From Halorarum halophilum (GTDB lineage: Archaea > Halobacteriota > Halobacteria > Halobacteriales > Haloferacaceae), in NCBI RefSeq assembly GCF_013401515.1, contig NZ_CP058529.1, positions 2,852,001 through 2,916,000 of the forward strand: DNA of 64,000 nucleotides. Direction: 5' to 3'. The translations under genes were made by a program, and so were the position numbers. Below the pieces are notes generated by a model that was not told the DNA's origin, ran no database searches, and saw only the letters and a list, made by a program, of their open reading frames with translations. Below are positions 1 to 64,000 of the stretch, in pieces; position 1 is the stretch's first letter; the number at the start of each line of letters is the position of its first letter.

Positions 1-1161
1 GCCGTCGAGCCCGCGCTGGATCTCGTCGTAGACGGCGGTCCGGCGCCGTCTCGCCGCGGCCATCGTGCTGGCGTCGAGTTCGAGCCCCGCACGGATGCGC
101 GAGACGACCTCTGGCGTGATCTCCCGGTCCGTCTCGAGGAGGTCGACGCCCGCCGTCCGTTTGAGGTTTTCGTACAGCCCCACGTACCGCTCCTGGAGGA
201 TCCACTCCAGCGCGTCGTGGCGCTCGTCCCACGAGTCCCCGAAGGAGAGGTCGAGTTGTCTGATGGTCGCGCCGGCGGCCGAGAGGGTGTCGAGCGCGGA
301 CTCGACCGCCTCGCGGACCACGGGGTCAACCCGGAACCCGCCGAACGTGGGCGAGTAGCCGATCGTCAGGCTCGAGACCGACGCGTCCAGCGCGTCGAGG
401 TACGACCCCTCCGGCGCCGGGAGGCTGTACGGTTCTCCCACGTCCGGGCCGGCCATCGCGTCGAGCATGAGCGCCGCGTCGCCGACCGTCCGCGCGATGG
501 GTCCCAGGAACGTGTACGGGAGGACGTTCTCGAAGGCGTCCGGCCGGTCCGGGCCGTCGGGGACGCGGCCGAAGTCGGGGAGGAGCCCGAACACGCCGCA
601 GGCGCTGGACGGGATCCGGATTGAGCCCGCGGCGTCCGACCCGAGTGCGATGGGGACGAGCCCTGCCGCGACCGCCGCTGCGCTCCCGCCCGAGGACCCG
701 CCCGTGGTCCGGTCGAGGTCCCACGGGTTTGCCGACGCGCCGAACAGGGGGTTGTCGGTGACGGTCTTGCGGCCGAACTCCGGCGTGTTCGTCTTCCCGA
801 CGACGATCGCCCCCGCCTCGCGGAGTCGGGCGACGGCGGTGTCGTCGACGTCGGGGACGTTGTCGGCGAACGCGGCCGAGCCGTACGTCGTCCGGACGCC
901 GCGGGTGCGGTTGAGGTCCTTGATGGCGACCGGCACGCCGTGGAGCGGGCCGAGGTCGTCGCCGCGTTCGACGGCGCGCTCCGCCTCCGCCGCGGCCTCG
1001 CGCGCCGACTCGGCGGTGACGGTGACGAGCGCGTTCAGGTCGGGGTTGAACCGCTCGATGCGGTCGAGGTACGTCTCCACAACGTCGACGGGCGAGAGCT
1101 CCCCGGAGCGAACCCCGTCGGCGATGGACCGCGCCGACTCGTACGGGACTTCCGTCGTCAT
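1..1161 (-). CDS. Amidase signature-family amidohydrolase, 3' end outside the window
   Basis: Reverse-strand frame opening with ATG at 1161 (MTTEVPYESARSIADG) and running off the left edge, so 387 residues are visible and the C-terminus is missing. The amidase signature core is clear: LHGVPVAIKDLN supplies the catalytic lysine around residue 76, TTGGSSGGSAAAVAAG gives the Ser-rich loop with the cis-Ser around 150-160, and LGSDAAGSIRIP holds the nucleophilic Ser near 175. Family members hydrolyse C-N bonds of amides such as carbamoyl compounds, aryl amides or Glu-tRNA amides. The lack of GatB/C neighbours and the adjacent amide-type ABC binding protein and M20 carbamoylase favour a small-molecule amidase over GatA. 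It lies downstream of the GNAT and binding-protein genes on the same strand, probably in one operon. Confidence 0.9.
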   Translation of the reverse strand, partial: MTTEVPYESARSIADGVRSGELSPVDVVETYLDRIERFNPDLNALVTVTAESAREAAAEAERAVERGDDLGPLHGVPVAIKDLNRTRGVRTTYGSAAFADNVPDVDDTAVARLREAGAIVVGKTNTPEFGRKTVTDNPLFGASANPWDLDRTTGGSSGGSAAAVAAGLVPIALGSDAAGSIRIPSSACGVFGLLPDFGRVPDGPDRPDAFENVLPYTFLGPIARTVGDAALMLDAMAGPDVGEPYSLPAPEGSYLDALDASVSSLTIGYSPTFGGFRVDPVVREAVESALDTLSAAGATIRQLDLSFGDSWDERHDALEWILQERYVGLYENLKRTAGVDLLETDREITPEVVSRIRAGLELDASTMAAARRRRTAVYDEIQRGLDG

Positions 1162-1278
1162 CGTCCCCCGGGGCGTCGACGTTCCCCGTCGTCTCGACTC
1201 GTGGGCCGGCGGCGTGCGGCCGGTACGCGGCGACCGACCGACCGCCCCGAGCGCGCTGTACTCCGACGTCGTTCCGTC

Positions 1279-1701
1279 TTACTGGAGGTCATACTTGAAC
1301 GAGTAGCAGTACTTCTCGTATCCCAGCTCCTCGTAGAACCGGTGGGCGTCCTCGCGCCACAGCCCCGACTCGAGTTCGACGGCCTGGCATCCTCTGTCGG
1401 CCGCCCACTCGTGGACGAACTCCAGGAGCCGCCTCCCGTGGCCCTCAGACCGACGGTCGGCCGTCGTCACGAGGTCGTACACGTAGGCGTGCTTGCCGAG
1501 GTAGAAATTCGTCGAGACGGTGACGCCGGCGACCGCGACGGGGTCGTCGTCGTCGTAGCCGGCGAAGAGCCGGTAGCCCTCCGCGGCCATCTCCTCGTAG
1601 AGCGCCTCGAACTCCTCCCGGTCGAGGTGGGAGCGGAGCTCCGTCAGCACCGGGAACACTTCGGCGCGCTCGGCGTCCGTCTCGACTTCCCTGACGTTCA
1701 T
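1279..1701 (-). CDS. GNAT-family N-acetyltransferase
   Basis: A 140-residue single-domain protein (MNVREVETDAERAEVF). Motif A of the GNAT fold is seen as VYDLVTTADRRSEGHGRRLLEF near residues 72-93, where RRSEGHG is the acetyl-CoA pyrophosphate-binding R/Q-x-x-G-x-G/A loop. The C-terminal Trp-Arg-Glu-Asp-Ala-His-Arg-Phe-Tyr-Glu-Glu-Leu-Gly-Tyr stretch is the usual motif B ending. Length and order match small soluble acetyltransferases. The substrate cannot be read from sequence. It sits 63 bp downstream of the ABC binding protein and about 117 bp upstream of the amidase on the same strand, so a role in modifying amino or amide substrates of this cluster is an inference only. Confidence 0.85.
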   Translation of the reverse strand: MNVREVETDAERAEVFPVLTELRSHLDREEFEALYEEMAAEGYRLFAGYDDDDPVAVAGVTVSTNFYLGKHAYVYDLVTTADRRSEGHGRRLLEFVHEWAADRGCQAVELESGLWREDAHRFYEELGYEKYCYSFKYDLQ

Positions 1702-1764
1702 GTGTCGTTCGTGTGGGTTGCCGCCCGCGACGGGGTGCGGCGTGGCTGTGTGTCGACGCGCACG

Positions 1765-3117
1765 TCAGTACACGCTCCCGTCGATCTCCGACGTCGCGAC
1801 CTCGCTCGGCCAGACGAGGTTGAGTTCGCCGCCGAGGACCTGGTAGCCGAGCGCCGGCTGGTTGTCGGTGCTGCCCCACGCGGCCTCGTGGTTGTCCTTG
1901 AAGTCGATGTAGCCGGTGCCGCCGGGGATCGGATCGTGGGAGATGACGGTCTCCGCCCACTCGTCGACGCTGGCCGACCGGAACGCGTCCATGCCGTCGA
2001 ACGCCCGGACGTACTCGGCGATGACCTTGACGTTCTGGTACGAGAGGGCGGCGCTCCCCGTCATGTCGGCGTCGTACGCGTCGTCCCACGCGCTGAGGAC
2101 ACCCTGCTCCTCGAGCAGCGGGTCGACCCGGCCGGCGTTCAGCAGCGTCATCGCGCCGTCCGCCGCGTCCCCGGCCGTCTCGCGGGCGTCCGAGATGGTG
2201 AGGCCGTAGTTGTGGAACAGGTGCGTCTGTTCGAACCCGGTCTCGGCGAACTGTCGCGCCAGGTTGCCGGCGCCGGACGAGGAGGTCTGAACCGCCCAGA
2301 CGATGTCGGGGTCGTTCTCCTGGATCCGGGCCAGCAGCGAGGTGAAGTCGGTCTCGTCGAGGCTCACCTCGTCCTCGGAGATGATCTCCCAGCCGATCTT
2401 GTCGAGTTCTCCCTTCATGAGGTCCATGATCGAGAGGCCGTAGGAGGTGTCCTCGCCGATCATCGCGACTGTCTTGTCCTGGTAGGGGAAGTAGCCGATC
2501 TCGTTCTCCTGGAACTGGGTGATCAGTTTCCGCCAGCCGACCGCGTACGCCTCCGAGGGGGGCGTCGTCTTGAAGACGTTCCACAGCTCCTGCTCGTTGA
2601 TCTTGGAGACGATCTCGCTCGAGACCGGTTCGTCGAGGATCTGCGGGGTGTCGTTCTGGGACGTCACCTCGATGGTCGCCAGCGCGACGTCGCTGTGGAA
2701 GCCGCCGCCGACGACGTCCACGTTCTCCTGGGAGATGAGCCGGTTGACCTCGTTTCGGCCCGCCGAGGGTTCCGACTCGGAGTCCCCGAAGACGAGTTCG
2801 ATATCCTCGCCGTGGACGCCCCCGTCCTCGTTGATCAGGTCGCGGGAGAGCTCGGCGGCCATCCGCTTCTGCTGGCCGATGTTCGAGGTCGGCCCGGAGA
2901 ACGGGCCGTAGAACCCGATGGTGAGCCCGCCGCTGGCGCCGCCGCCACCGCCGAGACAGCCGGCCATCGAGGCGAGTCCGACTCCCGCGCCGGTCGCGCG
3001 GATGAACCCCCGACGGCTCGGGGACGGGATCCCCATCCCGTCTGCCGTCGTGTTCTCCCCCAGCGAAGCCGGATCGGACCTCTGGTTCGGTACGTCTGGC
3101 CTGTTTCTATCTACCAT
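1765..3117 (-). CDS. Tat-exported lipoprotein, ABC substrate-binding protein of the branched-chain amino acid/amide class
   Basis: 450 residues. The N-terminus carries a twin-arginine signal (SRRGFIRATG, residues 34-43), a hydrophobic stretch and a lipobox ending MAGC, so export is by Tat with lipid anchoring, as is usual in haloarchaea. The mature part is a two-lobed type I periplasmic-binding fold (LTIGFYGPFSGPTSNIGQQ at the start, FVF/LVFGDSESEPSAG, then VVGGGFHSDVALA) typical of LivJ/urea/amide receptors. ATG 3117 is preferred because a TATA-like AACTATATCC lies about 27 nt upstream. ATG 3036 would give a shorter n-region and is the alternative. No permease or ATPase genes are in the window; they could lie beyond the left edge. 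It is transcribed divergently from the M20 amidohydrolase. Confidence 0.9.
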   Translation of the reverse strand: MVDRNRPDVPNQRSDPASLGENTTADGMGIPSPSRRGFIRATGAGVGLASMAGCLGGGGGASGGLTIGFYGPFSGPTSNIGQQKRMAAELSRDLINEDGGVHGEDIELVFGDSESEPSAGRNEVNRLISQENVDVVGGGFHSDVALATIEVTSQNDTPQILDEPVSSEIVSKINEQELWNVFKTTPPSEAYAVGWRKLITQFQENEIGYFPYQDKTVAMIGEDTSYGLSIMDLMKGELDKIGWEIISEDEVSLDETDFTSLLARIQENDPDIVWAVQTSSSGAGNLARQFAETGFEQTHLFHNYGLTISDARETAGDAADGAMTLLNAGRVDPLLEEQGVLSAWDDAYDADMTGSAALSYQNVKVIAEYVRAFDGMDAFRSASVDEWAETVISHDPIPGGTGYIDFKDNHEAAWGSTDNQPALGYQVLGGELNLVWPSEVATSEIDGSVY

Positions 3118-3140
3118 GCCAATGTCAATCGATAGCGGAC

Positions 3141-3152
3141 GGATATAGTTAA
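3141..3152 (-). promoter_or_regulatory. TATA box for the binding-protein operon
   Basis: On the reverse strand the sequence reads TTAACTATATCC, centred about 30 nt before ATG 3117. This spacing predicts an almost leaderless mRNA for the receptor-GNAT-amidase operon. Confidence 0.55.
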
Positions 3153-3205
3153 CGGGAAAACTAGCTGGCGTCCCATTCAGAATTAATGTTGGGGACAGTA
3201 TTTGG

Positions 3206-3239
3206 GTTCCACCACTGAATCTTGAACAAGGTATATTTA
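3206..3239 (+). promoter_or_regulatory. Dyad GTTC-N14-GAAC followed by TATA box
   Basis: GTTC (3206-3209) and GAAC (3224-3227) form a dyad with 14 nt between the arms. A clear TATA box, TATATTTA (3232-3239), begins 5 nt later and sits about 25 nt before ATG 3261. The dyad therefore covers the position of the TFB recognition element. The same spacing and arms recur at 5331-5352 before the aminotransferase gene, which suggests a common regulator, possibly the Lrp-like protein encoded between them. Confidence 0.5.
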
Positions 3240-3260
3240 GGCTGCTCCGTATCCATCCCC

Positions 3261-4511
3261 ATGGGACTCATCGACCCCGATAGGCTCCGCGTCTCGTTCG
3301 AGGAGTACTCCTCCATCGGCGCGACCGACCGTGACGGGCTGCATCGGCTGGCGCTCTCGGAGGCGGACGGCCGCGTGCGCGACCGGTTCGTCGACGACCT
3401 GCAGGAGCTGGGGCTCTCGGTTCGGATCGACGAACTCGGGAACGTCTTCGGGCGCCGGCCGGGGACAGAGGACCTCGCGCCGGTGCTGATCGGCTCGCAC
3501 CTCGACTCCCAGCCGAAGGGCGGTCGCTACGACGGCCAGCTCGGCGTGCTCTCGGCGCTGGAGACGCTCCGGATCCTGGAGGACGAGGGGATCGAGACCG
3601 CGCGGCCGATCGAGATCGTCAACTGGACGAACGAGGAGGGCGCCCGCTTCAAGCCGGCGCTGACCGGGAGCGGCACCTACGTGGGGACCCACGACCTCGA
3701 CACCGTCCTCGCGGAGACGGACGACGAGGGGACCACGGTCGCCGAGGCGCTCGAGGAGATCGGCTACCGGGGAACGGACCCGGTCGGTCCGGACGAGGTC
3801 CCGAACGCTGCGCTCGAACTGCATATCGAACAGGGCCCCCGCCTCGAGGAGGCGGGACACACGATCGGCGTCGTCGAGGGGGTGCTGGGGATGGCGTGGC
3901 TGGAAGCGACGATCCGCGGGAACGCGGACCACGCCGGTCCCTCCCCCATGCACACGCGGTCGGACGCGCTGGTGGCCGCCGCGGACGTCGTCACCGCCGT
4001 CCGCCGCATGGCCGGCCGACTGGACGACGACGTCGTCACGACCGTGGGCGAACTGTCGGTCGAACCCGACTCCGTGAACGTCATCCCCGCCGAGACGACG
4101 TTCACGGTGGACGTGCGCTCGTACGACGACGAGGTGGTCCTAGACGCCGTCGACAGGGTCGACGACGAACTCCGGGCGGCCTGCGACCGGGAGGGAACGG
4201 AGTACGACCTCACCGAACTGTGGCGCATCCCCCACACGGAGTTCGCGCCGTCGGTCGCCGACGCGATCGAGGCCGCGGCCGACGGGAGCGACCACCCCTC
4301 GATGCGGATGATCAGCGGCGCCGGTCACGACGCGTCCTACCTCGCGGAGCTGACCGACGCCGCGATGATCTTCGTTCCGAGCGTCGACGGGCAGACCCAC
4401 AACGAGCGGGAGTTCACCGAGTGGAACGACGTCGTCGCGGGCGCCGAGGTGTTCGCCCGGACGACCCGCCGGCTCGCGTCGGCCGACGGTGCGGACGGGG
4501 GGAACCCGTGA
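3261..4511 (+). CDS. M20-family Zn-dependent amidohydrolase (N-carbamoyl-amino acid hydrolase / allantoate amidohydrolase type)
   Basis: 416 residues from ATG 3261 (MGLIDPDRLRVSFEEYSS). An upstream in-frame ATG exists, but the TATA box at 3232-3239 places the leaderless start here. Diagnostic motifs of the hydantoinase/carbamoylase branch of M20 peptidases are present: GSHLDSQPKGGRYDG (metal His/Asp, about residues 78-92), NEEGARFKPALTGS (bridging Glu pair near 123), ELHIEQGP (metal His near 190), GNADHAGPSPMHTR (dimer-interface His) and SGAGHDA near the C-terminus (metal His). Members release carbamoyl or other N-acyl groups from amino acids, or cleave allantoate. The neighbouring Lrp-like regulator and D-Glu-type enzymes point to amino acid derivatives as substrate; this is inference. 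Confidence 0.92.
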   Translation: MGLIDPDRLRVSFEEYSSIGATDRDGLHRLALSEADGRVRDRFVDDLQELGLSVRIDELGNVFGRRPGTEDLAPVLIGSHLDSQPKGGRYDGQLGVLSALETLRILEDEGIETARPIEIVNWTNEEGARFKPALTGSGTYVGTHDLDTVLAETDDEGTTVAEALEEIGYRGTDPVGPDEVPNAALELHIEQGPRLEEAGHTIGVVEGVLGMAWLEATIRGNADHAGPSPMHTRSDALVAAADVVTAVRRMAGRLDDDVVTTVGELSVEPDSVNVIPAETTFTVDVRSYDDEVVLDAVDRVDDELRAACDREGTEYDLTELWRIPHTEFAPSVADAIEAAADGSDHPSMRMISGAGHDASYLAELTDAAMIFVPSVDGQTHNEREFTEWNDVVAGAEVFARTTRRLASADGADGGNP

Positions 4512-4620
4512 CCCAGCGGATCCGACGGCCGACGGCGGAGTGCTTCGGTCGCCCAGCCGGAATCGCCGTCCCGCCGGAAGCCAGCAGATACATGACCGAA
4601 CGCGCCGACGGGGGCTGGCA

Positions 4621-5121
4621 ATGAGCCTGGACGAGCAGGACCTCGAGATCCTGAAGACCATCGCCGAGATCGGTGAGGCCAGCCCGAAGCGGATCGCCGA
4701 CGAGACGGGCACGCCGAAGTCCACCGTACACTACCGCCTCCAGAACCTGCGCGACGACGGGGTCATCAAGAACGACCTGTTCGAGATCGAGCCCGAGGCC
4801 ATCGGGCTCTCCGTCACCGTCATCACCGAGGTCATGGCCGAGTACAAGGAGGGGTACCACGAGACCGTCGGCGAACAGCTGAGCGCGATCGACGGCGTCT
4901 CGAACGTCTTCTTCACCATGGGCGACACGGACTTCATCGTCACCGCTCACCTCCCAAACAGCTCGTTCGTCCAGGACCTCGTCGAGTCGTACGAGGCGGT
5001 CGACGGCGTCGAACGCACGAGCTCGAAGTTCGTCATCTCGACGATCAAGCAGGAGCCGAACCCGCTGCGCAACTACGATATCGAGACGCTCCTCGAACTC
5101 GATCTCTCCCCGAAGACGTAG
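4621..5121 (+). CDS. Lrp/AsnC-family transcriptional regulator
   Basis: 166 residues. The start ATG 4621 (MSLDEQDLEILKTIAEIG) is the classical Lrp beginning; the reading frame is open upstream but that extension has no coding look. The N-terminal winged HTH (residues 1-60) includes GTPKSTVHYRLQNLRDDGVI as recognition helix and wing. The rest is a RAM-like alpha/beta sensor (VFFTMGDTDFIVTAHLP). These proteins usually bind dyads as dimers or octamers and respond to amino acids. The gene is flanked by the M20 amidohydrolase and the class III aminotransferase, whose promoters share a GTTC-N14-GAAC dyad, making it the natural candidate regulator for both. Confidence 0.88.
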   Translation: MSLDEQDLEILKTIAEIGEASPKRIADETGTPKSTVHYRLQNLRDDGVIKNDLFEIEPEAIGLSVTVITEVMAEYKEGYHETVGEQLSAIDGVSNVFFTMGDTDFIVTAHLPNSSFVQDLVESYEAVDGVERTSSKFVISTIKQEPNPLRNYDIETLLELDLSPKT

Positions 5122-5323
5122 CGTCGGTTCGCGTCGGTGAAGCGAAACGCGCCGTAGCCCTTCGTTTTCCTGGTCGCTGTCGGACTGGAAGGGAAGCTCG
5201 GCGAGCGGCTCCTGCAGAAGCACAATGAAGCCGCTCGGCCACCCTCTCCGTACACTGTACATATACAATCTTGAAACTCGGACAGCGTCTAATCTCAGAG
5301 AACTGAGTGGGATTTTGGGCAAG

Positions 5324-5352
5324 CTATTTGGTTCCGTGGTCCATTCGGGAAC
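5324..5352 (+). promoter_or_regulatory. Aminotransferase promoter with GTTC-N14-GAAC dyad
   Basis: A TATA-like CTATTTGG lies about 28 nt before ATG 5355. It is followed by the dyad GTTC (5331-5334)-N14-GAAC (5349-5352), which extends to GGTTCC/GGAACC. The dyad lies between TATA and start codon, a position where bound protein would block RNA polymerase. Same arms and spacing as at 3206-3227. Confidence 0.5.
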
Positions 5353-5354
5353 CG

Positions 5355-6728
5355 ATGACAGGTCCACCGATCCAGGACGTACACCTCGCCCAGGAGCCCC
5401 GGATGACGACCGACGTCCCGGGGCCGGAGTCGCGGTCGCTCCTCGAACGGCAGCGCGAGATCGACTCCAGCGCCGTCGCGTATCCCCGGTCGGTCCCCAT
5501 CGCGCTCGACGAGGCCCGGGGCGCGACGGTGCGGGACGTCGACGGGAACGTCTACCTGGACTTCTTCGCGGGGATCGGCGTGCTCAACGTCGGCCACTCG
5601 AACCCGTACGTCGTCGAGGGGGTCAACGAGCAGACCGAGCGGCTCGTCCACACGATCGACTTCCCGACTGAGACCCGGATCGAGTTCATCGAGAAGCTGA
5701 ACGAGATCGCGCCGGGCGACCTGGCGGACAACAACCGGGTGATCTTCGGCGGGCCGAGCGGGAGCGACGCGATCGAGGGGTCGATCAAGCTCGCGAAGTA
5801 CAACACCGGCGGCCACGGCCTCATCTCGTTCAAGGGCGCCTACCACGGCTCGACGTCGGGGGCGCTCTCGCTGACCAGCGGCCGGAAGTACAAGAAGGAC
5901 TACACGCCGCTGCTCTCGGACGTCGTCCACGTCCCGTACCCGTACCCGCTCCGGAGCGACGACCCCGACGAGGCGACGAAGGACATTCTCTCGGGCGTGC
6001 GCGAGACCCTCGAGGACCCGTACGGCGGGCTGACGAACCCGGCCGGCATCTGGGTCGAACCGATCCAGGGCGAGGGCGGCGTCGTCGAACCGCCAGAACA
6101 GTTCCTCCCTGGGCTGAAGGAGCTCGCCGAGGCGAACGACATCCCGCTCATCGTCGACGAGATCCAGTCCGGGTTCGGTCGGACCGGGAAGTGGTTCGCC
6201 TCCGAGTGGTCCGGCGTGACCCCCGACGCGATGCCGATGGCGAAGGGGATCGGCGGCATCGGCCTCCCGCTGGGGGCGCTCATGTACCGCGAGGAGCTCG
6301 ACACGTGGGGGCCCGGCGGTCACATCGGGACGTTCCGCGGCAACGTCCCCGCCATGCGCGGCGGCATCCGGGCCATCGAGTACATCCAGGCCCACGACCT
6401 GCTCTCGCACGCGACCGACCTCGGCGAGCACATCCGAGGTCGGCTCCGCGAGGCCGCCGAGGACTCCCCGTTCGTCGCCGAGGTGCGCGGTCGGGGGCTG
6501 TTCATCGGCGCCGAGTTCGTCGACGACGACGGCGCGCCCGACTCCGACGCCGTCGAGTGGATCCAGCAGTACTGCTACGGCCGGGGCGTGCTCGTGTGGA
6601 ACGCCGGCCGCGAGAAGAACGTGCTCAGGCTGCTGCCGCCGCTCGTGATGACCGAGGAACAGGCCGACAACGGCCTCGACGTCATCACCGACGGCATCCG
6701 GGAGCACGCGCGGGACGCAGGCGAGTAA
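5355..6728 (+). CDS. Class III PLP-dependent aminotransferase
   Basis: 457 residues from ATG 5355 ([15 protein letters not shown]); ATG 5403 is an alternative. Fold-type I class III features are in order: [15 protein letters not shown] near the N-terminus, [15 protein letters not shown] for cofactor phosphate binding, [29 protein letters not shown] with the Asp that contacts the pyridine nitrogen, and [16 protein letters not shown] with the Schiff-base Lys. The family includes GABA, ornithine and diaminobutyrate aminotransferases. Some archaeal members (characterised in Pyrococcus) are amino acid racemases rather than aminotransferases, an attractive alternative beside a D-glutamate module. 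Specificity is unresolved from sequence. Confidence 0.9.
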
Positions 6729-6860
6729 CGCGCAGGGGGGCCGCCCGATCGATCGTGAGGGCCGACCACTCCCACCGAGACCTTCCCGGATGCGCGTTCA
6801 CTTCCGGCGGACGGCGACGTCGTATCCGTTGGCGCGTCGTACCGCGTGATGCAGTCGTTT

Positions 6861-7292
6861 TCACTCGTCGCGGTCCCCGACGACCAGGACGGGAACTTCG
6901 TCCGCTCGGAGGAGGGCTTCGGTCGTACTCCCGAGCAGGATCGTCTTGAACGCCGAACGGCCTTGCGCCCCGAGTACCACGAGGTCGATCCCGTTCGTGT
7001 CGACGTACTCGAGCAGTTCCTCGGATGGAGCGCCTTCCCGGATCTCGGTCACGACGGGCGTCTCGGGACCGCTCTGGCGTTCGATCGCGGCCAGCGCGGC
7101 CTTGCCCTCCTCGGTCAGGGTCCGCCGGACGGTCTCCGGGTCCACGATGTCGTTATCGTACTCCGTCCTGGTGTCGACGACGTACACCGCGTGGAGTGTC
7201 GCCCCCACCTGTCGAGCGAGGTCGATCGCGTGGGTCACGGCCGCCTCGGCGTCGCGACTGCCGTCCGTCCCGACGAGGATCCGATCGTACAT
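6861..7292 (-). CDS. Universal stress protein, UspA family
   Basis: 143 residues with start ATG 7292 (MYDRILVGTDGSRDAE), the standard UspA N-terminus. The longer upstream frame is not credible. The ATP-binding signature G-x2-G-x9-G-S/T appears at the C-terminal end as GAQGRSAFKTILLGST. This is a single USP domain of ordinary length, expected to be a cytoplasmic dimer. It lies convergent to the aminotransferase gene with a spacer of about 130 bp and shows no obvious functional tie to the surrounding catabolic genes. Confidence 0.92.
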   Translation of the reverse strand: MYDRILVGTDGSRDAEAAVTHAIDLARQVGATLHAVYVVDTRTEYDNDIVDPETVRRTLTEEGKAALAAIERQSGPETPVVTEIREGAPSEELLEYVDTNGIDLVVLGAQGRSAFKTILLGSTTEALLRADEVPVLVVGDRDE

Positions 7293-7495
7293 TCGATACC
7301 GTAGGTGACGCTGCAGTATGAGGACTTGGTCGGTGAGCACTCGGTGGCGTCCGATGTCATCGACGTCGCGGGCTGGCACGGGACGGATCGCGCTACGCCG
7401 TAGAGGGTGGTTCGAGCGAGCCGTTCCGCCCGACGAGCGGAATGCTCCTTCAATACTATGCCGTCAATCCGCCACACCCGCTCCCCGTTCGGTGA

Positions 7496-8557
7496 CTACG
7501 TTCGCGGCGTGACCCCGTGGCCCGGCCCCTCGATCGTGATCTCCGGCCCGTACTCGACGTCGGCGACGTCCTCGGCGAGCAGGAGGTTCCCGTCGAGGTC
7601 GACGTACGAGAACGCGCCCGACCCGGCGACGAGGTGCGCGCTCGCGTGGATGCCGATCGCCGACTCCAGCATGCAGCCGACCATCAGCTCCAGGTTCGCT
7701 GCCTCGGCGATGGCGGCGATCCCCGCGGCGTCGAGCGGGCCCGACTTGCCGAGCTTGACGTTGAGCACGTCCGCTGCGTCCGCCCGGACGACCGCCAGCG
7801 CGTCCGCCGGCGTGAACACCGCCTCGTCGGCGGCGACCGGGACCGTGACGGCGTCGCGGACGCGAGCCAGCCCCGTCACGTCGTCCGCGCGCACCGGCTG
7901 TTCGAGGAGCGCGAGGTCGACGCCCCGGTCGCGAACCTCACGGGCGAACCGGACCGACTTCGGGACCGTCCACCCCTGGTTGGCGTCGACCTTCACCGCG
8001 GCGTCGGGCGCCGATTCTGCCACCGCGACGACGCGCGCGACGTCGTCCGCCACGTCGCCGCCGGTCTTCACCTTCAGGTGCTCGAACCCGTCGTCCGCGG
8101 CGGCCGCGGCGGCGTCGCCGGCGTCCCGCGGCGGGACGATCGGGATCGTGAGGTCGGTCTCGACTGTCGTCGGGGGGCCGCCGAACAGTTCGCTCATCGG
8201 GATACCCCGCGTCCGGCAATACGCGTCGAGCAGGGCGGTCTCGACCGCGAACGACGCCGACACCATGCCGGGGATCGCGGCCCGGACCGCCCCGACGAGC
8301 CGACGGTACGCCGTCACCGGTTCGTCCTCCAGTAGGGTCACGGCCGCCCGCGCGGATTCGATCGCCGCGGCCTGGGTCTCGCCGGTCACGTGGGGGATGG
8401 GCGATCCCTCGCCCCAGCCGACGGCCCCGGACTCGGTCTCCACCCGGATGAGGACGTTCTCGGCGTGCTCCTGCGTGCCGAGCGCGATCTCGAACGGCTC
8501 GGCCAGTGGGAGGTCCAGCGACTCGACGTCGACGGCGACGATCCGCTCGTCCGTCAC
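7496..8557 (-). CDS. dgcA: Enolase-superfamily epimerase, DgcA-like (N-acetyl-D-Glu / dipeptide epimerase type)
   Basis: 353 residues starting at GTG 8557, which overlaps the stop of the upstream DUF1611 gene (GTGA), indicating translational coupling. Muconate-lactonizing subgroup features are seen: an N-terminal capping domain (residues 1-115), KVKTGG with the catalytic KxK lysine near 150, VDANQGW with the first metal Asp, LLEQPV with the metal Glu, and AADEAVFTPAD with the third metal ligand and the second-Lys region (NVKLGKSG). Homologues are annotated as L-Ala-D/L-Glu epimerases. Paired with DUF1611 the enzyme is known as DgcA, which interconverts N-acetyl-D- and N-acetyl-L-glutamate. 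The pair assignment rests on context plus family motifs. Confidence 0.82.
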   Translation of the reverse strand: MTDERIVAVDVESLDLPLAEPFEIALGTQEHAENVLIRVETESGAVGWGEGSPIPHVTGETQAAAIESARAAVTLLEDEPVTAYRRLVGAVRAAIPGMVSASFAVETALLDAYCRTRGIPMSELFGGPPTTVETDLTIPIVPPRDAGDAAAAAADDGFEHLKVKTGGDVADDVARVVAVAESAPDAAVKVDANQGWTVPKSVRFAREVRDRGVDLALLEQPVRADDVTGLARVRDAVTVPVAADEAVFTPADALAVVRADAADVLNVKLGKSGPLDAAGIAAIAEAANLELMVGCMLESAIGIHASAHLVAGSGAFSYVDLDGNLLLAEDVADVEYGPEITIEGPGHGVTPRT

Positions 8558-9597
8558 AGCGCCTCCATGACGGCGTCCAGCAGCGCCTCGGGGCCGTCGT
8601 CGTGGTAGACGTTCGCCGTCGGCAGGCCGTGCTGCTCCCCTTCGGTCGCCGGGTCGCCCCACGTCGAGAGGGCGGCCACCTGTGCCTCCGAGAGCCCTTC
8701 GACGAGGTCGCGCTCGACGTCGACGCCGCGGATGGGGAACCGGTCGAAGTGGGTGCGGCCCTCCCGGTCGGGGTCGTCGACGAGCACCACGGCGTCGGGC
8801 CAGGCGCCGTGGAGCAGCGCGAGGGTCACGCCCGAGTAGGCGCGGTGGGTGAGCGCCCCCTGCCCCTCGACGAAGACGAGGTCGTGGTCCGCCCCGACCG
8901 CGGCGACGTTGTCCTCGACGACGCCGGCCGTGAAGTCCGCGGGCACGCGGTCGACGACGGTCCCCCGGTGGGCGCCGACCATGATGCCCGTCTGGCCGGT
9001 CGCGACCCAGCCGGCGTCGATGCCGGCCCGCTGGGCCGCCCGGTACAGTTCGAACGTCGTCGTGCGCTTCCCGACCGCGCAGTCGGTGCCGACCGTGAGG
9101 ACGACGTCGGCGTCGATGTCGTCGACCCGTCCGTCCGCGACCCGGAGGTCGTCGTCCGCGGGCGGTTTGCGGACGTCGAACAGGCGGACGCCGCACTCGT
9201 CGGCGAGGTCGACCCAGTCGTCCCGCTCGCTCAGGAAGACGTGGAGGCCGGAGACGACGTCGCACCCGGCGCGCATCGCCTCGCGGATGTCGTCGACCCA
9301 CTCCTCGGGGAGCGCACCTCCGGCGGGTGCGACGCCGATGACGAGCGCCTCCGCGTCGGGGGTCGCCTCCAGCGCGGCCGTCATCGACTCGACGACCGGC
9401 ACGTCGCCGACCTCGGGCCGGTCGAGCACGTCCGCGGCCGACCGGCCGGCTTGATCGGAGTCGACGACGGCGCCGACCTCAAATAGTTCGCTGTGCATCA
9501 CGACGCCGTTGGCGGTCTTGCCGGCCATCCCCCCGAACGCCCCCTCCGCGAGGACGACGGCCGGCGTCGGCGTGTCGAACGCGCTTCGCAGGTCCAT
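8554..9597 (-). CDS. dgcN: DUF1611 protein, DgcN-like (D-glutamate N-acetyltransferase)
   Basis: 347 residues from ATG 9597 (MDLRSAFDTPTPAVVLAEG); an earlier in-frame start is not supported. The N-terminal Rossmann-like half (VVDSDQAGRSAADVL, LVIGVAPAGGALPEEW) and the C-terminal P-loop-like half (VGTDCAVGKRTTTFEL near residues 155-170, VFVEGQGALTHRAYSG) are the layout of DUF1611. DgcN of this family is reported to acetylate D-glutamate before DgcA epimerisation, in marine Proteobacteria and haloarchaea. The stop overlaps the start of dgcA by 4 nt. It is divergent from the permease over a 89-bp spacer rich in palindromes. Confidence in the family is high and in the exact substrate moderate. 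Confidence 0.82.
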   Translation of the reverse strand: MDLRSAFDTPTPAVVLAEGAFGGMAGKTANGVVMHSELFEVGAVVDSDQAGRSAADVLDRPEVGDVPVVESMTAALEATPDAEALVIGVAPAGGALPEEWVDDIREAMRAGCDVVSGLHVFLSERDDWVDLADECGVRLFDVRKPPADDDLRVADGRVDDIDADVVLTVGTDCAVGKRTTTFELYRAAQRAGIDAGWVATGQTGIMVGAHRGTVVDRVPADFTAGVVEDNVAAVGADHDLVFVEGQGALTHRAYSGVTLALLHGAWPDAVVLVDDPDREGRTHFDRFPIRGVDVERDLVEGLSEAQVAALSTWGDPATEGEQHGLPTANVYHDDGPEALLDAVMEAL

Positions 9598-9634
9598 GGC
9601 CTCACAATCCGGGGAGCGGGGCAAAGTCCCACTC

Positions 9635-9686
9635 CCTCTCATGAGAGGTGGTACCTATTCACGGTATCACGGGGTGATGGTATCAC
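9635..9686. promoter_or_regulatory. Divergent dgcN/permease control region with palindromes
   Basis: The spacer contains CCTCTCATGAGAGG (9635-9648), a perfect 14-bp palindrome. It also holds the direct repeat GGTATCAC at 9663-9670 and 9679-9686, the second copy touching ATG 9687, and the dyad ATCAC-GGG-GTGAT (9666-9678). A CCTATTC element near 9654 could be the TATA box for the permease. Such density suggests binding by at least one regulator controlling both directions. Confidence 0.5.
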
Positions 9687-10904
9687 ATGGCACGCACGAC
9701 CGACTCGGCCGACGACCGCGACCAGCGCACGATCAGCATCTTCGCCCGCCTGTTGCGGGGGCGGTTCGGGTCGATCGTCCTCCCGGCGATCATCCTGCAG
9801 TCGCTGCTGATCGGGGGCGGCTACGCCAGCGGTCGCGAGGTCGTCGCCTACGGCGCCAAGTTCGGCTCGGCCGGCCTGCTCGCCGTCCTGGCCATCTTCC
9901 TCGGGTTCACCGTCATGTCGATCGTCGTGTTCGACCTGGCCCGGACGTTCCGCACGTACGACTACAAGAGCTACATGCAGGCGATCATCTGGAAGGGCTG
10001 GCCCCTGTTCGACGTGCTGTTCATCGTGATGGCGACCGTCGTCATCGCGGTGATGGCCTCCGCCGCGGGGTCGATCATGGAACAGACGCTCGGCATCCCC
10101 TACATGGCCGGCATCGTCGCCATCATCGCTGTCGTCGGCGTGCTCACCTACTTCGGCGCGAGCCTCATCGAGCGGTTCAAGACCGTCGGGACGGGCTTTC
10201 TCTATCTCGCCTATGTGATCTTCGGCGTCGTCGTCCTCTCGACCGTCTGGGGTGACGTGACGAACGTGCTGGCGGCCGGGAACACGTCCTACGTCGACGA
10301 CGCGAGCACCGGCGCGGTGCTCCAGTCGGGTGCCCTCTACGTCGGCTACAACCTGGCGATCTTCCCGGCGGTGTTCTTCGTCCTCCACCGCCAGGAGACG
10401 CGCAAGGAGACGATCGTCTCCGGTTTGCTCGCCGGCACCATGATGACGCTCCCGTTCCTGCTCACCTACCTCTGCCTGATGGGCTTCTACCCGAACGAGT
10501 CGGTGATGGGCGCGGAGGTGCCGTGGCTCCCGATGCTGGGGAGCGTCGGCGGCCCCCTGCTGATCGGCTTCTACGGCGTCGTCATCGGCTGGACGCTCGT
10601 CGAGACGGCCGTCGGGGCCATCCACGCCATCATCCACCGCGTCGACAGCGACCTCGAGGAGATCGACGCCGGGCGGTTCGAGAAGGTCGACGGCCTCACG
10701 CCGCTCCAGAGCGGGGCGATCGGCGTCGGCATCCTCGTCACGGCGACGCTGCTCTCCCAGTTCGGCATCATCGCGCTCGTCGCGGAGGGGTACACCATCA
10801 TGGCGTACTTCTTCATCGCGCTGTTCGCGGTGCCGACGCTCACGGTCGGCCTCGTCCGCCTGTTCGACCCGGACTGGAAGCGCGAGTTCTGGAGTCGCGC
10901 GTAG
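9687..10904 (+). CDS. Multipass membrane transporter, YkvI-like (APC/LeuT-fold type)
   Basis: 405 residues with about ten to eleven hydrophobic segments; the N-terminus RLLRGRFGSIVLPAIILQS leads into TM1 with a glycine-rich GGGYASGREV break. This unwound-TM1 pattern and overall length fit the YkvI (COG3949) family of putative amino acid or cation-coupled permeases. ATG 9687 follows directly on a GGTATCAC repeat, implying a very short or absent leader. Divergence from dgcN-dgcA makes uptake of D-glutamate or a related amino acid a reasonable inference. The substrate is not visible in the sequence. Confidence 0.78.
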   Translation: MARTTDSADDRDQRTISIFARLLRGRFGSIVLPAIILQSLLIGGGYASGREVVAYGAKFGSAGLLAVLAIFLGFTVMSIVVFDLARTFRTYDYKSYMQAIIWKGWPLFDVLFIVMATVVIAVMASAAGSIMEQTLGIPYMAGIVAIIAVVGVLTYFGASLIERFKTVGTGFLYLAYVIFGVVVLSTVWGDVTNVLAAGNTSYVDDASTGAVLQSGALYVGYNLAIFPAVFFVLHRQETRKETIVSGLLAGTMMTLPFLLTYLCLMGFYPNESVMGAEVPWLPMLGSVGGPLLIGFYGVVIGWTLVETAVGAIHAIIHRVDSDLEEIDAGRFEKVDGLTPLQSGAIGVGILVTATLLSQFGIIALVAEGYTIMAYFFIALFAVPTLTVGLVRLFDPDWKREFWSRA

Positions 10905-10978
10905 GGGCGAGCACCTCCGTTTTCGGCTCCGCGTTCCTCGTTAAACGTGGTTCTCGGACGGAATTTCCGGACGAACTG

Positions 10979-10985
10979 TTTTATC
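10979..10985 (+). promoter_or_regulatory. TATA box of the HTH_10 regulator gene
   Basis: TTTTATC lies about 27 nt upstream of ATG 11009, the spacing of leaderless haloarchaeal promoters. Confidence 0.5.
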
Positions 10986-11008
10986 TGGGTGAGACGTATT
11001 AGCACGTC

Positions 11009-11740
11009 ATGGCTCAGCCGTCGACCGACATCGCGAGGGAGGCGACGTGTCTCCGGCTGGTCCTAGACATCTGGCACCCCGACTGCTGGACGCTCGAGGT
11101 CACCGAGCGGACGGACGCGGGACTGCTCGGCCACGGCGTGTACGAGGTCGACGGGCTCGCGACCGGGCGGTTCACCGCGTTCGGCGACACGACCGCCGCG
11201 GTCGCAGAGTTGATCGACGCCGTCGACGCCTCGCCGCTCACGACCTCCGTCCGGACGGTCCCGAGCGGACACCGCTCCTCGTCGGGCGGAACCGGCGCCG
11301 ACGTCGCCCCCGGAAACGCCACACGCGGCCTGCTGGTCGCCTACGAGGAGGCCAACAGCATCACGACGTCGCTAGTCTCCCGCGGGCTCATCCCCGACGC
11401 CCCGGTGCGCATCCGCGACGGCTGCGAGCGGTGGGCGGTGCTGACGGACGAGCGTCGCGACGCGGTCCGCGCCCTGCTCGACGAGGTGCGGGCGGAGGCC
11501 GACGCCGAGGTGGACGTGGTCCGCATAACGTCGCCCGAGGCGGGGGCGACGCCGCTGTTCCCCGAGGACTCCCTCTCGGATCGCCAGCGGGAGGTGTTCG
11601 AGGTCGCCCGCGAGCGGGGCTACTACGAGCGACCGAGGGGGGTTTCGGCTGCAGACCTCGCAGCGGAGCTCGGCGTCTCGAAGGCGACGGTGCTCGAACA
11701 CCTGCGGAAGGCGGAGTCGAAGCTGCTCGATCCGTCGTGA
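11009..11740 (+). CDS. Bat-type HTH_10 transcriptional regulator
   Basis: 243 residues. The C-terminal 55 residues form the haloarchaeal HTH_10 domain: LSDRQREVFEVARERGYYERPRG followed by SAADLAAELGVSKATVLEHLRKAESKLL. The first 180 residues are the sensor-like alpha/beta region of short Bat relatives, without a recognisable PAS or GAF signature. A TATA element at 10979-10985 predicts a leaderless transcript. The gene follows the permease on the same strand with 104 bp between and is a good candidate for a local regulator of the dgcN/permease divergent promoter; no binding evidence exists in the sequence. Confidence 0.88.
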   Translation: MAQPSTDIAREATCLRLVLDIWHPDCWTLEVTERTDAGLLGHGVYEVDGLATGRFTAFGDTTAAVAELIDAVDASPLTTSVRTVPSGHRSSSGGTGADVAPGNATRGLLVAYEEANSITTSLVSRGLIPDAPVRIRDGCERWAVLTDERRDAVRALLDEVRAEADAEVDVVRITSPEAGATPLFPEDSLSDRQREVFEVARERGYYERPRGVSAADLAAELGVSKATVLEHLRKAESKLLDPS

Positions 11741-11904
11741 GCCCGATATTAAATCATCTCAGTCCAATTAGCCGTGACGGTTCTTGGAGGACGTTTGTAA
11801 CCATCTCGTAGCACGTTCAGCGCTCACAGGGTTCATCTCGACAGATCTCCACCTTCTCGACTTCTCGCAATCGCTAGTGGTATCTCGGACCAGACCCGGC
11901 AAGT
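11741..11904. other. Spacer at the edge of the accessory region
   Basis: No credible gene, tRNA or attachment repeat was seen. Base composition becomes visibly more AT-rich here than in the first 11.7 kb. Confidence 0.4.
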
Positions 11905-12159
11905 TCAGCCGAAGGTTGATGTCCACCGACCGATCGCTGGCACATAGACACTCGTAGTTCCGCTGGAACGCTCGCTGATCTGGAGATGATGGGACTCGTA
12001 GATACTTGGATCGAGTCCCGTGGTCAGGATGGTCGCGTCAAGCAGGTCGCGACGCCATTCGACCCACCGTGGGTCAAGGACGTGGTCAGTGAGTACGTCG
12101 AACGGGTGGATAAAGTGACTGCGGAGGATTGCTAGGCGACGAATAAGTTCACTTCTCAC
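11905..12159 (-). CDS. Small hypothetical protein downstream of a ribbon-helix-helix-like gene
   Basis: 84 residues from GTG 12159 (VRSELIRRLAILRSHF); a TTG one codon earlier is also possible. It lies 9 bp below, and in the same frame as, the upstream 84-residue gene, separated by a TAG. The sequence has an aromatic, basic N-terminal half (LDPRWVEWRRDLLD) and a plain C-terminus. No family is recognised. It could be a genuine small partner of the upstream gene or the 3' part of a longer gene interrupted by TAG; codon usage is not strong enough to decide. Confidence 0.35.
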   Translation of the reverse strand: MRSELIRRLAILRSHFIHPFDVLTDHVLDPRWVEWRRDLLDATILTTGLDPSIYESHHLQISERSSGTTSVYVPAIGRWTSTFG

Positions 12160-12168
12160 CAATACCGT

Positions 12169-12423
12169 CTATTCGTTGTCACATGCCGTCTTCCGAAATT
12201 CGTTAAACAACTCTGGATGATGTTCTGAAAGCACGGCGATGTCCTCCGGCAATTCCTCCCGAATGCGACTTCGGACGCGAGAAATCGCCTGATATCGTTT
12301 ACTTTCGTCATTTGGATCATCACTCTTCCGGACACCCGTGCTCCGGTCGAGCTTCTCGCCTTTAAGGTACGCCTTGAGTTCTGCCTCGAGATCGTCGGGA
12401 ATCCAAACTGAGATCGTCTCCAT
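12169..12423 (-). CDS. Small protein with ribbon-helix-helix-like N-terminus
   Basis: 84 residues, ATG 12423 (METISVWIPDDLEAELKAYL). The opening beta strand followed by an amphipathic helix resembles RHH DNA-binding or antitoxin-like proteins. The C-terminal half (VLSEHHPELFNEFRKTACDNE) resembles short haloarchaeal proteins of unknown role. It is highly charged with no membrane segment. Gene size and a small downstream ORF would suit a toxin-antitoxin-like or DNA-binding role, but no recognised toxin follows it. Confidence 0.55.
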   Translation of the reverse strand: METISVWIPDDLEAELKAYLKGEKLDRSTGVRKSDDPNDESKRYQAISRVRSRIREELPEDIAVLSEHHPELFNEFRKTACDNE

Positions 12424-12542
12424 GCTTTTGCTATGTATTCCTTGTGGACAGGCGCGTCGGTCCCTCCATAGGTTAACTCGAAAGCTAAATATCTAGTTTT
12501 ATTCAGTTGTACGAATTCGGCAAGCAGATCGCGGCTTTCGGA

Positions 12543-13016
12543 TCATCCATCATTGGGGGAATCACCATCGTCGAGGGTGTCGAGGTCGTCTGGTACCGAG
12601 CCCTTGGTTGGGTCATGCACGATGTACCCTTCCTCCTTCGCGACCTCGGCGAACGCCCCGTCGTGTGTCCACAACCGTTCGATTCCGTAGCGTTCCATCG
12701 CGGCGAGTACGGTCGCGTCCCGGCCGCCGATGCCGGCGTTCGGGTACTCGTGGAGGAGATCCGCTCCCATCTCGACGTCCGCCGTGGTCAGATCGGCGAC
12801 CGTCGTATCGCGCAGCGAGAGGAACTCGCCTACCGTGCTCCCGCTCTCAGCAAGCGTGTTCGCCAGGTAGTGGACGACCTCCATCTGGAGCACGGTCGTC
12901 GTGAACAGTGGTTCCGTCGCGAGGAGCGCGTCGACCTGTGGCGCCACGTCTTCGTGTTCCGGGAGGTCAGCGTCGAGGTAGTACACCCAGACGTTTGCAT
13001 CGAGACAGAACATCAC
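12543..13016 (-). CDS. vapC: PIN-domain ribonuclease toxin, VapC family
   Basis: 157 residues. The N-terminal FCLDANVWVYYLDADLPEH holds the first catalytic Asp (D6), LQMEVVHYLAN the conserved Glu, and GIGGRDATVLAAMERY and LWTHDGAFAEVA the later acidic residues; together these are the four-residue metal site of PIN nucleases. The acidic C-terminal tail (VPDDLDTLDDGDSPNDG) is typical haloarchaeal drift. The ATG at 13016 overlaps the stop of the upstream AbrB-type gene by 4 nt (ATGA), the usual vapBC arrangement. Expected role is cleavage of tRNA or rRNA when not neutralised by the partner. Confidence 0.9.
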   Translation of the reverse strand: MMFCLDANVWVYYLDADLPEHEDVAPQVDALLATEPLFTTTVLQMEVVHYLANTLAESGSTVGEFLSLRDTTVADLTTADVEMGADLLHEYPNAGIGGRDATVLAAMERYGIERLWTHDGAFAEVAKEEGYIVHDPTKGSVPDDLDTLDDGDSPNDG

Positions 13017-13273
13017 CCGGGGAGGTCGCTCGTCCAGACACGCTTGAGATCCGCGGGGTCGATCCGCTCTACTGGTCGCTTGCGCGTGTCCGCGTTGACG
13101 CAGCCGCGGAGGCGATTTCGAGCTTCCTCTCGGACGACGTGCGGACGAACGCGAATGCTCCCGTCCTCGAGTTCGACGATCACCTCTTCCCCGGGTTCGA
13201 GTCCGAGACGGTCACGGAGTTCCTTGGGGAGCGTGATTCGCCCCTTCTCGTCGATCCGGCGGTCGGTGCTCAT
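13013..13273 (-). CDS. vapB: AbrB/SpoVT-type antitoxin, VapB
   Basis: 86 residues from ATG 13273 (MSTDRRIDEKGRITLPKELR). The swapped-hairpin AbrB domain spans residues 1-48 (ITLPKELRDRLGLEPGEEVIVELEDGSIRV). The remainder is the toxin-binding tail ending ADLKRVWTSDLPG. A longer frame exists upstream, but the perfect operator palindrome directly abuts this ATG, which fixes the start. It is coupled to the PIN toxin by an ATGA overlap. It is expected to repress its own promoter alone or in complex with the toxin. Confidence 0.9.
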   Translation of the reverse strand: MSTDRRIDEKGRITLPKELRDRLGLEPGEEVIVELEDGSIRVRPHVVREEARNRLRGCVNADTRKRPVERIDPADLKRVWTSDLPG

Positions 13274-13293
13274 ATTCCCACCTTGGTGGGAAT
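13274..13293. promoter_or_regulatory. VapB operator, perfect 9-2-9 inverted repeat
   Basis: ATTCCCACC-TT-GGTGGGAAT is a perfect inverted repeat that begins at the base next to the vapB start codon. Autoregulation by AbrB-type VapB is well established for the family. The position implies binding over the transcription start. Confidence 0.75.
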
Positions 13294-13340
13294 TCGGGAT
13301 AATGGTTTCGTCGATCGTCACGACCAATTCTCGCGGGTCG

Positions 13341-13811
13341 CTACTCCTCCTTCTCGTCACGACCCCCGGCTGACCGGGAGTCAGCTTGCTCATCCGAGTC
13401 GGTCGCATCGGCAGGCAGTTCGGGCGGTTCGAGGAGCTTCACGAGGAGTCGACCGAACCTCGTGCCAGCGGCTCGTTCACCGAGCGTGACAGAACCGTCG
13501 AGTCCGCGCTTGAGTGCCGATTCACGCCAGTACGGCGTCACCCGGTCGACGAGCCGATCGAGCAGTCGGACGATCGGGCCGACCGTCCACGTCTCCCGGA
13601 GGTCGATGACGACGACCTCCGGTTCGGGTTCCTTCGTCAGCCACCGATAGCCGGAGGAGTTCCTGACGACCGTCGAGAGCCACCGCGTCGCCCTGCTCGT
13701 CCGCGAGTCGTCCCGCAAGGGGGCACGGAGCGTCCGAACGACTCGTGAGCCCTCGAGTACCCGTGTGAGGATGCCGTCGCCGTGGTCGTGCGTCGACGAG
13801 GTGTCGGTCAT
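13341..13811 (-). CDS. Haloarchaeal conserved hypothetical next to DUF4330 gene
   Basis: 156 residues with ATG 13811. It is soluble and basic in the middle (SRTSRATRWLSTVVRNSSGYRWLTKE), has a central strand-like EVVVIDLRETWTVGPIVRLLDRLVDR and a charged C-terminus (DSDEQADSRSAGGRDEKEE). No catalytic motif is visible and no function is recognised. The gene begins 8 bp after the DUF4330 gene ends, on the same strand, so the two are almost certainly cotranscribed and may act together at the membrane. Confidence 0.6.
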   Translation of the reverse strand: MTDTSSTHDHGDGILTRVLEGSRVVRTLRAPLRDDSRTSRATRWLSTVVRNSSGYRWLTKEPEPEVVVIDLRETWTVGPIVRLLDRLVDRVTPYWRESALKRGLDGSVTLGERAAGTRFGRLLVKLLEPPELPADATDSDEQADSRSAGGRDEKEE

Positions 13812-13818
13812 GGTTTGA

Positions 13819-14937
13819 TCACGTAGAGACGACGGTCGCCTCGACGGTGATGCTCCCGAGGTCGAGGACTACGGTGTTCCCCTGCTGGATGGTCCGGCCC
13901 TTGAACGTGAGCCCGGTCGACGTCTCGCGGACCGAGAGGTCGGCCGTGACCGTGAGGTCCTGCTTCGTCGGGTGCTCGCGCTCGTAGATGTTCCCGTCGT
14001 CGCTGGTGAGCACGACCGTCGCGCTCTCGCGCTCGACGTTCGTGAGGCGGGCGAGCGTCTCCCCGCTCGCCGTCTCGGTCATGCCCGACTGGATGGAGGT
14101 GGCGAGTTCCTGCGGGACGTCGGTGAGCCGGAGGGTGACAGTCCGGGTGGCCTCCTCGCCGCGGGGTTCCGTCGCGCCGACGCGTTCGAGCTCGCCAGTG
14201 AGCGCGTAGTCGCTCGTCCGGAAGGGAATGGAGGCGTTGGGTCGGAGGATCGTGCCCGCGAACGTCGCACCGTCGCCGGTCTCGCGGGCCTGGAGGGTGA
14301 GCCCGAGGAGGACGCGCTTCCGGTCGGGGTTGGCGGTCCCGTAGACGTGGACCGACTCGACCGTTCCGAGGGTGCGCTCGCGGAGGGTGAAGGCGTCGCC
14401 CGCCTGGATGCTCGAGGCGGTCTCGGCGTCGACGGTGGTCGAGAGCAGCACCTGGCGTTCCGCGGTCGGGATGGCCTGCCCGTCGCCCAGGGCCGTGATG
14501 GTGCCGCTCACCTCGTACGTGTCGGTGACTAGTTCGAGCGTGCGGCCGAGACGTGGGGGTGCGCCGTCGTAGGAGATGGCGTTAGACTGGGTGTCATCGG
14601 TGTCCGCGGTCTCCCCCCGGAGTTCGACTCTGAGGAGGGCGTTGGTGCCGTTGGCTCCCTGTTGTGGTTGGATGTGGACGTCGGTGACGGTGAGTTCGGC
14701 GGTTCCATCGGGCGAGTAGGTGTCGCCCTCGTTCAGCTGGGCGACGAGGTAGTCCGGCTGGGTGCCCAGATCGAGCGTCGCGTGGGTGGTGGCGAAGTCC
14801 GGTTCGGTCGGTTCGGCGTCCGGTTGGAGGACGAAGGCGGCGCCCGCCGTGACGACGGCGAGGACGAGGAGGACGGCGAGGGCGTCGACGACGTTGACGA
14901 GGCCGAAGAGGTTGCCCTCGTCGTCTATGAGGGGCAT
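13819..14937 (-). CDS. DUF4330 single-pass membrane protein
   Basis: 372 residues from ATG 14937 (MPLIDDEGNLFGLVNVVDAL). The opening residues and one membrane segment (ALAVLLVLAVVTAGAAFVL, about 16-35) are the hallmark of DUF4330. The exterior part consists of repeated beta-rich units, each with a short hydrophobic strand pair (for example TLDLGTQPDYLVAQLNEGD and DLGSITVEATVVST), suggesting three related domains. DUF4330 genes often sit by polysaccharide or surface-layer genes in other genomes. The role is unknown. It forms an operon with the 156-residue gene downstream. Confidence 0.78.
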   Translation of the reverse strand: MPLIDDEGNLFGLVNVVDALAVLLVLAVVTAGAAFVLQPDAEPTEPDFATTHATLDLGTQPDYLVAQLNEGDTYSPDGTAELTVTDVHIQPQQGANGTNALLRVELRGETADTDDTQSNAISYDGAPPRLGRTLELVTDTYEVSGTITALGDGQAIPTAERQVLLSTTVDAETASSIQAGDAFTLRERTLGTVESVHVYGTANPDRKRVLLGLTLQARETGDGATFAGTILRPNASIPFRTSDYALTGELERVGATEPRGEEATRTVTLRLTDVPQELATSIQSGMTETASGETLARLTNVERESATVVLTSDDGNIYEREHPTKQDLTVTADLSVRETSTGLTFKGRTIQQGNTVVLDLGSITVEATVVST

Positions 14938-15820
14938 GGTGTTCCACCCGGTTCGGTCATCTTTCGGAACGACCTCGGGGCATGACAAAGGGGTTGCGAC
15001 TTGTGAATGGGTCTGGTCCGTTACTCACTCGCCAGCACAGACTGTTGTCAAATGGGGGCTCTTTGTGCTCGTGGGCTCTCTCTAATCTCGGCGCGTGTGA
15101 ATTCCTGGCCACGACTGGATCCATACTCGCATTTGAGGCTGGAGATCCGGCAAAAAGCGATCTCCAGCGTTCTCAATCCATCACTTGCTATCCATAATCG
15201 GCCAAATCCTCCGCAAGGGAACACCCCTCCCGTCGTGAGGGGACGAACTAGGAGGGTTTCGCTCAACAGTGCCTACCAGTGGCCTGTTGACTATCCCGGT
15301 AATCTTGATCCGACAAGCGTTCTCCGACCTGTTTGGCTGATATGTGCTCAGCGCAGGTCGGTCCAGTTACCTCGTTAGTTTTCCAAACACGGTTGCCTGC
15401 ATGCGATTTTGGTCACACGGAACGGACATCTCGATCGGACGTGTCGCTTGCATCGTCTGGCGAACAGTCTTGTGATTTTCGTCGCCCAGTCGGGTGTTGT
15501 GTGCTCTCCGTGGGGGTTGCTGGTGTAATTACACTCGGCTACTGTTCCTAGCTCGGTCCTCATCCCTGGGAACGTTGCTACTTGCGGGGCGTTCGACCGA
15601 TTATGGACACCCCATTAGCGGCGCTGTGTTGCTGAGAGCTGTTCTACACCATTCTCGTAGTACTAATCCGAGTTTGGATCTTCTCGTGTTGAGTTCCTCG
15701 ATTGGGTGAGTTCATCCAGATTCCAATGGATACCGGAAACCCTCCCATGGCATCGCACCTTCTCGCGGGTCACTGGCCTGATGGGTTTCCGCATGTACTA
15801 GTACGAACACCGCGTGGGTA
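14938..15820. other. Gene-poor stretch
   Basis: About 0.9 kb without a convincing gene; open frames are short and lack haloarchaeal codon bias. A weak hairpin pairs CCCTCC (15225-15230) with GGAGGG (15251-15256). No transposase remnant was recognised. Confidence 0.4.
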
Positions 15821-15825
15821 CCTGG

Positions 15826-15915
15826 TGGACGATCGCCTGAGAGTCGGTGGCGGCCGGGGCGGTGTTGCTGGCAATGCGACACGCGGAAATCGAGCGCTCG
15901 CCGACGCGCGTCTGG
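15826..15915 (+). pseudogene. Decayed fragment of a second tfb gene
   Basis: Reading from about 15840, the sequence encodes ESVAAGAVLLAMRHAEIERSP, which matches ESLAAGAVLLAMRQAGIEREP in the first cyclin repeat of the intact tfb at 19542. DNA-level identity is also obvious over about 80 bp. An in-frame TGA precedes it, and similarity fades on both sides. It is a relic of a duplicated or recombined TFB gene, not an expressed product. Confidence 0.7.
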
Positions 15916-16153
15916 GCGGCCGCCAGGGTGGCACGCTGTGCGGTCGGAAATGGCTCCGACCCGTCCGGATGGCCCGGTGGGAAGGGGAGCGAGGCGACCT
16001 GCACGGGCCGTGGCGGGTCGGTGCAGAGCGCCGACAACATCCGATCCTCAATCTACCGGTCCCGTCAACCCCGACGAGTAGACGTACTAGCTCCCTAGTC
16101 GTGTTGCCGGTGGGCTGGGTGACACCCGTCTGCCAAGTGAACGAATGTGGCTG

Positions 16154-16564
16154 TCAGCGCTCGGGTCGCGGGGCAGTCTCGTATCGGTTGATGTCCCCCG
16201 TCTTCTCCACTCGGTCGTAGATCTGTCGGAGCGTGTCTCGTGCCCGGAGGAGCTTGTGCTCCCCGAGGAACTGCCGACCACTCGCACTGATCCCGTAGAA
16301 CTTGTACGGCAGATCGTTCTGCCGCCGGTCTTCGGGGAGGAGCACTTCCTCGACGATGCCGGCGTCGACGAGCCGCTGGAGGTGCTGGCGAATCGTCGTC
16401 TGGCTCTTGCTCGGGTTGACGTAGTCGAGTTCCTTCAACGTCGGTAGTTCCGACGGGTGCCCGAGGATGTCCTGGAGGAGCGAGAACCGCGTCTCCTGGG
16501 TGACGACGTTGAGCCGCTCGCGAACGGACTCCAGGTCGCTTGGCGGGTGATCGGACGTACTCAT
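16154..16564 (-). CDS. ArsR-like winged-helix regulator
   Basis: 136 residues, ATG 16564 (MSTSDHPPSDLESVRERL). The winged HTH spans residues 20-75: VTQETRFSLLQDILGHPSELPTLKELDYV, the recognition helix SKSQTTIRQHLQRLVDAG and the wing IVEEVLLPEDRRQNDLPYKFYGIS. The C-terminal helix GRQFLGEHKLLRARDTLRQIYDRV probably dimerises. The family is common in haloarchaeal accessory regions. It is divergent from the 192-residue gene at 16685 across 120 bp, an arrangement suggesting it regulates that gene and itself. Confidence 0.78.
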   Translation of the reverse strand: MSTSDHPPSDLESVRERLNVVTQETRFSLLQDILGHPSELPTLKELDYVNPSKSQTTIRQHLQRLVDAGIVEEVLLPEDRRQNDLPYKFYGISASGRQFLGEHKLLRARDTLRQIYDRVEKTGDINRYETAPRPER

Positions 16565-16684
16565 TATCGCTCTATTCGGGTAGTGTGTGCAAAAGCGTTT
16601 CGCTCAAATACGAATCGGTGTAGGGCGATACGGTCGACGATGTGGTCGCCACATTGAAGCAGGGGACGGGAGAATTCCGGCCGA

Positions 16685-17263
16685 ATGAGTGAGGAGTCGG
16701 TCACCGTCGACGAACTCGCGGAGAGAGCGCACGAGTATCTCCACGAGGCCTCACTCACGCCAGCGGAGTACGAAGCGCTCAAACAGAGTGTCGCGGAGCT
16801 CGCGCCGATTTTCTCGGCTGAGCGTTCGTACTTCGTCCTCGGCAGCTACGGGCGACCCGAAATCCGCCGTCTCCAACTCGTAAAAGACCGCCTCAACCGG
16901 CAGCCCGACGCGTACGCGTTTCTGATGGTCGACATTCGGAGCGAGTGGACGAACACCTACCTCAAGTTCCGGCTGCTCGCCGACTACACGGACGTCATCG
17001 TGGGTGTTGCCGAACACGGTCAGGGCGGCTTCCTCGTCGAGCAAGGCTACTTCACCGCCCTCGAGACGTATTTCGCGAAGACCCACGTGTTCAAACGCGA
17101 ATACGACACGGTGGATGCGGACGCGATCGACACGGCCATCGATATCGACAACCCGTATAGCGGAATGCAGACGGCAATCTTCGAGATGCTCGACGATGCT
17201 GGCCGTCTCTGTCGGTGGGCGACCGAGGACGACCTCGTCGAGTGTGCCGAGGTCCTCTCGTGA
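16685..17263 (+). CDS. Conserved hypothetical, possible Rossmann-like nucleotide-binding fold
   Basis: 192 residues, ATG 16685. It is acidic and soluble with no membrane segment. After a helical N-terminus (DELAERAHEYLHEASLTPAEYEAL) comes RSYFVLGSYGRPEIRRLQLVKDRL, then AYAFLMVDIRSEW, TDVIVGVAEHGQGGFLVEQGYF and a final helix. The alternating hydrophobic strands and the SYG-RPEIRRL segment recall TIR-like or deoxyribosyltransferase-like folds, but no catalytic Glu can be assigned with confidence. It is divergent from the ArsR-like regulator. A defence or toxin role is possible given the surroundings; this is speculation. Confidence 0.55.
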   Translation: MSEESVTVDELAERAHEYLHEASLTPAEYEALKQSVAELAPIFSAERSYFVLGSYGRPEIRRLQLVKDRLNRQPDAYAFLMVDIRSEWTNTYLKFRLLADYTDVIVGVAEHGQGGFLVEQGYFTALETYFAKTHVFKREYDTVDADAIDTAIDIDNPYSGMQTAIFEMLDDAGRLCRWATEDDLVECAEVLS

Positions 17264-17965
17264 GTAATTCGGATTAACAGTGGATCGAGACGAGTCGGCA
17301 ACCCACACCCCCACGTTTCCGTCGTTTCTCACGAAGTCATTGTTACCACTGGACGCGGGAACGAGGAGATCTGGAGACGCTCATCCAGCGTAGCCGTTGT
17401 TGCTCCGGAAGGGCAGAAGGAGGAGCGCCTCGTACGAATCGTTTCGATCGGCCGGTTGAATGCGATGGCGAACAGGTATTCAGAGACGATGGACAGGCGA
17501 ACGCCCCCGTGTGCGAATTGACGTCGGATCGACACAGGGATTCGTGCGGGGCGCCGTGGATCGTCGCGCTACTCGCTGGAAAAGAGATTCGCCAAATTGG
17601 TGACTATGTTGTGGTGTGGCATCCGCAGCCCGGAGCAGGTCTCGAAAGCCCCCGGCGTCTGCGCTCGCGCGACCCGCGCTGCGCTCCTCGCTCCGCTGCG
17701 GTGCTTGCGGGACCGGGCGTCGCGCAGACGCCGGCCCCTTTCAGTCCCACCCGGATCTCCTGTGTCGCCCACTCATGCGGTGTTCGACCCGATGCACAGA
17801 TCGAATGGATCGCCCAGTTCGCGACCACAGTCGGCGTCGCGTTGACTGCGGCGTTTCGGGAGACTCGAGGAGGTCATCTCGGCCATCGGCACGGGACGGC
17901 TATCAATCCACGACTCAGTAGAACTTCCCGTAGGCCACGGACAACGTCGCTCGGTGGCGGCTCAC
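17264..17965. other. Gene-poor stretch with a long inverted repeat
   Basis: No credible gene is seen over about 700 bp. It contains the hairpin listed at 17652-17734 and CGCTCGCT-type GC-rich simple sequence. Confidence 0.4.
17652..17734. repeat. Long inverted repeat (13-bp perfect arms)
   Basis: CCGGCGTCTGCGC (17652-17664) pairs with GCGCAGACGCCGG (17722-17734). Further complementarity continues inward (CGCGCGAC with GTCGCG), giving a large stem. It could form a strong cruciform or RNA hairpin. It has no association with a recognised transposase. Confidence 0.6.
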
Positions 17966-18442
17966 CTATGGTGGGTTCTCCGCGTCGTTGATCCCCTCGA
18001 ACGTTCCGTGGGTGTAGGCATATCGCCATCGGTGGAGAACCGCTCGTGTGACGAGCGATACCTCGGACACGGTGATGCACGATGGCTCGACCGGGCGGCT
18101 GGGGGCGTCCGGCGGCGGATGGAAGTGCCGTGCCGGTGCGTCGGGTTTTGGGTGACGGTCAAATCGAAAATTCCTGTTTCGTTCGTCCGTGTAGTGGATG
18201 GCGTAGTTGCTAGTCAGGCTCCACCGCACGTCCACCCGGGCTGTCGATGCGTCTCCGACCCCATCGGAGAGGTCGATCGAGAGCGTCTGTGGGTTCACCG
18301 GGTCGTCAAGCGACGCCGTCCCGACCAGTGGTTCCAGCTCCACGACTAAGTCCCGAATCTCGCGCAACGCCCTGGCGTCGATGGGGCCGAACACCTCGGC
18401 ATGGTCCTGTGGCGTGGGCTGTCCCTCCTCCTCGTCGGTCAT
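17966..18442 (-). CDS. TumE-like putative toxin component
   Basis: 158 residues from ATG 18442 (MTDEEEGQPTPQDHAEVF), overlapping the upstream HTH gene by 4 nt (ATGA). Core features resemble the TumE/DUF6516 toxin family: an N-terminal helix with REIRDLVVELEPL, strands VDVRWSLTSNYAIHYTDERNRNFRFDRH, then HFHPPPDAPSRPVEP with clustered His/Pro, and a helix VLHRWRYAYTHG. TumE proteins are reported RNases inhibited by an HTH antitoxin (TumA). Gene order here is regulator first, toxin second. The assignment rests on layout and the His-rich segment, not on full motif confirmation. Confidence 0.55.
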   Translation of the reverse strand: MTDEEEGQPTPQDHAEVFGPIDARALREIRDLVVELEPLVGTASLDDPVNPQTLSIDLSDGVGDASTARVDVRWSLTSNYAIHYTDERNRNFRFDRHPKPDAPARHFHPPPDAPSRPVEPSCITVSEVSLVTRAVLHRWRYAYTHGTFEGINDAENPP

Positions 18443-19050
18443 CCGACGATGGACGCCCCGTCGGTGCCGTCCTCGTCCGTGTCCGACCCGGTGAGGTGGC
18501 CCGAGCGGGTCGCTTCGCCGATCGCGAGCGCCGCTTGTGCGAGCGCCACGTTGCGGCGGGTCGTTTGCCACTCGGTGAGGACCGTGCCGTGGTCGCTATC
18601 GGCATCAGCGACGTCCAGCTCACGGGCGAACTCCTCGGGTGACTCGACGCCGTACTCCTCGCGCCACTCCTGGAGTGCTGCTTTCATCTCGGCGATCCGG
18701 GATGCGATCTCCTCGGGCGTCCGCTCTGCGAGAAGCGACTGTGCGTGCTCGGTGACGATGGCCGTCTCCGACCGGCGGTAGCGTGTGGTCTGACCGTCTT
18801 GGGTAGTCGTGACGTCACCGGCGTCCACGAGCGTCCGCAGGTGCTTTCGCGCCGTGGTCGGCGACACGCGGGCCCGTTCGGCGAGCTGTGCCGTGGATTC
18901 GGGATCGTACGTCTGGCGGACGATCTCGTACACACGTTCGAACGGCGTCGTCTCCTCGACCCACTCCTCGACCACGCGGTCGTTTACGTCGTAGCGGTCG
19001 GTGCCGCCGTCCGACCGGCCGCGCCGGGAGTGTGGTGTGTCCTTGGTCAT
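18439..19050 (-). CDS. Winged-helix regulator of a toxin-antitoxin-like pair
   Basis: 203 residues, ATG 19050. The HTH lies at about residues 45-100: ERVYEIVRQTYDPESTAQLAERARVSPTTARKHLRTLVDAGDVTTTQDGQTTRYRRSE, an ArsR/MarR-like wing. Next comes a helical segment (SLLAERTPEEIASRIAEMKAALQEWREEYG) that could contact the partner protein, and an acidic tail. It is coupled by ATGA overlap to the TumE-like gene. It probably autoregulates and neutralises its partner, as HTH antitoxins do. Confidence 0.72.
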   Translation of the reverse strand: MTKDTPHSRRGRSDGGTDRYDVNDRVVEEWVEETTPFERVYEIVRQTYDPESTAQLAERARVSPTTARKHLRTLVDAGDVTTTQDGQTTRYRRSETAIVTEHAQSLLAERTPEEIASRIAEMKAALQEWREEYGVESPEEFARELDVADADSDHGTVLTEWQTTRRNVALAQAALAIGEATRSGHLTGSDTDEDGTDGASIVG

Positions 19051-19401
19051 GGTACGCTGACCTACGGCTGGTCAGTATAATAATGTACGGAACAGTATAT
19101 TGGTTTAGAAGGTTGTGTTCGATTGAACTGTCACCGAACGTGATGGCCGGGTAGCTACCTCCTTTGCTCCGGCCCGCCCCGCTCGCCGCTTCCGCCCGGC
19201 GCGTCGCTCGTCACCGACCAGTCCGGGCGTGCGGCTCGCTCCTGCGTCGCTCGCCGTTCCGGGCGTCTGGTTTGACGCCAGCGGGTACGCGTGTCGGTTT
19301 CTGCGCTCCGGTCGGTGCTCGAAACGCGAGCACGCCTACTCCGCTGGTCGCTCGCGCCGGGCGGGTCGCCGCGCGATGCTGGTTGTATTGTTCTTCCTGA
19401 G

Positions 19402-19455
19402 GCGCGCGCCGCTCGCGCCCCAGGGGGCGCTCGCGAAGGCGCGAGCGGCGCGCGC
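19402..19455. repeat. Perfect 18-bp GC-only hairpin upstream of tfb
   Basis: The arms 19402-19419 and 19438-19455 are exact reverse complements (GCGCGCGCCGCTCGCGCC and its partner), with an 18-nt loop. This would form an extremely stable stem. It lies about 90 bp before the tfb start and could be a terminator, an insulator of the gene from upstream transcription or a recombination relic. Confidence 0.65.
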
Positions 19456-19509
19456 TGAAGTCGTCGGTCGGTGAGAGAGCCACGGCTGGAGAGTCGTGGT
19501 GGTCGGGAA

Positions 19510-19530
19510 AAGGCGCCGAGTGAGCGCCTT
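19510..19530. promoter_or_regulatory. 7-bp hairpin directly before tfb
   Basis: AAGGCGC (19510-19516) and GCGCCTT (19524-19530) flank a 7-nt loop. The stem ends 11 nt before ATG 19542, so it would lie in the 5' end of the mRNA or overlap the transcription start. No convincing TATA box was found between the two hairpins. Confidence 0.45.
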
Positions 19531-19541
19531 CAGGCACTGCA

Positions 19542-20588
19542 ATGAGTTCTAGAGCAATTATCGGCCAAGAAGCTTCGGATGAATCGAAATCGAACGAACG
19601 GATTGACGAGCGGAACGTCGGGTGGCAGCCGACGTGTCCCGAGTGTGCGGGTCGTGTGGTATCGGAGGCAGTCGAAGCGGTGTGCACCGAGTGTGGTCTG
19701 GTCGTGTCGGTCGATAATCTGGAGCGTGAGCCGGGACTGAAGGCGCGTGGGCCGGATACGGCTGATCGGACGGGCGAGTGGGCGATCGAACCCACGACGG
19801 ACCTGCGGGTCGACAAGGGCCTGCACACGACGTTCTTCCTTCAGACGGACGGGAAGGGCAACAAGCTGAATTCCGAACGGATGGACAAGATGGAGCGGCT
19901 GCGGCGTCATCACAAGCGGTTCACCATGCCGTCGAAGCGGGACAAGCGCCTGAACGAGGGCTTTCGGGATATCGGGATGCTCGGGGCGAATCTGGCGCTC
20001 CCGAGGTACGTCCAGACGGACGCGTCACGGATGCTCAAGGCGGCGAAGCGTGCACGATTACCGGGCGGGCGGATGGCCTGGGAGTCGCTGGCGGCCGGAG
20101 CAGTATTGCTGGCGATGCGGCAGGCTGGCATCGAACGCGAGCCGGCGGACGTAGCGCGATACGCGAAGACGGACGAGGAGCGGGCGTGTGCGGCCGCGCG
20201 GAAGATTCGAATGCAGACCGAGGTGGAGGCACCACCGGTGCGTGAGCGAGTGGTCGACCGGATCATCGGCGAGTTAGGAACGGTCGGCGTGGACGTGGCG
20301 ACCGGGCTGGAGCTGCGGCGCCTCGCAGTGCGGTTGCTGGAAATAGCCGATGCGGTGCCAGTCGGGCCAGGGACGACGCGGATGACGGTGGCCGGTGCCG
20401 CAGTGTATTCGGCGGATCGGTTGACGGATGGAAAGACGGTAAAGCAAGCGGAGGTCGTGGACGCGGTGGAGACGGTCCTCCCTACGTCGCAGTCGAAGAT
20501 CGCGAGCTACTCGCAGGCGCTGTACGACGAGGTGGGGCGACGCCCACAGCTGTCGGATGCGACGGGAGGGCTAGTCGGGCCGGCCTGA
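19542..20588 (+). CDS. tfb: Transcription initiation factor B (TFB), orphan accessory copy
   Basis: 348 residues. The N-terminal zinc ribbon has CPEC-x14-CTECG (about residues 31-52). The B-finger/linker is followed by two cyclin-like repeats: the first around 115-205 (MAWESLAAGAVLLAMRQAGIE) and the second around 220-315 (TTRMTVAGAAVYSADRLTDGKTVKQAEVVDAV). TFB recruits RNA polymerase to TATA/BRE promoters, and haloarchaea carry several paralogues. The segment RTGEWAIEPTTDLRVDKGLHTTFF in place of the usual B-reader sequence is divergent, and the gene sits alone in an accessory stretch between a toxin-like pair and a glycan locus. A partial second copy lies at 15.8 kb. Confidence 0.92.
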   Translation: MSSRAIIGQEASDESKSNERIDERNVGWQPTCPECAGRVVSEAVEAVCTECGLVVSVDNLEREPGLKARGPDTADRTGEWAIEPTTDLRVDKGLHTTFFLQTDGKGNKLNSERMDKMERLRRHHKRFTMPSKRDKRLNEGFRDIGMLGANLALPRYVQTDASRMLKAAKRARLPGGRMAWESLAAGAVLLAMRQAGIEREPADVARYAKTDEERACAAARKIRMQTEVEAPPVRERVVDRIIGELGTVGVDVATGLELRRLAVRLLEIADAVPVGPGTTRMTVAGAAVYSADRLTDGKTVKQAEVVDAVETVLPTSQSKIASYSQALYDEVGRRPQLSDATGGLVGPA

Positions 20589-20872
20589 GCAGGGCAGCTT
20601 CCCGGTTTTTTCATGACCACCACGCCACCCCACCTCCCCACCCACCGCTCCGTGCTCGCTTCGCTGCGCGCGCAGCCCCGACCCTGACAGCACGGTGGAG
20701 ACGAGGCGTTCGGATTCAGCCATAGACACTTCGAACTCGATGCCTCATCCACTAACTTAACGCGACCCCGAAATCGGAATCAAAATGTATACCAGTCCCG
20801 TGCCCTGCTCGTAGTGGAACGTTTCAGTTCAGTCTGTTCCTCAGATTGGTGGCGACCCGGAAAATTCAACCG
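20589..20872. terminator. T-run terminator and spacer after tfb
   Basis: A T6 run (20606-20611) shortly after the tfb stop is preceded by GC-rich sequence and is a likely archaeal terminator. The rest of the spacer to the flippase start shows no gene. Confidence 0.45.
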
Positions 20873-22354
20873 ATGAACTGGGCCGACAAGTTCCGAAATA
20901 TCACGCAGCTCGGAGGCGCTACGCTACTCGCGACAGCCATGACGATGCTCGAAGGAGTTATCGCTGCGAGAGTTCTGGGACCTGCGGTGTTAGGCGCTTG
21001 GTTCACCTTCCAAATCGTACTCCGGTACGGCGGTCGTCTCCACTTTGGAGTTCCAAATGCGTTCCGACGACAGCTATCGGTCGACCGGGGTGCCAAAAAC
21101 GAGTCTCAAATCGGTGAACTCGCAGATGTCGTCGCGACATTCCTCGTTGTCGTCATCATCGTTCAGGTGGCTATTGTAGGCGGCATGGCAATTTGGCCGG
21201 GGTTTTCTTCGGAAATTCGAGTCATCGCCCTCTTTGGCATCGTCATCATCGCCAGCCAAACTGCGAAGTCATTCGTGCATCCGTTCAACAACGGCCTCGG
21301 GAACTTCGAGGAGAACGCCCTGTTGAAGCTCGTTGGAGCGGCGTCGAGCGTGGTGACGATTGGTCTCACGATACAGTTCTCATTGGTCGGTTTCCTATTC
21401 GGGCGCGTTCTACGGGAGGTTGCCCAGTTCGGAATCGGATTTTACCGTATCGGCTATATCCCATCCTTCTCACTCGACACCGGGCGACTCCGACGTCTTC
21501 TCCGAATTGGCTTCCTCATAATGCTGGTTTCGTTCTCGTCGCAGGTGTTCAAGACAGTCGACAGGCTCATGATTATCTGGTATTTCCCTTCGAAGAGCCT
21601 GGGCTTTTATGGGACCGGAGACACTTTCGCGACGCTCCTCTTGACTGTTTCCAGTGTCGTGACCAACGTCCTGTACACGTCGTTCTCCGAGAAGTACGGT
21701 GCCGACCTCTCCTCCGAGCAGTTCAAATCGGAGCTTCTCGGTACGGTAAAAGTCATTTCGTACTTTTTCCCAATCGTGTTCGTCAACATCTATGTCTTCG
21801 TTCCGCTCGTCATCCAGATAGTGCTACCCGAGTACCCAGCTAGTGTGCCGGTCGCCAGGGCACTGGCGTTTGGATACATCTTCTTCGCCGGTGCGACGGT
21901 CGTTGGGAGCGTCCTCAATAGCTTCAAGAAACAGCGACTCTACATCCTCGTCATTGCGATTGGCATCACCGTCAACGCTGCGTTGAACTACGCCGCCATT
22001 CAGCTCGGCGGTGAGTTGATAGGTATCGGGATCGCGACGGCCGGGACGTATTTCGTCTTCTTCCTCCTCCTCTTTGGCGTCGTTATCGCGTTTTTCGATG
22101 GCTCTGTTCGCCTGTTCGGTCGAGTGACCGTCCAGTTACTTGTCCCCGCACTCTTCGCGCTCGGGTACGCGCTGCTCGTCTCCGACTACGTGGCTGTCAG
22201 GGACTCGGCGATTTCGCTCGACACTGTCTGGACAGCGGTGGTTTTATTTGCTGCTGTTATGCCGTTATCCGTCTCGTTCGGAGTGTTGACGCTACGTGAA
22301 GCGGACATTAACCTCTCACAGGTCCATGGGAAAGTGACCCAGTGGGCTTCATAA
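20873..22354 (+). CDS. Wzx-like oligosaccharide flippase (MATE/MOP superfamily)
   Basis: 493 residues from ATG 20873 (MNWADKFRNITQLGGATLL); a TTG 27 nt earlier is unlikely. About 12-14 hydrophobic segments are spread evenly. The N-terminal pattern (LLATAMTMLEGVIAARVLGPAVLGAWFTFQ) is the usual Wzx/PST start. Such proteins flip lipid-linked (here dolichol-linked) oligosaccharides; AglR of Haloferax is a comparable haloarchaeal flippase. It is the first gene of the glycan locus, co-oriented with the GT4 genes to the right but now cut off from them by an IS remnant and a reversed sulfatase gene. Confidence 0.88.
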   Translation: MNWADKFRNITQLGGATLLATAMTMLEGVIAARVLGPAVLGAWFTFQIVLRYGGRLHFGVPNAFRRQLSVDRGAKNESQIGELADVVATFLVVVIIVQVAIVGGMAIWPGFSSEIRVIALFGIVIIASQTAKSFVHPFNNGLGNFEENALLKLVGAASSVVTIGLTIQFSLVGFLFGRVLREVAQFGIGFYRIGYIPSFSLDTGRLRRLLRIGFLIMLVSFSSQVFKTVDRLMIIWYFPSKSLGFYGTGDTFATLLLTVSSVVTNVLYTSFSEKYGADLSSEQFKSELLGTVKVISYFFPIVFVNIYVFVPLVIQIVLPEYPASVPVARALAFGYIFFAGATVVGSVLNSFKKQRLYILVIAIGITVNAALNYAAIQLGGELIGIGIATAGTYFVFFLLLFGVVIAFFDGSVRLFGRVTVQLLVPALFALGYALLVSDYVAVRDSAISLDTVWTAVVLFAAVMPLSVSFGVLTLREADINLSQVHGKVTQWAS

Positions 22355-22420
22355 TTGAATGTATGACTAGTCGTCGACCCGGTTCTCAGTCGCGTTCGGA
22401 TGAGCCTATTCGAAGCTGAG

Positions 22421-22665
22421 TTACCATTCCGCAATCGGCTCGTACACGCCTGCTTGCCCACGCAGTCCGTGGTAGACGCCAAGTAGTACCGCTTTGAATA
22501 TCTTTCGATGGCCGTAGCGCAGATGGCTGGCGACCCGCCACAGCACGAAATACGCGTAGTACAGTCTGAACGGCAACAGCTGTGGATGGCGACGTGCTTG
22601 CGGGCGAAAATATGTCTGCTTCGATCCGTGTAGTACGAGACGAACGGCGACTTGGCCTCTGTCGG
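22421..22665 (-). pseudogene. 3' remnant of a family 2 glycosyltransferase
   Basis: On the reverse strand, one frame gives AKSPFVSYYTDRSRHIFARKH and a shifted frame continues RLYYAYFVLWRVASHLRYGHRKIFK to EPIAEW and a stop (22421-22423). This is the typical C-terminus of GT2 enzymes (the YYT-RN-ARKH block followed by a membrane-associated helix). A frameshift separates the two parts, and the gene's 5' portion is missing exactly where the IS6-type element begins. IS insertion plus later decay is the simplest account. Confidence 0.65.
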
Positions 22666-23357
22666 GTTGTATTTAGTTAAGCGTGAAAAGTGAGGCGGGA
22701 GGGTTTCTTGCTGATCTATGGCAGAAATTGCCCGCCTCGGCGGTCTTAGCGACTGGATCGACATGGAGTTTGTGGAACGAGAGCGGACACCCGAGCCAGC
22801 GATGAAGCTCAGTATTCAATCCCAATTAGCGGGGCTCTCGCTGTCGAATTCCGTCACTTTGCTCGCTGATCTGGGTGTCGAGCGCTCTCGAAAAGCGGTC
22901 CATGAATGGGTTCAGAAGGCTAATTTACAGCCTGCCGAAGGTCGACCCCCGAATCACGTCGCGCTCAACGAGACGGCGATTCGGACAATTCCCAGCAATA
23001 CTGGCTGTACGCTGCCTGCAACTCCGAAACAAACACCCTGCTTCATGGTCGACTCTTTCCGACCACGACGACCTCGGCTACACAAATTTTCCTCGCCTAA
23101 CTGTGCGAGAAACACTCGGTCAAATCTACTGCGTTTCTGGTCGATGGCGCTCAGCACCTCCAAACTGCACTTTCGATAGCTGGGCTCCGATTTGATCATG
23201 AACGACATAAAAATCGGAATAGCGTTAAGCGCATCTTCTGCGAGCTGAAACGCCGAACAGCGTCATTCTCGAACTGCTTCAGTCACATTTCCCTGAAATC
23301 GCTGAAACAGGCTTCAAGCGCTCGCTACCTGGCTCAATGAGACTAACTAAACACGAC
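22666..23357 (+). mobile_element. Degenerate IS6-family insertion sequence
   Basis: The left end GTTGTATTTAGTTA (22666-22679) and the reverse complement of the right end, GTCGTGTTTAGTTA (23344-23357), match at 12 of 14 positions and enclose a transposase reading frame. At about 690 bp it is the size of short haloarchaeal IS6-type elements. The right end abuts the stop codon of the neighbouring sulfatase gene. No target duplication was identified by eye. Confidence 0.65.
22718..23340 (+). pseudogene. IS6-family transposase, frameshifted and with a nonsense codon
   Basis: It starts MAEIARLGGLSDWIDMEFVE, followed by an HTH region (LGVERSRKAVHEWVQKA) and the first DDE Asp region (VALNETAIR). Near 22985 one base is missing. 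The following sequence makes sense only in the next frame (QQYWLYAACNSETN, then FLVDGAQHLQTALS with the second Asp and the NRNSVKRIF Glu region, then the RRTASFSNCFSH tail). That frame also carries a TAA at about 23098 where Glu is expected. The product cannot be active. Confidence 0.8.
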
Positions 23358-24821
23358 CTACCTGTAACCGAGGTGTTCTAATCGATTCTCTAACTCCGCT
23401 TCGTCATACTCGCTAATACTATCATCGGGCGTCGGTTCTATCAGCCCCATTTCGAACTCCTCAAACTGTTCAAGTAGGGCACGCACTTGGGAACAATATT
23501 CGTCTCCGTTCAGTAGATTCGCCTTTTCACTAGGGTCGCTGTCGAGATCGTAGAGGGCTTTCGATGGTTCGTGCTTACGCTGACAGTACCTACAGCTGCC
23601 ATCCCCCTCCAACGTGTTTATTAGTTTCAACGAGTTCTGCCGAATCATCCTCGCGGAACGTGTGTGTCGTTCTTCGGCGAACGCGACGCCGTTTCGGGGG
23701 GGCTCAGTAGTGTTCCCTCGCATCAGTGGAACGAGTGACTCTCCCACTCCAGGCAGTTCTTGGATGCCAATCAGTTCGCATATTGTTGGGGCGACGTCTA
23801 CGTGCTGGACGGTAGCTGATACGGTTGAGTTGGGGATATCAGTACCACCGAATAGTAGCGGGACATGTACAACTGGGTCGTGCAACCCATGATGGTCAAA
23901 AAACACACCTTTCTCTGTCATACTCTCGCCGTGGTCCGCGGTGACGACGAGCAGCGTGTCGTCATCCAGACCACGCTGTTCGAGGCCCTCGAATAGGTCG
24001 CCAATACAGTCGTCTACGTACTCCACCGCCGCATCGTAGTGTGCTTGTATTTCGCCGATTGTCTCTGGACGCCGCCCGTGGAGCTTTCGTTTGCGGAGAC
24101 CTTCGCCTGTGATGGTACCCTCAAGCCCGTACTCTTCGAAGACATCTTGGAGCGGTGTCTCGTCGTAGTCGTTCCGTTCCTTGACCGCTTCTACGTAGTT
24201 TTCGGGTGGATTATATGGTGTATGCACGTCCCAGTAGTGAAGAAAACAAAAGAACGGATCCTCGTCAACATCGTCAAGTAATTCTAGTGCTGATTTCGTG
24301 ACACCTTTACCATCGGTGGTATCGGTGACCACATTGAGTACGGCCTCTCGGATATTATTCTGGACATAGGTCGGGAAATAGTCTAAGATGCTCCCCCCCA
24401 TTGAAATGGCCCAGTCTGGAATCAAACCGCTCATTCCTGTTTTCTTCACGTCATCGTTGTCTACACCATCGACAAATCGATCGAATCCGTCTCGGTGCCA
24501 GCGTTTGAGCACCGGTTCAACAGCGATAGTCTGATATCCTTCACTTTTCAGCCGTTCGGCCAGCGAAGGCGCACCATGCCCAAATTGTCGTTCTCGCTCA
24601 GTGACGTCCGTTCCATGATGGAGAACACCATGCTCAATTGGATATTGCCCAGTTTGAATAGTCGTAACACAAATATCTGTTGTATTACTGTTCGCGATTG
24701 CGTCGGTGAATGTAGTATTTTTACGAGCAAAATGATCCAGAGTGGGAGTCCTTACAGATGATACCCCCACACGATCATATCGAAGAGCGTCAACAACAAT
24801 GAGGACGACATTCGTAGCCAC
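23358..24821 (-). CDS. Sulfatase/alkaline-phosphatase-fold enzyme with Thr at the nucleophile position
   Basis: 487 residues, ATG 24821. Alkaline-phosphatase-superfamily landmarks are present: NVVLIVVDALRYDRVG (metal Asp), SNTTDICVTTIQTGQYPIEHG (nucleophile loop), YWDVHTPYNPP, VVTADHGESMTEKG (metal Asp/His) and HHGLHDPVVHVPL. Type I sulfatases have Cys or Ser in C/S-x-P-x-R; here the aligned residue appears to be Thr with no CxPxR, as in phosphotransferases such as LtaS/EptA. It also has C-x2-C near residue 415. It lies inside a glycosyltransferase cluster but is reversed. It may add, move or remove sulfate or phosphate on a surface glycan; which of these is open. Confidence 0.82.
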   Translation of the reverse strand: MATNVVLIVVDALRYDRVGVSSVRTPTLDHFARKNTTFTDAIANSNTTDICVTTIQTGQYPIEHGVLHHGTDVTERERQFGHGAPSLAERLKSEGYQTIAVEPVLKRWHRDGFDRFVDGVDNDDVKKTGMSGLIPDWAISMGGSILDYFPTYVQNNIREAVLNVVTDTTDGKGVTKSALELLDDVDEDPFFCFLHYWDVHTPYNPPENYVEAVKERNDYDETPLQDVFEEYGLEGTITGEGLRKRKLHGRRPETIGEIQAHYDAAVEYVDDCIGDLFEGLEQRGLDDDTLLVVTADHGESMTEKGVFFDHHGLHDPVVHVPLLFGGTDIPNSTVSATVQHVDVAPTICELIGIQELPGVGESLVPLMRGNTTEPPRNGVAFAEERHTRSARMIRQNSLKLINTLEGDGSCRYCQRKHEPSKALYDLDSDPSEKANLLNGDEYCSQVRALLEQFEEFEMGLIEPTPDDSISEYDEAELENRLEHLGYR

Positions 24822-25059
24822 TACTGCACGTATACTTTTGGGTGTAAAGGAAATTTCGGATTGGATTCTCCGTGTTCGGGTTTTTACATCGTATTCAGGC
24901 TGGCTAACGAACTCTTGAATAGACTCGAGGTCGGTTTGTTATACAATGTAAAATGTTTTTACACGCTTCCTATCGATAAAGGCACGGTGAATCTACTACG
25001 GGGTGTAGTTGCCGCGTACCGAAACGGGGCGTTCATTCTGGGCACAAAACGTCGAGTTT
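24822..25059. other. AT-rich spacer, possible decayed N-terminus
   Basis: A 69-codon frame (24861-25070) ends with LRGVVAAYRNGAFILGTKRRVYDH, which looks like the region preceding some FkbM methyltransferase domains. It may be a displaced N-terminus of the next gene, but evidence is weak. Confidence 0.3.
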
Positions 25060-25692
25060 ATGATCATTGATTATCAGACTGCGTTTGGAGATATTGTTGA
25101 AATCAACGGCCAGTTGATGGAGACATCCGGTCACTGGCCCCGTCCGTGCACTCATCTCCCTGGTGTGTGGCACGAAGAGCCAGCGTTCTCGACGTTTATC
25201 GAGGACGTCGAGACGGGGATGACCGTCGCGGTTTTGGGCGCTGGCAGTGGGTGGTTCACGCTGTACGCATGCGGTCGGATGCGATCGACGGGGTCGGTCA
25301 CAGCGTTCGAAGCGGACCCAGCCCACGTCCGGAGCCTAAAGCGAAACATTCAGCGCAATGGCTTCAGTAATGTGTGTATCATCCAGACGCGCCTAGACGG
25401 GGACACGTCGGTGGACGACTACTGTGACGAAGTCGACTTCGCCGTCATCAATGTCGAGGGTGTGGAACTGACGGCACTCAAGGGATTGACGGGGGTTCGG
25501 GACGAATCACACACCCTGCAGGTGCTGTGTGAGGTCCATCCATCCATCATCCCTGACGAGACCCTGCAGGAACTCTACAACTGTTTCGATGCGTACGGGT
25601 TCGAGATAGACTGCGCGCCCCTGGGTGGGTCGTTCGAGCACGACCCCGAAGAAGTCCAGAACGAACTCCATCAGGTCTACGCGCGGCGATGA
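25060..25692 (+). CDS. FkbM-family SAM-dependent methyltransferase
   Basis: 210 residues from ATG 25060 (MIIDYQTAFGDIVEING). SAM-binding motif I appears as VAVLGAGSGWFTLYA (about residues 60-75), followed by VTAFEADPAHVRSLKRNIQRNG with the acidic ribose ligand, and by FAVINVEGVELTALKG, the FkbM-typical DVEG-like motif with Asn in place of Asp. These enzymes O-methylate sugars. The stop overlaps the following GT4 start (ATGA), so the methyltransferase and glycosyltransferase are translationally coupled and probably act on one glycan. The short N-terminus may be truncated. Confidence 0.85.
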   Translation: MIIDYQTAFGDIVEINGQLMETSGHWPRPCTHLPGVWHEEPAFSTFIEDVETGMTVAVLGAGSGWFTLYACGRMRSTGSVTAFEADPAHVRSLKRNIQRNGFSNVCIIQTRLDGDTSVDDYCDEVDFAVINVEGVELTALKGLTGVRDESHTLQVLCEVHPSIIPDETLQELYNCFDAYGFEIDCAPLGGSFEHDPEEVQNELHQVYARR

Positions 25693-26819
25693 GCCCAGGC
25701 CCCCCCACCGTCCTCCACGTCGGTCACCATCCCCAGCCCGGCGGTGGCTTCGTCGACTTAGTGACCAGAGTCGAGGGGCGTGAGTCGTTTTCCCCTGACG
25801 CCACCAACGTCGTCGCGCTACTGGACTCGGCACCCGCCTGTGTCGACCGCGCTCGCGAGCGTCTCTCCGCCCCCATCGAGCCGATAGTCGGGTTCGGAGC
25901 CGGCCCGGTATCGCCCGGCGACCTGGCGGCGGCGCTGCCACGGGCTGGCGGTGTCCGCCGACTCTATGGACTCTGCAAGCGATACGACGTGGACCTGCTT
26001 CACGCGAATGATTTCAGAGCCGGTGTCGTCGCCAGCATCGTGGCGATACTGATCGGATGCCCGTTTGTTCAGCATGTCCACCACACGGCGTCCCATCGCA
26101 ACCATCCGTGGCTCCGACAGTGTCTGTTCCGGGCGGCCGACACGACGATACACGTCTCGGAGTACACCCGGCGCGAGCTGGCCGACGGCGACGCCGACCA
26201 CGTGGTCGTTCGAAGCCCAATCGACGTCACCGACTTCCGGAGCCGTTCGGCCGACCCCGACGCACTGGCCGAAACCTACGTCCGCCACGGTCGACCGACC
26301 GTCGCGCTAATCGGTCGCCTCGCCCCGAACAAGGGCCACAAGCCGTTCATTCGGACCGCGACAGAGGTGGATGCGAACTTCCTCGTGGTGGGCAGTGGCG
26401 ATGACACAGCCCGGTCCGAGCTTGAGTCGCTGGTCGAAGGCCTCGGGGTCAGCGACCGGGTGACATTCACCGGATTCTGGGAGAAAGTCGTCGACGTCTA
26501 CGCACTGGCTGACGTCGTTGTCGTTCCTTCCCACGATGAGAACCTCCCGAAGGTTATCCAAGAGGCACTCGCCTGGAAAGTCCCGGTCGTGGCATCCCGC
26601 TCCGGTGGGATTCCGGAACTGGTCGCGGACGAACGGACGGGGCTGCTTGTCAACCCGGACGACGACGGCACTGGTCTCGCCACCGCCATCGAGCGGTTGC
26701 TTGCCGACGAAGCATTCGCGGAGACGCTAGCGACGGCCGGACACGACCAGCTCCGCTCTGAGTTCGATATCGCTGTCGTTTCCGAGCGGCTGGAGGACGT
26801 CTACGAGACAGTCGTCTAA
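25689..26819 (+). CDS. Glycosyltransferase family 4
   Basis: 376 residues. This is a GT-B enzyme with an N-terminal glycine-rich acceptor loop (GHHPQPGGGFVDLV), LLHANDFRAGVVA, HVHHTASH and VSEYTRRE, and a C-terminal Glycos_transf_1 domain (PTVALIGRLAPNKGHKPF, FTGFWEKVVDVYALADVVVVPSHDENLPKVIQEALAWKVPVVASRSGGIPE). The ENLPKVIQEAL segment is the E-x7-E nucleotide-sugar site. It follows FkbM by ATGA overlap and precedes a sulfatase by 75 bp. Donor and acceptor sugars cannot be deduced. Confidence 0.9.
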   Translation: MSPGPPTVLHVGHHPQPGGGFVDLVTRVEGRESFSPDATNVVALLDSAPACVDRARERLSAPIEPIVGFGAGPVSPGDLAAALPRAGGVRRLYGLCKRYDVDLLHANDFRAGVVASIVAILIGCPFVQHVHHTASHRNHPWLRQCLFRAADTTIHVSEYTRRELADGDADHVVVRSPIDVTDFRSRSADPDALAETYVRHGRPTVALIGRLAPNKGHKPFIRTATEVDANFLVVGSGDDTARSELESLVEGLGVSDRVTFTGFWEKVVDVYALADVVVVPSHDENLPKVIQEALAWKVPVVASRSGGIPELVADERTGLLVNPDDDGTGLATAIERLLADEAFAETLATAGHDQLRSEFDIAVVSERLEDVYETVV

Positions 26820-26893
26820 ACCGCTTAGCGCCGTCCTGCCATACGTTTGCGAAGCCGACAGATTAATCGGTTCCTACAAACCCACTACGACCA

Positions 26894-28306
26894 ATGAGGA
26901 AGCCGAACATCCTCGTCGTCGTCATGGACACGACGAGGGCCGACCACCTCTCCTGTTACGGCTACGGTCGGGAGACGACGCCAAACCTCGACAGGTTCGC
27001 CGACGAGGGAACGCGGTTCGAGAACGCCATCTCGCCGGCTGCGTGGACGCTTCCGGCTCATATGTCTCTCTTCTCGGGGCTGTTACCGAGCGAGCACGGC
27101 GTCCTCCATGGCGAATACTCTCAGCGGGACGGTGTGACGATGTTTCCCGAACAACTCTCGGAGGCGGGCTACCGGACGGCCGCATTCTCGAACAACCCGT
27201 GGGTATCCGCGAGCTACGGGTTCGACAGAGGCATCGACCATTTCGTCGACGTCTACCGCGAGCACGTCCACAAGTACAAATCGGGTGTCGGGCAGATGCT
27301 GACCAAGCTGAAGAAGGCCCTCCTGCTCTCTGACACCGGTGCTGCGTCAACGAACCGCGAACTGCAGACGTGGCTCAAGGCGGGCGACGACGAAACGCCG
27401 TTTTTCGCCTTCCTGAACTACATGGAGCCCCATCAGGTATACACGCCACGGCGACCGTACCACCGGAAATATCTGGACGGCGGCCCGCTGACGCCGTACC
27501 GGGAAGTTTTCAAGAACCGGAATATCCACCGGGACCGCGGGAAGATATTCTCGGGCGAGCGGGAACTGACCTCCGAGGAGGTCGACTCGATGGAAGCGCT
27601 GTACGACGGGGAATTGTCGTATCTTGACGCCAAACTCGGTGAGCTGTTCGAGTGGATGCAATCCGAGGGCCTGTACGAAGATACGTTCATACTCGTCGTC
27701 GGGGACCACGGCGAAGAGTTCTGTGAACACGAGCCGCTGGGACACCAGATTGTCGACCACCACTTCGCGCTTTACGACAGCATCGTTCGGATCCCGATGA
27801 TGGCCCGGCTTCCGGGCGTGTTCAAGGCCGACACCGTCGACGCACCGGTCCAGTTGACGGACCTCCCACCGACACTCTCGGATTTGATCGAGGACCCGGC
27901 TGTCGACCTGACGGGGGGGATGAGCGCCCAGTCGCTCTGCGAGCCCGACCCCGACCGGATCGCGCTGTCGGAGTACCGCACGCCACCACCGCAGATTGCG
28001 TCGCTCAGTGAGCACGCGCCATCGTTCGACTGGTCCCAGTACGAGGTCGACCTGCGGATGGCACGCTCCAGGACACAGAAACTCGTCCATTACTGCTCCC
28101 GCGGGAGGGAAGAACTGTACGACCTCGTCGCGGACCCCGGCGAACAACGCGACGTTCGAGGAAGCGACACGCCCGACGAGCGCCTGAAGGACGCGCTTGC
28201 GGCGTGGGACGACGCGCTTGGGTCGCCGGCCAGCAACGGGGGCGTCGGGCCCGGGCAGCAGGACAGCGACGTGCAGGAGCATCTGAAAGACTTGGGGTAT
28301 CTATGA
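26894..28306 (+). CDS. Sulfatase-family hydrolase/transferase
   Basis: 470 residues, ATG 26894 (MRKPNILVVVMDTTRADHLS). It contains DTTRADHLSCYGYGRETTP (metal Asp), SPAAWTLPAHMSLFSGLLPSEHG (nucleophile loop with Thr and no CxPxR), FAFLNYMEPHQVY, LVVGDHGEEFCEHEPLGH (metal Asp-His) and the C-terminal block ELYDLVADPGEQRDV shared by sulfatases. Membership is certain. With Thr at the usual Cys/Ser site it may be a phospho-type enzyme or a sulfatase of unusual chemistry. No membrane segment or signal is seen, so a cytoplasmic action on nucleotide- or lipid-linked sugar is possible. A GATTAAT element about 30 nt upstream may be its TATA box. Confidence 0.86.
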   Translation: MRKPNILVVVMDTTRADHLSCYGYGRETTPNLDRFADEGTRFENAISPAAWTLPAHMSLFSGLLPSEHGVLHGEYSQRDGVTMFPEQLSEAGYRTAAFSNNPWVSASYGFDRGIDHFVDVYREHVHKYKSGVGQMLTKLKKALLLSDTGAASTNRELQTWLKAGDDETPFFAFLNYMEPHQVYTPRRPYHRKYLDGGPLTPYREVFKNRNIHRDRGKIFSGERELTSEEVDSMEALYDGELSYLDAKLGELFEWMQSEGLYEDTFILVVGDHGEEFCEHEPLGHQIVDHHFALYDSIVRIPMMARLPGVFKADTVDAPVQLTDLPPTLSDLIEDPAVDLTGGMSAQSLCEPDPDRIALSEYRTPPPQIASLSEHAPSFDWSQYEVDLRMARSRTQKLVHYCSRGREELYDLVADPGEQRDVRGSDTPDERLKDALAAWDDALGSPASNGGVGPGQQDSDVQEHLKDLGYL

Positions 28307-28352
28307 CTGCTTCGTGGACACCGACGGCCGCCGTCAAGCGGGGACAGCACCG

Positions 28353-29507
28353 ATGAACGTCCTGTTTTACACCGTCGACTATAAGCCCTTGTCGGGTGGT
28401 ATCGCCGAACACACCCACCAGTTAGCGAGCTACTTCGACCGGTCGGGCGACGACGTCATCGTCGTTGCACCGGCGATGGACGGCAGCGATGCGTTCGATT
28501 CGGAGCAGCCGTTTCCGGTCTACCGGGTTCCGTCGTATCCAGTCGTCGGCCACCTGCTGCTGTTTGCGATGCTGCTCTACGCCGTCTGGAAACACGGTAT
28601 CGACTGGGTGTACTGTCCGATGTGGTTCCCAACGGGGGCGATTGCGGTGCTGTCGAGCTACGTTCTCGGTGTAAAGACGGCCATCGCCGTTCATGCGCAC
28701 GAAGTGGTCTACGAGAAGACGACCGTTCGGAAGCGACTTGGGTCACGCCTCCGACACGTCCAGGCCACTCTCCTGGAGATGGCGTCTGTCGTGATAGCGG
28801 TCAGTTCGTACACGAAAGCACGAGTCGTCGACATAGGCGTCGACCCGAATCACGTCCGGGTCGTCAACAACGGGGTGAACCCTGAGCGCTTCGAGACGAC
28901 GGACACGCATCCGGTTGCAGTGCGAACTGACGGCCCCATCCTCCTCACCGTCGCCCGCCTCGACCCGCGGAAGGGCCACGATACGATACTGGAGGCACTC
29001 CCGTCGCTACTCGACAGCTATCCATCCTTGACGTACGTTGTCGCCGGTGACGGTCAGCAGCGCACGGACCTCGAATCGCTCGCAGCGACCATCGGCGTCG
29101 ACGACGCGGTTGAGTTTCTCGGGTACGTCCCGGACGATGACCTGCCCTCTCTATACAACGCCGCTGACGTGTTCGCGATGCCGAACCGACGCGAGCGGAC
29201 GAGCGTTGAGGGGTTCGGTATCGTCTTCCTCGAAGCGAACGCGACGGGCACCCCCGTCGTCGGGGGACGACACGGCGGCGTGACTGACGCCATCGTAGAC
29301 GGCGAGACGGGATATCTCGTTGACCCGACCGATCCGGATGCGGTCGCCGACGCTATCGGCCGGTTGCTCACTGACGACGACCTGCGACGGTCACTCGGCG
29401 AGGCTGGCCGTGAGCGTGTTATGGATTCGTACACGTGGGACGACGTGGGGTCGCAACTCCATTCAATACTTACTTCAGGTCTAGAACAGCATCTCACGCA
29501 CGAATGA
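28353..29507 (+). CDS. Glycosyltransferase family 4
   Basis: 384 residues from ATG 28353 (MNVLFYTVDYKPLSGGIAEHTHQLA); the upstream in-frame ATG overlaps little coding-like sequence. It has N-domain glycine loop GGIAEHTHQ, a hydrophobic middle segment (HLLLFAMLLYAVWKHGIDWVY) that may associate with the membrane, and a C-domain with LLTVARLDPRKGHDTIL, FLGYVPDDDLPSLYNAADVFAMP and SVEGFGIVFLEANATGTPVVGG (E-x7-E). It follows the sulfatase closely, and its stop overlaps the start of a truncated sulfatase (ATGA). Confidence 0.9.
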   Translation: MNVLFYTVDYKPLSGGIAEHTHQLASYFDRSGDDVIVVAPAMDGSDAFDSEQPFPVYRVPSYPVVGHLLLFAMLLYAVWKHGIDWVYCPMWFPTGAIAVLSSYVLGVKTAIAVHAHEVVYEKTTVRKRLGSRLRHVQATLLEMASVVIAVSSYTKARVVDIGVDPNHVRVVNNGVNPERFETTDTHPVAVRTDGPILLTVARLDPRKGHDTILEALPSLLDSYPSLTYVVAGDGQQRTDLESLAATIGVDDAVEFLGYVPDDDLPSLYNAADVFAMPNRRERTSVEGFGIVFLEANATGTPVVGGRHGGVTDAIVDGETGYLVDPTDPDAVADAIGRLLTDDDLRRSLGEAGRERVMDSYTWDDVGSQLHSILTSGLEQHLTHE

Positions 29508-29620
29508 ACGTTCTCTTCTATGTCTTTGACAGTCTCCGCCCAGATCACCTGAGTTCGTATGGCTACGACCGGGAGACGTCGCCTGCTATTGATGCTACTG
29601 TCGAATATGGACTAACAATT
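29504..29620 (+). pseudogene. 5' stub of a third sulfatase gene
   Basis: ATG 29504 overlaps the GT4 stop. The first 38 residues (MNVLFYVFDSLRPDHLSSYG, then DRETSPAIDATVEYG) align with the N-terminus of the sulfatase at 26894, including the metal Asp and the YGY-RET-P block. After about 29620 the similarity ends abruptly, and the next 200 bp are non-coding in appearance. The rest of the gene has been lost, probably when the AT-rich polymerase segment joined here. Confidence 0.75.
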
Positions 29621-29837
29621 GGCTGTATTAGATTCATATACTCCCACGCTCACAGGCGCAAGGATGCCGTTGAATCGACGGGCCTTAACAAACTCTGCGA
29701 TTCAGAACTATGCCTAGCGTTACCTGACGGAATGAACGGGCTGTTTGTCAGACAGTCAATCATAAGACAATTGGCAAATCTAACCAATAAGCCTGCTCAT
29801 TGTGGTTGTCGATACGCATCAGCGCGATCGTTTTAAA

Positions 29838-31217
29838 ATGCCTCCTCAAATTCATACAGCTCAGGAAAAGTTGGCAAGTGCTGCCCTATTTGCTGTCTTA
29901 GCTATCTTGCTGGTCGCGCTCCATCGAGCTCATATTTCTGTAGTTTTCGCGATTACGTTGCTTTCGCTTTTGATTTCTTTCTACCGTCCGGTGGCCTTAA
30001 TTTATTTTCTGGCCGCCTTGACGCTTTTCGCTCCGGAGTTACCCGTAGGTCCTGGCGTCAGTCTGAACGTATTTTTGTTGTCCGGGTTGTGCTTAGCTAT
30101 CATCGGACGGATGGCGCTCTCGGGGACGTGGACGCTACCTGATCCAAAGTACATAACCGTTGTGATCTTGTTCAGCATAGCCGGTATCCTTTCACTCCTC
30201 AAAGCGCTCCTGTACTTTGATGTCCCGACAGTCGTGATGGGCGCACTGTATCTGGCCCAGTGGTCTTTGTACCTCACATTTCCAGCTTTGATGACAGTGT
30301 ATCTTAGAAAGAATACGAAGCAACAAATAAATGTGATGTCCTTCTTATTAGTTGTTTCTGCTGTAATGGCTCTGTATCTGTTCGCATTGTTCCTTTTGGA
30401 TATCCGCCCCACTGAGACCACCATTCGCATTGCTGGGCATCGACCACTTGTCGCATTCTGGCAGCAAAGTCAGCTCGCTGTTGGAATGTTTACATCTCTG
30501 ACATCAATCGTGTCGTTCAGCATCGCCATAAAACATCCTCGTGAGCGAGTCACTGGTTCGCTCTTTACCCTGTCTGCGCTGTGTGGATTCCTCACATTAG
30601 CCACACTCGCGCGGTCTGCGATTCTTGGACTCGTCATCGGTATATTCATCGTCGTGTTGCTTGAATATCGGTGGAAAACGCTGTTCGTAGTTGCGATAAC
30701 TGTTCCAGTTGGAATAATTATAGCACCCGAATGGCTTCTCATTCGGTTCACGCGTTCAACGTTCTTCTGGCGGGAGGTCCCTGCACTTGGCATTAAGATT
30801 CCGATCGGGACACTCTGGAAACGGGTGAACGGTTGGGTCAAATTGAGTACCGTGTTTGTACACAATCCTCTCTTCGGTATCGGGTTCTCTTTGAGTCAGG
30901 AACGAATGGCGCAACTGTTCAGTAATCATATCAGCCCTGACAACCAGTACGTTGCACTCCTCGTAGAGACGGGAATTGTCGGATTCATGATCTTTTGCAT
31001 GTGGGTTCGACTAGTGTACTGGCGTCTTTTCGAAGCGTACAGAGAGTCAACGTTCGAGATGAGCGGGCTCGCACTCGGCATGATAGGTGCCTTTACAGCC
31101 TTCCTCGTTTGGGGATTCTTCCAGGAATTCTACGCGCGCTGGCGGGTCCTGGGACCGCTGTTTACTTATTTCGGGCTGATATACGCTGCCCATGACCGGT
31201 CCACCGGTGAGGGATAA
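29838..31217 (+). CDS. Wzy / O-antigen ligase-like polymerase
   Basis: 459 residues from ATG 29838 (MPPQIHTAQEKLASAALF), directly preceded by TTTTAAA. About 11-12 membrane segments are visible, with a large exterior loop containing WREVPALGIKIPIGTLWKRVNGW and then NPLFGIGFSLSQE and SPDNQYVALLVETGIVGF, the N-x-Y-x-x-L-x-E-x-G signature of the O-antigen ligase/polymerase family. The gene is visibly more AT-rich than its neighbours, a sign of transfer. It overlaps the following GT4 gene by 26 nt. With the Wzx-like and WbaP-like genes it completes a bacterial-style Wzx/Wzy set. Confidence 0.8.
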   Translation: MPPQIHTAQEKLASAALFAVLAILLVALHRAHISVVFAITLLSLLISFYRPVALIYFLAALTLFAPELPVGPGVSLNVFLLSGLCLAIIGRMALSGTWTLPDPKYITVVILFSIAGILSLLKALLYFDVPTVVMGALYLAQWSLYLTFPALMTVYLRKNTKQQINVMSFLLVVSAVMALYLFALFLLDIRPTETTIRIAGHRPLVAFWQQSQLAVGMFTSLTSIVSFSIAIKHPRERVTGSLFTLSALCGFLTLATLARSAILGLVIGIFIVVLLEYRWKTLFVVAITVPVGIIIAPEWLLIRFTRSTFFWREVPALGIKIPIGTLWKRVNGWVKLSTVFVHNPLFGIGFSLSQERMAQLFSNHISPDNQYVALLVETGIVGFMIFCMWVRLVYWRLFEAYRESTFEMSGLALGMIGAFTAFLVWGFFQEFYARWRVLGPLFTYFGLIYAAHDRSTGEG

Positions 31218-32400
31218 AACTAATCGACGGCGGCGAATCCTCTATGTTGATCACTTCCCAGAAATTGGCGGTGGACAAGTCAGTCTCCTAACGCGCCTCG
31301 ACCAACTCGATACGTCCACCTGGCACCCAATCGTCGCCGTTTCCACCTCGGATGGCGACATGCGTGACGAGCTCGCGAGGCGAGACGTGGATGTCGTTAC
31401 TGTCCCGTACAACCGCGGCGACATCCGAAATAAAAACGAAAAGGGAATACTGACACGGCCGGCAGAGATTGCCGCGAATATACCGACCGTTGTCGATGCA
31501 ACTCGGTCGCTGTATGAATTAATCCGCGACAGAAACATCGATATCGTCCACACGAACAGTTTCAAGAGCGCTGTGCTCGTCTCATTCCCGGCGCGTATCA
31601 CAGGAACTCCACTCCTCTTTCACGCACGGTCGAGCCGTGCATACTCCGACCACGGTATCCTCGACAGGTATGTGTGTGAGAGTGCGGACCGTATTATCGC
31701 CAATTCCGAGTTCACCGCGAGCACGTACTCGCCGTGGAGCGAAAAGACGACCGTAATCTACAACGGCGTGAATACCGATGTGTTCGACCCGGCAGAGGTC
31801 ACTCCTAGAGATATCATAGCCGAGCACGATTTACGAAACGACCAGCCCGTTATCGGGACTGTCGGACGACTGACTCCTAGAAAACGACAGATAGACCTTG
31901 TGCGAGCGCTCCCCGAAATACAGAAGTCACATCCAGACGTTCAGGTTCTGTTTGTCGGTGGGAGCTACAAAGGACTCGGAACTGCACACGAACGCGAGAT
32001 AGCGGCGACGATGCGCGAACTTGGCGTCGAAGACTGTATCACTTTTACTGGATATGTCGACGATGTACACCGCTACTTGGCTGCGTTCGATGTCTCCGTC
32101 TTACCGTCGCTAAAAGAGCCGTTTGGCCGAGTCGTGGTCGAGTCACTTCTTATGGAGACGCCGGTCGTTGGCACAGCTGACGGTGGGATTCCGGAGATCG
32201 TCACGCACGGAGAAACGGGCTACCTCGTCCCACCTGAGGAACCGCGGGTAATCGCCGATTCAGTAACACGGCTACTCGACAATCCCTCGAGGATGACCGA
32301 ATTCGGACAACGGGGGCGGGAGGAGTCGCTCGAACGGTTCGATGCTGCGACGATTACGGAACAGGAACAGGCGGTATATCACGACGTACTTGCTCTATGA
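31192..32400 (+). CDS. Glycosyltransferase family 4
   Basis: 402 residues, ATG 31192 lying within the 3' end of the polymerase gene. It has N-domain loop FPEIGGGQVSLLTRLDQL, VHTNSFKSAVLVSFPARI, HARSSRAYSDHG and ANSEFTAS, and C-domain IGTVGRLTPRKRQIDLV, TFTGYVDDVHRYLAAFDVSVLPS and KEPFGRVVVESLLMETPVVGTADGGIPE (E-x7-E). Overlap with the polymerase gene implies cotranscription. It is less GC-rich than the catabolic genes in Region 1. The product is a cytosolic or membrane-peripheral sugar transferase of unknown specificity. Confidence 0.9.
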   Translation: MTGPPVRDKTNRRRRILYVDHFPEIGGGQVSLLTRLDQLDTSTWHPIVAVSTSDGDMRDELARRDVDVVTVPYNRGDIRNKNEKGILTRPAEIAANIPTVVDATRSLYELIRDRNIDIVHTNSFKSAVLVSFPARITGTPLLFHARSSRAYSDHGILDRYVCESADRIIANSEFTASTYSPWSEKTTVIYNGVNTDVFDPAEVTPRDIIAEHDLRNDQPVIGTVGRLTPRKRQIDLVRALPEIQKSHPDVQVLFVGGSYKGLGTAHEREIAATMRELGVEDCITFTGYVDDVHRYLAAFDVSVLPSLKEPFGRVVVESLLMETPVVGTADGGIPEIVTHGETGYLVPPEEPRVIADSVTRLLDNPSRMTEFGQRGREESLERFDAATITEQEQAVYHDVLAL

Positions 32401-32493
32401 GAGAGCAACGTGTCCGGTTTGTTGGTTCTCTTCAACCGGCTCAAATGGGCTGGTACGGCTACGTGAGGGGACGACACAGGCGAGAGAGCTAGT

Positions 32494-33648
32494 ATGACGG
32501 GCCACAACTCCAAGTCGACCAATGAAACGACGGTAGATTGGAACATTGTCAGTGTCAACAAACTCTACTATCCGCAAATCGGCGGTGTCGAGAGCGTCGT
32601 CCGCGCGATTAGTGAGGGAATGGCCGACCGAGGGCATCGTGTGAACGTGGTCGCCTCTGTTCCGCGTGGTTGGGGGAACCGAGAGCGACACAATGGCGTC
32701 ACGGTTCGCAAGACCGGAAGTTTCGGCGTCGTGAAATCTGTCCCGATAGCGCCAGGGTTCCCGAAGCAGCTCCGGGACGCCGCTCGAACGGCAGACATTC
32801 TTCACCATCATCTCCCGAATCCACTGGGACCGGTCTCGGATCTGTTCGTCTCGACGGGGGACGCCCAAACGGTCGTGACATACCACAGTGACATCGTCCG
32901 ACAGAAGCTCGCTCTCAAGGCGTACAAACCCGTTCTAAAGAGGTTCCTGGCAGCGGCCGACCGTATCGTCGTTACGTCGCCGCGACTTCGCGACAATTCC
33001 GAATTGCTCTCGGCACACACCGAGAAATGTGACGTCGTCCCTCTCTCTGTCCCCCTCGACGAATACGGGACCTACGATGGATCGGCGTACGATATCCCGA
33101 TTGACAAAGACACTGAGACCGTCCTGTTCGTGGGACGTCTGAACTACTACAAGGGAGTGACGCACCTTCTGAACGCGATGGCTGACGTAGATGCGAACCT
33201 CCTCATCGTCGGTGACGGGGATCGCCGAACTGCCCTAGAACGGCAGGTGACGGAACTGGGTCTTGAGGACTCGGTCACGTTTCTCGGGCACGTCGACGAC
33301 GAACTGCTCCACTACTGTTACTCTGTCGCCGATATGTTTGTGTTGCCATCCGTCGAGGCAAGCGAGGCATTCGGCATCGTCCAGCTGGAGGCGATGGCGT
33401 ACGAACTCCCGGTCGTCAACACCGACCTCCCGACCGGTGTTCCATGGGTCAGTGTCGATGGACAGACGGGACGGACAGTCCAGCCAAGGGATTCGAAAGC
33501 GTTGGCTGCTGCCATACAGACACTACTCGACAATCCGGAGAGACGGCGCCAATACGGGAAAAACGCACGGCAGCGGGTTGAGGAGCAGTTCAGTCGTGCG
33601 ACAATGCTGGACTCGATGGCGGCAGTCTACGACTCGGTTCTCAATTAA
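32494..33648 (+). CDS. Glycosyltransferase family 4
   Basis: 384 residues, ATG 32494. The signature loop YYPQIGGVESVVRAISEGM, then LHHHLPNPLGPVSDLF, TYHSDIV and VTSPRLRDNS lie in the first domain. FVGRLNYYKGVTHLLNAM, FLGHVDDELLHYCYSVADMFVLPS and SEAFGIVQLEAMAYELPVVNTDLPTGVPW lie in the second. The YYPQIGG and NTDLPTGVPWVS blocks are typical of GT4 members that work after the initiating phosphotransferase, for example rhamnosyl or mannosyl transferases. It is the last intact gene of the rightward operon, before a region of IS debris. Confidence 0.9.
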   Translation: MTGHNSKSTNETTVDWNIVSVNKLYYPQIGGVESVVRAISEGMADRGHRVNVVASVPRGWGNRERHNGVTVRKTGSFGVVKSVPIAPGFPKQLRDAARTADILHHHLPNPLGPVSDLFVSTGDAQTVVTYHSDIVRQKLALKAYKPVLKRFLAAADRIVVTSPRLRDNSELLSAHTEKCDVVPLSVPLDEYGTYDGSAYDIPIDKDTETVLFVGRLNYYKGVTHLLNAMADVDANLLIVGDGDRRTALERQVTELGLEDSVTFLGHVDDELLHYCYSVADMFVLPSVEASEAFGIVQLEAMAYELPVVNTDLPTGVPWVSVDGQTGRTVQPRDSKALAAAIQTLLDNPERRRQYGKNARQRVEEQFSRATMLDSMAAVYDSVLN

Positions 33649-33787
33649 ATATCGAGGGCTGGGCTCCAATTTACTGTTCGGAGTATCCAAACGTGTAACT
33701 CGGCCCATTTCCGGTATGACCTAACGAATCCTCCTCTACCTTTCCGGAGGTCTTCTCTTACAGAGACACATCCGACACCGAGTGAAC

Positions 33788-34186
33788 TTAGTTTGAAGCA
33801 ATATAACAGCGAGCGAAACTCCGCAATCAGTTTTCGGCGGCTTCCGGTTCGGTGTGGTTGAAGCCGTTCGGGAACAACGAGGTTCGGCGCTTTAGCTATT
33901 GAAGGCTCTTTTCGACAGCGTTCCAATTTCCGTAGCGACGCGTCTGAAAATCAGAATCAGCTCGGGAAAGTGTAGTTTGGAGGAAATTCGCGCCATCAAC
34001 GAGAAACACAGCAGTTTCGATATTGTGCTTTTGCCGAAGTTCCAAAGAAAGATTACGGTGCAAGCAGTCGTAATCGTCGAAAACAACCGAACGTAAATAG
34101 GATTCTTTTTCGAAGTTGACCATAAGCGTTTCATGTTCGAAAGTCTTTCCTCCAAGTCGAATAGAACTGTCACAAGATCCACACAA
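33788..34186 (-). pseudogene. IS6-family transposase remnant
   Basis: The reverse strand reads ELRQKHNIETAVFLVDGANFLQTTLSRADSDF, then YGNWNAVEK, then stop, LKRRTSLFPNGFNHTEPEAAEN, stop, LRSFARCYIASN and a final TAA. The order matches the C-terminal DDE half of IS6 transposases, with TAG and TGA inside the frame. The N-terminal half is absent. The fragment lies directly beside a truncated GT4 gene and is clearly inactive. Confidence 0.75.
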
Positions 34187-34274
34187 CGATTCTCACCTGG
34201 TTTCATTGTCACAGTAATTGAAGTAAATTTGCAATTACCTTAAATTACAATTGTATTTGTCACGTGTATTGTTA

Positions 34275-34628
34275 TCACAAACGTCTCACTGAATACCTGC
34301 TTCAGTGCGGCGAGGTTCGTCGAGGAGTACAGGTGCGAGTGTGCGTGGATCGCGTCGAAGTCGTCCGCACTTCGGAGGTACGACGCCACATCCAGCGACA
34401 TTTCGTTCCCAAGGGCACTCACCGTCGTCTGATAGCGAGCGACGGTGTATCCGTCACGTTCCTCGACGTGCGGATGGTCGTCCTCCGTCCGTAACGTCAG
34501 CACTGTCACGTCGTGCCCCATCGCCGCCTAGTCCCGACTCATCGCGTGGACGTGGTACGCCCCCCACCCGTCACCTCGGAATACAGCTTCTGGGGGCCCG
34601 GTGGCTGCGCATCCTGGGAAAGACTCAT
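34275..34628 (-). pseudogene. Truncated and mutated GT4 glycosyltransferase
   Basis: ATG 34628 overlaps the stop of the WbaP-like gene (ATGA). The reading is MSLSQDAQPPGPQKLYSEVT, then TGGGAYHVHAMSRD after a one-base deletion in a run of G, a TAG, then AAMGHDVTVLTLRTEDDHPHVEE through AIHAHSHLYSSTNLAALKQVFSET, which is the N-terminal domain of a GT4 enzyme. Coding similarity ends near 34275, and IS6 remains follow. Three independent lesions (frameshift, nonsense, truncation) show long inactivity. Confidence 0.75.
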
Positions 34629-36058
34629 CCACGCCGACCAAACACGGCGTCGGTCGCGTTCGCGAACAGCTTCCACAACTGCCGGACGACCATCTTCACG
34701 TCGAACCAGAACGACTGGCGCCGCACGTACTCAAGATCGTACCGAATCTTCTCACTGGGCTCTGCCCCAGTCACGTGGTTCACCTGTGCCAGGCCCGTCA
34801 ACCCCGGCTTCACGAACCACCGCTTCTGCCAATTCACAGTTCCAGTCCGAATGTCCGTATCTAGCTCCGGCCGCTCAGGACGCGGCCCAACGACGCTCAT
34901 GTCGCCTTTTAGCACCGACAACAGTTGCGGTATCTCGTCCAGATGTGTCTGCCGCAGCACTCGTCCCACCGACGTCACACGTTGATCAACACCGCCGGCG
35001 TCCTCTTCACTGATCGTCGCACCCGTCTCTCCTTCCGCGTCCTCGACCATCGACCGGAACTTGTACACGTCGAACGTCTCCCCGAACACGGCCGTCCGTT
35101 CCTGCTGGTACAACACGGACCCCCCATCGTCCAACTTGATCGCCACCGCAATCCCCACGATAACGGGAGCTAACACGACCAACCCAATCACCGAGAACAC
35201 CACGTCGAACACCCGTTTCGCGATGTAGTCCTGCACGTCCCACGGCTCGACCTCCACGTCCAGCAGCGTCCCCACGCCCTCCCCCGAGGTCAACACCGAG
35301 TCAGCGTGGTCGCGGTGCACCTTCGCCGCGACGCCGTGCTCGTAACAGGCATCCAGCGCCCCGAAGAACTCCGCTCTATCTGCGTGCTCGAACGCCAGTA
35401 TGACCGTGTTGATGTCGTACTCGACCAGAATGTCCTCGATGCGGGACAGCCCACCCAGCCGGTCCAGGCCAACATGCGTGTGCCCACCGTCGGCCATCGC
35501 CGGAATCCGCCCGTCGTCGCCGACGTCGACCCGGAACGCGCTCGTCGGACAGAGGTAGCCCAGCAGCGGAATCTCCACCTCGCGTGCGACCTCCCCGATC
35601 AGGTCCGGGTCGTCCCCGACCACGATCGCCCGCTCGTGCCCCTCGGTCGGCCGCCGTCGGATCCAGGCGAACCACGCCGGCAACGCGACGAACAGCATCG
35701 GCGTCACCAGCAGCACGGTCAGTCGCGGCAGCCGGTAGGTCCAGTCGAAGTAGCCGATCGTCGCCAGCGCGAACATCGCCACGAGCACGCGCTTCTGGGC
35801 GAGCGCGACCGTGTCGAGGATGCGCCGCGGCCGTGGCTTGTACAGCGGGAGGAACGCCCCGACGAACACCGCGACCGTGGCCAGCACCTCGATCGTGAAC
35901 TCGGCCGTCCCCGCTGGCTCGGACGAGAGTCGTGAGAGGACGGGCACTGCCGCCGCCGCAGTCTGGACGCTCGCGTTGTTGACGAGCGAGACCGTGATCG
36001 CCGAGAGCAGGGCTACGCCGAGGACGCCCAGCAGTCGGTACCGCCAGCCCGCATTCAT
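34625..36058 (-). CDS. Polyprenyl glycosylphosphotransferase (WbaP/EpsE-type initiating enzyme)
   Basis: 477 residues from ATG 36058 (MNAGWRYRLLGVLGVALL). Four N-terminal membrane segments are followed by a soluble CoA-binding-like middle domain (ERAIVVGDDPDLIGEVAREVE). The catalytic C-terminal bacterial sugar transferase domain has KRVFDVVFSVIGLVVLAPVIVGIAVAIKLDDGG as a reentrant helix, VYKFRSMVEDAE, RQTHLDEIPQLLSVLKGDMSVVGPRPE, and KPGLTGLAQVN. The enzyme transfers a sugar-1-phosphate from a UDP-sugar to the lipid carrier on the inner face. It fits as the first step of this locus. It is followed by ATGA overlap with a GT4 gene that is now a pseudogene. Confidence 0.92.
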   Translation of the reverse strand: MNAGWRYRLLGVLGVALLSAITVSLVNNASVQTAAAAVPVLSRLSSEPAGTAEFTIEVLATVAVFVGAFLPLYKPRPRRILDTVALAQKRVLVAMFALATIGYFDWTYRLPRLTVLLVTPMLFVALPAWFAWIRRRPTEGHERAIVVGDDPDLIGEVAREVEIPLLGYLCPTSAFRVDVGDDGRIPAMADGGHTHVGLDRLGGLSRIEDILVEYDINTVILAFEHADRAEFFGALDACYEHGVAAKVHRDHADSVLTSGEGVGTLLDVEVEPWDVQDYIAKRVFDVVFSVIGLVVLAPVIVGIAVAIKLDDGGSVLYQQERTAVFGETFDVYKFRSMVEDAEGETGATISEEDAGGVDQRVTSVGRVLRQTHLDEIPQLLSVLKGDMSVVGPRPERPELDTDIRTGTVNWQKRWFVKPGLTGLAQVNHVTGAEPSEKIRYDLEYVRRQSFWFDVKMVVRQLWKLFANATDAVFGRRG

Positions 36059-36210
36059 CGTCAAATTAGTGTTGCATGAGCGGGGTTAAGTCCTGCGTAC
36101 TACTTATCAACAAGCGGAACAAGAATTGAAAACCAAACTAAGTTTGTTCGGCCCCTAAACGAGGACCCTTCGAACGCGGGACCGACGAACACTCTCGGTC
36201 GGACGACGGC
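36059..36210. other. Spacer between initiating transferase and epimerase
   Basis: About 150 bp, AT-rich. It contains the palindrome CAAACT-A-AGTTTG near 36133 and a TTAA element about 30 nt before the transferase start that may serve as its TATA box. Confidence 0.35.
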
Positions 36211-37197
36211 TCAGGATGACCGGACGAGCGGCTCGTACCAGTCGCGGTTCGCCCGATACCAGTCGATGAACTGCTCGACGCCGCTCCGGATGTCGGTCGA
36301 CGGTTCGTACCCGAATCGCTCCCGCGCCTTGCTCGCGTCGGCGGTGGTGTGCCTGGTATCGGCTTCCCGCGCCTCCTCATAGACGAGGTCCAGGTCGGGT
36401 GCGAGTTGGTCGCGGATCTCCTCCGCGAGCTCCGTGATCGTGATCGTGTCCGTGCTTCCGATGTTGACTGCCTCGCCGTCCACCGCGTCCGAGGTCAGCA
36501 ACGTCCGGTTCGCGTCGACCACGTCGCCCACGAACGTGAAGTCCCGCGTTTGCTCGCCATAGCCGTAGATGACCGGCGGCTCGTCGTTGAGACTCCGCGA
36601 GACGAAGTTGGAGATTGCCATGTTCGGGCGCATCCGCGGCCCGTAGACCGTGAAGTACCGCAGACAGACCGTCGAGGGGTCGTGGAGTTCGTGATACACC
36701 CGCGCGTAGTGTTCTTACGTGAGTTTCGTGACGCCGTACGGACTCACCGGCTGTGTCGGGTGATCCTCGTCGTACGGAAGGGACTCCGGCTTGCCGTACA
36801 CCGACGAGGAACTCGCGATAATCACCCGATTGACGTCGGCGTCGACGCTCGACTGCAGGACGTTCACCGTCCCGTCGACGTTGATCTCGGTCACCTTCCG
36901 CGGTTCGTCCACGCTCGTGCGGACGCCGGCCTGTGCGGCCTGTTGCACGACAGCGTCCATCCCCGAGACGACCTCGTCGACGAGGTCGGCGTCGCGAACG
37001 TCTCCCTCGACCAGTCGATAGCTTCCGTCACTCTCCGACGCGACATCGCGGCACTGCTCGACCGTGTGGCGCTTGATGCCGACGTCGTAGAACGGTTCGA
37101 AGTTGTCGAGGACGGTGACGTCGTGGCCGTCTCCCACGAACGCCTCGGCCAGGTGGCCGCCGATGAACCCCGCGCCGCCGGTCACGAGAATCTTCAT
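36211..37197 (-). pseudogene. NAD-dependent sugar epimerase (SDR) interrupted by one in-frame TAA
   Basis: From ATG 37197 the frame reads MKILVTGGAGFIGGHLAEAF (NAD-binding GxxGxxG), ASSSSVYGKPESLPYDED and SPYGVTKLT with the catalytic YxxxK, then TAA at 36715-36717. It resumes in the same frame with EHYARVYHELHDPSTVCLRYFTVYGPRMRP to the natural end at 36211. Joined, the protein would be 328 residues, the usual length of UDP-glucose 4-epimerase-like SDR enzymes. A single substitution separates it from an intact gene, so it is a recent pseudogene or a sequencing error. It lies 68 bp after aglF. Confidence 0.85.
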
Positions 37198-37265
37198 ACC
37201 CGATACCGAATGAGTCGGTCGGTAAGCGCTTCGATATCGTCACGCCAATAGCGAAGATACGGACG

Positions 37266-38003
37266 CTACGCGTTCGCTTCGGCGTCCTCGAGTTCACCGG
37301 TGAGCCGCCGCTCCGCCTCGTCGCGGTCCTCGGGATAGCCGATGTCCATGCGCCAGCCGTCGAGCGCGATCGCGTCGATCGTCCGCCCGCTCGCGATCAG
37401 CAGGCCGACCGCGTCGGAGATCTCGTACTCGTTCCGGTTCGACGGCTGGACCAGGTGGCAGGCGTGGAAGATGGCCGGCGTGAACGTGTAGAACCCCGTC
37501 ATCACGAGATTCGAGGGGGGGTCCTCCGGTTTCTCGATGACGTCGACGATCTCGCCGTACTTGTTCGTATCACACACCCCATACCGACCCGCCTCCTCCC
37601 AGGGGACCTCCTCGACAAGGAACGCCGCGTCGGCGCGGTCCTCCTGCTGGCGCTGGACGACGTCCTCGAGGTTCGCCTGGAAGATGTTGTCGCCGAGGAT
37701 GAGCATGAAATCGTCGTCGATGTGCTCCTCGACGGTCAACAGGGCGTGTGCGAGCCCCTTCTGCTCGCGCTGGTGGGCGTACGTGATCGGGATGCCCTCG
37801 TACTCGTCGCCGTAGTGGCTGATGATCGTCTCCTTCAGGTAGCCCACGACGACGATGAGCTCGCTCGCCCCGAGGTCGACAAGTTGATCGAAACAGTGGG
37901 TGAGGATCGGCTGGCCGGCCACCTCGACCATCCCCTTCGGTTTGTCCTCGGTGAGCGGGCGGAGCCGCGTTCCCTCCCCCGCGGCGAGTACGACAGCCTG
38001 CAT
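37266..38003 (-). CDS. aglF: Sugar-1-phosphate nucleotidylyltransferase, AglF-like
   Basis: 245 residues from ATG 38003 (MQAVVLAAGEGTRLRPLTED), where a TATA box gives a leaderless start; the frame upstream is not coding. It has the nucleotidyltransferase signature GEGTRLRPLTEDKPKGM with the catalytic Arg and Lys, the EVAGQPILTHCFDQL block, ILGDNIF with the metal Asp, and GRYGVCDTN and VIEKPEDPPSN. This resembles Haloferax AglF, glucose-1-phosphate uridylyltransferase. It supplies UDP-glucose (or a related nucleotide sugar) to the divergent UDP-glucose dehydrogenase and the epimerase downstream. Confidence 0.88.
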   Translation of the reverse strand: MQAVVLAAGEGTRLRPLTEDKPKGMVEVAGQPILTHCFDQLVDLGASELIVVVGYLKETIISHYGDEYEGIPITYAHQREQKGLAHALLTVEEHIDDDFMLILGDNIFQANLEDVVQRQQEDRADAAFLVEEVPWEEAGRYGVCDTNKYGEIVDVIEKPEDPPSNLVMTGFYTFTPAIFHACHLVQPSNRNEYEISDAVGLLIASGRTIDAIALDGWRMDIGYPEDRDEAERRLTGELEDAEANA

Positions 38004-38027
38004 ACCCCACCACATCGATCCCTCGGG

Positions 38028-38034
38028 TAAATAG
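38028..38034 (-). promoter_or_regulatory. TATA box of aglF
   Basis: The reverse strand reads CTATTTA about 28 nt before ATG 38003, predicting a leaderless mRNA. The 101-bp spacer also serves the divergent aglM gene, for which no equally clear box was found. Confidence 0.55.
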
Positions 38035-38104
38035 TTTGAGAGACGCATGACGATCCTCGTTCGAAGGCGAACCCTCATGTGCGCCGCATCACTGTCACCC
38101 GCCA

Positions 38105-39406
38105 ATGGAGATCAAAGTCATCGGCTCGGGCTACGTCGGGTCGACGCTGGCGGCGTCGCTGGCGGATCTCGGCCACCTCGTGACGGCGATCGACATCGAT
38201 GAGGACGTGGTCGCGGCCATCAACGACGGCAGGGCACCCATCCACGAACCCGGCCTCGACGAATTAATCGCCGAACACGCAGGGACGACCCTCCGCGCGA
38301 CCACGACCTACGACTCCGTCGCCGACGCGGACGTCACCTTCCTCGCGATCCAGACGCCCGCCCGCGAGGACGGCAGCATCGATACGGGGGTCCTGGAAGC
38401 CGCCGCTGAGATGACCGGCGAGGCCCTCGCCAATAGCGGAGACCACCATCTCGTCGTCGCCAAGAGCACCGTCGTTCCGCCGGCACTCGCCGATGTCCGC
38501 GCAGCGCTCCGACGTGGACTCGGCGAGGACCTCGCGACCGACGACACGGGTCTCGTCGCGTTCGGGACGAACCCGGAGTTCTTGCGAGAGGGAACTGCGG
38601 TCGAGGACTTCACCCACCCGGACAAGCTCGTCGTCGGCACGGACGTCGACTGGGCGCACGAGCGCCTGGAGGCCGTGTTCGAACCTCTTCTGGAACGCCA
38701 CGACGCACCGGTCGTTCGAACCGACCCGGAGACGGCGATGATGATCAAGTACGCGAACAACGCCTTCCTCGCAGCCAAGGTCAGCCTCATCAACGACCTC
38801 GGGAACGTCTGCAAGGAGTTCAGCCTCGACGCGTACGAGGTGGCCGACGCGATCGGCCTCGACCACCGGATCAGCGAACACTTCCTCAGGAGTGGACTCG
38901 GCTGGGGCGGGAGCTGTTTTCCCAAGGATACGGCAGCACTCATCGCGGCCGCCCAAGAGGCGGGCTACGACCCCGCGATGCTCACTGCGGCGGTCGAGGT
39001 GAACGACCGGCAGCCGGAAAGGCTTCTGGACATCCTCGCGAGCCACGTCGACCTCGAGGGGGCGCGCATCGCGGTCCTCGGATTGGCATTCAAACCGGGC
39101 ACGGACGACGTTCGGCACTCACGCGCCATTCCCGTCATCGAGGGACTCCTGGACCGGGGAGCCGACGTCGTCGCGTACGATCCGGTCGCGACCGACAACA
39201 TGCGCGAGCGTTTCCCGGACATCGAGTACGCCGGCTCAGCGGCGGAGGCACTCTCGGGCGCCGATGGTGCTGCTGTCGTTACCGGCTGGGACGAGTTCAG
39301 GGCGCTGGACGCGGAGTTCGACGCGATGACCTCTCCGGTCGTCGTCGACGGACGACGGATCGTCGAGCCGACTGATGAGCTCATCTACGAGGGGCTGACC
39401 TGGTGA
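38105..39406 (+). CDS. aglM: UDP-glucose/GDP-mannose 6-dehydrogenase family, AglM-like
   Basis: 433 residues, ATG 38105 ([20 protein letters not shown]). It has the N-terminal NAD domain with GxGYVG, the linker [27 protein letters not shown], and the central domain [21 protein letters not shown]. The catalytic cysteine is in [16 protein letters not shown] (about residue 264), and the C-terminal UDP-binding domain has [19 protein letters not shown]. The enzyme oxidises UDP-glucose to UDP-glucuronate with two NAD. It is divergent from aglF, matching the AglF-AglM pair that makes hexuronic acids for haloarchaeal N-glycans. Confidence 0.9.
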
Positions 39407-39583
39407 TTGCCGTTGAGCCGAACCGACCGATCACTCCTCTCATTCCCGCCCGGTGACGGGTGGACCAGCTGTACCGGGCGGCCACCGAGCCTCTAGCGGT
39501 TCGTCAACCTCCGCACGGTAGTGCAAGACCCTGTGTGCCCATCGAGGTGTCTGGGTGGTCGGCCGCGGTAACGGGAACGTGTG

Positions 39584-40012
39584 TTATCCATTAGCGTCGG
39601 CGTCGGCATCCGCACCGTCAGCATCCGCGTCACTATTGGGTCCATCCGAATCAGTGTCTCCATCATCACTGTCGGAGTCACTGTCGCCGTCGTCGCTATC
39701 CGAGTCGGTATCGGAATCGTCGTCCGAGTTCGACTCCGACTCGGCTTGAAGCGTGGCCCCTGGTGACGGATCCGAAGTCGTCCCGAGGGGTGTGTCGCGA
39801 TGATAGAGGATGAGGGGGGGAAAGAGGTACGTGGCGATCGCCAGCAGCACGAAGAGGCGGTCGATGAAGACGAGCAGCCCGAACGCGGTGAGTGCCGCCG
39901 CCGAAGCCGCGTGCATCGCTGTGTGGGTGTATTCCCGGTAATACGCCCAGAATCCGTGCAACCACTGGGTGGTTGCTGAGGCCCCATCCTCTTCGGTTGC
40001 TGTCAAAGTCAT
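39584..40012 (-). CDS. Small membrane protein with acidic Ser-Asp repeat tail
   Basis: 142 residues from ATG 40012 (MTLTATEEDGASATTQWLHG). A YREYTHTAMHAASAAALTAFG segment and IDRLFVLLAIATYLFPPLILY give two membrane spans, resembling a family of small haloarchaeal membrane proteins. From about residue 90 the chain is almost only Asp, Ser and Ala (SDTDSDSDDGDSDSD and related units) and encoded by a GTC/ATC-type repeat on the other strand. The tail is likely disordered and strongly hydrated, perhaps at the cell surface. Repeat length could vary between strains. No enzyme motif is visible. Confidence 0.6.
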   Translation of the reverse strand: MTLTATEEDGASATTQWLHGFWAYYREYTHTAMHAASAAALTAFGLLVFIDRLFVLLAIATYLFPPLILYHRDTPLGTTSDPSPGATLQAESESNSDDDSDTDSDSDDGDSDSDSDDGDTDSDGPNSDADADGADADADANG

Positions 40013-40129
40013 ACGGACCAGTTCGGGATGCACACCGAAGAACCCCCTTTGCGCATTCGGTATCCGGTTTGCGCGACGTACTGACCATCGACGGACGAAC
40101 CCCCTCATATCCGAGGGTGTCCAACGACG

Positions 40130-40389
40130 CAAACACCTCTAGCTCTCGACACGACCGGATCCCTCGTCTGGTTCGCCGTCCCGTTCACCGCCCTCCTCGC
40201 GGTCGCGTATTGGACGTACACGGGCGCGAGTGCACGCGGTAACGACCGGGCATGAATCTGGAGCGTGGGCGTCGGTCTGACGCTCGTCGCCGCGCCGATC
40301 TATCTCCTCGTGAGACGTGATCTGGGTGACTGTTCGGCACCTCCGTCCAGGGGCGAGCGCGTCGTCGTCACGTTCGTTTCTGCGCGGTG
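40130..40389 (+). pseudogene. Remnant of a small two-span membrane protein
   Basis: One frame gives GSLVWFAVPFTALLAVAYWT, then GASARGNDRA, TGA (40253-40255), then IWSVGVGLTLVAAPIYLLVRRDLGD to a stop near 40389. The hydrophobic halves look like a haloarchaeal small membrane protein broken by one TGA. No start codon is certain. The next 170 bp, to the cupin gene, carry only weak coding-like sequence. Confidence 0.4.
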
Positions 40390-40617
40390 ATCGCGACCCC
40401 GCTCACCCCCCTATTCGCACCTGACGACCCGATGCGACGGGTTCGGATCTATCCACTCTCCGTCTACGCCGGCCTCGCAATCGCGGCCGGGCTGGGACGA
40501 TCGAACGTGCTGACGTGGATTCGGCGACAGCTTCGGCGGCAGTACCGAGTTCTGAAAATGTCCACGAGCGATCGGGCTCCGAGATGGTTGCTCAGGAGCA
40601 GTGCACCAGGGCCCTGC

Positions 40618-40935
40618 TCACGGCGCGCCGGCGATAATCATCCGACTCGCCTCGTCGAACTCGTACTCCCGCGTGGCCGAGGGCGGCACTCGGACGACGT
40701 CCCCGGACTCGAGGGAAACCTCCTCGCCGTCGACGGTGATACGCCCGGAGCCCTCCAGCAGGAGGTACACTTCCTCCTGCTCCTCGTCCTCGTGGTCGTG
40801 TTCCATCCCGGACCACTCCTCGTCACCCTCGACGACGGTGAGCCCGAGCTGTTCACAGCCCAGCGCGTCGCGGAGGAAGTACATCCCGGGCGCTTTCGGC
40901 TCGACGTCCTCGTAGTTCTCCTTCGAGTAGCCCAT
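40618..40935 (-). CDS. Single-domain cupin
   Basis: 105 residues, ATG 40935 (MGYSKENYEDVEPKAPGMYF). Cupin motif 1 is seen as MEHDHEDEEQEEVYLLLEGSG (metal His and Glu) and motif 2 as ESGDVVRVPPSATREYEF, where the usual second His is replaced. The small beta-barrel size fits haloarchaeal cupins of unknown ligand. A CTTTTT-type element about 28 nt upstream may be its promoter. It is isolated from other genes, with pseudogenes on both sides. The enzymatic or regulatory role is unknown. Confidence 0.85.
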   Translation of the reverse strand: MGYSKENYEDVEPKAPGMYFLRDALGCEQLGLTVVEGDEEWSGMEHDHEDEEQEEVYLLLEGSGRITVDGEEVSLESGDVVRVPPSATREYEFDEASRMIIAGAP

Positions 40936-41153
40936 GGGATTCCGTTTCCGAATGAGTCCAAAAAGCGTTCTGGCGCCCCACCCTCGCTTTATCAGCGTTC
41001 AGTGGAGGACGCCTTGGCGCCCCCGAGTGCTGTGACGAAGCGGGTGTCAAGCGGTCCTTCGAACTCGGTTCCGCGTCCAGCACCGCTCATGGCCCCGCGT
41101 CCGTCACGACAACGGATGCCAAGGAATAGGTGGGCTCCCTGACAGCGGGTGGT

Positions 41154-41858
41154 ATGTCCCGGGCTTCCTCCACCCGACTCGCGCTCGTCGTCGTCGTGAG
41201 CTGGATCGTCCTCGAGTACCTCCTCAGACACGGCGGCGCGGCGCTCGCCGGAATCCTCCTCGACGCGCCCACGATCGGCGACTACCTAGCGCTGGCGGTC
41301 GGCTTCCCCCTGATCGCCATCCTGCTGTCGAGGTACGCGCTCGACCGCGGACAGTCCCGTGCCGACTGGGAGTACGACTAGTCCATCCGACTGCTCCTCG
41401 CGGGTGCGCTCGCGACCGTCGTCGCCTTCGTCCTGCTTGTCGTGACCGCACAGGTCGACGCCATGCTGTTCGATCTTGACACACAGGCAGCGGCCGAGAC
41501 CGAGGGACTCGGCGCCGCGATCGGGGCGTCGCCGTGGGTCGCCGTCCTGCTCCTCGTCGGGAACGGCCTCCTCGCGCCGATCGCCGAGGAACGGGTCTGG
41601 CGGGGGATCGTCCAGACCGAGCTCGTCGACACTTGGGGCGTCGCTCCGGGGATCGCCGTCACGGCGGTACTGTTCGCGCTCAAGCACGTCGTCGTCGACG
41701 GCTCCGTCGCTAGGCTGACGACGCTCCTCGCGCTCGGCCTCGTCTTCGGTCTCGTCCGGCACCGCTGGGGGACCGCGAGCAGCACTGTGACCCACGTCGC
41801 CACCAACACCATCGCCTCCGCCAGCATCATCGCGGTCTCGCTCTACGGCCCGGTCTGA
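41154..41858 (+). pseudogene. CPBP intramembrane metalloprotease interrupted by one in-frame TAG
   Basis: ATG 41154 opens MSRASSTRLALVVVVSWIVL. Residues 1-75 are followed by TAG at 41379-41381, and the same frame continues SIRLLLAGALATVVAFVLL to the natural end at 41858. The CPBP/Abi catalytic motifs are all in the distal part: PIAEERVWRGIVQ (EExxxR), VLFALKHVVVDG (FxxxH) and VTHVATNT (HxxxN). An intact gene would give about 234 residues with six membrane spans. A single C-to-T change (CAG to TAG) would explain the lesion. A downstream restart at ATG 41463 would keep the motifs but lose the first helices. Confidence 0.8.
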
Positions 41859-41990
41859 GCGACGCTCCTCGGGACACCGGCTCTCGAACGGTTCGGGTCG
41901 TCTGCTGGTACGATGCAAGTGAGCAGGCGGAGTCGGTGGCTGCGCACCTGAACCCTCTCGCCGGACCGGGACCATTCCCGGAAGCGTCGC

Positions 41991-42776
41991 TCATACCCGT
42001 GGCTCGAACGGCTCGGCGTCCTCGCGGTAGTGCTCGTAGAGGGCCTTGCCCCACTCGATCGCGTCGGGGTCGTCCGTGTCGACGAAGGTGGTCAACATGC
42101 CCGTCCCGGTGTCGTACGCGCCGATGCCGATCCGGTCGTCGAACAGCGCCAGGCCGAACGGGAGCGACTCGCTCGTGAACAGTTCCACGTTCCCGCTCGC
42201 CATCGAGTCGGCGAGTTCCTCAGGGTGGGCGTCGGCGATCTGGGCGGCAGTGTCCGGGAGGTAGACGACGCTCACCTCCATCCCGCCGAGGATCTCCCGA
42301 CGGATGTCGTCGACGAAGATCGGCGCGATGGTGGTCGTGTCGAACCCCCTGAGCGTGCTCGACCCGGCCAGCAGCTCCATGAAGCGCGCGACCGGCGGGT
42401 AGGGGTCGGTCGGTCGGGCCGTCGTGACGACGGCGTCCGCGAACTGCGAGACGTCGAGGTCGAACGGAACCGCCGCGATGGCGTCAAGGAAGGGGCGCAG
42501 GGCGTCGGCCGCCTCGAAGGTTCGCCGCGTCCGGACCACCTCCTCTGCCGCGACCTGGCCGAACGGGGTCAGCGCGTAGCCCTCGACTGTCCGCTCGACG
42601 AGGCCGTGGTCCGAGAGCGCCCTGACGATCCGGTGGGCCGTCGTCTTGGAGACCCCGAGGTCGGATTCGAGTTCTGCCCGACGGAGCGGGCCGGTCCGCA
42701 ACAGGTCGAGGACGTCCATCCGGGAGATGGACACGTCGAGAAGTTCGGTGACGTCCCCCGACTCCCGCTCTATCAT
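41991..42776 (-). CDS. Winged-helix regulator with FilR1 (DUF1724) domain
   Basis: 261 residues from ATG 42776 (MIERESGDVTELLDVSISR). The N-terminal winged HTH (residues 10-75) has RRAELESDLGVSKTTAHRIVRALSDHGLVERTVEGYALT. The C-terminal domain of about 160 residues (DDIRREILGGMEVSVVYLPDTAAQIADAHPEELADSMASGNVELFTSESLPFGLALFDDRIGIGAYDTGTGMLTTFVDT) matches the FilR1/DUF1724 sensor common in haloarchaeal and methanogen regulators. It is divergent from the giant surface protein across 230 bp and may control it; this is positional inference only. Confidence 0.85.
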   Translation of the reverse strand: MIERESGDVTELLDVSISRMDVLDLLRTGPLRRAELESDLGVSKTTAHRIVRALSDHGLVERTVEGYALTPFGQVAAEEVVRTRRTFEAADALRPFLDAIAAVPFDLDVSQFADAVVTTARPTDPYPPVARFMELLAGSSTLRGFDTTTIAPIFVDDIRREILGGMEVSVVYLPDTAAQIADAHPEELADSMASGNVELFTSESLPFGLALFDDRIGIGAYDTGTGMLTTFVDTDDPDAIEWGKALYEHYREDAEPFEPRV

Positions 42777-43005
42777 ACCGGTCACTGGAAACACACCACG
42801 AAAAGCGTTGTTACCCGCCGGCGCGTTCCCGAACGAAACCGTTCCACTTCCCGAAACGAGTTCGGATCGTGGTGACCGTGTCGGTGGGTGGGTATATCCA
42901 GCCCTGCGGAGTTCGAGGTATCATCGAACGTATACTACTCATGACCGTTAGTAGCACCCTACCCGTCCCCGAGCACCGTGGTCTGAACGAGTCGATCGCG
43001 ACCGG

Positions 43006-46000
43006 GTGGTCCGCGTGAACGAACGCGGGAGGTGGCGGGCGGTCGGACTGGCCCTGCTCGTCGTCCTCTCGACGGTGGCCGCGAGCGGAGTCGCGGGTGC
43101 CTTCCCCGAGAGTGCCGGACAACCGACCGATCTTGATCAATCGAACCCCTCGGCAACTCTCGGCGAATCGACCGCGTTCGCCGACTGGCCGACCTCGGGC
43201 CACGACTCGGGACGCTCCGGGCACGACCCGAACGCGTCCGGGCCAGCAACCGACGTCGACGCCCGGTGGGTGTTCGAGGCCGAGAACCTGACCCGGAACG
43301 AGCCCGCAGCCGTCGCGGACGGTCGGGTGTTCGTTCCAACGCGTGACGGGCTCCGGGTCCTCGACAACGAGACCGGTGAGCAGCTATGGGCCGTCAGCGA
43401 CCTCACCGTCGATCACGTTTCCGTCTCCGAGGACGTGGCCGTGGTTACGACGAGCGGCTACAACGAGGAATCGGTCAGGGCCTACGACGTCACTGACGGC
43501 ATGGAGCTCTGGACCGTGACCGACTTCGAGGCCCGGTCGTCGGTCGCCTCGAACGGGACGGTCTACGTCGAGCGGTACTACCAAAACGTCGACGAGGTCC
43601 GACTGTACGCGTTCGACCTCGCGACGGGCGACGAGCTGTGGTCGGTCCAGCACGCCGATGACGTAGGCGGCGGTCTGTCGGCCGACGGGGACACCGTCTA
43701 CGCGACGTGGAAGCTCTCCGATAGCTGGGACCGCGAGTACGCAGTGTTCGCGCTGGACGCCTCCGACGGAAGCGAGCGCTGGCGGTTCGAGGTCGAAGGT
43801 CGAATCACGATGGCGCCGACCGTCGTGAACGGCACGGTGTACGTCGGTGCCGGGGACGAGGTGGAGTTCGGGGGCGATGTGTACGATCCGAAGTTCTACG
43901 CGCTGAACGCCTCCGACGGCCACGTCGAGTGGATTCACGACGCACACGCCCGTCCGAACGGCGCCGCGGTGGCGAACGGGACGGTCTACGTCTCGATGGG
44001 CAACGGAATCCACGCGCTCGATGCGGCCAGCGGTGAGCGTCAGTGGGTCCACCGGATGGCCGGCGACATCGACGTCGGACTCGTCTACACGACGATAGAC
44101 GCGAACCCGCCCGCCGTCGCCGACGGCGTCGTTTACGCGACCAACGATCGGGGATTCGTCGACGCCATCGATGGCAATACGGGCGACGTGCTCTGGACCT
44201 ATCGAGTCGAGGGACAGGCAACCGACCCCGTCATCGCTGACGAACGCGTGTACGTCCACACGACCGACGAGGAAGACGTGACCGACGATGACATCGTCCG
44301 CGTCTACGCCCTGGAGGCGGAGCCATTCGCGTTCTCCGGGCTGACGACGTCGACCACGACCCCCGCGCCGGGCGAACTCGTCGCCGTAGACGTGACCGTC
44401 GAGAACGTCGACGACGAGGCTCGCGAATACGATCTCTCGCTGATGGCCGACCCGCCGCTGCACGTGGACTGGTGGGCTACGGACCGGGTGAACGGGACGT
44501 TGAACGCCGGCGAGTCGAAGACGTTCACGTTCGAAACGCGATTGAACACCTCCGGGTCCTGGAACCTCTCGATCAAGCGCGACCTGGAGGTCGGCCCATC
44601 TACTGAGTCTGTCACTGTCGAGGTGATCCATTCCACCCCGGTCGACGACTGGCCCACCTGGAAGTTCGACGCCGGTCTCACTGGGAGCAACCCGGACGCA
44701 GTCGCACCGAAGCATCACCTCCAGGAACGGTGGAACGTCAACAACTTCCACCGAGACACCCGCCCTGTCGTCGCCGATGGGACCGCCTATGTCGTCCACA
44801 GCCAGCGCCGAGACGGTGAGAACACCATCTTCAGCCTGGCCGCCTACGACGTCGATACCGGGGTCCGGGAGTGGGAGTTCAACGTCTCCGACCGCAACCG
44901 TCTCCCGGCCGGATCTGCGACCGTCGAGGAGGACACGGTCTACCTCTACACGACGCCGTTCAACTTCGACGGGAACGGTGTGGACGGCGACGGTACGGTG
45001 TTCGCGCTGAATGCGAGCGACGGTGGCGTCGAGTGGACTCACGACACCTCGCTGAACCGGTCGCTGACGTCCGACCAGGCGCCGATCGTCGCCGACGGGC
45101 GCGTTTACGTTGCCGGCGGGACCTACGAACCGAACACGGATCAGTACGCGAACGCCTCCGTTATCGCGCTGAGCGCGACCGACGGGTCGGTCGCCTGGAC
45201 GTACGATCGAACCGAACGCAGTACAACGGAGCTCTTCCACGGTATCGCCGTCGCGGACGGCACCGTCTATGCGGCCCTTCAGAACGAGGAGTGGGTGGAC
45301 AGTTCCAGGGTACATTACGACGATCTCGTCGCGATCGACGCTTCCAGCGGCACGGCGCGATGGTCGACCGAGTCGCGACCGTTCAACCTCGACCTGACCG
45401 AGCAGCCGGTAGTTAGTGGCGACCTTGTCTACGTCATCAACCAGACCGCTGGCGCCGACGGCGACGCGGAGCCAGAACTCCACGCGCTGAACGTCTCCGA
45501 CGGGGGCGAGCGATGGCGCTTCGTCCCGCACGGCCTCGACGAGACCGCCGACGGCTGGCGGCTCTTCGACCCCGTCGTCACCGACGACGCCGTCTTCCTC
45601 CGCCAGTACGAGCTGGGGAACGGCATCTCCTACGACAGGTCACACCTCTACCGGATCGACGCAGCCGATGGCGCGCTCGACTGGAACTGGAGCACGGCCT
45701 ACCCGTCGACACTGCTCGCCGTCGACGGGCTGCTCTACATCGGCGAGGGCGACGACGAACCGACGCACCTCTACGACGCACAGACCGGGGAGTACTACGG
45801 CAGTACGGACATTACCGCGCGGGCATCGGGGACGGTACTCGCTGTCGCGAACGGCACGCTGTTCACGGTCGAGCAGTCCGGACAACCGCTGCGTGTACTG
45901 GCCGAGGGCGGCCATTTCGAGTTCACAGACCTCGCTGTCGACTCGGAATGGGTCGACATGGGCGAGAACGTCACGGTCACGGCGACGGTGACGAACCGCG

Positions 46001-49000
46001 GGACGATGGCCCGGTCGTGGAACGCGAACCTCCTCGTATCCCCGGACGAGGATCGCCAAGACCACCACGTCTGGAACTACCCGTCCCGCGACGGGACGCT
46101 CGCCCCGGGCGAGAGCGAGACCGCCACCTGGACGGTCCGCCTCGACGAGCGCGGCGACTACGTGTTCACTCTGCAACCGAACTACGAGGACACGGGGATG
46201 AACGCGTACCTCGCCGACCGCACTGCCGGCGTCACGGTCAGTGCCGGCGACTCCCGCGACGGCGAGACCATCCCGTTCATCGGGCCGCGCGAGATGCCGT
46301 CCGGGCCCGACGCCTGGCCGAAGGAGAGCCTCGACGCCGGGAACACCGGCAACAACACCGGGACCGGCGCGCCGACCGCGGTCGGCGGCGATATCGTGAA
46401 CTGGTCCGTGAACCACTCCTACGAATGGACGACCGGCCCGACGCTGGCGAACGAGACGGTGTTCGTCGGTGGAAACCACGTCAGCGGCGGCGCGTTCGTC
46501 TACGCGTTCAACGCGACCGACGGCGAGTTGCAGTGGCAGTACCTGACCTACTCCGCGAGCGACGTCGTGGTCCCGCCGACCTACGCCGGCGGCTACGTCT
46601 ACACCGCTACGTCCGACGGCAGGGTCTACCAGTTCGACGCCGCGACCGGCGAGCGGCTCTGGACGTACAACGGGCTGGGGGACGTCGGCGGCATCACCGT
46701 CGTGGACGACGTCGCGTACGTCTCGGGATACGCGTACGTTGACTCGGCGGACTCGGGCACCGTCCACGCACTGAACGCCTCCACGCGGGAGGTCCTCTGG
46801 ACGTTCACGCGGGCGAGCTCGTACTACGGGATGAACGTGAAGCCGGCCGTCGAGAATGGGACGGTCTACGTCACGAGCGACGACGGCTACACCTACGCGC
46901 TGGACGCGGCCACCGGCGGAGTGGTGTGGAATCAGTCGATCGCCGGTACCGGGTCGAGCCTCCACTCGCCGGTCGTCGAGGACGGCGTCGTCTACGTCGA
47001 CGACGCTGAGTGGGACAGTACCGTCGCGAGCATCTACGCGCTGGACGCAACGGACGGGAGCCCCATCTGGAGCGCTCCCGCGAACGTCGACGGCTACACC
47101 GGATCGTCGCCCGCGCTGGTGAACGACACGCTGTACTTCACCGCCGACGGAGCCGTCCGGGCCATCGACGCGACCGGTGGCGACGAGCTGTGGAGCACCC
47201 AGATCTGCTCGGCCGTCAGGTACTCTCCCGTCTACGCAGATGGGGTCGTGTACGTCCCCACGACGGACAGCGCCATCAGGGCCTACGACGCCGACACCGG
47301 CGATCTGATGTGGCGCTACGACGCCTACGACGAACACGCGTTCACGCCGGCCGTCGTCGATGGCCTGCTATACACGACGGGTCTGGAGAACGACGACAAC
47401 ACGTACTCGCTCCTTGCACTGGAGGGCGGCCCAACGAACCAGTCGAAGACGCTCTTCGACTACTACGGACTGACGGTGTCGAGCGAGAACGTGTCCACCG
47501 GCCAGTCGTTCACCGTCTCCGCGACGGTCGAGAACCAGGGCGACGCAGCCTGTGGGTACACTGCGAGTCTCAAAGTGGACGACAGCGTCGTCGACACGAC
47601 CGCCGGTACGGTCGGCACCGGCTACAACGACGACGATCTGATCGAGGTCACCCACTCGTTCTCGAGTACCGGGACTTACAACGTCTCCATCGAGGACCTG
47701 CCGCCGGTCGAGGTGACCGTGACGGAGCCCCAACCCGACGTGGACGTCACGCCATCGAGCTGGGATTACGGCACCGCCGAGGTCGACGCGTGGGTGTACA
47801 AGGACTTCGAGGTAACGAACCTGGGACAGGGGGACCTCCACTGGTCCGATTCGGTGATCACCGGCCCGGACGCCGACGAGTTCTCGATCACCTCCGACGA
47901 TTCGCAGACGTACTCCTTCCTCTGGTCGGGAGGTAGCGGATACGTGCGCGTATATCTGACCTCGGAAACTCCCGGTACCAAGACAGCTACGCTCGAGATA
48001 CACACCGACGACCCCGATGAACCGGTCGTGAGCGTCCCGCTCACCGGCACCGTCGAGGGTGGCCAGGCGAATGTACAGGTCACGCCATCCACGCTCGACT
48101 TCGGCGACGTAACCGTCGGCTCGACGGCCGAGGCGAACGTCACCGTCGAGAACGTCGGCGATACGACGCTCACGTTCGACGGCGTGACGCTCGGCTCCTC
48201 CGACTTCGGGAGCTTCGACGTCGTCGCCGGGGACACGCAACTGGCGCTGGGTCCCGGCGAATCCCACAACGTAACCGTAGAGTTCGCCCCCACGTCGGAG
48301 AATCCGGACACGGCGACGCTGACGGTGAACACCGACGACCCGAACGACCCGGCGGTCCACGTCATGCTGTCCGGAACGGGCACGGCAGAGCCCGTGCCCG
48401 ACATAGACGTCTCACCAAGTAGTCACTACTTTGAGAGCGTCCCAGTGGACGACACGGAAACCACGACGTTCGCGGTGACCAACACCGGCGACGCCGCGCT
48501 GGACGTCACCGGGTTCACCGTCGCCGGAGCGAACGCGAGTGACTTCACGGTGCAGTCGAGTCCGTTCACCGTCGCTCCCGGCGGAACCGAGACGGTCGCC
48601 GTCGAGTTCGCACCGACGACGCTCGGGACGAAGTCCGCGACGGTCGAGGTCGCGAGTACCGACGCCGACGAACCGACGGTGGTGCTCGAACTTGGCGGCC
48701 AGGCGATCGACGCGACGCCCCCGACGCTCGATATCGTGGACGTCGCCGGGAGCAACGAGGCCGGCGACACGGTCTACGCGAACGGGACCGTCACCGTCGA
48801 GGTGAACGCGACGGACGAACACTCCTCGATCGAGAGCGTGTTGGTCGGGTTGGACTCGGAGGACGCCGAGTTCGTCGCCATCGAGAACGCGACGTTCGAC
48901 GCGACGGCGGGGAACTGGACGGCGACCTTCGACTCGGACGACATGCCGGACGACGGCAACTACTCCGTCGCCGCGCTCGCGACCGACGCTGCCGGCAACC

Positions 49001-50367
49001 AGAACGTTGTCTTCGGAACCGAGACGGTCGTCGTCGACCGGACGCGGCCCCAGCTCGGCGCGAGCCTCTCGCGACTCGACGGTACGACTGCGGCGGTGAA
49101 CCTCACGGCGAGCGAACCGCTCCAAACCGGTTCGATAGACGTGACCGTGACGCGACCTGACGGCACCGACACGTCCGTCACGATGACGGGCACCGGAACG
49201 GAGTGGAACGGGACGTTCGGCATCGACGAGGATGGCCGATACGAGATCGACGCGACGGGCGTCGACCACGCCGGCAATCAGGGGTCCGACAACGCGACCG
49301 CGACCTTCCGGAACCTGACCACGACGAACCGGACGGTCACCGTGGTGCTCGAGCCGTCGGGCACGTTCGTCCGGTTCAACACGAGCGCCGACGTCGACGA
49401 CACGTACGTCGTGCTCACGGACAGTCGGACGCCCCTCGCGCCGCTGGGGAACGACCGCGCCGGGCTGAACTTCCTGCGCGCCCAGCTGGGCGCGCAGCTG
49501 ACGGACAACCTCACGGACGCGACCATCGGGGTCCCGGTGGACGAACTGCGACTGCCGCGCGGCGCGGGGAAGGGCGACGTGAACCTCAGCTACTTCAACC
49601 GGACGACGAAGGAGTGGGAGGACCTGGGCACGGAGATCCGGACGGTGACCGTCAACGGCACCACGGGCGAGTACTGGGTGACCTCGGTCGCCCACTTCTC
49701 GACGTACGGCACCGTCGTCACCGACACCCGCGCGCCGACGCTGGACGGGGCCGGCCCGACCGGGACGCTGGCGGCGGGCACGACGCGGACCGACGTGCGT
49801 TTCGACTACAGCGACGACATCAGCGGCGTGGACGCGAGCAGCGTCCAGTTCGAGTTCGACGGGGAACCGGCCGACGCCTCGCGGCTCTCGGTCACGAAGC
49901 GCTACGCCTCCTACGACGCGACCGGGCTCTCGGCGGGGTCGTACGACGCGACCGTGACCGTCGCGGACGGCGCCGGCAACGTCGAGACGTTCACGCACTC
50001 GTTCACCATCGCCGCTGCGTCCTCCGGTGGAAGTAGTGGCGGAAACGACGACGGGAACAACGACAGCGGGAACGATAACGACGGGAACGACGACGGCGAC
50101 AGCAGCGACAGCGAGGACGACCCGACACCGACGCCGTCGCCGACCCGGACTCCATCGCCGACGCCGACCGACCGGCCGACGTCGACTCCGACTGCGGATG
50201 GAACGGAGTCGCCCACGGCGACGAGCACGGCGACCGAGACGACGTCGCCACGGGAACCCACTCCGACCACGACGACCACGCGGACGACGACTCCCGGGTT
50301 CACGGCGGGCACCGCGCTGCTGGCGCTGCTGGCGGCGATCGCGCTCGTCGTTCGGCGACGTCGCTGA
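43006..50367 (+). CDS. Giant secreted PGF-CTERM protein with three PQQ-type beta-propellers
   Basis: 2,453 residues from GTG 43006 (GTG 43015 is an alternative). A Sec signal peptide (GLALLVVLSTVAASGVAGA) comes first. Next is propeller 1 (about 55-445), built from repeats of the VYALNASDG-W type. A CARDB-like Ig domain (450-540), propeller 2 (547-965), CARDB-like (970-1080), propeller 3 (1100-1475) and CARDB-like (1485-1577) follow. Three choice-of-anchor-D units of DVTPSS-DFG type begin near 1578, 1688 and 1798. Ig-like domains (1905-2110), a PGF-pre-PGF domain (2110-2240), another Ig-like domain, an Asn/Asp linker and a Thr/Pro stalk lead to PGFTAGTALLALLAAIALVVRRRR, the archaeosortase A signal. 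It is rich in N-x-S/T sequons. It is probably surface-anchored and heavily glycosylated. Confidence 0.93.
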   Translation: MVRVNERGRWRAVGLALLVVLSTVAASGVAGAFPESAGQPTDLDQSNPSATLGESTAFADWPTSGHDSGRSGHDPNASGPATDVDARWVFEAENLTRNEPAAVADGRVFVPTRDGLRVLDNETGEQLWAVSDLTVDHVSVSEDVAVVTTSGYNEESVRAYDVTDGMELWTVTDFEARSSVASNGTVYVERYYQNVDEVRLYAFDLATGDELWSVQHADDVGGGLSADGDTVYATWKLSDSWDREYAVFALDASDGSERWRFEVEGRITMAPTVVNGTVYVGAGDEVEFGGDVYDPKFYALNASDGHVEWIHDAHARPNGAAVANGTVYVSMGNGIHALDAASGERQWVHRMAGDIDVGLVYTTIDANPPAVADGVVYATNDRGFVDAIDGNTGDVLWTYRVEGQATDPVIADERVYVHTTDEEDVTDDDIVRVYALEAEPFAFSGLTTSTTTPAPGELVAVDVTVENVDDEAREYDLSLMADPPLHVDWWATDRVNGTLNAGESKTFTFETRLNTSGSWNLSIKRDLEVGPSTESVTVEVIHSTPVDDWPTWKFDAGLTGSNPDAVAPKHHLQERWNVNNFHRDTRPVVADGTAYVVHSQRRDGENTIFSLAAYDVDTGVREWEFNVSDRNRLPAGSATVEEDTVYLYTTPFNFDGNGVDGDGTVFALNASDGGVEWTHDTSLNRSLTSDQAPIVADGRVYVAGGTYEPNTDQYANASVIALSATDGSVAWTYDRTERSTTELFHGIAVADGTVYAALQNEEWVDSSRVHYDDLVAIDASSGTARWSTESRPFNLDLTEQPVVSGDLVYVINQTAGADGDAEPELHALNVSDGGERWRFVPHGLDETADGWRLFDPVVTDDAVFLRQYELGNGISYDRSHLYRIDAADGALDWNWSTAYPSTLLAVDGLLYIGEGDDEPTHLYDAQTGEYYGSTDITARASGTVLAVANGTLFTVEQSGQPLRVLAEGGHFEFTDLAVDSEWVDMGENVTVTATVTNRGTMARSWNANLLVSPDEDRQDHHVWNYPSRDGTLAPGESETATWTVRLDERGDYVFTLQPNYEDTGMNAYLADRTAGVTVSAGDSRDGETIPFIGPREMPSGPDAWPKESLDAGNTGNNTGTGAPTAVGGDIVNWSVNHSYEWTTGPTLANETVFVGGNHVSGGAFVYAFNATDGELQWQYLTYSASDVVVPPTYAGGYVYTATSDGRVYQFDAATGERLWTYNGLGDVGGITVVDDVAYVSGYAYVDSADSGTVHALNASTREVLWTFTRASSYYGMNVKPAVENGTVYVTSDDGYTYALDAATGGVVWNQSIAGTGSSLHSPVVEDGVVYVDDAEWDSTVASIYALDATDGSPIWSAPANVDGYTGSSPALVNDTLYFTADGAVRAIDATGGDELWSTQICSAVRYSPVYADGVVYVPTTDSAIRAYDADTGDLMWRYDAYDEHAFTPAVVDGLLYTTGLENDDNTYSLLALEGGPTNQSKTLFDYYGLTVSSENVSTGQSFTVSATVENQGDAACGYTASLKVDDSVVDTTAGTVGTGYNDDDLIEVTHSFSSTGTYNVSIEDLPPVEVTVTEPQPDVDVTPSSWDYGTAEVDAWVYKDFEVTNLGQGDLHWSDSVITGPDADEFSITSDDSQTYSFLWSGGSGYVRVYLTSETPGTKTATLEIHTDDPDEPVVSVPLTGTVEGGQANVQVTPSTLDFGDVTVGSTAEANVTVENVGDTTLTFDGVTLGSSDFGSFDVVAGDTQLALGPGESHNVTVEFAPTSENPDTATLTVNTDDPNDPAVHVMLSGTGTAEPVPDIDVSPSSHYFESVPVDDTETTTFAVTNTGDAALDVTGFTVAGANASDFTVQSSPFTVAPGGTETVAVEFAPTTLGTKSATVEVASTDADEPTVVLELGGQAIDATPPTLDIVDVAGSNEAGDTVYANGTVTVEVNATDEHSSIESVLVGLDSEDAEFVAIENATFDATAGNWTATFDSDDMPDDGNYSVAALATDAAGNQNVVFGTETVVVDRTRPQLGASLSRLDGTTAAVNLTASEPLQTGSIDVTVTRPDGTDTSVTMTGTGTEWNGTFGIDEDGRYEIDATGVDHAGNQGSDNATATFRNLTTTNRTVTVVLEPSGTFVRFNTSADVDDTYVVLTDSRTPLAPLGNDRAGLNFLRAQLGAQLTDNLTDATIGVPVDELRLPRGAGKGDVNLSYFNRTTKEWEDLGTEIRTVTVNGTTGEYWVTSVAHFSTYGTVVTDTRAPTLDGAGPTGTLAAGTTRTDVRFDYSDDISGVDASSVQFEFDGEPADASRLSVTKRYASYDATGLSAGSYDATVTVADGAGNVETFTHSFTIAAASSGGSSGGNDDGNNDSGNDNDGNDDGDSSDSEDDPTPTPSPTRTPSPTPTDRPTSTPTADGTESPTATSTATETTSPREPTPTTTTTRTTTPGFTAGTALLALLAAIALVVRRRR

Positions 50368-50538
50368 CCGCGACGACGAGCGATTTCCATATCGAACGCC
50401 CTGTTCGAGCGATTCGACGCGCACTCCTTTCTGCGTCGACGGACGACCCGCCCACGCCAGCAACTACAGTCAGCATCGCCCGGAACCGGCAGACTCATGC
50501 GACGCTTCGACCGAGTACCACGGAACGAGGTTGAACTG

Positions 50539-50988
50539 ATGGAGATCTCCGAGGACTTACTGTGTGTATTCGCGGGCGAGGTAGAGGAGCAGGGCGACTC
50601 GTACGTCATCGAGGTGCCCAGGAACGAGGTGACGATCGGGGAACTGGACGGGGGCGGGACGTACCGGGTCGCGCTCCTCTCCGTGGAGGACGCGGGGCAA
50701 CCGGAGCAGTCCGACGAGGACCGTTCCAGCGACGACCGCCGTCGCGAGGTGCGCTCCCCGGATCGCAACCGTGGGCCATCCGACCAGCCCGTCGCGGAGG
50801 GCGAACAGCACACCGTCGAGATCGAGGACATCGGGGAGAAGGGCGACGGGATCGCCCGCGTCGACCGCGGGTTCGTCGTCATCGTCCCCGACACGGAGCT
50901 CCGCGAACGGGTCACCATCGAGATCACCGACGTGACCGAGACCGTCGCGTTCGGCGAGGTCGTCGAGCGCCAGGACTACTACGAGTAG
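50539..50988 (+). CDS. TRAM-domain RNA-binding protein
   Basis: 149 residues with ATG 50539 (MEISEDLLCVFAGEVEEQ); an upstream in-frame ATG adds a non-conserved stretch. An N-terminal strand-rich segment (SYVIEVPRNEVTIGELDGGGTYRVALL) precedes an acidic, Arg-rich linker. The C-terminal TRAM domain (HTVEIEDIGEKGDGIARVDRGFVVIVPDTELRERVTIEITDVTETVAFGEVV) is a small beta barrel that binds tRNA or rRNA in RNA-modification enzymes and acts as a stand-alone chaperone-like protein in archaea. It is not linked in operon to its neighbours. Confidence 0.88.
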   Translation: MEISEDLLCVFAGEVEEQGDSYVIEVPRNEVTIGELDGGGTYRVALLSVEDAGQPEQSDEDRSSDDRRREVRSPDRNRGPSDQPVAEGEQHTVEIEDIGEKGDGIARVDRGFVVIVPDTELRERVTIEITDVTETVAFGEVVERQDYYE

Positions 50989-51026
50989 CTCTCGGTACGG
51001 CGGCAGCAGGGCCCGTCGACCGACCG

Positions 51027-51185
51027 TTACTCGTGGCTGTGGATGTTGGTGCTCCCGCATTCGGGACACTGCGTGAGCGTCCCCAGCGGCGGGTGCTCGA
51101 CCTCGTTCCACTCGTCGCCCACCGGCGCCTCGAACCCGCACCTGAGACACGTCAGTCGGGCCGTGCCAGTTGCTTTCTCGGCCAT
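51027..51185 (-). CDS. 52-residue zinc-ribbon protein
   Basis: Reverse strand ATG 51185 (MAEKATGTARLTCLRCGFEA) to TAA 51029-51027. Two CxxC knuckles, CLRC and CPEC, separated by about 25 residues and followed by GSTNIHSHE, form a rubredoxin-like zinc ribbon, a very common class of haloarchaeal microprotein. Codon use is strongly GC3 as in real genes. It is divergent from Agl23 and convergent with the TRAM gene. A role in nucleic-acid binding or protein interaction is possible; none is assigned. Confidence 0.75.
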   Translation of the reverse strand: MAEKATGTARLTCLRCGFEAPVGDEWNEVEHPPLGTLTQCPECGSTNIHSHE

Positions 51186-51421
51186 CGGGTACATCTACTC
51201 CGTCGGCGGCAAAATCGTTTTCCCGGACGCTCGACGCCGGTTCCTCGCCCTCGGTCGCGCTGAACCGATAGCCGTTGTCGCGCCTCACCGCTTCGCACTA
51301 CTCGGGCGTCATCGAACAGCCTCCACTCCCTCATGATTTGGCCCGATATTCGACGAACCCCCGCCCGCGCCAGCGGTTTCGACCAGAACAATTCTAACCC
51401 CCTGGGTCCACTGGGTGGGTG

Positions 51422-53176
51422 ATGTCCGACGACGGTGCCCTCCCGGTCGCGCCCTATCGGCTCTCCGTTCCGCGAGTCGTTCTGGCCGTGACCGTCCTCG
51501 CCCTCCTCGTCCGCCTCGTCCTCCTCGGGGACCGCGTCGCCCACTTCGACGAGGCCCGCGTCGCCTGGTGGACCATGGAGTACATGCGGACCGGCTCGTT
51601 CGAGTACCGCTACATCATCCACGGGCCGTTCGTCCAGCACGTCAACACGGTCGCGTTCGCCCTGCTCGGGACGACGGACTTCGCGGCCCGGCTGGTCGTG
51701 GCCGTCATCGGCGGCCTGCTTCCCCTCTCGGCGCTGCTGTTCCGCGAGCGCCTGGGCGGCGTCGAGGTCGTCGCGCTCGCGCTGTTCCTCGCGTTCAACC
51801 CCGTCCTGCTGTACTACTCGCGCTTCTTCCGGTCGACCGTCCTCGTCGCCGGCTTCGCCTTCGTCGCCTTCGGCCTCCTCGTGCGGTGGGTCGACACCCG
51901 CGACGCGTGGTACGCCCACCTCGCGGTCGTCTTCGTCGCGCTCGGGTTCACCGCGAAGGAGAACATGGTCGTCTACCTGCTCTGCTGGCTCGGCGCCGGC
52001 GGGCTGGTCGCCGACACCGCGCTGTTCCGGCGGGGCGACGGCCGGACCGGCCTCGACCGGCTCCGCGCCTACCGCCCCGAGTCGCTCGACGACCTCCTGG
52101 ATCGTCACTCCCCGGCCCACGTCGCCGGCCACCTCGCGCTGGCCCTCCTCCTCTTCGGCTTCGTCATCCTGCTCTTCTACGCGCCGCGCGTCGGGAGCGG
52201 CGACGGCGTCGGCCTCTACGCCGCGCTGAGCAACCCCGCACAGCTCCCGACGGTGGTCGAGGCGACGGTCGACGCCATCCGCGGCGGCTTCGAGTACTGG
52301 TTCGGCCACCCCTCCGATCCGAAGTGCCACAAGGACAACGTCATCGACGGCTACCTCTGCTTCCTGGATCGGGCGGTGACCGTCCTCCGGAACTACGCCC
52401 TCCCGCTGATGGGCTTTGCCGTCTTCGGCTTCCTGGCCGAGCGGTACGCGGCGGAACGCCCCCGGTCGCTGGTGATGTTCGCCTCCTACTGGGGGTTCGT
52501 CTCCGTGCTCGGCTACCCGCTCGGGACCGACATCTTCGGCGGCTGGATCATGGTGAACGCGCTGGTCCCGCTGGCCATCCCGGCGGCGGTCGGCCTCGGT
52601 ACGGTCGTGCGCTGGGGCGGCGACGCGCTGGCGAGCGACGACCGCGTCGGCGTCGCGCTCGTACTGGTCGTCCTGGTCTCGGTCGCGGGGATGACTGCCG
52701 TCACCGGCGTCTCGAGTTCCTACCTCCATCCGACGGCCGACGACAATGAACTCGTCCAGTACGCCCAGCCGAACCAGGAGATGCGACCGGCCCTCGAGGA
52801 CATGACCCGGGCCGCCCACGCCGACACCACCGGCCCGGATGTGCTCGTCTACGGTTCCTACTTCGTCGACGGGGACAGCGAGGCCGTCCGCACGCCCGCG
52901 TGCATCGAGTGGTTCGACTCGTTGCCGCTCGCCTGGTATCTCGAGAAAGAGGAGTTCGCGGTCGTCTGTGAGACGCCCGAGACGGTCGAGACGGCGGCCG
53001 GGAACGAGACGCGCGTTCCCCAGTCCGTCGGCGCCGAGGGGACGCCGCCGGTCGTCATCGCCCGGGCCGAACATCGGGAGGCGCTCGGCCAGCGCCTCGG
53101 CGACGGCTACCGGGTCCACGAGTTCGACATGCGGACGCCCGGCATCGAGACGGTCATGTTCGTCCGGGAGAACTGA
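51422..53176 (+). CDS. agl23: Agl23-type multipass membrane protein (TIGR03663 family)
   Basis: 584 residues, ATG 51422 (MSDDGALPVAPYRLSVPRVV). The N-terminal half has about nine membrane segments with the first-loop acidic motif AHFDEARVAWWTMEYM and YIIHGPFVQHV, as in PMT-like GT-C enzymes. The C-terminal third is an exterior domain (from about 440) with Cys residues (ACIEWFDSLPLAWYLEKEEFAVVCET). The family is annotated as a flippase-activity-associated protein of the haloarchaeal glycosylation system. Placement at the head of a cluster with a DUF354 transferase, WecB and GT4 supports a role in lipid-linked glycan handling. Confidence 0.86.
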   Translation: MSDDGALPVAPYRLSVPRVVLAVTVLALLVRLVLLGDRVAHFDEARVAWWTMEYMRTGSFEYRYIIHGPFVQHVNTVAFALLGTTDFAARLVVAVIGGLLPLSALLFRERLGGVEVVALALFLAFNPVLLYYSRFFRSTVLVAGFAFVAFGLLVRWVDTRDAWYAHLAVVFVALGFTAKENMVVYLLCWLGAGGLVADTALFRRGDGRTGLDRLRAYRPESLDDLLDRHSPAHVAGHLALALLLFGFVILLFYAPRVGSGDGVGLYAALSNPAQLPTVVEATVDAIRGGFEYWFGHPSDPKCHKDNVIDGYLCFLDRAVTVLRNYALPLMGFAVFGFLAERYAAERPRSLVMFASYWGFVSVLGYPLGTDIFGGWIMVNALVPLAIPAAVGLGTVVRWGGDALASDDRVGVALVLVVLVSVAGMTAVTGVSSSYLHPTADDNELVQYAQPNQEMRPALEDMTRAAHADTTGPDVLVYGSYFVDGDSEAVRTPACIEWFDSLPLAWYLEKEEFAVVCETPETVETAAGNETRVPQSVGAEGTPPVVIARAEHREALGQRLGDGYRVHEFDMRTPGIETVMFVREN

Positions 53177-53289
53177 GCGCGTCGAACGCGGTCAGGAACG
53201 GTCGCTCAGCCTAACCAAACTCAAAATAGGCTAATCAAGATTTGGCTATTCCCCATTAGTCGATTATCCTGCCTCTGCGCAGAGCACGC

Positions 53290-54114
53290 TCAGAACGTTT
53301 GGACTGCTGGAAAATCCTCGTCTCTGAGCGTCTCGCGTGACCCGCCGACGATAACCTGGTCCGCGTGGGGGGTGACGGCGCGGCCGGCGGCGTCGAGTCG
53401 CGACCGGTCGGACGGCACGGAGAGCTGAACCGTCAGCCTGCTCTCGACCGCGGCCGCGAACCCCCGCGCGATGGTCTCGAGCCAGTACGTCGTCTCGTAC
53501 GACGGGTCGCACAGGGGGACCAGCACCTCGTCGACGACGTCGTCGAGCGCCCCGAGGTCGACCCCCCGTCTGCGCATCAGGCTTCCGGGATACGGGTCCG
53601 GGTGCGCGGTGAGGGTGAGGTTCCCGGGCACTCGCTGGGCGACAGACTCGACGAATTCGGTGACGACCGCCGCGCGCCAGTCGACACGGTCCCCGTACTC
53701 GCTCTCCTTGAACGAGCGGTCACACTGCTCGCACTGACAGAACGCCTCGCCGGGGAAGCCCACGGTCATCAGTCGAACGTCCGGGCTCGCGGCGACGCAG
53801 TCGTCGATGCAGTCGAGCAGCCGGTCGCGGTAGGCGTCGTCGGTCGGGCAGACCCAGTCCCAGTCGAACCCCGGCCGGGTCGCCGTCGCCGGCTCCCCCA
53901 CCCCGTCGACTGCGAGTCGGTCCGGGTCGTCGGTCCCGGTCCCCGAGTCGCCGAAGCAGGCGATCGAGTTGACCGCGTCGGCCCGGGGTGCGACCGTCTC
54001 GCCGTCCACCCGCTTGACCGTGTAGAACGCGATCGCCGGGTCGAGCGCCTCGACCGCGTCCGGGTCGCGCGTCGTGATACCGTCCATGCCCTCCGGTTCG
54101 GGCAGGGTCCACAT
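53290..54114 (-). CDS. Unrecognised protein of the Agl23 cluster with CxCxxC motif
   Basis: 274 residues from ATG 54114 (MWTLPEPEGMDGITTRDPDA); ATG 54285 would extend it to 331 residues and is possible. The pattern of strands and helices (AIAFYTVKRVDG, DVRLMTVGFPGEAFCQCEQC, NLTLTAHPDPYPGSL, DDVVDEVLVPLCDPSYETTYWLETIARGF, RLTVQLSVPSD, HADQVIVGGSRET) suggests a TIM-barrel, like uncharacterised glycoside-hydrolase relatives that also have a C-x-C-x-x-C before the middle of the barrel. No catalytic acids can be assigned. It is convergent with agl23 and divergent from the DUF354 gene, so regulation may be shared with the glycan cluster. Confidence 0.6.
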   Translation of the reverse strand: MWTLPEPEGMDGITTRDPDAVEALDPAIAFYTVKRVDGETVAPRADAVNSIACFGDSGTGTDDPDRLAVDGVGEPATATRPGFDWDWVCPTDDAYRDRLLDCIDDCVAASPDVRLMTVGFPGEAFCQCEQCDRSFKESEYGDRVDWRAAVVTEFVESVAQRVPGNLTLTAHPDPYPGSLMRRRGVDLGALDDVVDEVLVPLCDPSYETTYWLETIARGFAAAVESRLTVQLSVPSDRSRLDAAGRAVTPHADQVIVGGSRETLRDEDFPAVQTF

Positions 54115-54474
54115 AGAGGTGGCCAGTCGTCGGGGCGCGCGTGGAGCCGATTCGGCCGGGCGTCCGCTTCGGAGCCACTCCGCCAGGTCTCGGAGTAGCC
54201 GTTCTCGACGGGTCGACTCACGAACGGGAAGGATGACTGGATAGCTACCGGATATCACCCGTCTCCGGACAGTTAGCTCGGACATTACTTTGTGAATGAT
54301 TACCAGACTGTTCACCATCGCGATGGAGTACCCTGTTCCACTCGACGACCACGCGGCCGAACCAGCACCGGTCGACGAGTTCGACCGGCCGGCCACGTCG
54401 ATCCCGGCGGTACGCCGTATATCGCGTGGTGTCACCTCGCTCACGACTCGCCCTTCGGGGGTGTGGAACGGAGG

Positions 54475-55596
54475 ATGAGGCTCCTCTTCGACGTCACCCA
54501 CCCGGCGCTCGTCCACCTGTTCAGACACGCCATCGACGAACTGGACGAGCGCGGCCACGACCTCCTCGTCACGTCGCGGGGGAAGGACGTCACGCTGGAG
54601 CTCCTGGACGCCTTCGACATCCCGCACGTCCCCGTCTCGCGGACGGGCGGCTCGCCGCTCGCGCTCGCCGCGGAGTGGGCGGCCCGCGAGGTCCGGATGG
54701 CACGCCTCGCGCGGTCGTTCGACCCCGACGTGATTGTGAGCCAGATCAGCCCCGCGGCCGCCCACGCCGCCGGGCTGGTCGGCGCCTCGTGCGTCCTCTT
54801 CACGGACAGCGAGGCGGCGCGGTTCGCCACCCGCATCACCCGCCCGTTCGCGGACGTCATCTGGACGCCCGCGGGCTTCGCGACCGACCTCGGCCCGGCC
54901 CACCGGCGCTACGACGGCTTCCACGAGCTCGCGTACCTGCACCCGGAGCGGTTCGACCCCGATCCGACCTCCCTCGAGGCGGCCGGCGTCGACGTGGACG
55001 AGCCGTACTCGGTCGTGCGGTTCGTCTCGTGGGACGCCCACCACGACGTCGGACAGCGGGGGTTCTCCCGGGCAGCAAAACGCGACCTCCTCCGGCGGCT
55101 CTCGGACCACGGGGCGGTGTATCTCACGTGCGAGGGGCCGCTTCCGGACGAGTTCGAGGAGTACCGCCTGCCCGTCGCGCCGGAGGACGTCCACGACCTG
55201 CTGGCGTACGCCGACCTGTACGTTGGCGACTCCCAGACGATGGCGACTGAGGCCGCGTTGCTCGGCACGCCGAGCGTCCGGTCGAACTCCTTCGCCGGCG
55301 CCGACGACATGAGCAACTTCCGCGAACTGGAGTCGGAGTACGGCCTGCTCGTCTCGACGGCCGACGAGCGCGTCGCGGTCGACCGCGCCGTCGACCTGCT
55401 CGCCGACCCGGAGTCCGCCGACCGCTGGGGCCGCCGTCGCGAGCGCCTGCTCGCGGACAAGGTCGACGTGACGGACGTCGTGGTCGACACGGTGCTCGCC
55501 GAGGGGGCTGAGGGCTCGGACGGCGCGGACGGCGAGGACCGGGTGGACGGCGTGGGCGGCGTTGACACGGCCGAGAGCGCGGAGGGTGTGGCATGA
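54475..55596 (+). CDS. DUF354-type glycosyltransferase
   Basis: 373 residues from ATG 54475 (MRLLFDVTHPALVHLFRHAI); the frame is open upstream but lacks conservation-like features. DUF354/COG1817 proteins are GT-B fold enzymes related to WecB/MurG. Blocks seen are DVTHPALVHLFRH, GHDLLVTSRGKD, VSQISPAAAHAAGL, FTDSEAARFATRIT, FVSWDAHHDVGQ and LYVGDSQTMATEAALLGTPSVRSNSFAG. The C-terminus is Ala/Asp/Gly-rich. The stop overlaps the start of wecB (ATGA), so the enzymes are produced together. It presumably transfers a HexNAc-type sugar. Confidence 0.85.
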   Translation: MRLLFDVTHPALVHLFRHAIDELDERGHDLLVTSRGKDVTLELLDAFDIPHVPVSRTGGSPLALAAEWAAREVRMARLARSFDPDVIVSQISPAAAHAAGLVGASCVLFTDSEAARFATRITRPFADVIWTPAGFATDLGPAHRRYDGFHELAYLHPERFDPDPTSLEAAGVDVDEPYSVVRFVSWDAHHDVGQRGFSRAAKRDLLRRLSDHGAVYLTCEGPLPDEFEEYRLPVAPEDVHDLLAYADLYVGDSQTMATEAALLGTPSVRSNSFAGADDMSNFRELESEYGLLVSTADERVAVDRAVDLLADPESADRWGRRRERLLADKVDVTDVVVDTVLAEGAEGSDGADGEDRVDGVGGVDTAESAEGVA

Positions 55597-56843
55597 AGGC
55601 GCTCTCGGTCGTCGGCACGCGGCCGGAGGTCGTCATGGCGTTCCCCGTCTCGCGGGCGGTGCGCGCCGCTCACGAAGGGGTGCTCGTCCACACCGGCCAG
55701 CACTACGACGAGGAGCTGTCGGCCGTGTTCTTCGAGGAACTCGGCATTGCGGACCCCGAGTACCCGCTCGACGCCGCCAACGACGACTCGCCCCTGCGGA
55801 TGGGGTCCCTGCTGGCCGACCTTCGCGACGTCGTCGACCGGGAGGAGCCCGACGCCCTCCTCGTCTACGGCGACACGGACTCGGCGCTCGCGGGCGCCGT
55901 CGCGGGCGCCGGACGGGAACTGGCGGTGGTGCACGTGGAAGCCGGCCTGCGAAGCGGCGACCCGTCGATGCCCGAGGAGCGGAACCGGGTCCTCATCGAC
56001 CACCTCTCCGACGCCTGTCTCGCACCCACGACGGAGGCGGTCCGGACCCTCGCGGAGGAGGACGTCACCGCGCACGTCTCGCTCGTCGGCGACACAGTCC
56101 GGGACTCGCTCGCGTGGACGCGGACGACCGCGGCCCGTCGCTCGACGGCGCTCGACGACTTCGGGCTCGAGGAGGGCGAGTTCGTCCTCGCGACGGTCCA
56201 CCGCGCCGGCAACACGGACGACCGGTCGCGTCTCGAAGCCATCGTCGACGGGCTCGCCGCCTCGCCGAAGCCGGTCGTGTTCCCGGCGCACCCGCGGACG
56301 GTCCGACGCTTGGACGAGTTCGACCTGCTGGCGGCCGCGCGGGCAGAACTCCGCGTCGTCGACCCCGTGGGCTACCTCGACTTCGTCCACCTATTGGACG
56401 CCGCCGACCGCGTCGCGACCGATTCCGGGGGGGTCCAGCAGGAGGCGTTCTACCTCGGGACGCCCTGCGTCACCATGCGCGACCGGACGGAGTGGACCGG
56501 GACCGTCGAGCGGGGGGCGAACGTGCTCGTCGGCGCCGACGAGGCGGCCATCCGCGAGGCGCTCTCGACCGAGTGGCACTCCGGGACGGCCGACGGTGCG
56601 ACCGGGGACGTGAGCGTCGCCGACCGGATTGTCGAGGCGGTCGAGGCGCTCGTCGACGACCGTGCGGTGAGCGAGGCGGGGGGTAGCGTGGACGAACTGC
56701 GTGACGGCGAGACCGGCATCATCGGCGAGATCGGCGGGTTCGGGGGCGGCGAGGTGGGGCTGACGGAGGCCTCTGAGATTGCTGACGGGGGCGGCAACCG
56801 GGCGAGCGCGCCGGGCTCGGGTCGGATTCAGCGGGAGCCATGA
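55593..56843 (+). CDS. wecB: UDP-N-acetylglucosamine 2-epimerase (non-hydrolysing), WecB
   Basis: 416 residues, ATG 55593. Family landmarks are in order: SVVGTRPEVVMAFPV, HTGQHYDEELS, YGDTDSALAGAVAG, VHVEAGLRSGDPSMPEERNR with catalytic Glu and Arg, LVGDTVRDSL, TVHRAGNTDDRS and ATDSGGVQQEAFYLGTPCVTMRDRTEWT. The enzyme interconverts UDP-GlcNAc and UDP-ManNAc. A C-terminal extension of about 50 residues, Gly/Ser/Glu-rich (GEIGGFGGGEVGL), exceeds the usual length and looks disordered. It overlaps both neighbours by ATGA, forming a tight three-gene operon. Confidence 0.93.
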   Translation: MKALSVVGTRPEVVMAFPVSRAVRAAHEGVLVHTGQHYDEELSAVFFEELGIADPEYPLDAANDDSPLRMGSLLADLRDVVDREEPDALLVYGDTDSALAGAVAGAGRELAVVHVEAGLRSGDPSMPEERNRVLIDHLSDACLAPTTEAVRTLAEEDVTAHVSLVGDTVRDSLAWTRTTAARRSTALDDFGLEEGEFVLATVHRAGNTDDRSRLEAIVDGLAASPKPVVFPAHPRTVRRLDEFDLLAAARAELRVVDPVGYLDFVHLLDAADRVATDSGGVQQEAFYLGTPCVTMRDRTEWTGTVERGANVLVGADEAAIREALSTEWHSGTADGATGDVSVADRIVEAVEALVDDRAVSEAGGSVDELRDGETGIIGEIGGFGGGEVGLTEASEIADGGGNRASAPGSGRIQREP

Positions 56844-57871
56844 CTCGCGTTCTGAACCTCGTGACGAAGGCGGAGGCGCGCTTCTACGACCAGCAGGTGC
56901 GCGTCCTCGACCGACGGGGGACCGACTGCACCACCGTCCCCGTGCCCGGCCGCCACGACCCCGGGCCGGACGCCGCGTCGCGGTCCGTCCTCGACTACAT
57001 TCGTTTCTACCCGACGGTGCTGCGACGGTCGGTCGGGGACTACGACCTCGTCCACGCGAACAGCGGCCTGACGGCCCCCGCCGCGCTCGCCCAGCCGCGG
57101 CGGCCGGTCGTCTGCTCGCTGTGGGGGACGGAGTTGACGAACCGGTACGGGCCGGTGACGCGGGCCTGCGCCGGCCGCTGTGACGCGGTGGTGGTCATGT
57201 CCGAACGGATGGCGCGGACCCTGGACCGGGAGTGCTTCGTCGTCCCGCACGGCGTCGACCGCTCGCTGTTCTCCCCACAGGACCGGGCGGCCGCTCGTGA
57301 CGAACTCGGCTGGGAGCCGTCGGCCAGACACGTCCTGTTCCCGTACTCGCCGCGACGGGTCGTGAAGGACTACCCGCGGGCGAGGCGGCTCGTCGACCGC
57401 GCCGCCGAGCGGGTCGACGCGGACGTCCGACTCCAGACGCTCTCCGGCGAGCCACACGAACGCGTGTCGACTGCCATGAACGCGGCCGACACCCTCATCC
57501 TCACCTCCGAGCAGGAGGGCTCCCCGAACTCCGTGAAGGAGGCGCTGGCCTGCGATCTCCCCGTGGTCTCGACCCCGGTGGGGGACGTGCCCGAGCGACT
57601 CGACGGGGTCTCGCCCTCGACCGTCGGCGACACGGACGCCGAACTCGTGGACGGCCTCGTCTCGATCCTGCAGAACCCTCGGCGGTCGAACGGCCGCGAG
57701 GCGGTCGAGCCGGTGAGTCTGGAGCGGATGGCCGAACGGCTGGAGGCGATCTACGCCGACGTGCTCGACGGGCGCCGGGACCACGATCCTGCGAACGGTG
57801 ATGAGTCCGTTCCGGTGAGACGGTACGATCCCGATACGGGGCGCGTCTCCCGCGTCGAGCTACCGGCCTGA
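56840..57871 (+). CDS. Glycosyltransferase family 4
   Basis: 343 residues, ATG 56840 overlapping the wecB stop. The N-domain is short and lacks the usual glycine-rich loop: MTRVLNLVTKAEARFYDQQV, VHANSGLTAPAALAQ, SLWGTELTNRYGP and VVMSERMAR. The C-domain has VLFPYSPRRVVKDYPRAR, MNAADTLILTSEQEGSPNSVKEALACDLPVVSTPVGDVPE, with the E-x7-E site. The last 35 residues (RRDHDPANGDESVPVRRYDPDTG) are an acidic extension. It is the end of the DUF354-wecB-GT4 operon and probably adds a ManNAc-derived or later sugar. Confidence 0.88.
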   Translation: MTRVLNLVTKAEARFYDQQVRVLDRRGTDCTTVPVPGRHDPGPDAASRSVLDYIRFYPTVLRRSVGDYDLVHANSGLTAPAALAQPRRPVVCSLWGTELTNRYGPVTRACAGRCDAVVVMSERMARTLDRECFVVPHGVDRSLFSPQDRAAARDELGWEPSARHVLFPYSPRRVVKDYPRARRLVDRAAERVDADVRLQTLSGEPHERVSTAMNAADTLILTSEQEGSPNSVKEALACDLPVVSTPVGDVPERLDGVSPSTVGDTDAELVDGLVSILQNPRRSNGREAVEPVSLERMAERLEAIYADVLDGRRDHDPANGDESVPVRRYDPDTGRVSRVELPA

Positions 57872-58109
57872 TCGGGAGGATGGAGGGTGGTCGAAGGCGT
57901 TCTCCTCGTTCGGGCCGGACGACACTTCCGGTCGACAGTGCACTCCTCTAACCGAATAATTCGTACCAATGGTGACGTTTCCGAGCCGTTTAGGCCTTAG
58001 TTACGGCGGTCTCCATGTGATTTGTTGCGGGTAATTTACGGAGGAGCTACCTGCCCGACCGAACCGATACGGTTTTGTGCTCGCGTAGTAACTCAGAATC
58101 CGAGTAACT
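57872..58109. other. Spacer before the sulfoquinovose-synthase-like gene
   Basis: About 240 bp without a gene. A GGTTTTGTG element lies about 38 nt before ATG 58110. A similar CGTTTTGTG occurs about 30 nt before ATG 59820, so both may use related promoters. Confidence 0.35.
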
Positions 58110-59300
58110 ATGAGCATCCTCGTCACGGGCGCCGACGGCTACCTCGGCTGGCCCACCTCGATCCGCATCGCCTCCCGGACCAACGAACGCGTCGTCCTCG
58201 TGGACAACTTCGGCCGGCGTGACTGGGTCGAGGAGGTCGGCGCCGTCTCCGCGACGCCGGTCGCGGACATCGACACCCGCCTCGACGCGGCCGAGGAGGC
58301 GCTCGGCCTCACGAACCTCTCATTCGTCGAGGGCGACCTGACCGATCGAGCGTTCGTCAACGAACTCCTCCAGGTCCACGAGCCCCACACGATCGTCCAC
58401 GCGGCGGCCCAGCCCTCCGCGCCGTACTCGCAGATCAACGGCGAGCGGGCGAACTACACCCAGGAGAACAACATGGCGGCGACTCGGAACCTCGTCTGGG
58501 GCCTGCACGAGCACGACCTCTCAGATACCCACTTCATCGAGACCACCACGACGGGCGTGTACGGCGCGCCGGAGTTCCCCATCCCCGAGGGCGGCGCGAC
58601 GATGGAGAACGGCGGCGAGCGCGACGAGGTGCCGTTCCCCGCGATGGCCGGGTCCTGGTACCACCTCTCCAAGAGCCACGACGCGGCGAACCTGCGGCTG
58701 GCGAACAAACAGTTCGGCATCCCCGTCTCCGACGTGCGGACGGCCATCGTCTACGGCGCCGAGACCGACGAGACGGCGAGGGACGACCGGCTCGCGACCC
58801 GCTTCGACTTCGACTACTACTTCGGCGTCGTCGCGCACCGGTTCGCGGCCCAGGCCGTCGCCGGCTACCCCATCACGGTGTACGGCAGGGGCGAACAGCG
58901 GAAGCCGTTCGTCGCGCTCGAGGACGCCGTCGAGGGGCTCGCACAGCTCGCGCTCGGCGACCCGGACGACAGGCCCGACGACGTCACCGTCTACAACCAG
59001 GTGACCCGCGCCATCTCCATCGTCGAGATAGGCACGACGATCGCGGACGTCGCCGGGGAGTTCGACCTCGGTACCGAGGTCGAGCACTTCGAGAACCCCC
59101 GCGAGGAGGACGAGACCCACCAGATGGAGATCGAGAACGACCGGTACGCCGACCTCATCGGCGGCCAGTCGGTCTCCTTCGAGGACGGCATCCGCAACGT
59201 CCTCGAGACGCTCGTCGAGAACGCGGACACCATCCGGGCGCACGAGGACCGGTTCCTGCCGGGCGTCCTCGAGGACCGGCTCGCCGACGAGGCGAACTGA
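58110..59300 (+). CDS. UDP-sulfoquinovose synthase-like NAD-dependent epimerase (SQD1/Agl3 type)
   Basis: 396 residues, ATG 58110 (MSILVTGADGYLGWPTSIRI). The GYLGWPT variant of the Rossmann loop is characteristic of SQD1. Further matches are HAAAQPSAPYSQINGERANYTQ (compare the SAPYSM segment of SQD1), TTTTGVYGAPEFPIPEG, SWYHLSKSHDAANLRLAN with the catalytic Tyr and Lys, and VYGAETDETA. SQD1 and Sulfolobus Agl3 add sulfite to UDP-glucose to form UDP-sulfoquinovose. In haloarchaea the sugar could enter N-glycans or sulfolipid. It stands alone with its own promoter, next to WecB and the tRNA-like elements. Confidence 0.85.
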   Translation: MSILVTGADGYLGWPTSIRIASRTNERVVLVDNFGRRDWVEEVGAVSATPVADIDTRLDAAEEALGLTNLSFVEGDLTDRAFVNELLQVHEPHTIVHAAAQPSAPYSQINGERANYTQENNMAATRNLVWGLHEHDLSDTHFIETTTTGVYGAPEFPIPEGGATMENGGERDEVPFPAMAGSWYHLSKSHDAANLRLANKQFGIPVSDVRTAIVYGAETDETARDDRLATRFDFDYYFGVVAHRFAAQAVAGYPITVYGRGEQRKPFVALEDAVEGLAQLALGDPDDRPDDVTVYNQVTRAISIVEIGTTIADVAGEFDLGTEVEHFENPREEDETHQMEIENDRYADLIGGQSVSFEDGIRNVLETLVENADTIRAHEDRFLPGVLEDRLADEAN

Positions 59301-59488
59301 GCCGCGTCGCCCGTCCGTTCTCGAACGCGAGCACACTATCCGTCGACGCCGCGAGCTTTTTCCCCGCCGCAGCCCCGGTTTAGCGAGCGATTACCAGAAA
59401 TCGAGCGTGCGGGCTAACCGCACGGTAGCGGGCGGATTACAAGACCGGTAGCGCGTCTTCGAACGGATGCGAGAGGAAGACGCAGCGC

Positions 59489-59576
59489 GAAAGGGTCGCT
59501 CAGCTTGGAAGAGCATCCACCCCGCCGGTGGGTGGCCTGAAACACGGCCCCGGAGGTTCGAGTCCTCCCCCTTTCG
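59489..59576 (+). tRNA. tRNA-like sequence with long variable arm and C33; possible pseudo-tRNA
   Basis: It folds as acceptor GAAAGGG/CCCTTTC, D-arm GCTC/GAGC with GG in the loop, and anticodon stem TCCAC/GTGGG. The variable region has a GGCC/GGCC stem (class II shape). The T-arm is GGAGG-TTCGAGT-CCTCC, a perfect T stem and canonical T loop. The anticodon loop is CCCGCCG, so position 33 is C instead of the invariant U, and the nominal anticodon CGC does not fit a class II isoacceptor. Either a tRNA-derived relic or a non-decoding tRNA-like RNA. Confidence 0.5.
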
Positions 59577-59581
59577 TCAGC

Positions 59582-59653
59582 GCGTGGGTGGTGTAATGGC
59601 AACACGCGGCCGCTCCACGGCCGAGCTGGATCGTTCAACTCGTCCCCCACGCA
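59582..59653 (+). tRNA. tRNA-Gly(TCC)-like sequence with C33 and mispaired T stem; probable pseudo-tRNA
   Basis: Acceptor GCGTGGG/CCCACGC plus A, D-arm GTGT/ACAC, and anticodon stem CGGCC/GGCCG match the layout of haloarchaeal tRNA-Gly (GGTGGTGTAATGG is the typical D region). The loop GCTCCAC gives anticodon TCC but with C at position 33. The T stem GATCG/CGTCC has two mismatches around a TTCAACT loop. It starts 5 nt after the first tRNA-like element, so both would be on one transcript. Confidence 0.5.
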
Positions 59654-59819
59654 CTCCTCGGGAACGTCAGCCGACGCCGAAGAGTTCTCTGGAAGATCAT
59701 CTCGTCGCGGCTGATTAGGTGCTGAAGGCTACCTCCGTTCGGTCTCGTCCACACACCGGGAACCGGCGGGCGGGTGCCAACCCCGACCGTTTTGTGTAAC
59801 CGGGTCGTTCGGTGCCGCC

Positions 59820-60761
59820 ATGCACGTCCTCGTCACCGGCGGTTGCGGCTACATCGGCAGCGCGCTCGTCCCCATGCTGTGCGGGGACGAGCGCGTCTCC
59901 CGGGTCACCGTCATGGACGACCTCTCGATGTCCACCCCGCGGAACCTGATGGGAAGCGGGCTCGGCAGCGACGACTCGCTCCGCTTCCGTCGGGGCGACA
60001 TCACGGAGTACGGCGACGTCGAGTCCGCGATGCGCGGCGTCGACGTGGTCGTCCACCTCGCCGCCATCACGGGCGCATCCTCGACGCACGACCGGCGGGA
60101 CGAGACGTTCCGCGTCAACTTCGACGCGACCGAGAACGTGTTCCGCGCGGCGGGCAAACTCGACGTCTCGAACGTCGTCTTCGCCTCGTCGTGTAACATC
60201 TACGGCCGGGCCGCGGTCGAGAACATCGACGAGACGGTCGAACCGGACCCGCTCAACCCCTACGCGGAGACGAAGTACGAGGCGGAGTCGCTCCTCCGGG
60301 AGGGGATCGAGGAGCACGGATTCGACGGCGTCTCGTTGCGGATGAGCACGAACTACGGCTACTCGCCGGGCGTCCGCTTCAACCTCGTCGTCAACCACTT
60401 CGTCTTCCGCGCGCTCACCGACCGCCCGCTGACCGTGTACGGCGACGGCTCGAACTGGCGCCCGTTCATCCACGTACGGGACGCCGCCAGTGCGTACGCC
60501 GACGCGGCGCTCGACCCGGGTGCCTGGGACCACCTGGTGTACAACGTCGGCGACGCCGACGCGAACTACCGCATCGAGGAGATCGCCGAGGCGGTCAAGG
60601 CGGAGCTGGACCGCGACCTTGACATCACCTACCTGGAGGACGAACACCCCGGCCCGTCCTACCACGTGAACTTCGACAGAATCGCGGGGACGGGCTTCGA
60701 GACGGAGTACACGCTCGGGGAGGGGATTCGCGACCTGGCGGAGCGGTTCGACGCGGAGTAA
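59820..60761 (+). CDS. NAD-dependent sugar nucleotide epimerase/dehydratase (extended SDR)
   Basis: 313 residues, ATG 59820 (MHVLVTGGCGYIGSALVPML). It has a GxxGxxG NAD loop, VVVHLAAITGASSTHD, FASSCNIYGRAA (catalytic Ser region), NPYAETKYEAESLLRE (YxxxK) and MSTNYGYSPGVRFNLVVNHFVFRALTDRPLTVYGDGSNWRPFIHVRD. The fold and length match GalE/WbpP-like enzymes. The substrate is not determinable, though a nucleotide sugar for the neighbouring glycan pathway is likely. It has a CGTTTTGTG promoter-like element about 30 nt upstream. Confidence 0.88.
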   Translation: MHVLVTGGCGYIGSALVPMLCGDERVSRVTVMDDLSMSTPRNLMGSGLGSDDSLRFRRGDITEYGDVESAMRGVDVVVHLAAITGASSTHDRRDETFRVNFDATENVFRAAGKLDVSNVVFASSCNIYGRAAVENIDETVEPDPLNPYAETKYEAESLLREGIEEHGFDGVSLRMSTNYGYSPGVRFNLVVNHFVFRALTDRPLTVYGDGSNWRPFIHVRDAASAYADAALDPGAWDHLVYNVGDADANYRIEEIAEAVKAELDRDLDITYLEDEHPGPSYHVNFDRIAGTGFETEYTLGEGIRDLAERFDAE

Positions 60762-60800
60762 CGCTTCCACGAGGTCGGACGCTCCGGCACCCGAATTCGA

Positions 60801-61493
60801 TCACAGGAGGTGCGGTCCCACCTGTTCGACTAGGAGCAGCCCACCGATAATGACGCTGACCAGCCCTGCCGCCCCCTCGAGATACCGCGTCGCCCCGAGC
60901 CCGAGCGCCCGACCCCAGACGGACGAGACGGCCGCCATCGTGACGACCGAGAGGGCGCTGAAGCCCGCGAGGAACCACAGCGCCGCCCCGACCGACGGCG
61001 TCGAGGCGACGAGCGCGATCACGAGCGCGCCGCTGCCCGCGAAGCCGTGGACGACGCCGACGAGGAACGATTCGGAGTCGACGTGGCCGTGACCCGATCC
61101 GACCGAGAGGCTCCCGAACCTGAAGTGCGAGTGCGTGTCCCGGTCGTGTCCGTCCCCCTCGACGCCGTCGGTACCGTGTTCGTGCGTCTCGACGCCGACT
61201 CCCCCGCTGATCAGGCGCCACAACATTCGGGCGCCGAGGAGGACGAGGATCACGCCAACGATGGCTTCGAAGACGCCGGTGACGCGCTCGGGCAATCTAA
61301 TCCCGAGCGCGACGAACAGGAGGCCGAGCACGACGATGGGCACCGAGTGCCCGACGCCCCACGACGCGCCGACCAGTCCGGTTCGGGTATCGTCTTCCTC
61401 GACCAGTGTCGCGATAGCTGCCACGTGGTCCGTTTCGAGCGCGTGGCGGGCGCCGAGAACCGCCCCTGCCGCGAGGGCGCCTGTGAGTGACAT
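60801..61493 (-). CDS. NicO/RcnA-like nickel-cobalt (or related) membrane transporter
   Basis: 230 residues, ATG 61493 (MSLTGALAAGAVLGARHALE). Six membrane segments are predicted. The first carries ARHALETDHVAAI, the H-x4-DH metal-binding signature of NiCoT/NicO transporters. A His/Asp/Gly-rich cytosolic loop (ETHEHGTDGVEGDGHDRDTHSHF, then GSGHGHVDSE) follows TM3, and VVHGFAGSGALVIAL resembles the second half of UreH/NicO proteins. It may export or take up Ni or Co. It is encoded on the opposite strand between two sugar epimerases and appears unrelated to them. Confidence 0.82.
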   Translation of the reverse strand: MSLTGALAAGAVLGARHALETDHVAAIATLVEEDDTRTGLVGASWGVGHSVPIVVLGLLFVALGIRLPERVTGVFEAIVGVILVLLGARMLWRLISGGVGVETHEHGTDGVEGDGHDRDTHSHFRFGSLSVGSGHGHVDSESFLVGVVHGFAGSGALVIALVASTPSVGAALWFLAGFSALSVVTMAAVSSVWGRALGLGATRYLEGAAGLVSVIIGGLLLVEQVGPHLL

Positions 61494-61648
61494 ACCGTCG
61501 GATAGGCGCTGTTCGGCGTAAGTACTCCGAGTGACGCAAACGATGCGGCTGACGTGGACCGGGGATGACCGTCCCGGGCGGTCACGGTCGGTCGGTCGGT
61601 CGGCGATGAAGCGGCGGCTATTTCCCGCCCCGCCACGCTCGCACGAGC

Positions 61649-62638
61649 ATGACGACCGACGAGTCCCGCACCGTCGCGGTCACGGGCGCGGCCGGGTTCA
61701 TCGGCAGCCGCGTGGTGAACCTCCTCCGCGAGCACCACCCCGACTGGGACGTCGCCGCGCTCGACAACTTCTACCTCGGTCAGGTCCGCGAGATCGACGA
61801 CGTGGCCGTCGAGCACGTCGACGTCAGGAACCGTTCGGAACTGGAGGCTGCCCTCGACGGCGCCGACGTCGTCTGCCACCTCGCGGCTATCAGCGGCGTC
61901 GACGACTGCGAGGACCACCCGGACCGGGCGTACGACGTGAACGTGCAGGGGACGAACAACGTCGCGTGGTTCTGTCGGAAGACGGGTGCAGCCCTCGTCT
62001 TCCCGTTCAGCATGGCCGTCCTGGGCGACCCGGAGTCGTTCCCCATCACGGTCGAGGACGCGCGGGACCCGATGAACTGGTACGGCCGGACGAAGGTGCT
62101 CTCCGAGGACGCCATCGAGACGTTCGCCGACGGCGCGTTCCCCGCACACCTCTACCTGAAGTCGAACCTGTACGGCGAGCACGAGGTGGGCGGCACGCGC
62201 GTCTCGAAGGGTACCGTCATCAACTTCTTCGTGAACCGCGCCATGGCCGGCGAGCCGCTCACGGTGTACGAGCCGGGGACGCAGGCTCGCAACTACATCC
62301 ACGTGAAGGACGTCGCACGGGCGTACGTCCGCAGCGCCGAGCGCCTCTTCGAGCAACTGGACGCAGGCGAGACGGGCGTCGAGAAGTACGAGATCGCGTC
62401 CGAGGAGGACCCCAGCGTGGGGGCCGTCGCGGAACTGGTCCAGCGGCTCGCCGCCGAGGAACTCGGCCGGGACCTCGAGGTGAACCTGGTCGAGAACCCG
62501 CGCAGCGCCGAGACGCTCGTCGACTCGTTCGCGGTGGACATCTCCACGGCCCGCGAGAAACTGGGCTGGGAGCCGGAGTTCCGTGTCGAGGACTCGGTTC
62601 GGACGCTGTTGAACGCGAAGGCGGAGCGAGCTGACTGA
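61649..62638 (+). CDS. NAD-dependent sugar nucleotide epimerase/dehydratase (extended SDR)
   Basis: 329 residues, ATG 61649 (MTTDESRTVAVTGAAGFIGS). The NAD-binding loop GAAGFIG, CHLAAISGVDDCEDHPDRAYDVNVQGTNN, FPFSMAVLGDPESFPITVED with Ser in the active-site position and MNWYGRTKVLSE (YxxxK) are all intact. The C-terminal region has YEPGTQARNYIHVKDVARAYV and RSAETLVDSFAVDISTAREKLGWEPE. It is a GalE-like enzyme distinct from the one at 59820. It probably provides a second activated sugar for the Agl locus; specificity is unknown. Confidence 0.88.
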   Translation: MTTDESRTVAVTGAAGFIGSRVVNLLREHHPDWDVAALDNFYLGQVREIDDVAVEHVDVRNRSELEAALDGADVVCHLAAISGVDDCEDHPDRAYDVNVQGTNNVAWFCRKTGAALVFPFSMAVLGDPESFPITVEDARDPMNWYGRTKVLSEDAIETFADGAFPAHLYLKSNLYGEHEVGGTRVSKGTVINFFVNRAMAGEPLTVYEPGTQARNYIHVKDVARAYVRSAERLFEQLDAGETGVEKYEIASEEDPSVGAVAELVQRLAAEELGRDLEVNLVENPRSAETLVDSFAVDISTAREKLGWEPEFRVEDSVRTLLNAKAERAD

Positions 62639-62706
62639 ACACATCACGCCGTCCACCGGTTCTAGCTGACTGCCCCTGTACCGCCAGTCAGGCCGAATCA
62701 GCGGCT

Positions 62707-63483
62707 TCAGAACACCGAGTCCGTCATCCAGATTGTGTGGTCCGCGGCCTCTTCCACCCGTTCCCAACCCCACCACGACACGTCGAACGCCCACACTTCG
62801 CCCGCCGGGAGGTCCGCTACGTTCGTCCACTCGCCGCCGATCACCACACCGTTATCGTCGTATATCTTCGCGTTGGCTTCGACGTACGAAACTGCTCCGT
62901 CGCGTTCGTTTGCGACCCGCCCCGAGACTAGGGCCTCGTCCCCGTCGATCCGGAGATCGCTCTCCAGGAGCCGCAGCCCGTCTGGGTTCATCCGTGGGGG
63001 TGCGGTGTCGTACTCCCCCGTTACTTCGTAGTCACTCACTCGCTCCGCATCCGTCCCCAGAAAGTACACTCGGGCGGCCCAGACCTCCCCGGAGTCGAGG
63101 GAGTTCAGGTACGCGTAGCCGTTGTCCAGGTAGTCCCCCGCCTCGTCGTACCAGTCGACGGTGACTTCGACGGCGCCGGACGGCGCACCGCCGACGTTCT
63201 CGAGGGACGCCGTGACGTACACGTCTGTACCGAACTCTCCCTCGTCGACGACGAGTTCGGATTCGCCGATCACGACCTCCGGTTCCCCATCGGGACCGGA
63301 TTCGGTCTGTGATCTGCTCGTCCGCGACGCTGTTTCGGCTGCGGTCCCGGTTCCGGGTTCCGTCCCCGTTTCGGTGCCTCCCTGCACGAAGGTCGCTGGC
63401 CGTTCGTCGGAATCGGTGACATACCCGCCGAGCATCGTCGCTGCGAACAGTCCAGTGCCGCTGAGATACTTCCGTCGACGCAT
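62707..63483 (-). CDS. Secreted protein with FxLYD-like domains
   Basis: 258 residues, ATG 63483 (MRRRKYLSGTGLFAATMLGG). The RRRKYLSGTG start suggests Tat export. There is no clear lipobox Cys, so release or peptidase cleavage is likely. A Thr/Glu/Gly-rich linker (residues 35-65) precedes two beta-sandwich repeats: VDEGEFGTDVYVTASLENVGGAPSGAVEVTVDWYDEAGDYLDNG and then LRIDGDEALVSGRVANERDGAVSYVEANAKIYDDNGVVIG. Both match the FxLYD pattern of haloarchaeal extracellular proteins. It lies convergent with the epimerase gene. Function is unknown; a cell-surface or matrix role is probable. Confidence 0.75.
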   Translation of the reverse strand: MRRRKYLSGTGLFAATMLGGYVTDSDERPATFVQGGTETGTEPGTGTAAETASRTSRSQTESGPDGEPEVVIGESELVVDEGEFGTDVYVTASLENVGGAPSGAVEVTVDWYDEAGDYLDNGYAYLNSLDSGEVWAARVYFLGTDAERVSDYEVTGEYDTAPPRMNPDGLRLLESDLRIDGDEALVSGRVANERDGAVSYVEANAKIYDDNGVVIGGEWTNVADLPAGEVWAFDVSWWGWERVEEAADHTIWMTDSVF

Positions 63484-63674
63484 GACTACTCCGTGTTCCG
63501 GGAGCGCAAAGTAACGAAGAAACTACCGGAAGATGACCTGTTCACGGCTCCTCATAATCGAATTCGAACGGAAGGCGTCGACGAGTAGGAGGCCAGACTG
63601 CGACAAATTGGCGGGGGTGGGGACCGAATCCTCGTCGACGCGCTCTCGATGGCCTCGCGGTCGGCGTCTCGATA

Positions 63675-64000
63675 CTACGCCCCGCCGTACGGGTCCGTCT
63701 CCAGCGTGTCGTACTCCCAGGTCAGATCGAAGTACCGCTCCAGCCCCGCGACGAAGGAGGCGTTCCCCGTCACCGCCGCCTGGCGCTTGTGTAGTGGGAT
63801 GTCCTCCTCCTCGACGAGGAGCACCGCCCGTCCGGAGTCGTACTCCAGGCTCGGGTCGGCGATGGTGCCGCGCCACGGGAGCCGGGTCGTGCTGAATCGA
63901 AGCGCGACGTCGGGGTACCCCCCACACAGGTGCTCGACCATCCGCTCCTGGACGGCCGCGTTCTCCGCGGAGAGGAACGACGGATCGAGGAACAGCACGC
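63675..64000 (-). CDS. C-terminal part of a TrmB-like or related regulator, 5' end outside the window
   Basis: About 108 codons are visible, beginning VLFLDPSFLSAENAAVQERM and ending ETDPYGGA with a stop at 63675. The segment PLHKRQAAVTGNASFVAGLERYFDLTWE resembles the C-terminal end of haloarchaeal TrmB-family and TrmB-like transcription regulators, where a sensor domain closes with a helix of this kind. The HTH would lie beyond the right edge. The start is not in the window, so product size and exact family remain open. Confidence 0.45.
   Translation of the reverse strand, partial: VLFLDPSFLSAENAAVQERMVEHLCGGYPDVALRFSTTRLPWRGTIADPSLEYDSGRAVLLVEEEDIPLHKRQAAVTGNASFVAGLERYFDLTWEYDTLETDPYGGA

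Follow-up and report, generated by a model that had tools for sequence, protein, structure and literature searches.

The window, a 64,000-nucleotide stretch of a haloarchaeal genome of 4.28 Mb in 4 contigs (G000, C1:2852001-2916000), carries two tRNA-like elements in tandem, here termed TLE1 and TLE2, which follow a gene for a UDP-sulfoquinovose-synthase-like NAD epimerase and are preceded by a short box and a leader hairpin (Table 1). ARAGORN calls the site as 'Ala CGC' (59488-59578) and 'Gly TCC' (59582-59654), and its output together with the sequence bears out what the first-pass annotation had described: two cloverleafs separated by 5 nt that both have C33 in the canonical register, the first of which has a class II arm at odds with an alanine anticodon. 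Within the window Rfam gives no match at the gathering threshold, and at E ≤ 10 only sub-threshold matches, tRNA-Sec among them, appear around the site; a scan of the whole genome with the Rfam tRNA model lists neither TLE1 nor TLE2, even at E ≤ 10. According to ARAGORN the chromosome also encodes ordinary Gly-UCC, Gly-CCC, and Gly-GCC tRNAs as well as four Ser, five Leu, and three Ala tRNAs, one of the latter with CGC: With ordinary Gly-UCC, Ser, and Ala-CGC genes at hand, neither TLE1 nor TLE2 is therefore needed for decoding.

Table 1. Positions of the tandem elements, their parts, and associated features; coordinates refer to the window unless a locus label is given.
Feature	Position	Strand	Basis
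UDP-sulfoquinovose-synthase-like NAD epimerase gene	58110..59300	+	337 bits against an NCBIfam cut-off of 575; context
ATTACAA box (probable promoter element), 53 nt ahead of TLE1	59436..59442	+	motif recurrence
Leader hairpin between box and TLE1 (59453-59460/59476-59483)	59453..59483	+	read from sequence
TLE1, class II tRNA-like RNA without anticodon loop	59489..59576	+	ARAGORN, fold, 14 homologues with covariation, distribution
TLE1 acceptor; G73 at 59576	59489-59495/59569-59575	+	
TLE1 hairpin replacing the anticodon arm, 6 bp (59516-59521/59527-59532), loop 59522-59526	59516..59532	+	fold, covariation
TLE1 variable arm GGCC/GGCC with 2-nt linker, Ser-type geometry	59534..59551	+	read from sequence; comparison with the genome's own four Ser and five Leu tRNAs
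TLE2, Gly(UCC)-like tRNA-like RNA, A73, loop G32-C33-UCC-A-C38 (59612-59618), one bulged U in T stem	59582..59653	+	ARAGORN, comparison
Type C elements, 99-105 nt, long hairpin, no clear variable arm	L312:6053-6151; L313:5704-5802; L314:6004-6108; L316:5997-6095		

A tRNA-like family without an anticodon loop

TLE1 folds into a five-arm cloverleaf with an acceptor stem of 7 bp, a D stem of 4 bp, a T stem of 5 bp, and a variable stem of 4 bp, and as a single sequence it folds moderately better than its shuffles (z −2.2). In the predicted fold a stem of 6 bp closed by a loop of 5 nt forms the "anticodon arm", and the innermost pair of this stem is the canonical 32:38. In an ordinary anticodon loop these two positions are unpaired; because they pair in TLE1, the element has no 7-nt anticodon loop, and its C33 is a symptom of this absence. 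The same architecture recurs in an alignment of 14 TLE1-type sequences, designated TLE-A (the window copy, G001, G044, G296, G138, G336, G281, G225, G184, G316, and four copies from G059): Five pairs change on both sides, which 0 of 500 shuffles reach, and the 32:38 pair is formed in 14/14, as CG in 12 and, by a compensatory swap, as GC in 2. None of the 14 has a U at position 33, which is occupied by A, C, or G, so that the 7-nt loop with U33 of a decoding tRNA is found neither in TLE1 nor in TLE-A. An ordinary tRNA that contains an intron or was read in the wrong register was rejected for the same elements, since their length leaves no room for an intron and 32:38 is always paired; neither possibility, both of which the first-pass annotation had named as refuting, rescues a normal isotype.

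A covariance model of TLE1 yields strong TLE1-type matches (at least 87 bits) in 10 of 391 Halobacteria genomes. Family f1 is taken as Haloferacaceae on the grounds that G296 and G059 coincide in sequence or coordinates with Haloferax profundi and Halogranum amylolyticum; there, 12 of 170 genomes have matches at E ≤ 1e-10, which comprise nine of TLE1 type, two ordinary tRNA-Ser (G232, G050), and one variant (G248). TLE-A is accordingly patchy in its family (9/170 genomes). A separate short-pattern scan of contigs returned at least 117 stretches, mostly by chance, of which an acceptor regex kept 3: L101 from Haloferax profundi as well as L151 and L156 from Halogranum amylolyticum.

Lower-scoring matches of the TLE1 model led to a second type, TLE-B, with the acceptor GGAAGGG/CCCTTCC. 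When 14 TLE-B sequences (13 distinct) are aligned with MAFFT without fitting to a model, seven pairs change on both sides, again reached by 0/500 shuffles, and four of them sit in the hairpin that stands in for the anticodon arm. Fitted to the model, a set of 51 sequences (49 distinct; TLE-B plus two longer type C elements) has nine such pairs, including all six of the replaced-arm helix; an alignment of this kind by its nature leans to the model. According to predicted folds, the stem and loop of this arm vary widely in length in TLE-B. Read by eye, the T stem of TLE-B has a single additional base that bulges out (GCG-U-GG/CC-CGC or GUGG-C-G/C-CCAC), a bulge that TLE-A lacks. Type C denotes longer elements (94-105 nt) that have the acceptor and T arm in common with the others; position 73 is G or A, with A73 in 5 of the 9 counted as type C, and the copies in Haloferax and in family f6 adjoin a succinate dehydrogenase flavoprotein gene. 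Hoelzle et al. reportedly predicted further tRNA-like elements in Haloferax volcanii in 2012, and these may overlap with type C.

With a joint family model, matches occur class-wide in 116/391 genomes and 34/86 genera at E ≤ 3e-10, and in family f7 in 107/125 genomes and 28/29 genera at E ≤ 1e-9, both being model counts of which a part was inspected by eye; one copy per genome is the rule in f7. Outside Halobacteria, the matches that were fetched were rejected as relatives, as 7/7 are ordinary tRNA-Ser. ARAGORN labels members of the family Ala, Arg, Gln, Gly, His, Pro, or Val, or makes no call. The existence of TLE1 and TLE-B as a conserved RNA family is well supported: Homologues occur beyond the genus and family of the window species, and their covariation exceeds that of all 500 shuffles, which is more than chance. 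The first-pass annotation had named absence from all relatives as refuting; relatives do carry the element, and the view that these are not ordinary tRNAs and may be tRNA-like RNAs with another role gains support.

Some tRNA-like genes elsewhere in the window genome were recorded in passing. A further anticodon-less element lies at C1:2444212-2444309 (L342) and is called Val-AAC by ARAGORN; its acceptor is GGTAGGG/CCCTACC, its T stem is bulged, and its variable arm is long. A 106-nt tRNA-like gene without an ARAGORN call (L329, G000:C1:2351562-2351667) looks like an intron-containing tRNA. On a 149-kb contig that appears virus- or plasmid-like, 31 ARAGORN tRNA genes, a nearly full set, are packed into about 13 kb (L213, G000:C4:46225-59030); a comparison of this array with a phage collection gave no match.

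Identity features of TLE1 and TLE2

In all 49 distinct rows of the model-fitted TLE-B/C alignment, G73, U8, A14, and G15 are invariant and the T loop is of the TTCRANT type, and in 42 of them UC forms the 2-nt linker behind the variable stem. By our by-eye reading of the window genome's own tRNAs, a 2-nt linker with G73 is the arrangement of tRNA-Ser (4/4), whereas tRNA-Leu has a 3-nt linker with A73 (5/5). G73 together with a long variable arm, the combination that marks tRNA-Ser under the aminoacylation identity rules set out in a passage of PMC9976931, is present in 14/14 TLE-A. The core, the Ser-type linker, and G73 are thus kept while the anticodon loop is gone, which indicates that the needs of seryl-tRNA synthetase (SerRS) have been retained and those of the ribosome lost. 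Ordinary tRNA-Ser, which beyond Halobacteria is the canonical tRNA closest to the family model, shares the long variable arm, the 2-nt linker, G73, and the 7/5 acceptor branch; it differs from the family, which has no anticodon loop, a T-stem bulge in TLE-B, and a different upstream box. TLE1 also resembles tRNA-Sec, an RNA charged by SerRS, in its class II arm and G73. An identity as tRNA-Sec was rejected: The acceptor branch of TLE1 has 12 bp (7+5), and its score with Rfam RF01852 is 17.9 bits versus a cut-off of 47; tRNA-Sec needs a branch of 13 bp, 9/4 in archaea, as stated in part of PMC7609411.

The partner TLE2 is of a different kind. The mispaired T stem ascribed to it in the first-pass annotation is indeed irregular, but a reading by eye shows a single bulged U (GGA-U-CG/CG-UCC) rather than mispairing. 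G32 and C38 can close a 5-nt loop, and the fold of TLE2 alone does not differ significantly from shuffles (z −1.5). The TLE1-TLE2 tandem is present in the window genome and its sister species G001 as well as in G184 and G316 of another family (f4), is carried by 2/7 genomes of its second genus, and was not found in G002. The window copy of TLE2 shares 82-83% identity with the f4 copies but only 60% with the genome's own tRNA-Gly-UCC, and is therefore no recent copy of the latter. UCC, A37, G32, and C38 are constant in 4/4 copies, and N33 is C, U, G, and G. U33 is missing from both elements of the window as had been claimed, whereas a shared loss to C33 does not hold, given the variation at this position among TLE1 homologues and TLE2 copies alike. 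In Aeropyrum pernix, the archaeal glycine identity set comprises C35, C36, C2-G71, and G3-C70, again according to a passage of PMC9976931; all four features occur in TLE2 of the window genome and G001, and in G184 and G316 A3-U70 replaces G3-C70. The latter two copies have no T-stem bulge and one C.C mismatch in the acceptor stem.

Between the window species and G001, TLE1 is 82% and TLE2 92% identical, while the 150 nt downstream of the pair reach 51%, against an average of 50% for unrelated pieces in the same aligner. These values speak against the first-pass suggestion of relics: Both elements are strongly conserved between the sisters next to a flank at chance level, and the family is near-universal in f7. 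That the pair are decaying tRNA relics, or ordinary tRNAs in disguise of an intron or a wrong register, is very improbable. The odd anticodon loops, the bulge in the TLE2 T stem, and canonical copies elsewhere in the genome would fit decay; sequence constraint relative to the flank, compensatory changes, and the near-universal presence in f7 contradict it. For TLE1 the conservation already does so; the sample for TLE2 consists of only four genomes.

Upstream box and gene neighbourhood

The box upstream of TLE1 recurs in many members of the family in the form ATWACNA. Within 20-75 nt upstream it is found in 5/12 TLE-A and in 8/15 TLE-B outside f7, with two more just beyond −75, and in f7 it precedes 23/23 TLE-B copies at −34 to −36, each against a shuffle mean of about 0.3; it is upstream of 0/15 type C elements and of 1/24 canonical tRNA genes of the window genome. 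An extended box, GATTACNAATACGA, occurs 13 times in 12 f7 genomes, 11 times just upstream of TLE-B; the two other sites are G065:C11:3534 and G130:C2:1241152. In TLE-A the box lies farther upstream, and short leader hairpins, read by eye, abut the element in several species including that of the window. The fixed distance of the box in all f7 copies points to independent transcription.

This bears on the idea that the elements serve as processing signals, cut by RNase P and tRNase Z so as to free a neighbouring RNA. Such a case exists upstream of the Haloferax volcanii 5S rRNA, where a tRNA-like element is recognised by tRNase Z, as reported in a section of PMC3296008, and many copies of the present family do lie shortly downstream of a same-strand gene. 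We consider this reading improbable, as the box suggests transcription in its own right, the window holds no Rfam RNA, and the flank downstream of the pair is not conserved. Since Rfam finds nothing at gathering threshold anywhere in the window, no 5S rRNA is located there, directly downstream or elsewhere. The H. volcanii elements and the TLE family have in common that they are tRNA-like structures in a haloarchaeon; unlike the 5S element, the family is untied to 5S rRNA, is conserved, and has a common upstream box.

For the gene neighbourhoods, ORFs were assigned with a simple compositional score and no gene finder. The pair follows the UDP-sulfoquinovose-synthase-like gene in both the window and G001, and the Haloferax genome G138 has a similar gene 2.6 kb from its copy. 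TLE-B in families f17 and f6 is near genes for GlmS, an epimerase, a polysaccharide deacetylase, a flippase, or a glycosyltransferase, with a FemAB/GNAT-type gene at a distance of 4.4 kb in the f6 genome G080. In f7, which supplies the largest set, TLE-B by contrast adjoins a helicase, a TRM5/TYW2 gene, and NMD3, with the same neighbours in 5/5 loci compared and no glycan locus, and other copies have unrelated neighbours. The placement in a glycan locus that the first-pass annotation had noted is thus correct as far as the window goes and is seen again in two further lineages, while most copies are elsewhere; with neighbourhoods so mixed, a glycan link is not general, and for some lineages it is suggestive. 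Across the loci compared, the elements have no transferase as a regular neighbour. The Fem/GNAT transferase (PF13480) was dismissed as a marker: FemAB/GNAT-type proteins do not discriminate, because they occur in 14/14 genomes tested, with or without TLE-A, including the TLE-A-free G002 and G029. Within the epimerase cluster of the window, the minus strand has a 230-aa ORF at 60801-61493 without a Pfam match.

Changing neighbourhoods and the patchy distribution of TLE-A would also fit a mobile or attachment element, in which the tRNA-like part is the target or cargo of an integrating element, as would the four dispersed copies of about 280 bp in G059. This explanation is quite improbable: f7 genomes usually have one copy, with the same neighbours at every locus compared, and the window proteins scanned near the site include no integrase. 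The G059 copies (L177-L180), each made up of a TLE-A and its surroundings, are near-identical, and one has a repeated flank; they may be mobile or tandem-array remnants. A BLASTN search with one TLE-A and its flanks against plasmid and phage collections gave no match, and among 20 viral stretches with an exact 15-mer the regex found a matching 3' acceptor in 0/20.

A possible role outside translation

Our preferred reading, to which we assign a probability of about 40%, is that TLE1 and TLE2 are functional non-decoding tRNA-like RNAs of a haloarchaeal family, which would be charged by SerRS and glycyl-tRNA synthetase (GlyRS), respectively, and act outside translation. From the sequence features described above, SerRS would charge the TLE1-type RNAs with serine, and GlyRS would load TLE2 with glycine by reading C35, C36, and the acceptor pairs. 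The missing anticodon loop would keep the charged RNA out of translation. Elongation factors bind tRNA at the T stem; a bulge in exactly this region, as in TLE-B and in TLE2 of the window genome and G001, could pose a further barrier. The charged RNA might then serve as an aminoacyl donor or as a charging-dependent signal for another pathway, and surface glycan modification is one guess for this pathway in the window species.

A related precedent comes from Staphylococcus aureus, in which a non-proteinogenic tRNA-Gly serves the synthesis of peptidoglycan bridges and retains an ordinary anticodon loop. To our knowledge, archaea have no such peptidoglycan; the parallel to TLE2 lies in a Gly-type RNA that is kept out of translation. 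Bacillus cereus tRNA-Other offers a second comparison: According to PMC3399842, this RNA is a poor substrate for aminoacylation, does not occur on polysomes, and influences the cell wall, and as proposed for the present elements it is a tRNA-like RNA outside translation with a link to the cell surface. It differs in having a Trp anticodon and an occurrence in some Bacilli, where the haloarchaeal family has a replaced anticodon arm and spans many genera.

The same precedent lends weight to a competing interpretation that we regard as nearly as likely as a charged acceptor RNA, namely a tRNA mimic that is uncharged or only incidentally charged and acts as a small regulatory RNA by binding a protein, be it an aminoacyl-tRNA synthetase, a tRNA-modifying or CCA enzyme, or a regulator. 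The core and acceptor are kept and the anticodon hairpin is left free to vary, in keeping with a mimic, and type C, with several members lacking a clear variable arm and with mixed G73 and A73, is consistent with it. For mere binding, however, the strict G73 and the Ser-type linker of TLE-A and TLE-B would be unneeded, and UCC is kept in TLE2 although N33 drifts.

In its broadest and more doubtful form, this proposal implies that haloarchaea keep promoter-controlled seryl- and glycyl-RNA carriers in which the anticodon arm has been swapped for a free hairpin, with the amino acid committed to a non-ribosomal pathway that in some lineages may be surface glycan assembly. A literature search over the titles and abstracts of mainly open-access papers returned no description of a haloarchaeal anticodon-less tRNA-like family; non-decoding tRNA-like RNAs are so far known as scattered cases, and genes such as these are misnamed or missed by tRNA finders. 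A lineage-wide family that combines a replaced anticodon arm with a conserved acceptor and SerRS-type identity would demonstrate the separation of a tRNA from decoding and its maintenance in more than 100 genomes. If the proposal is true, the dedicated carriers would be an archaeal counterpart of bacterial tRNA-dependent cell-wall systems, and the family would offer a simple handle on tRNA-dependent chemistry in archaea.
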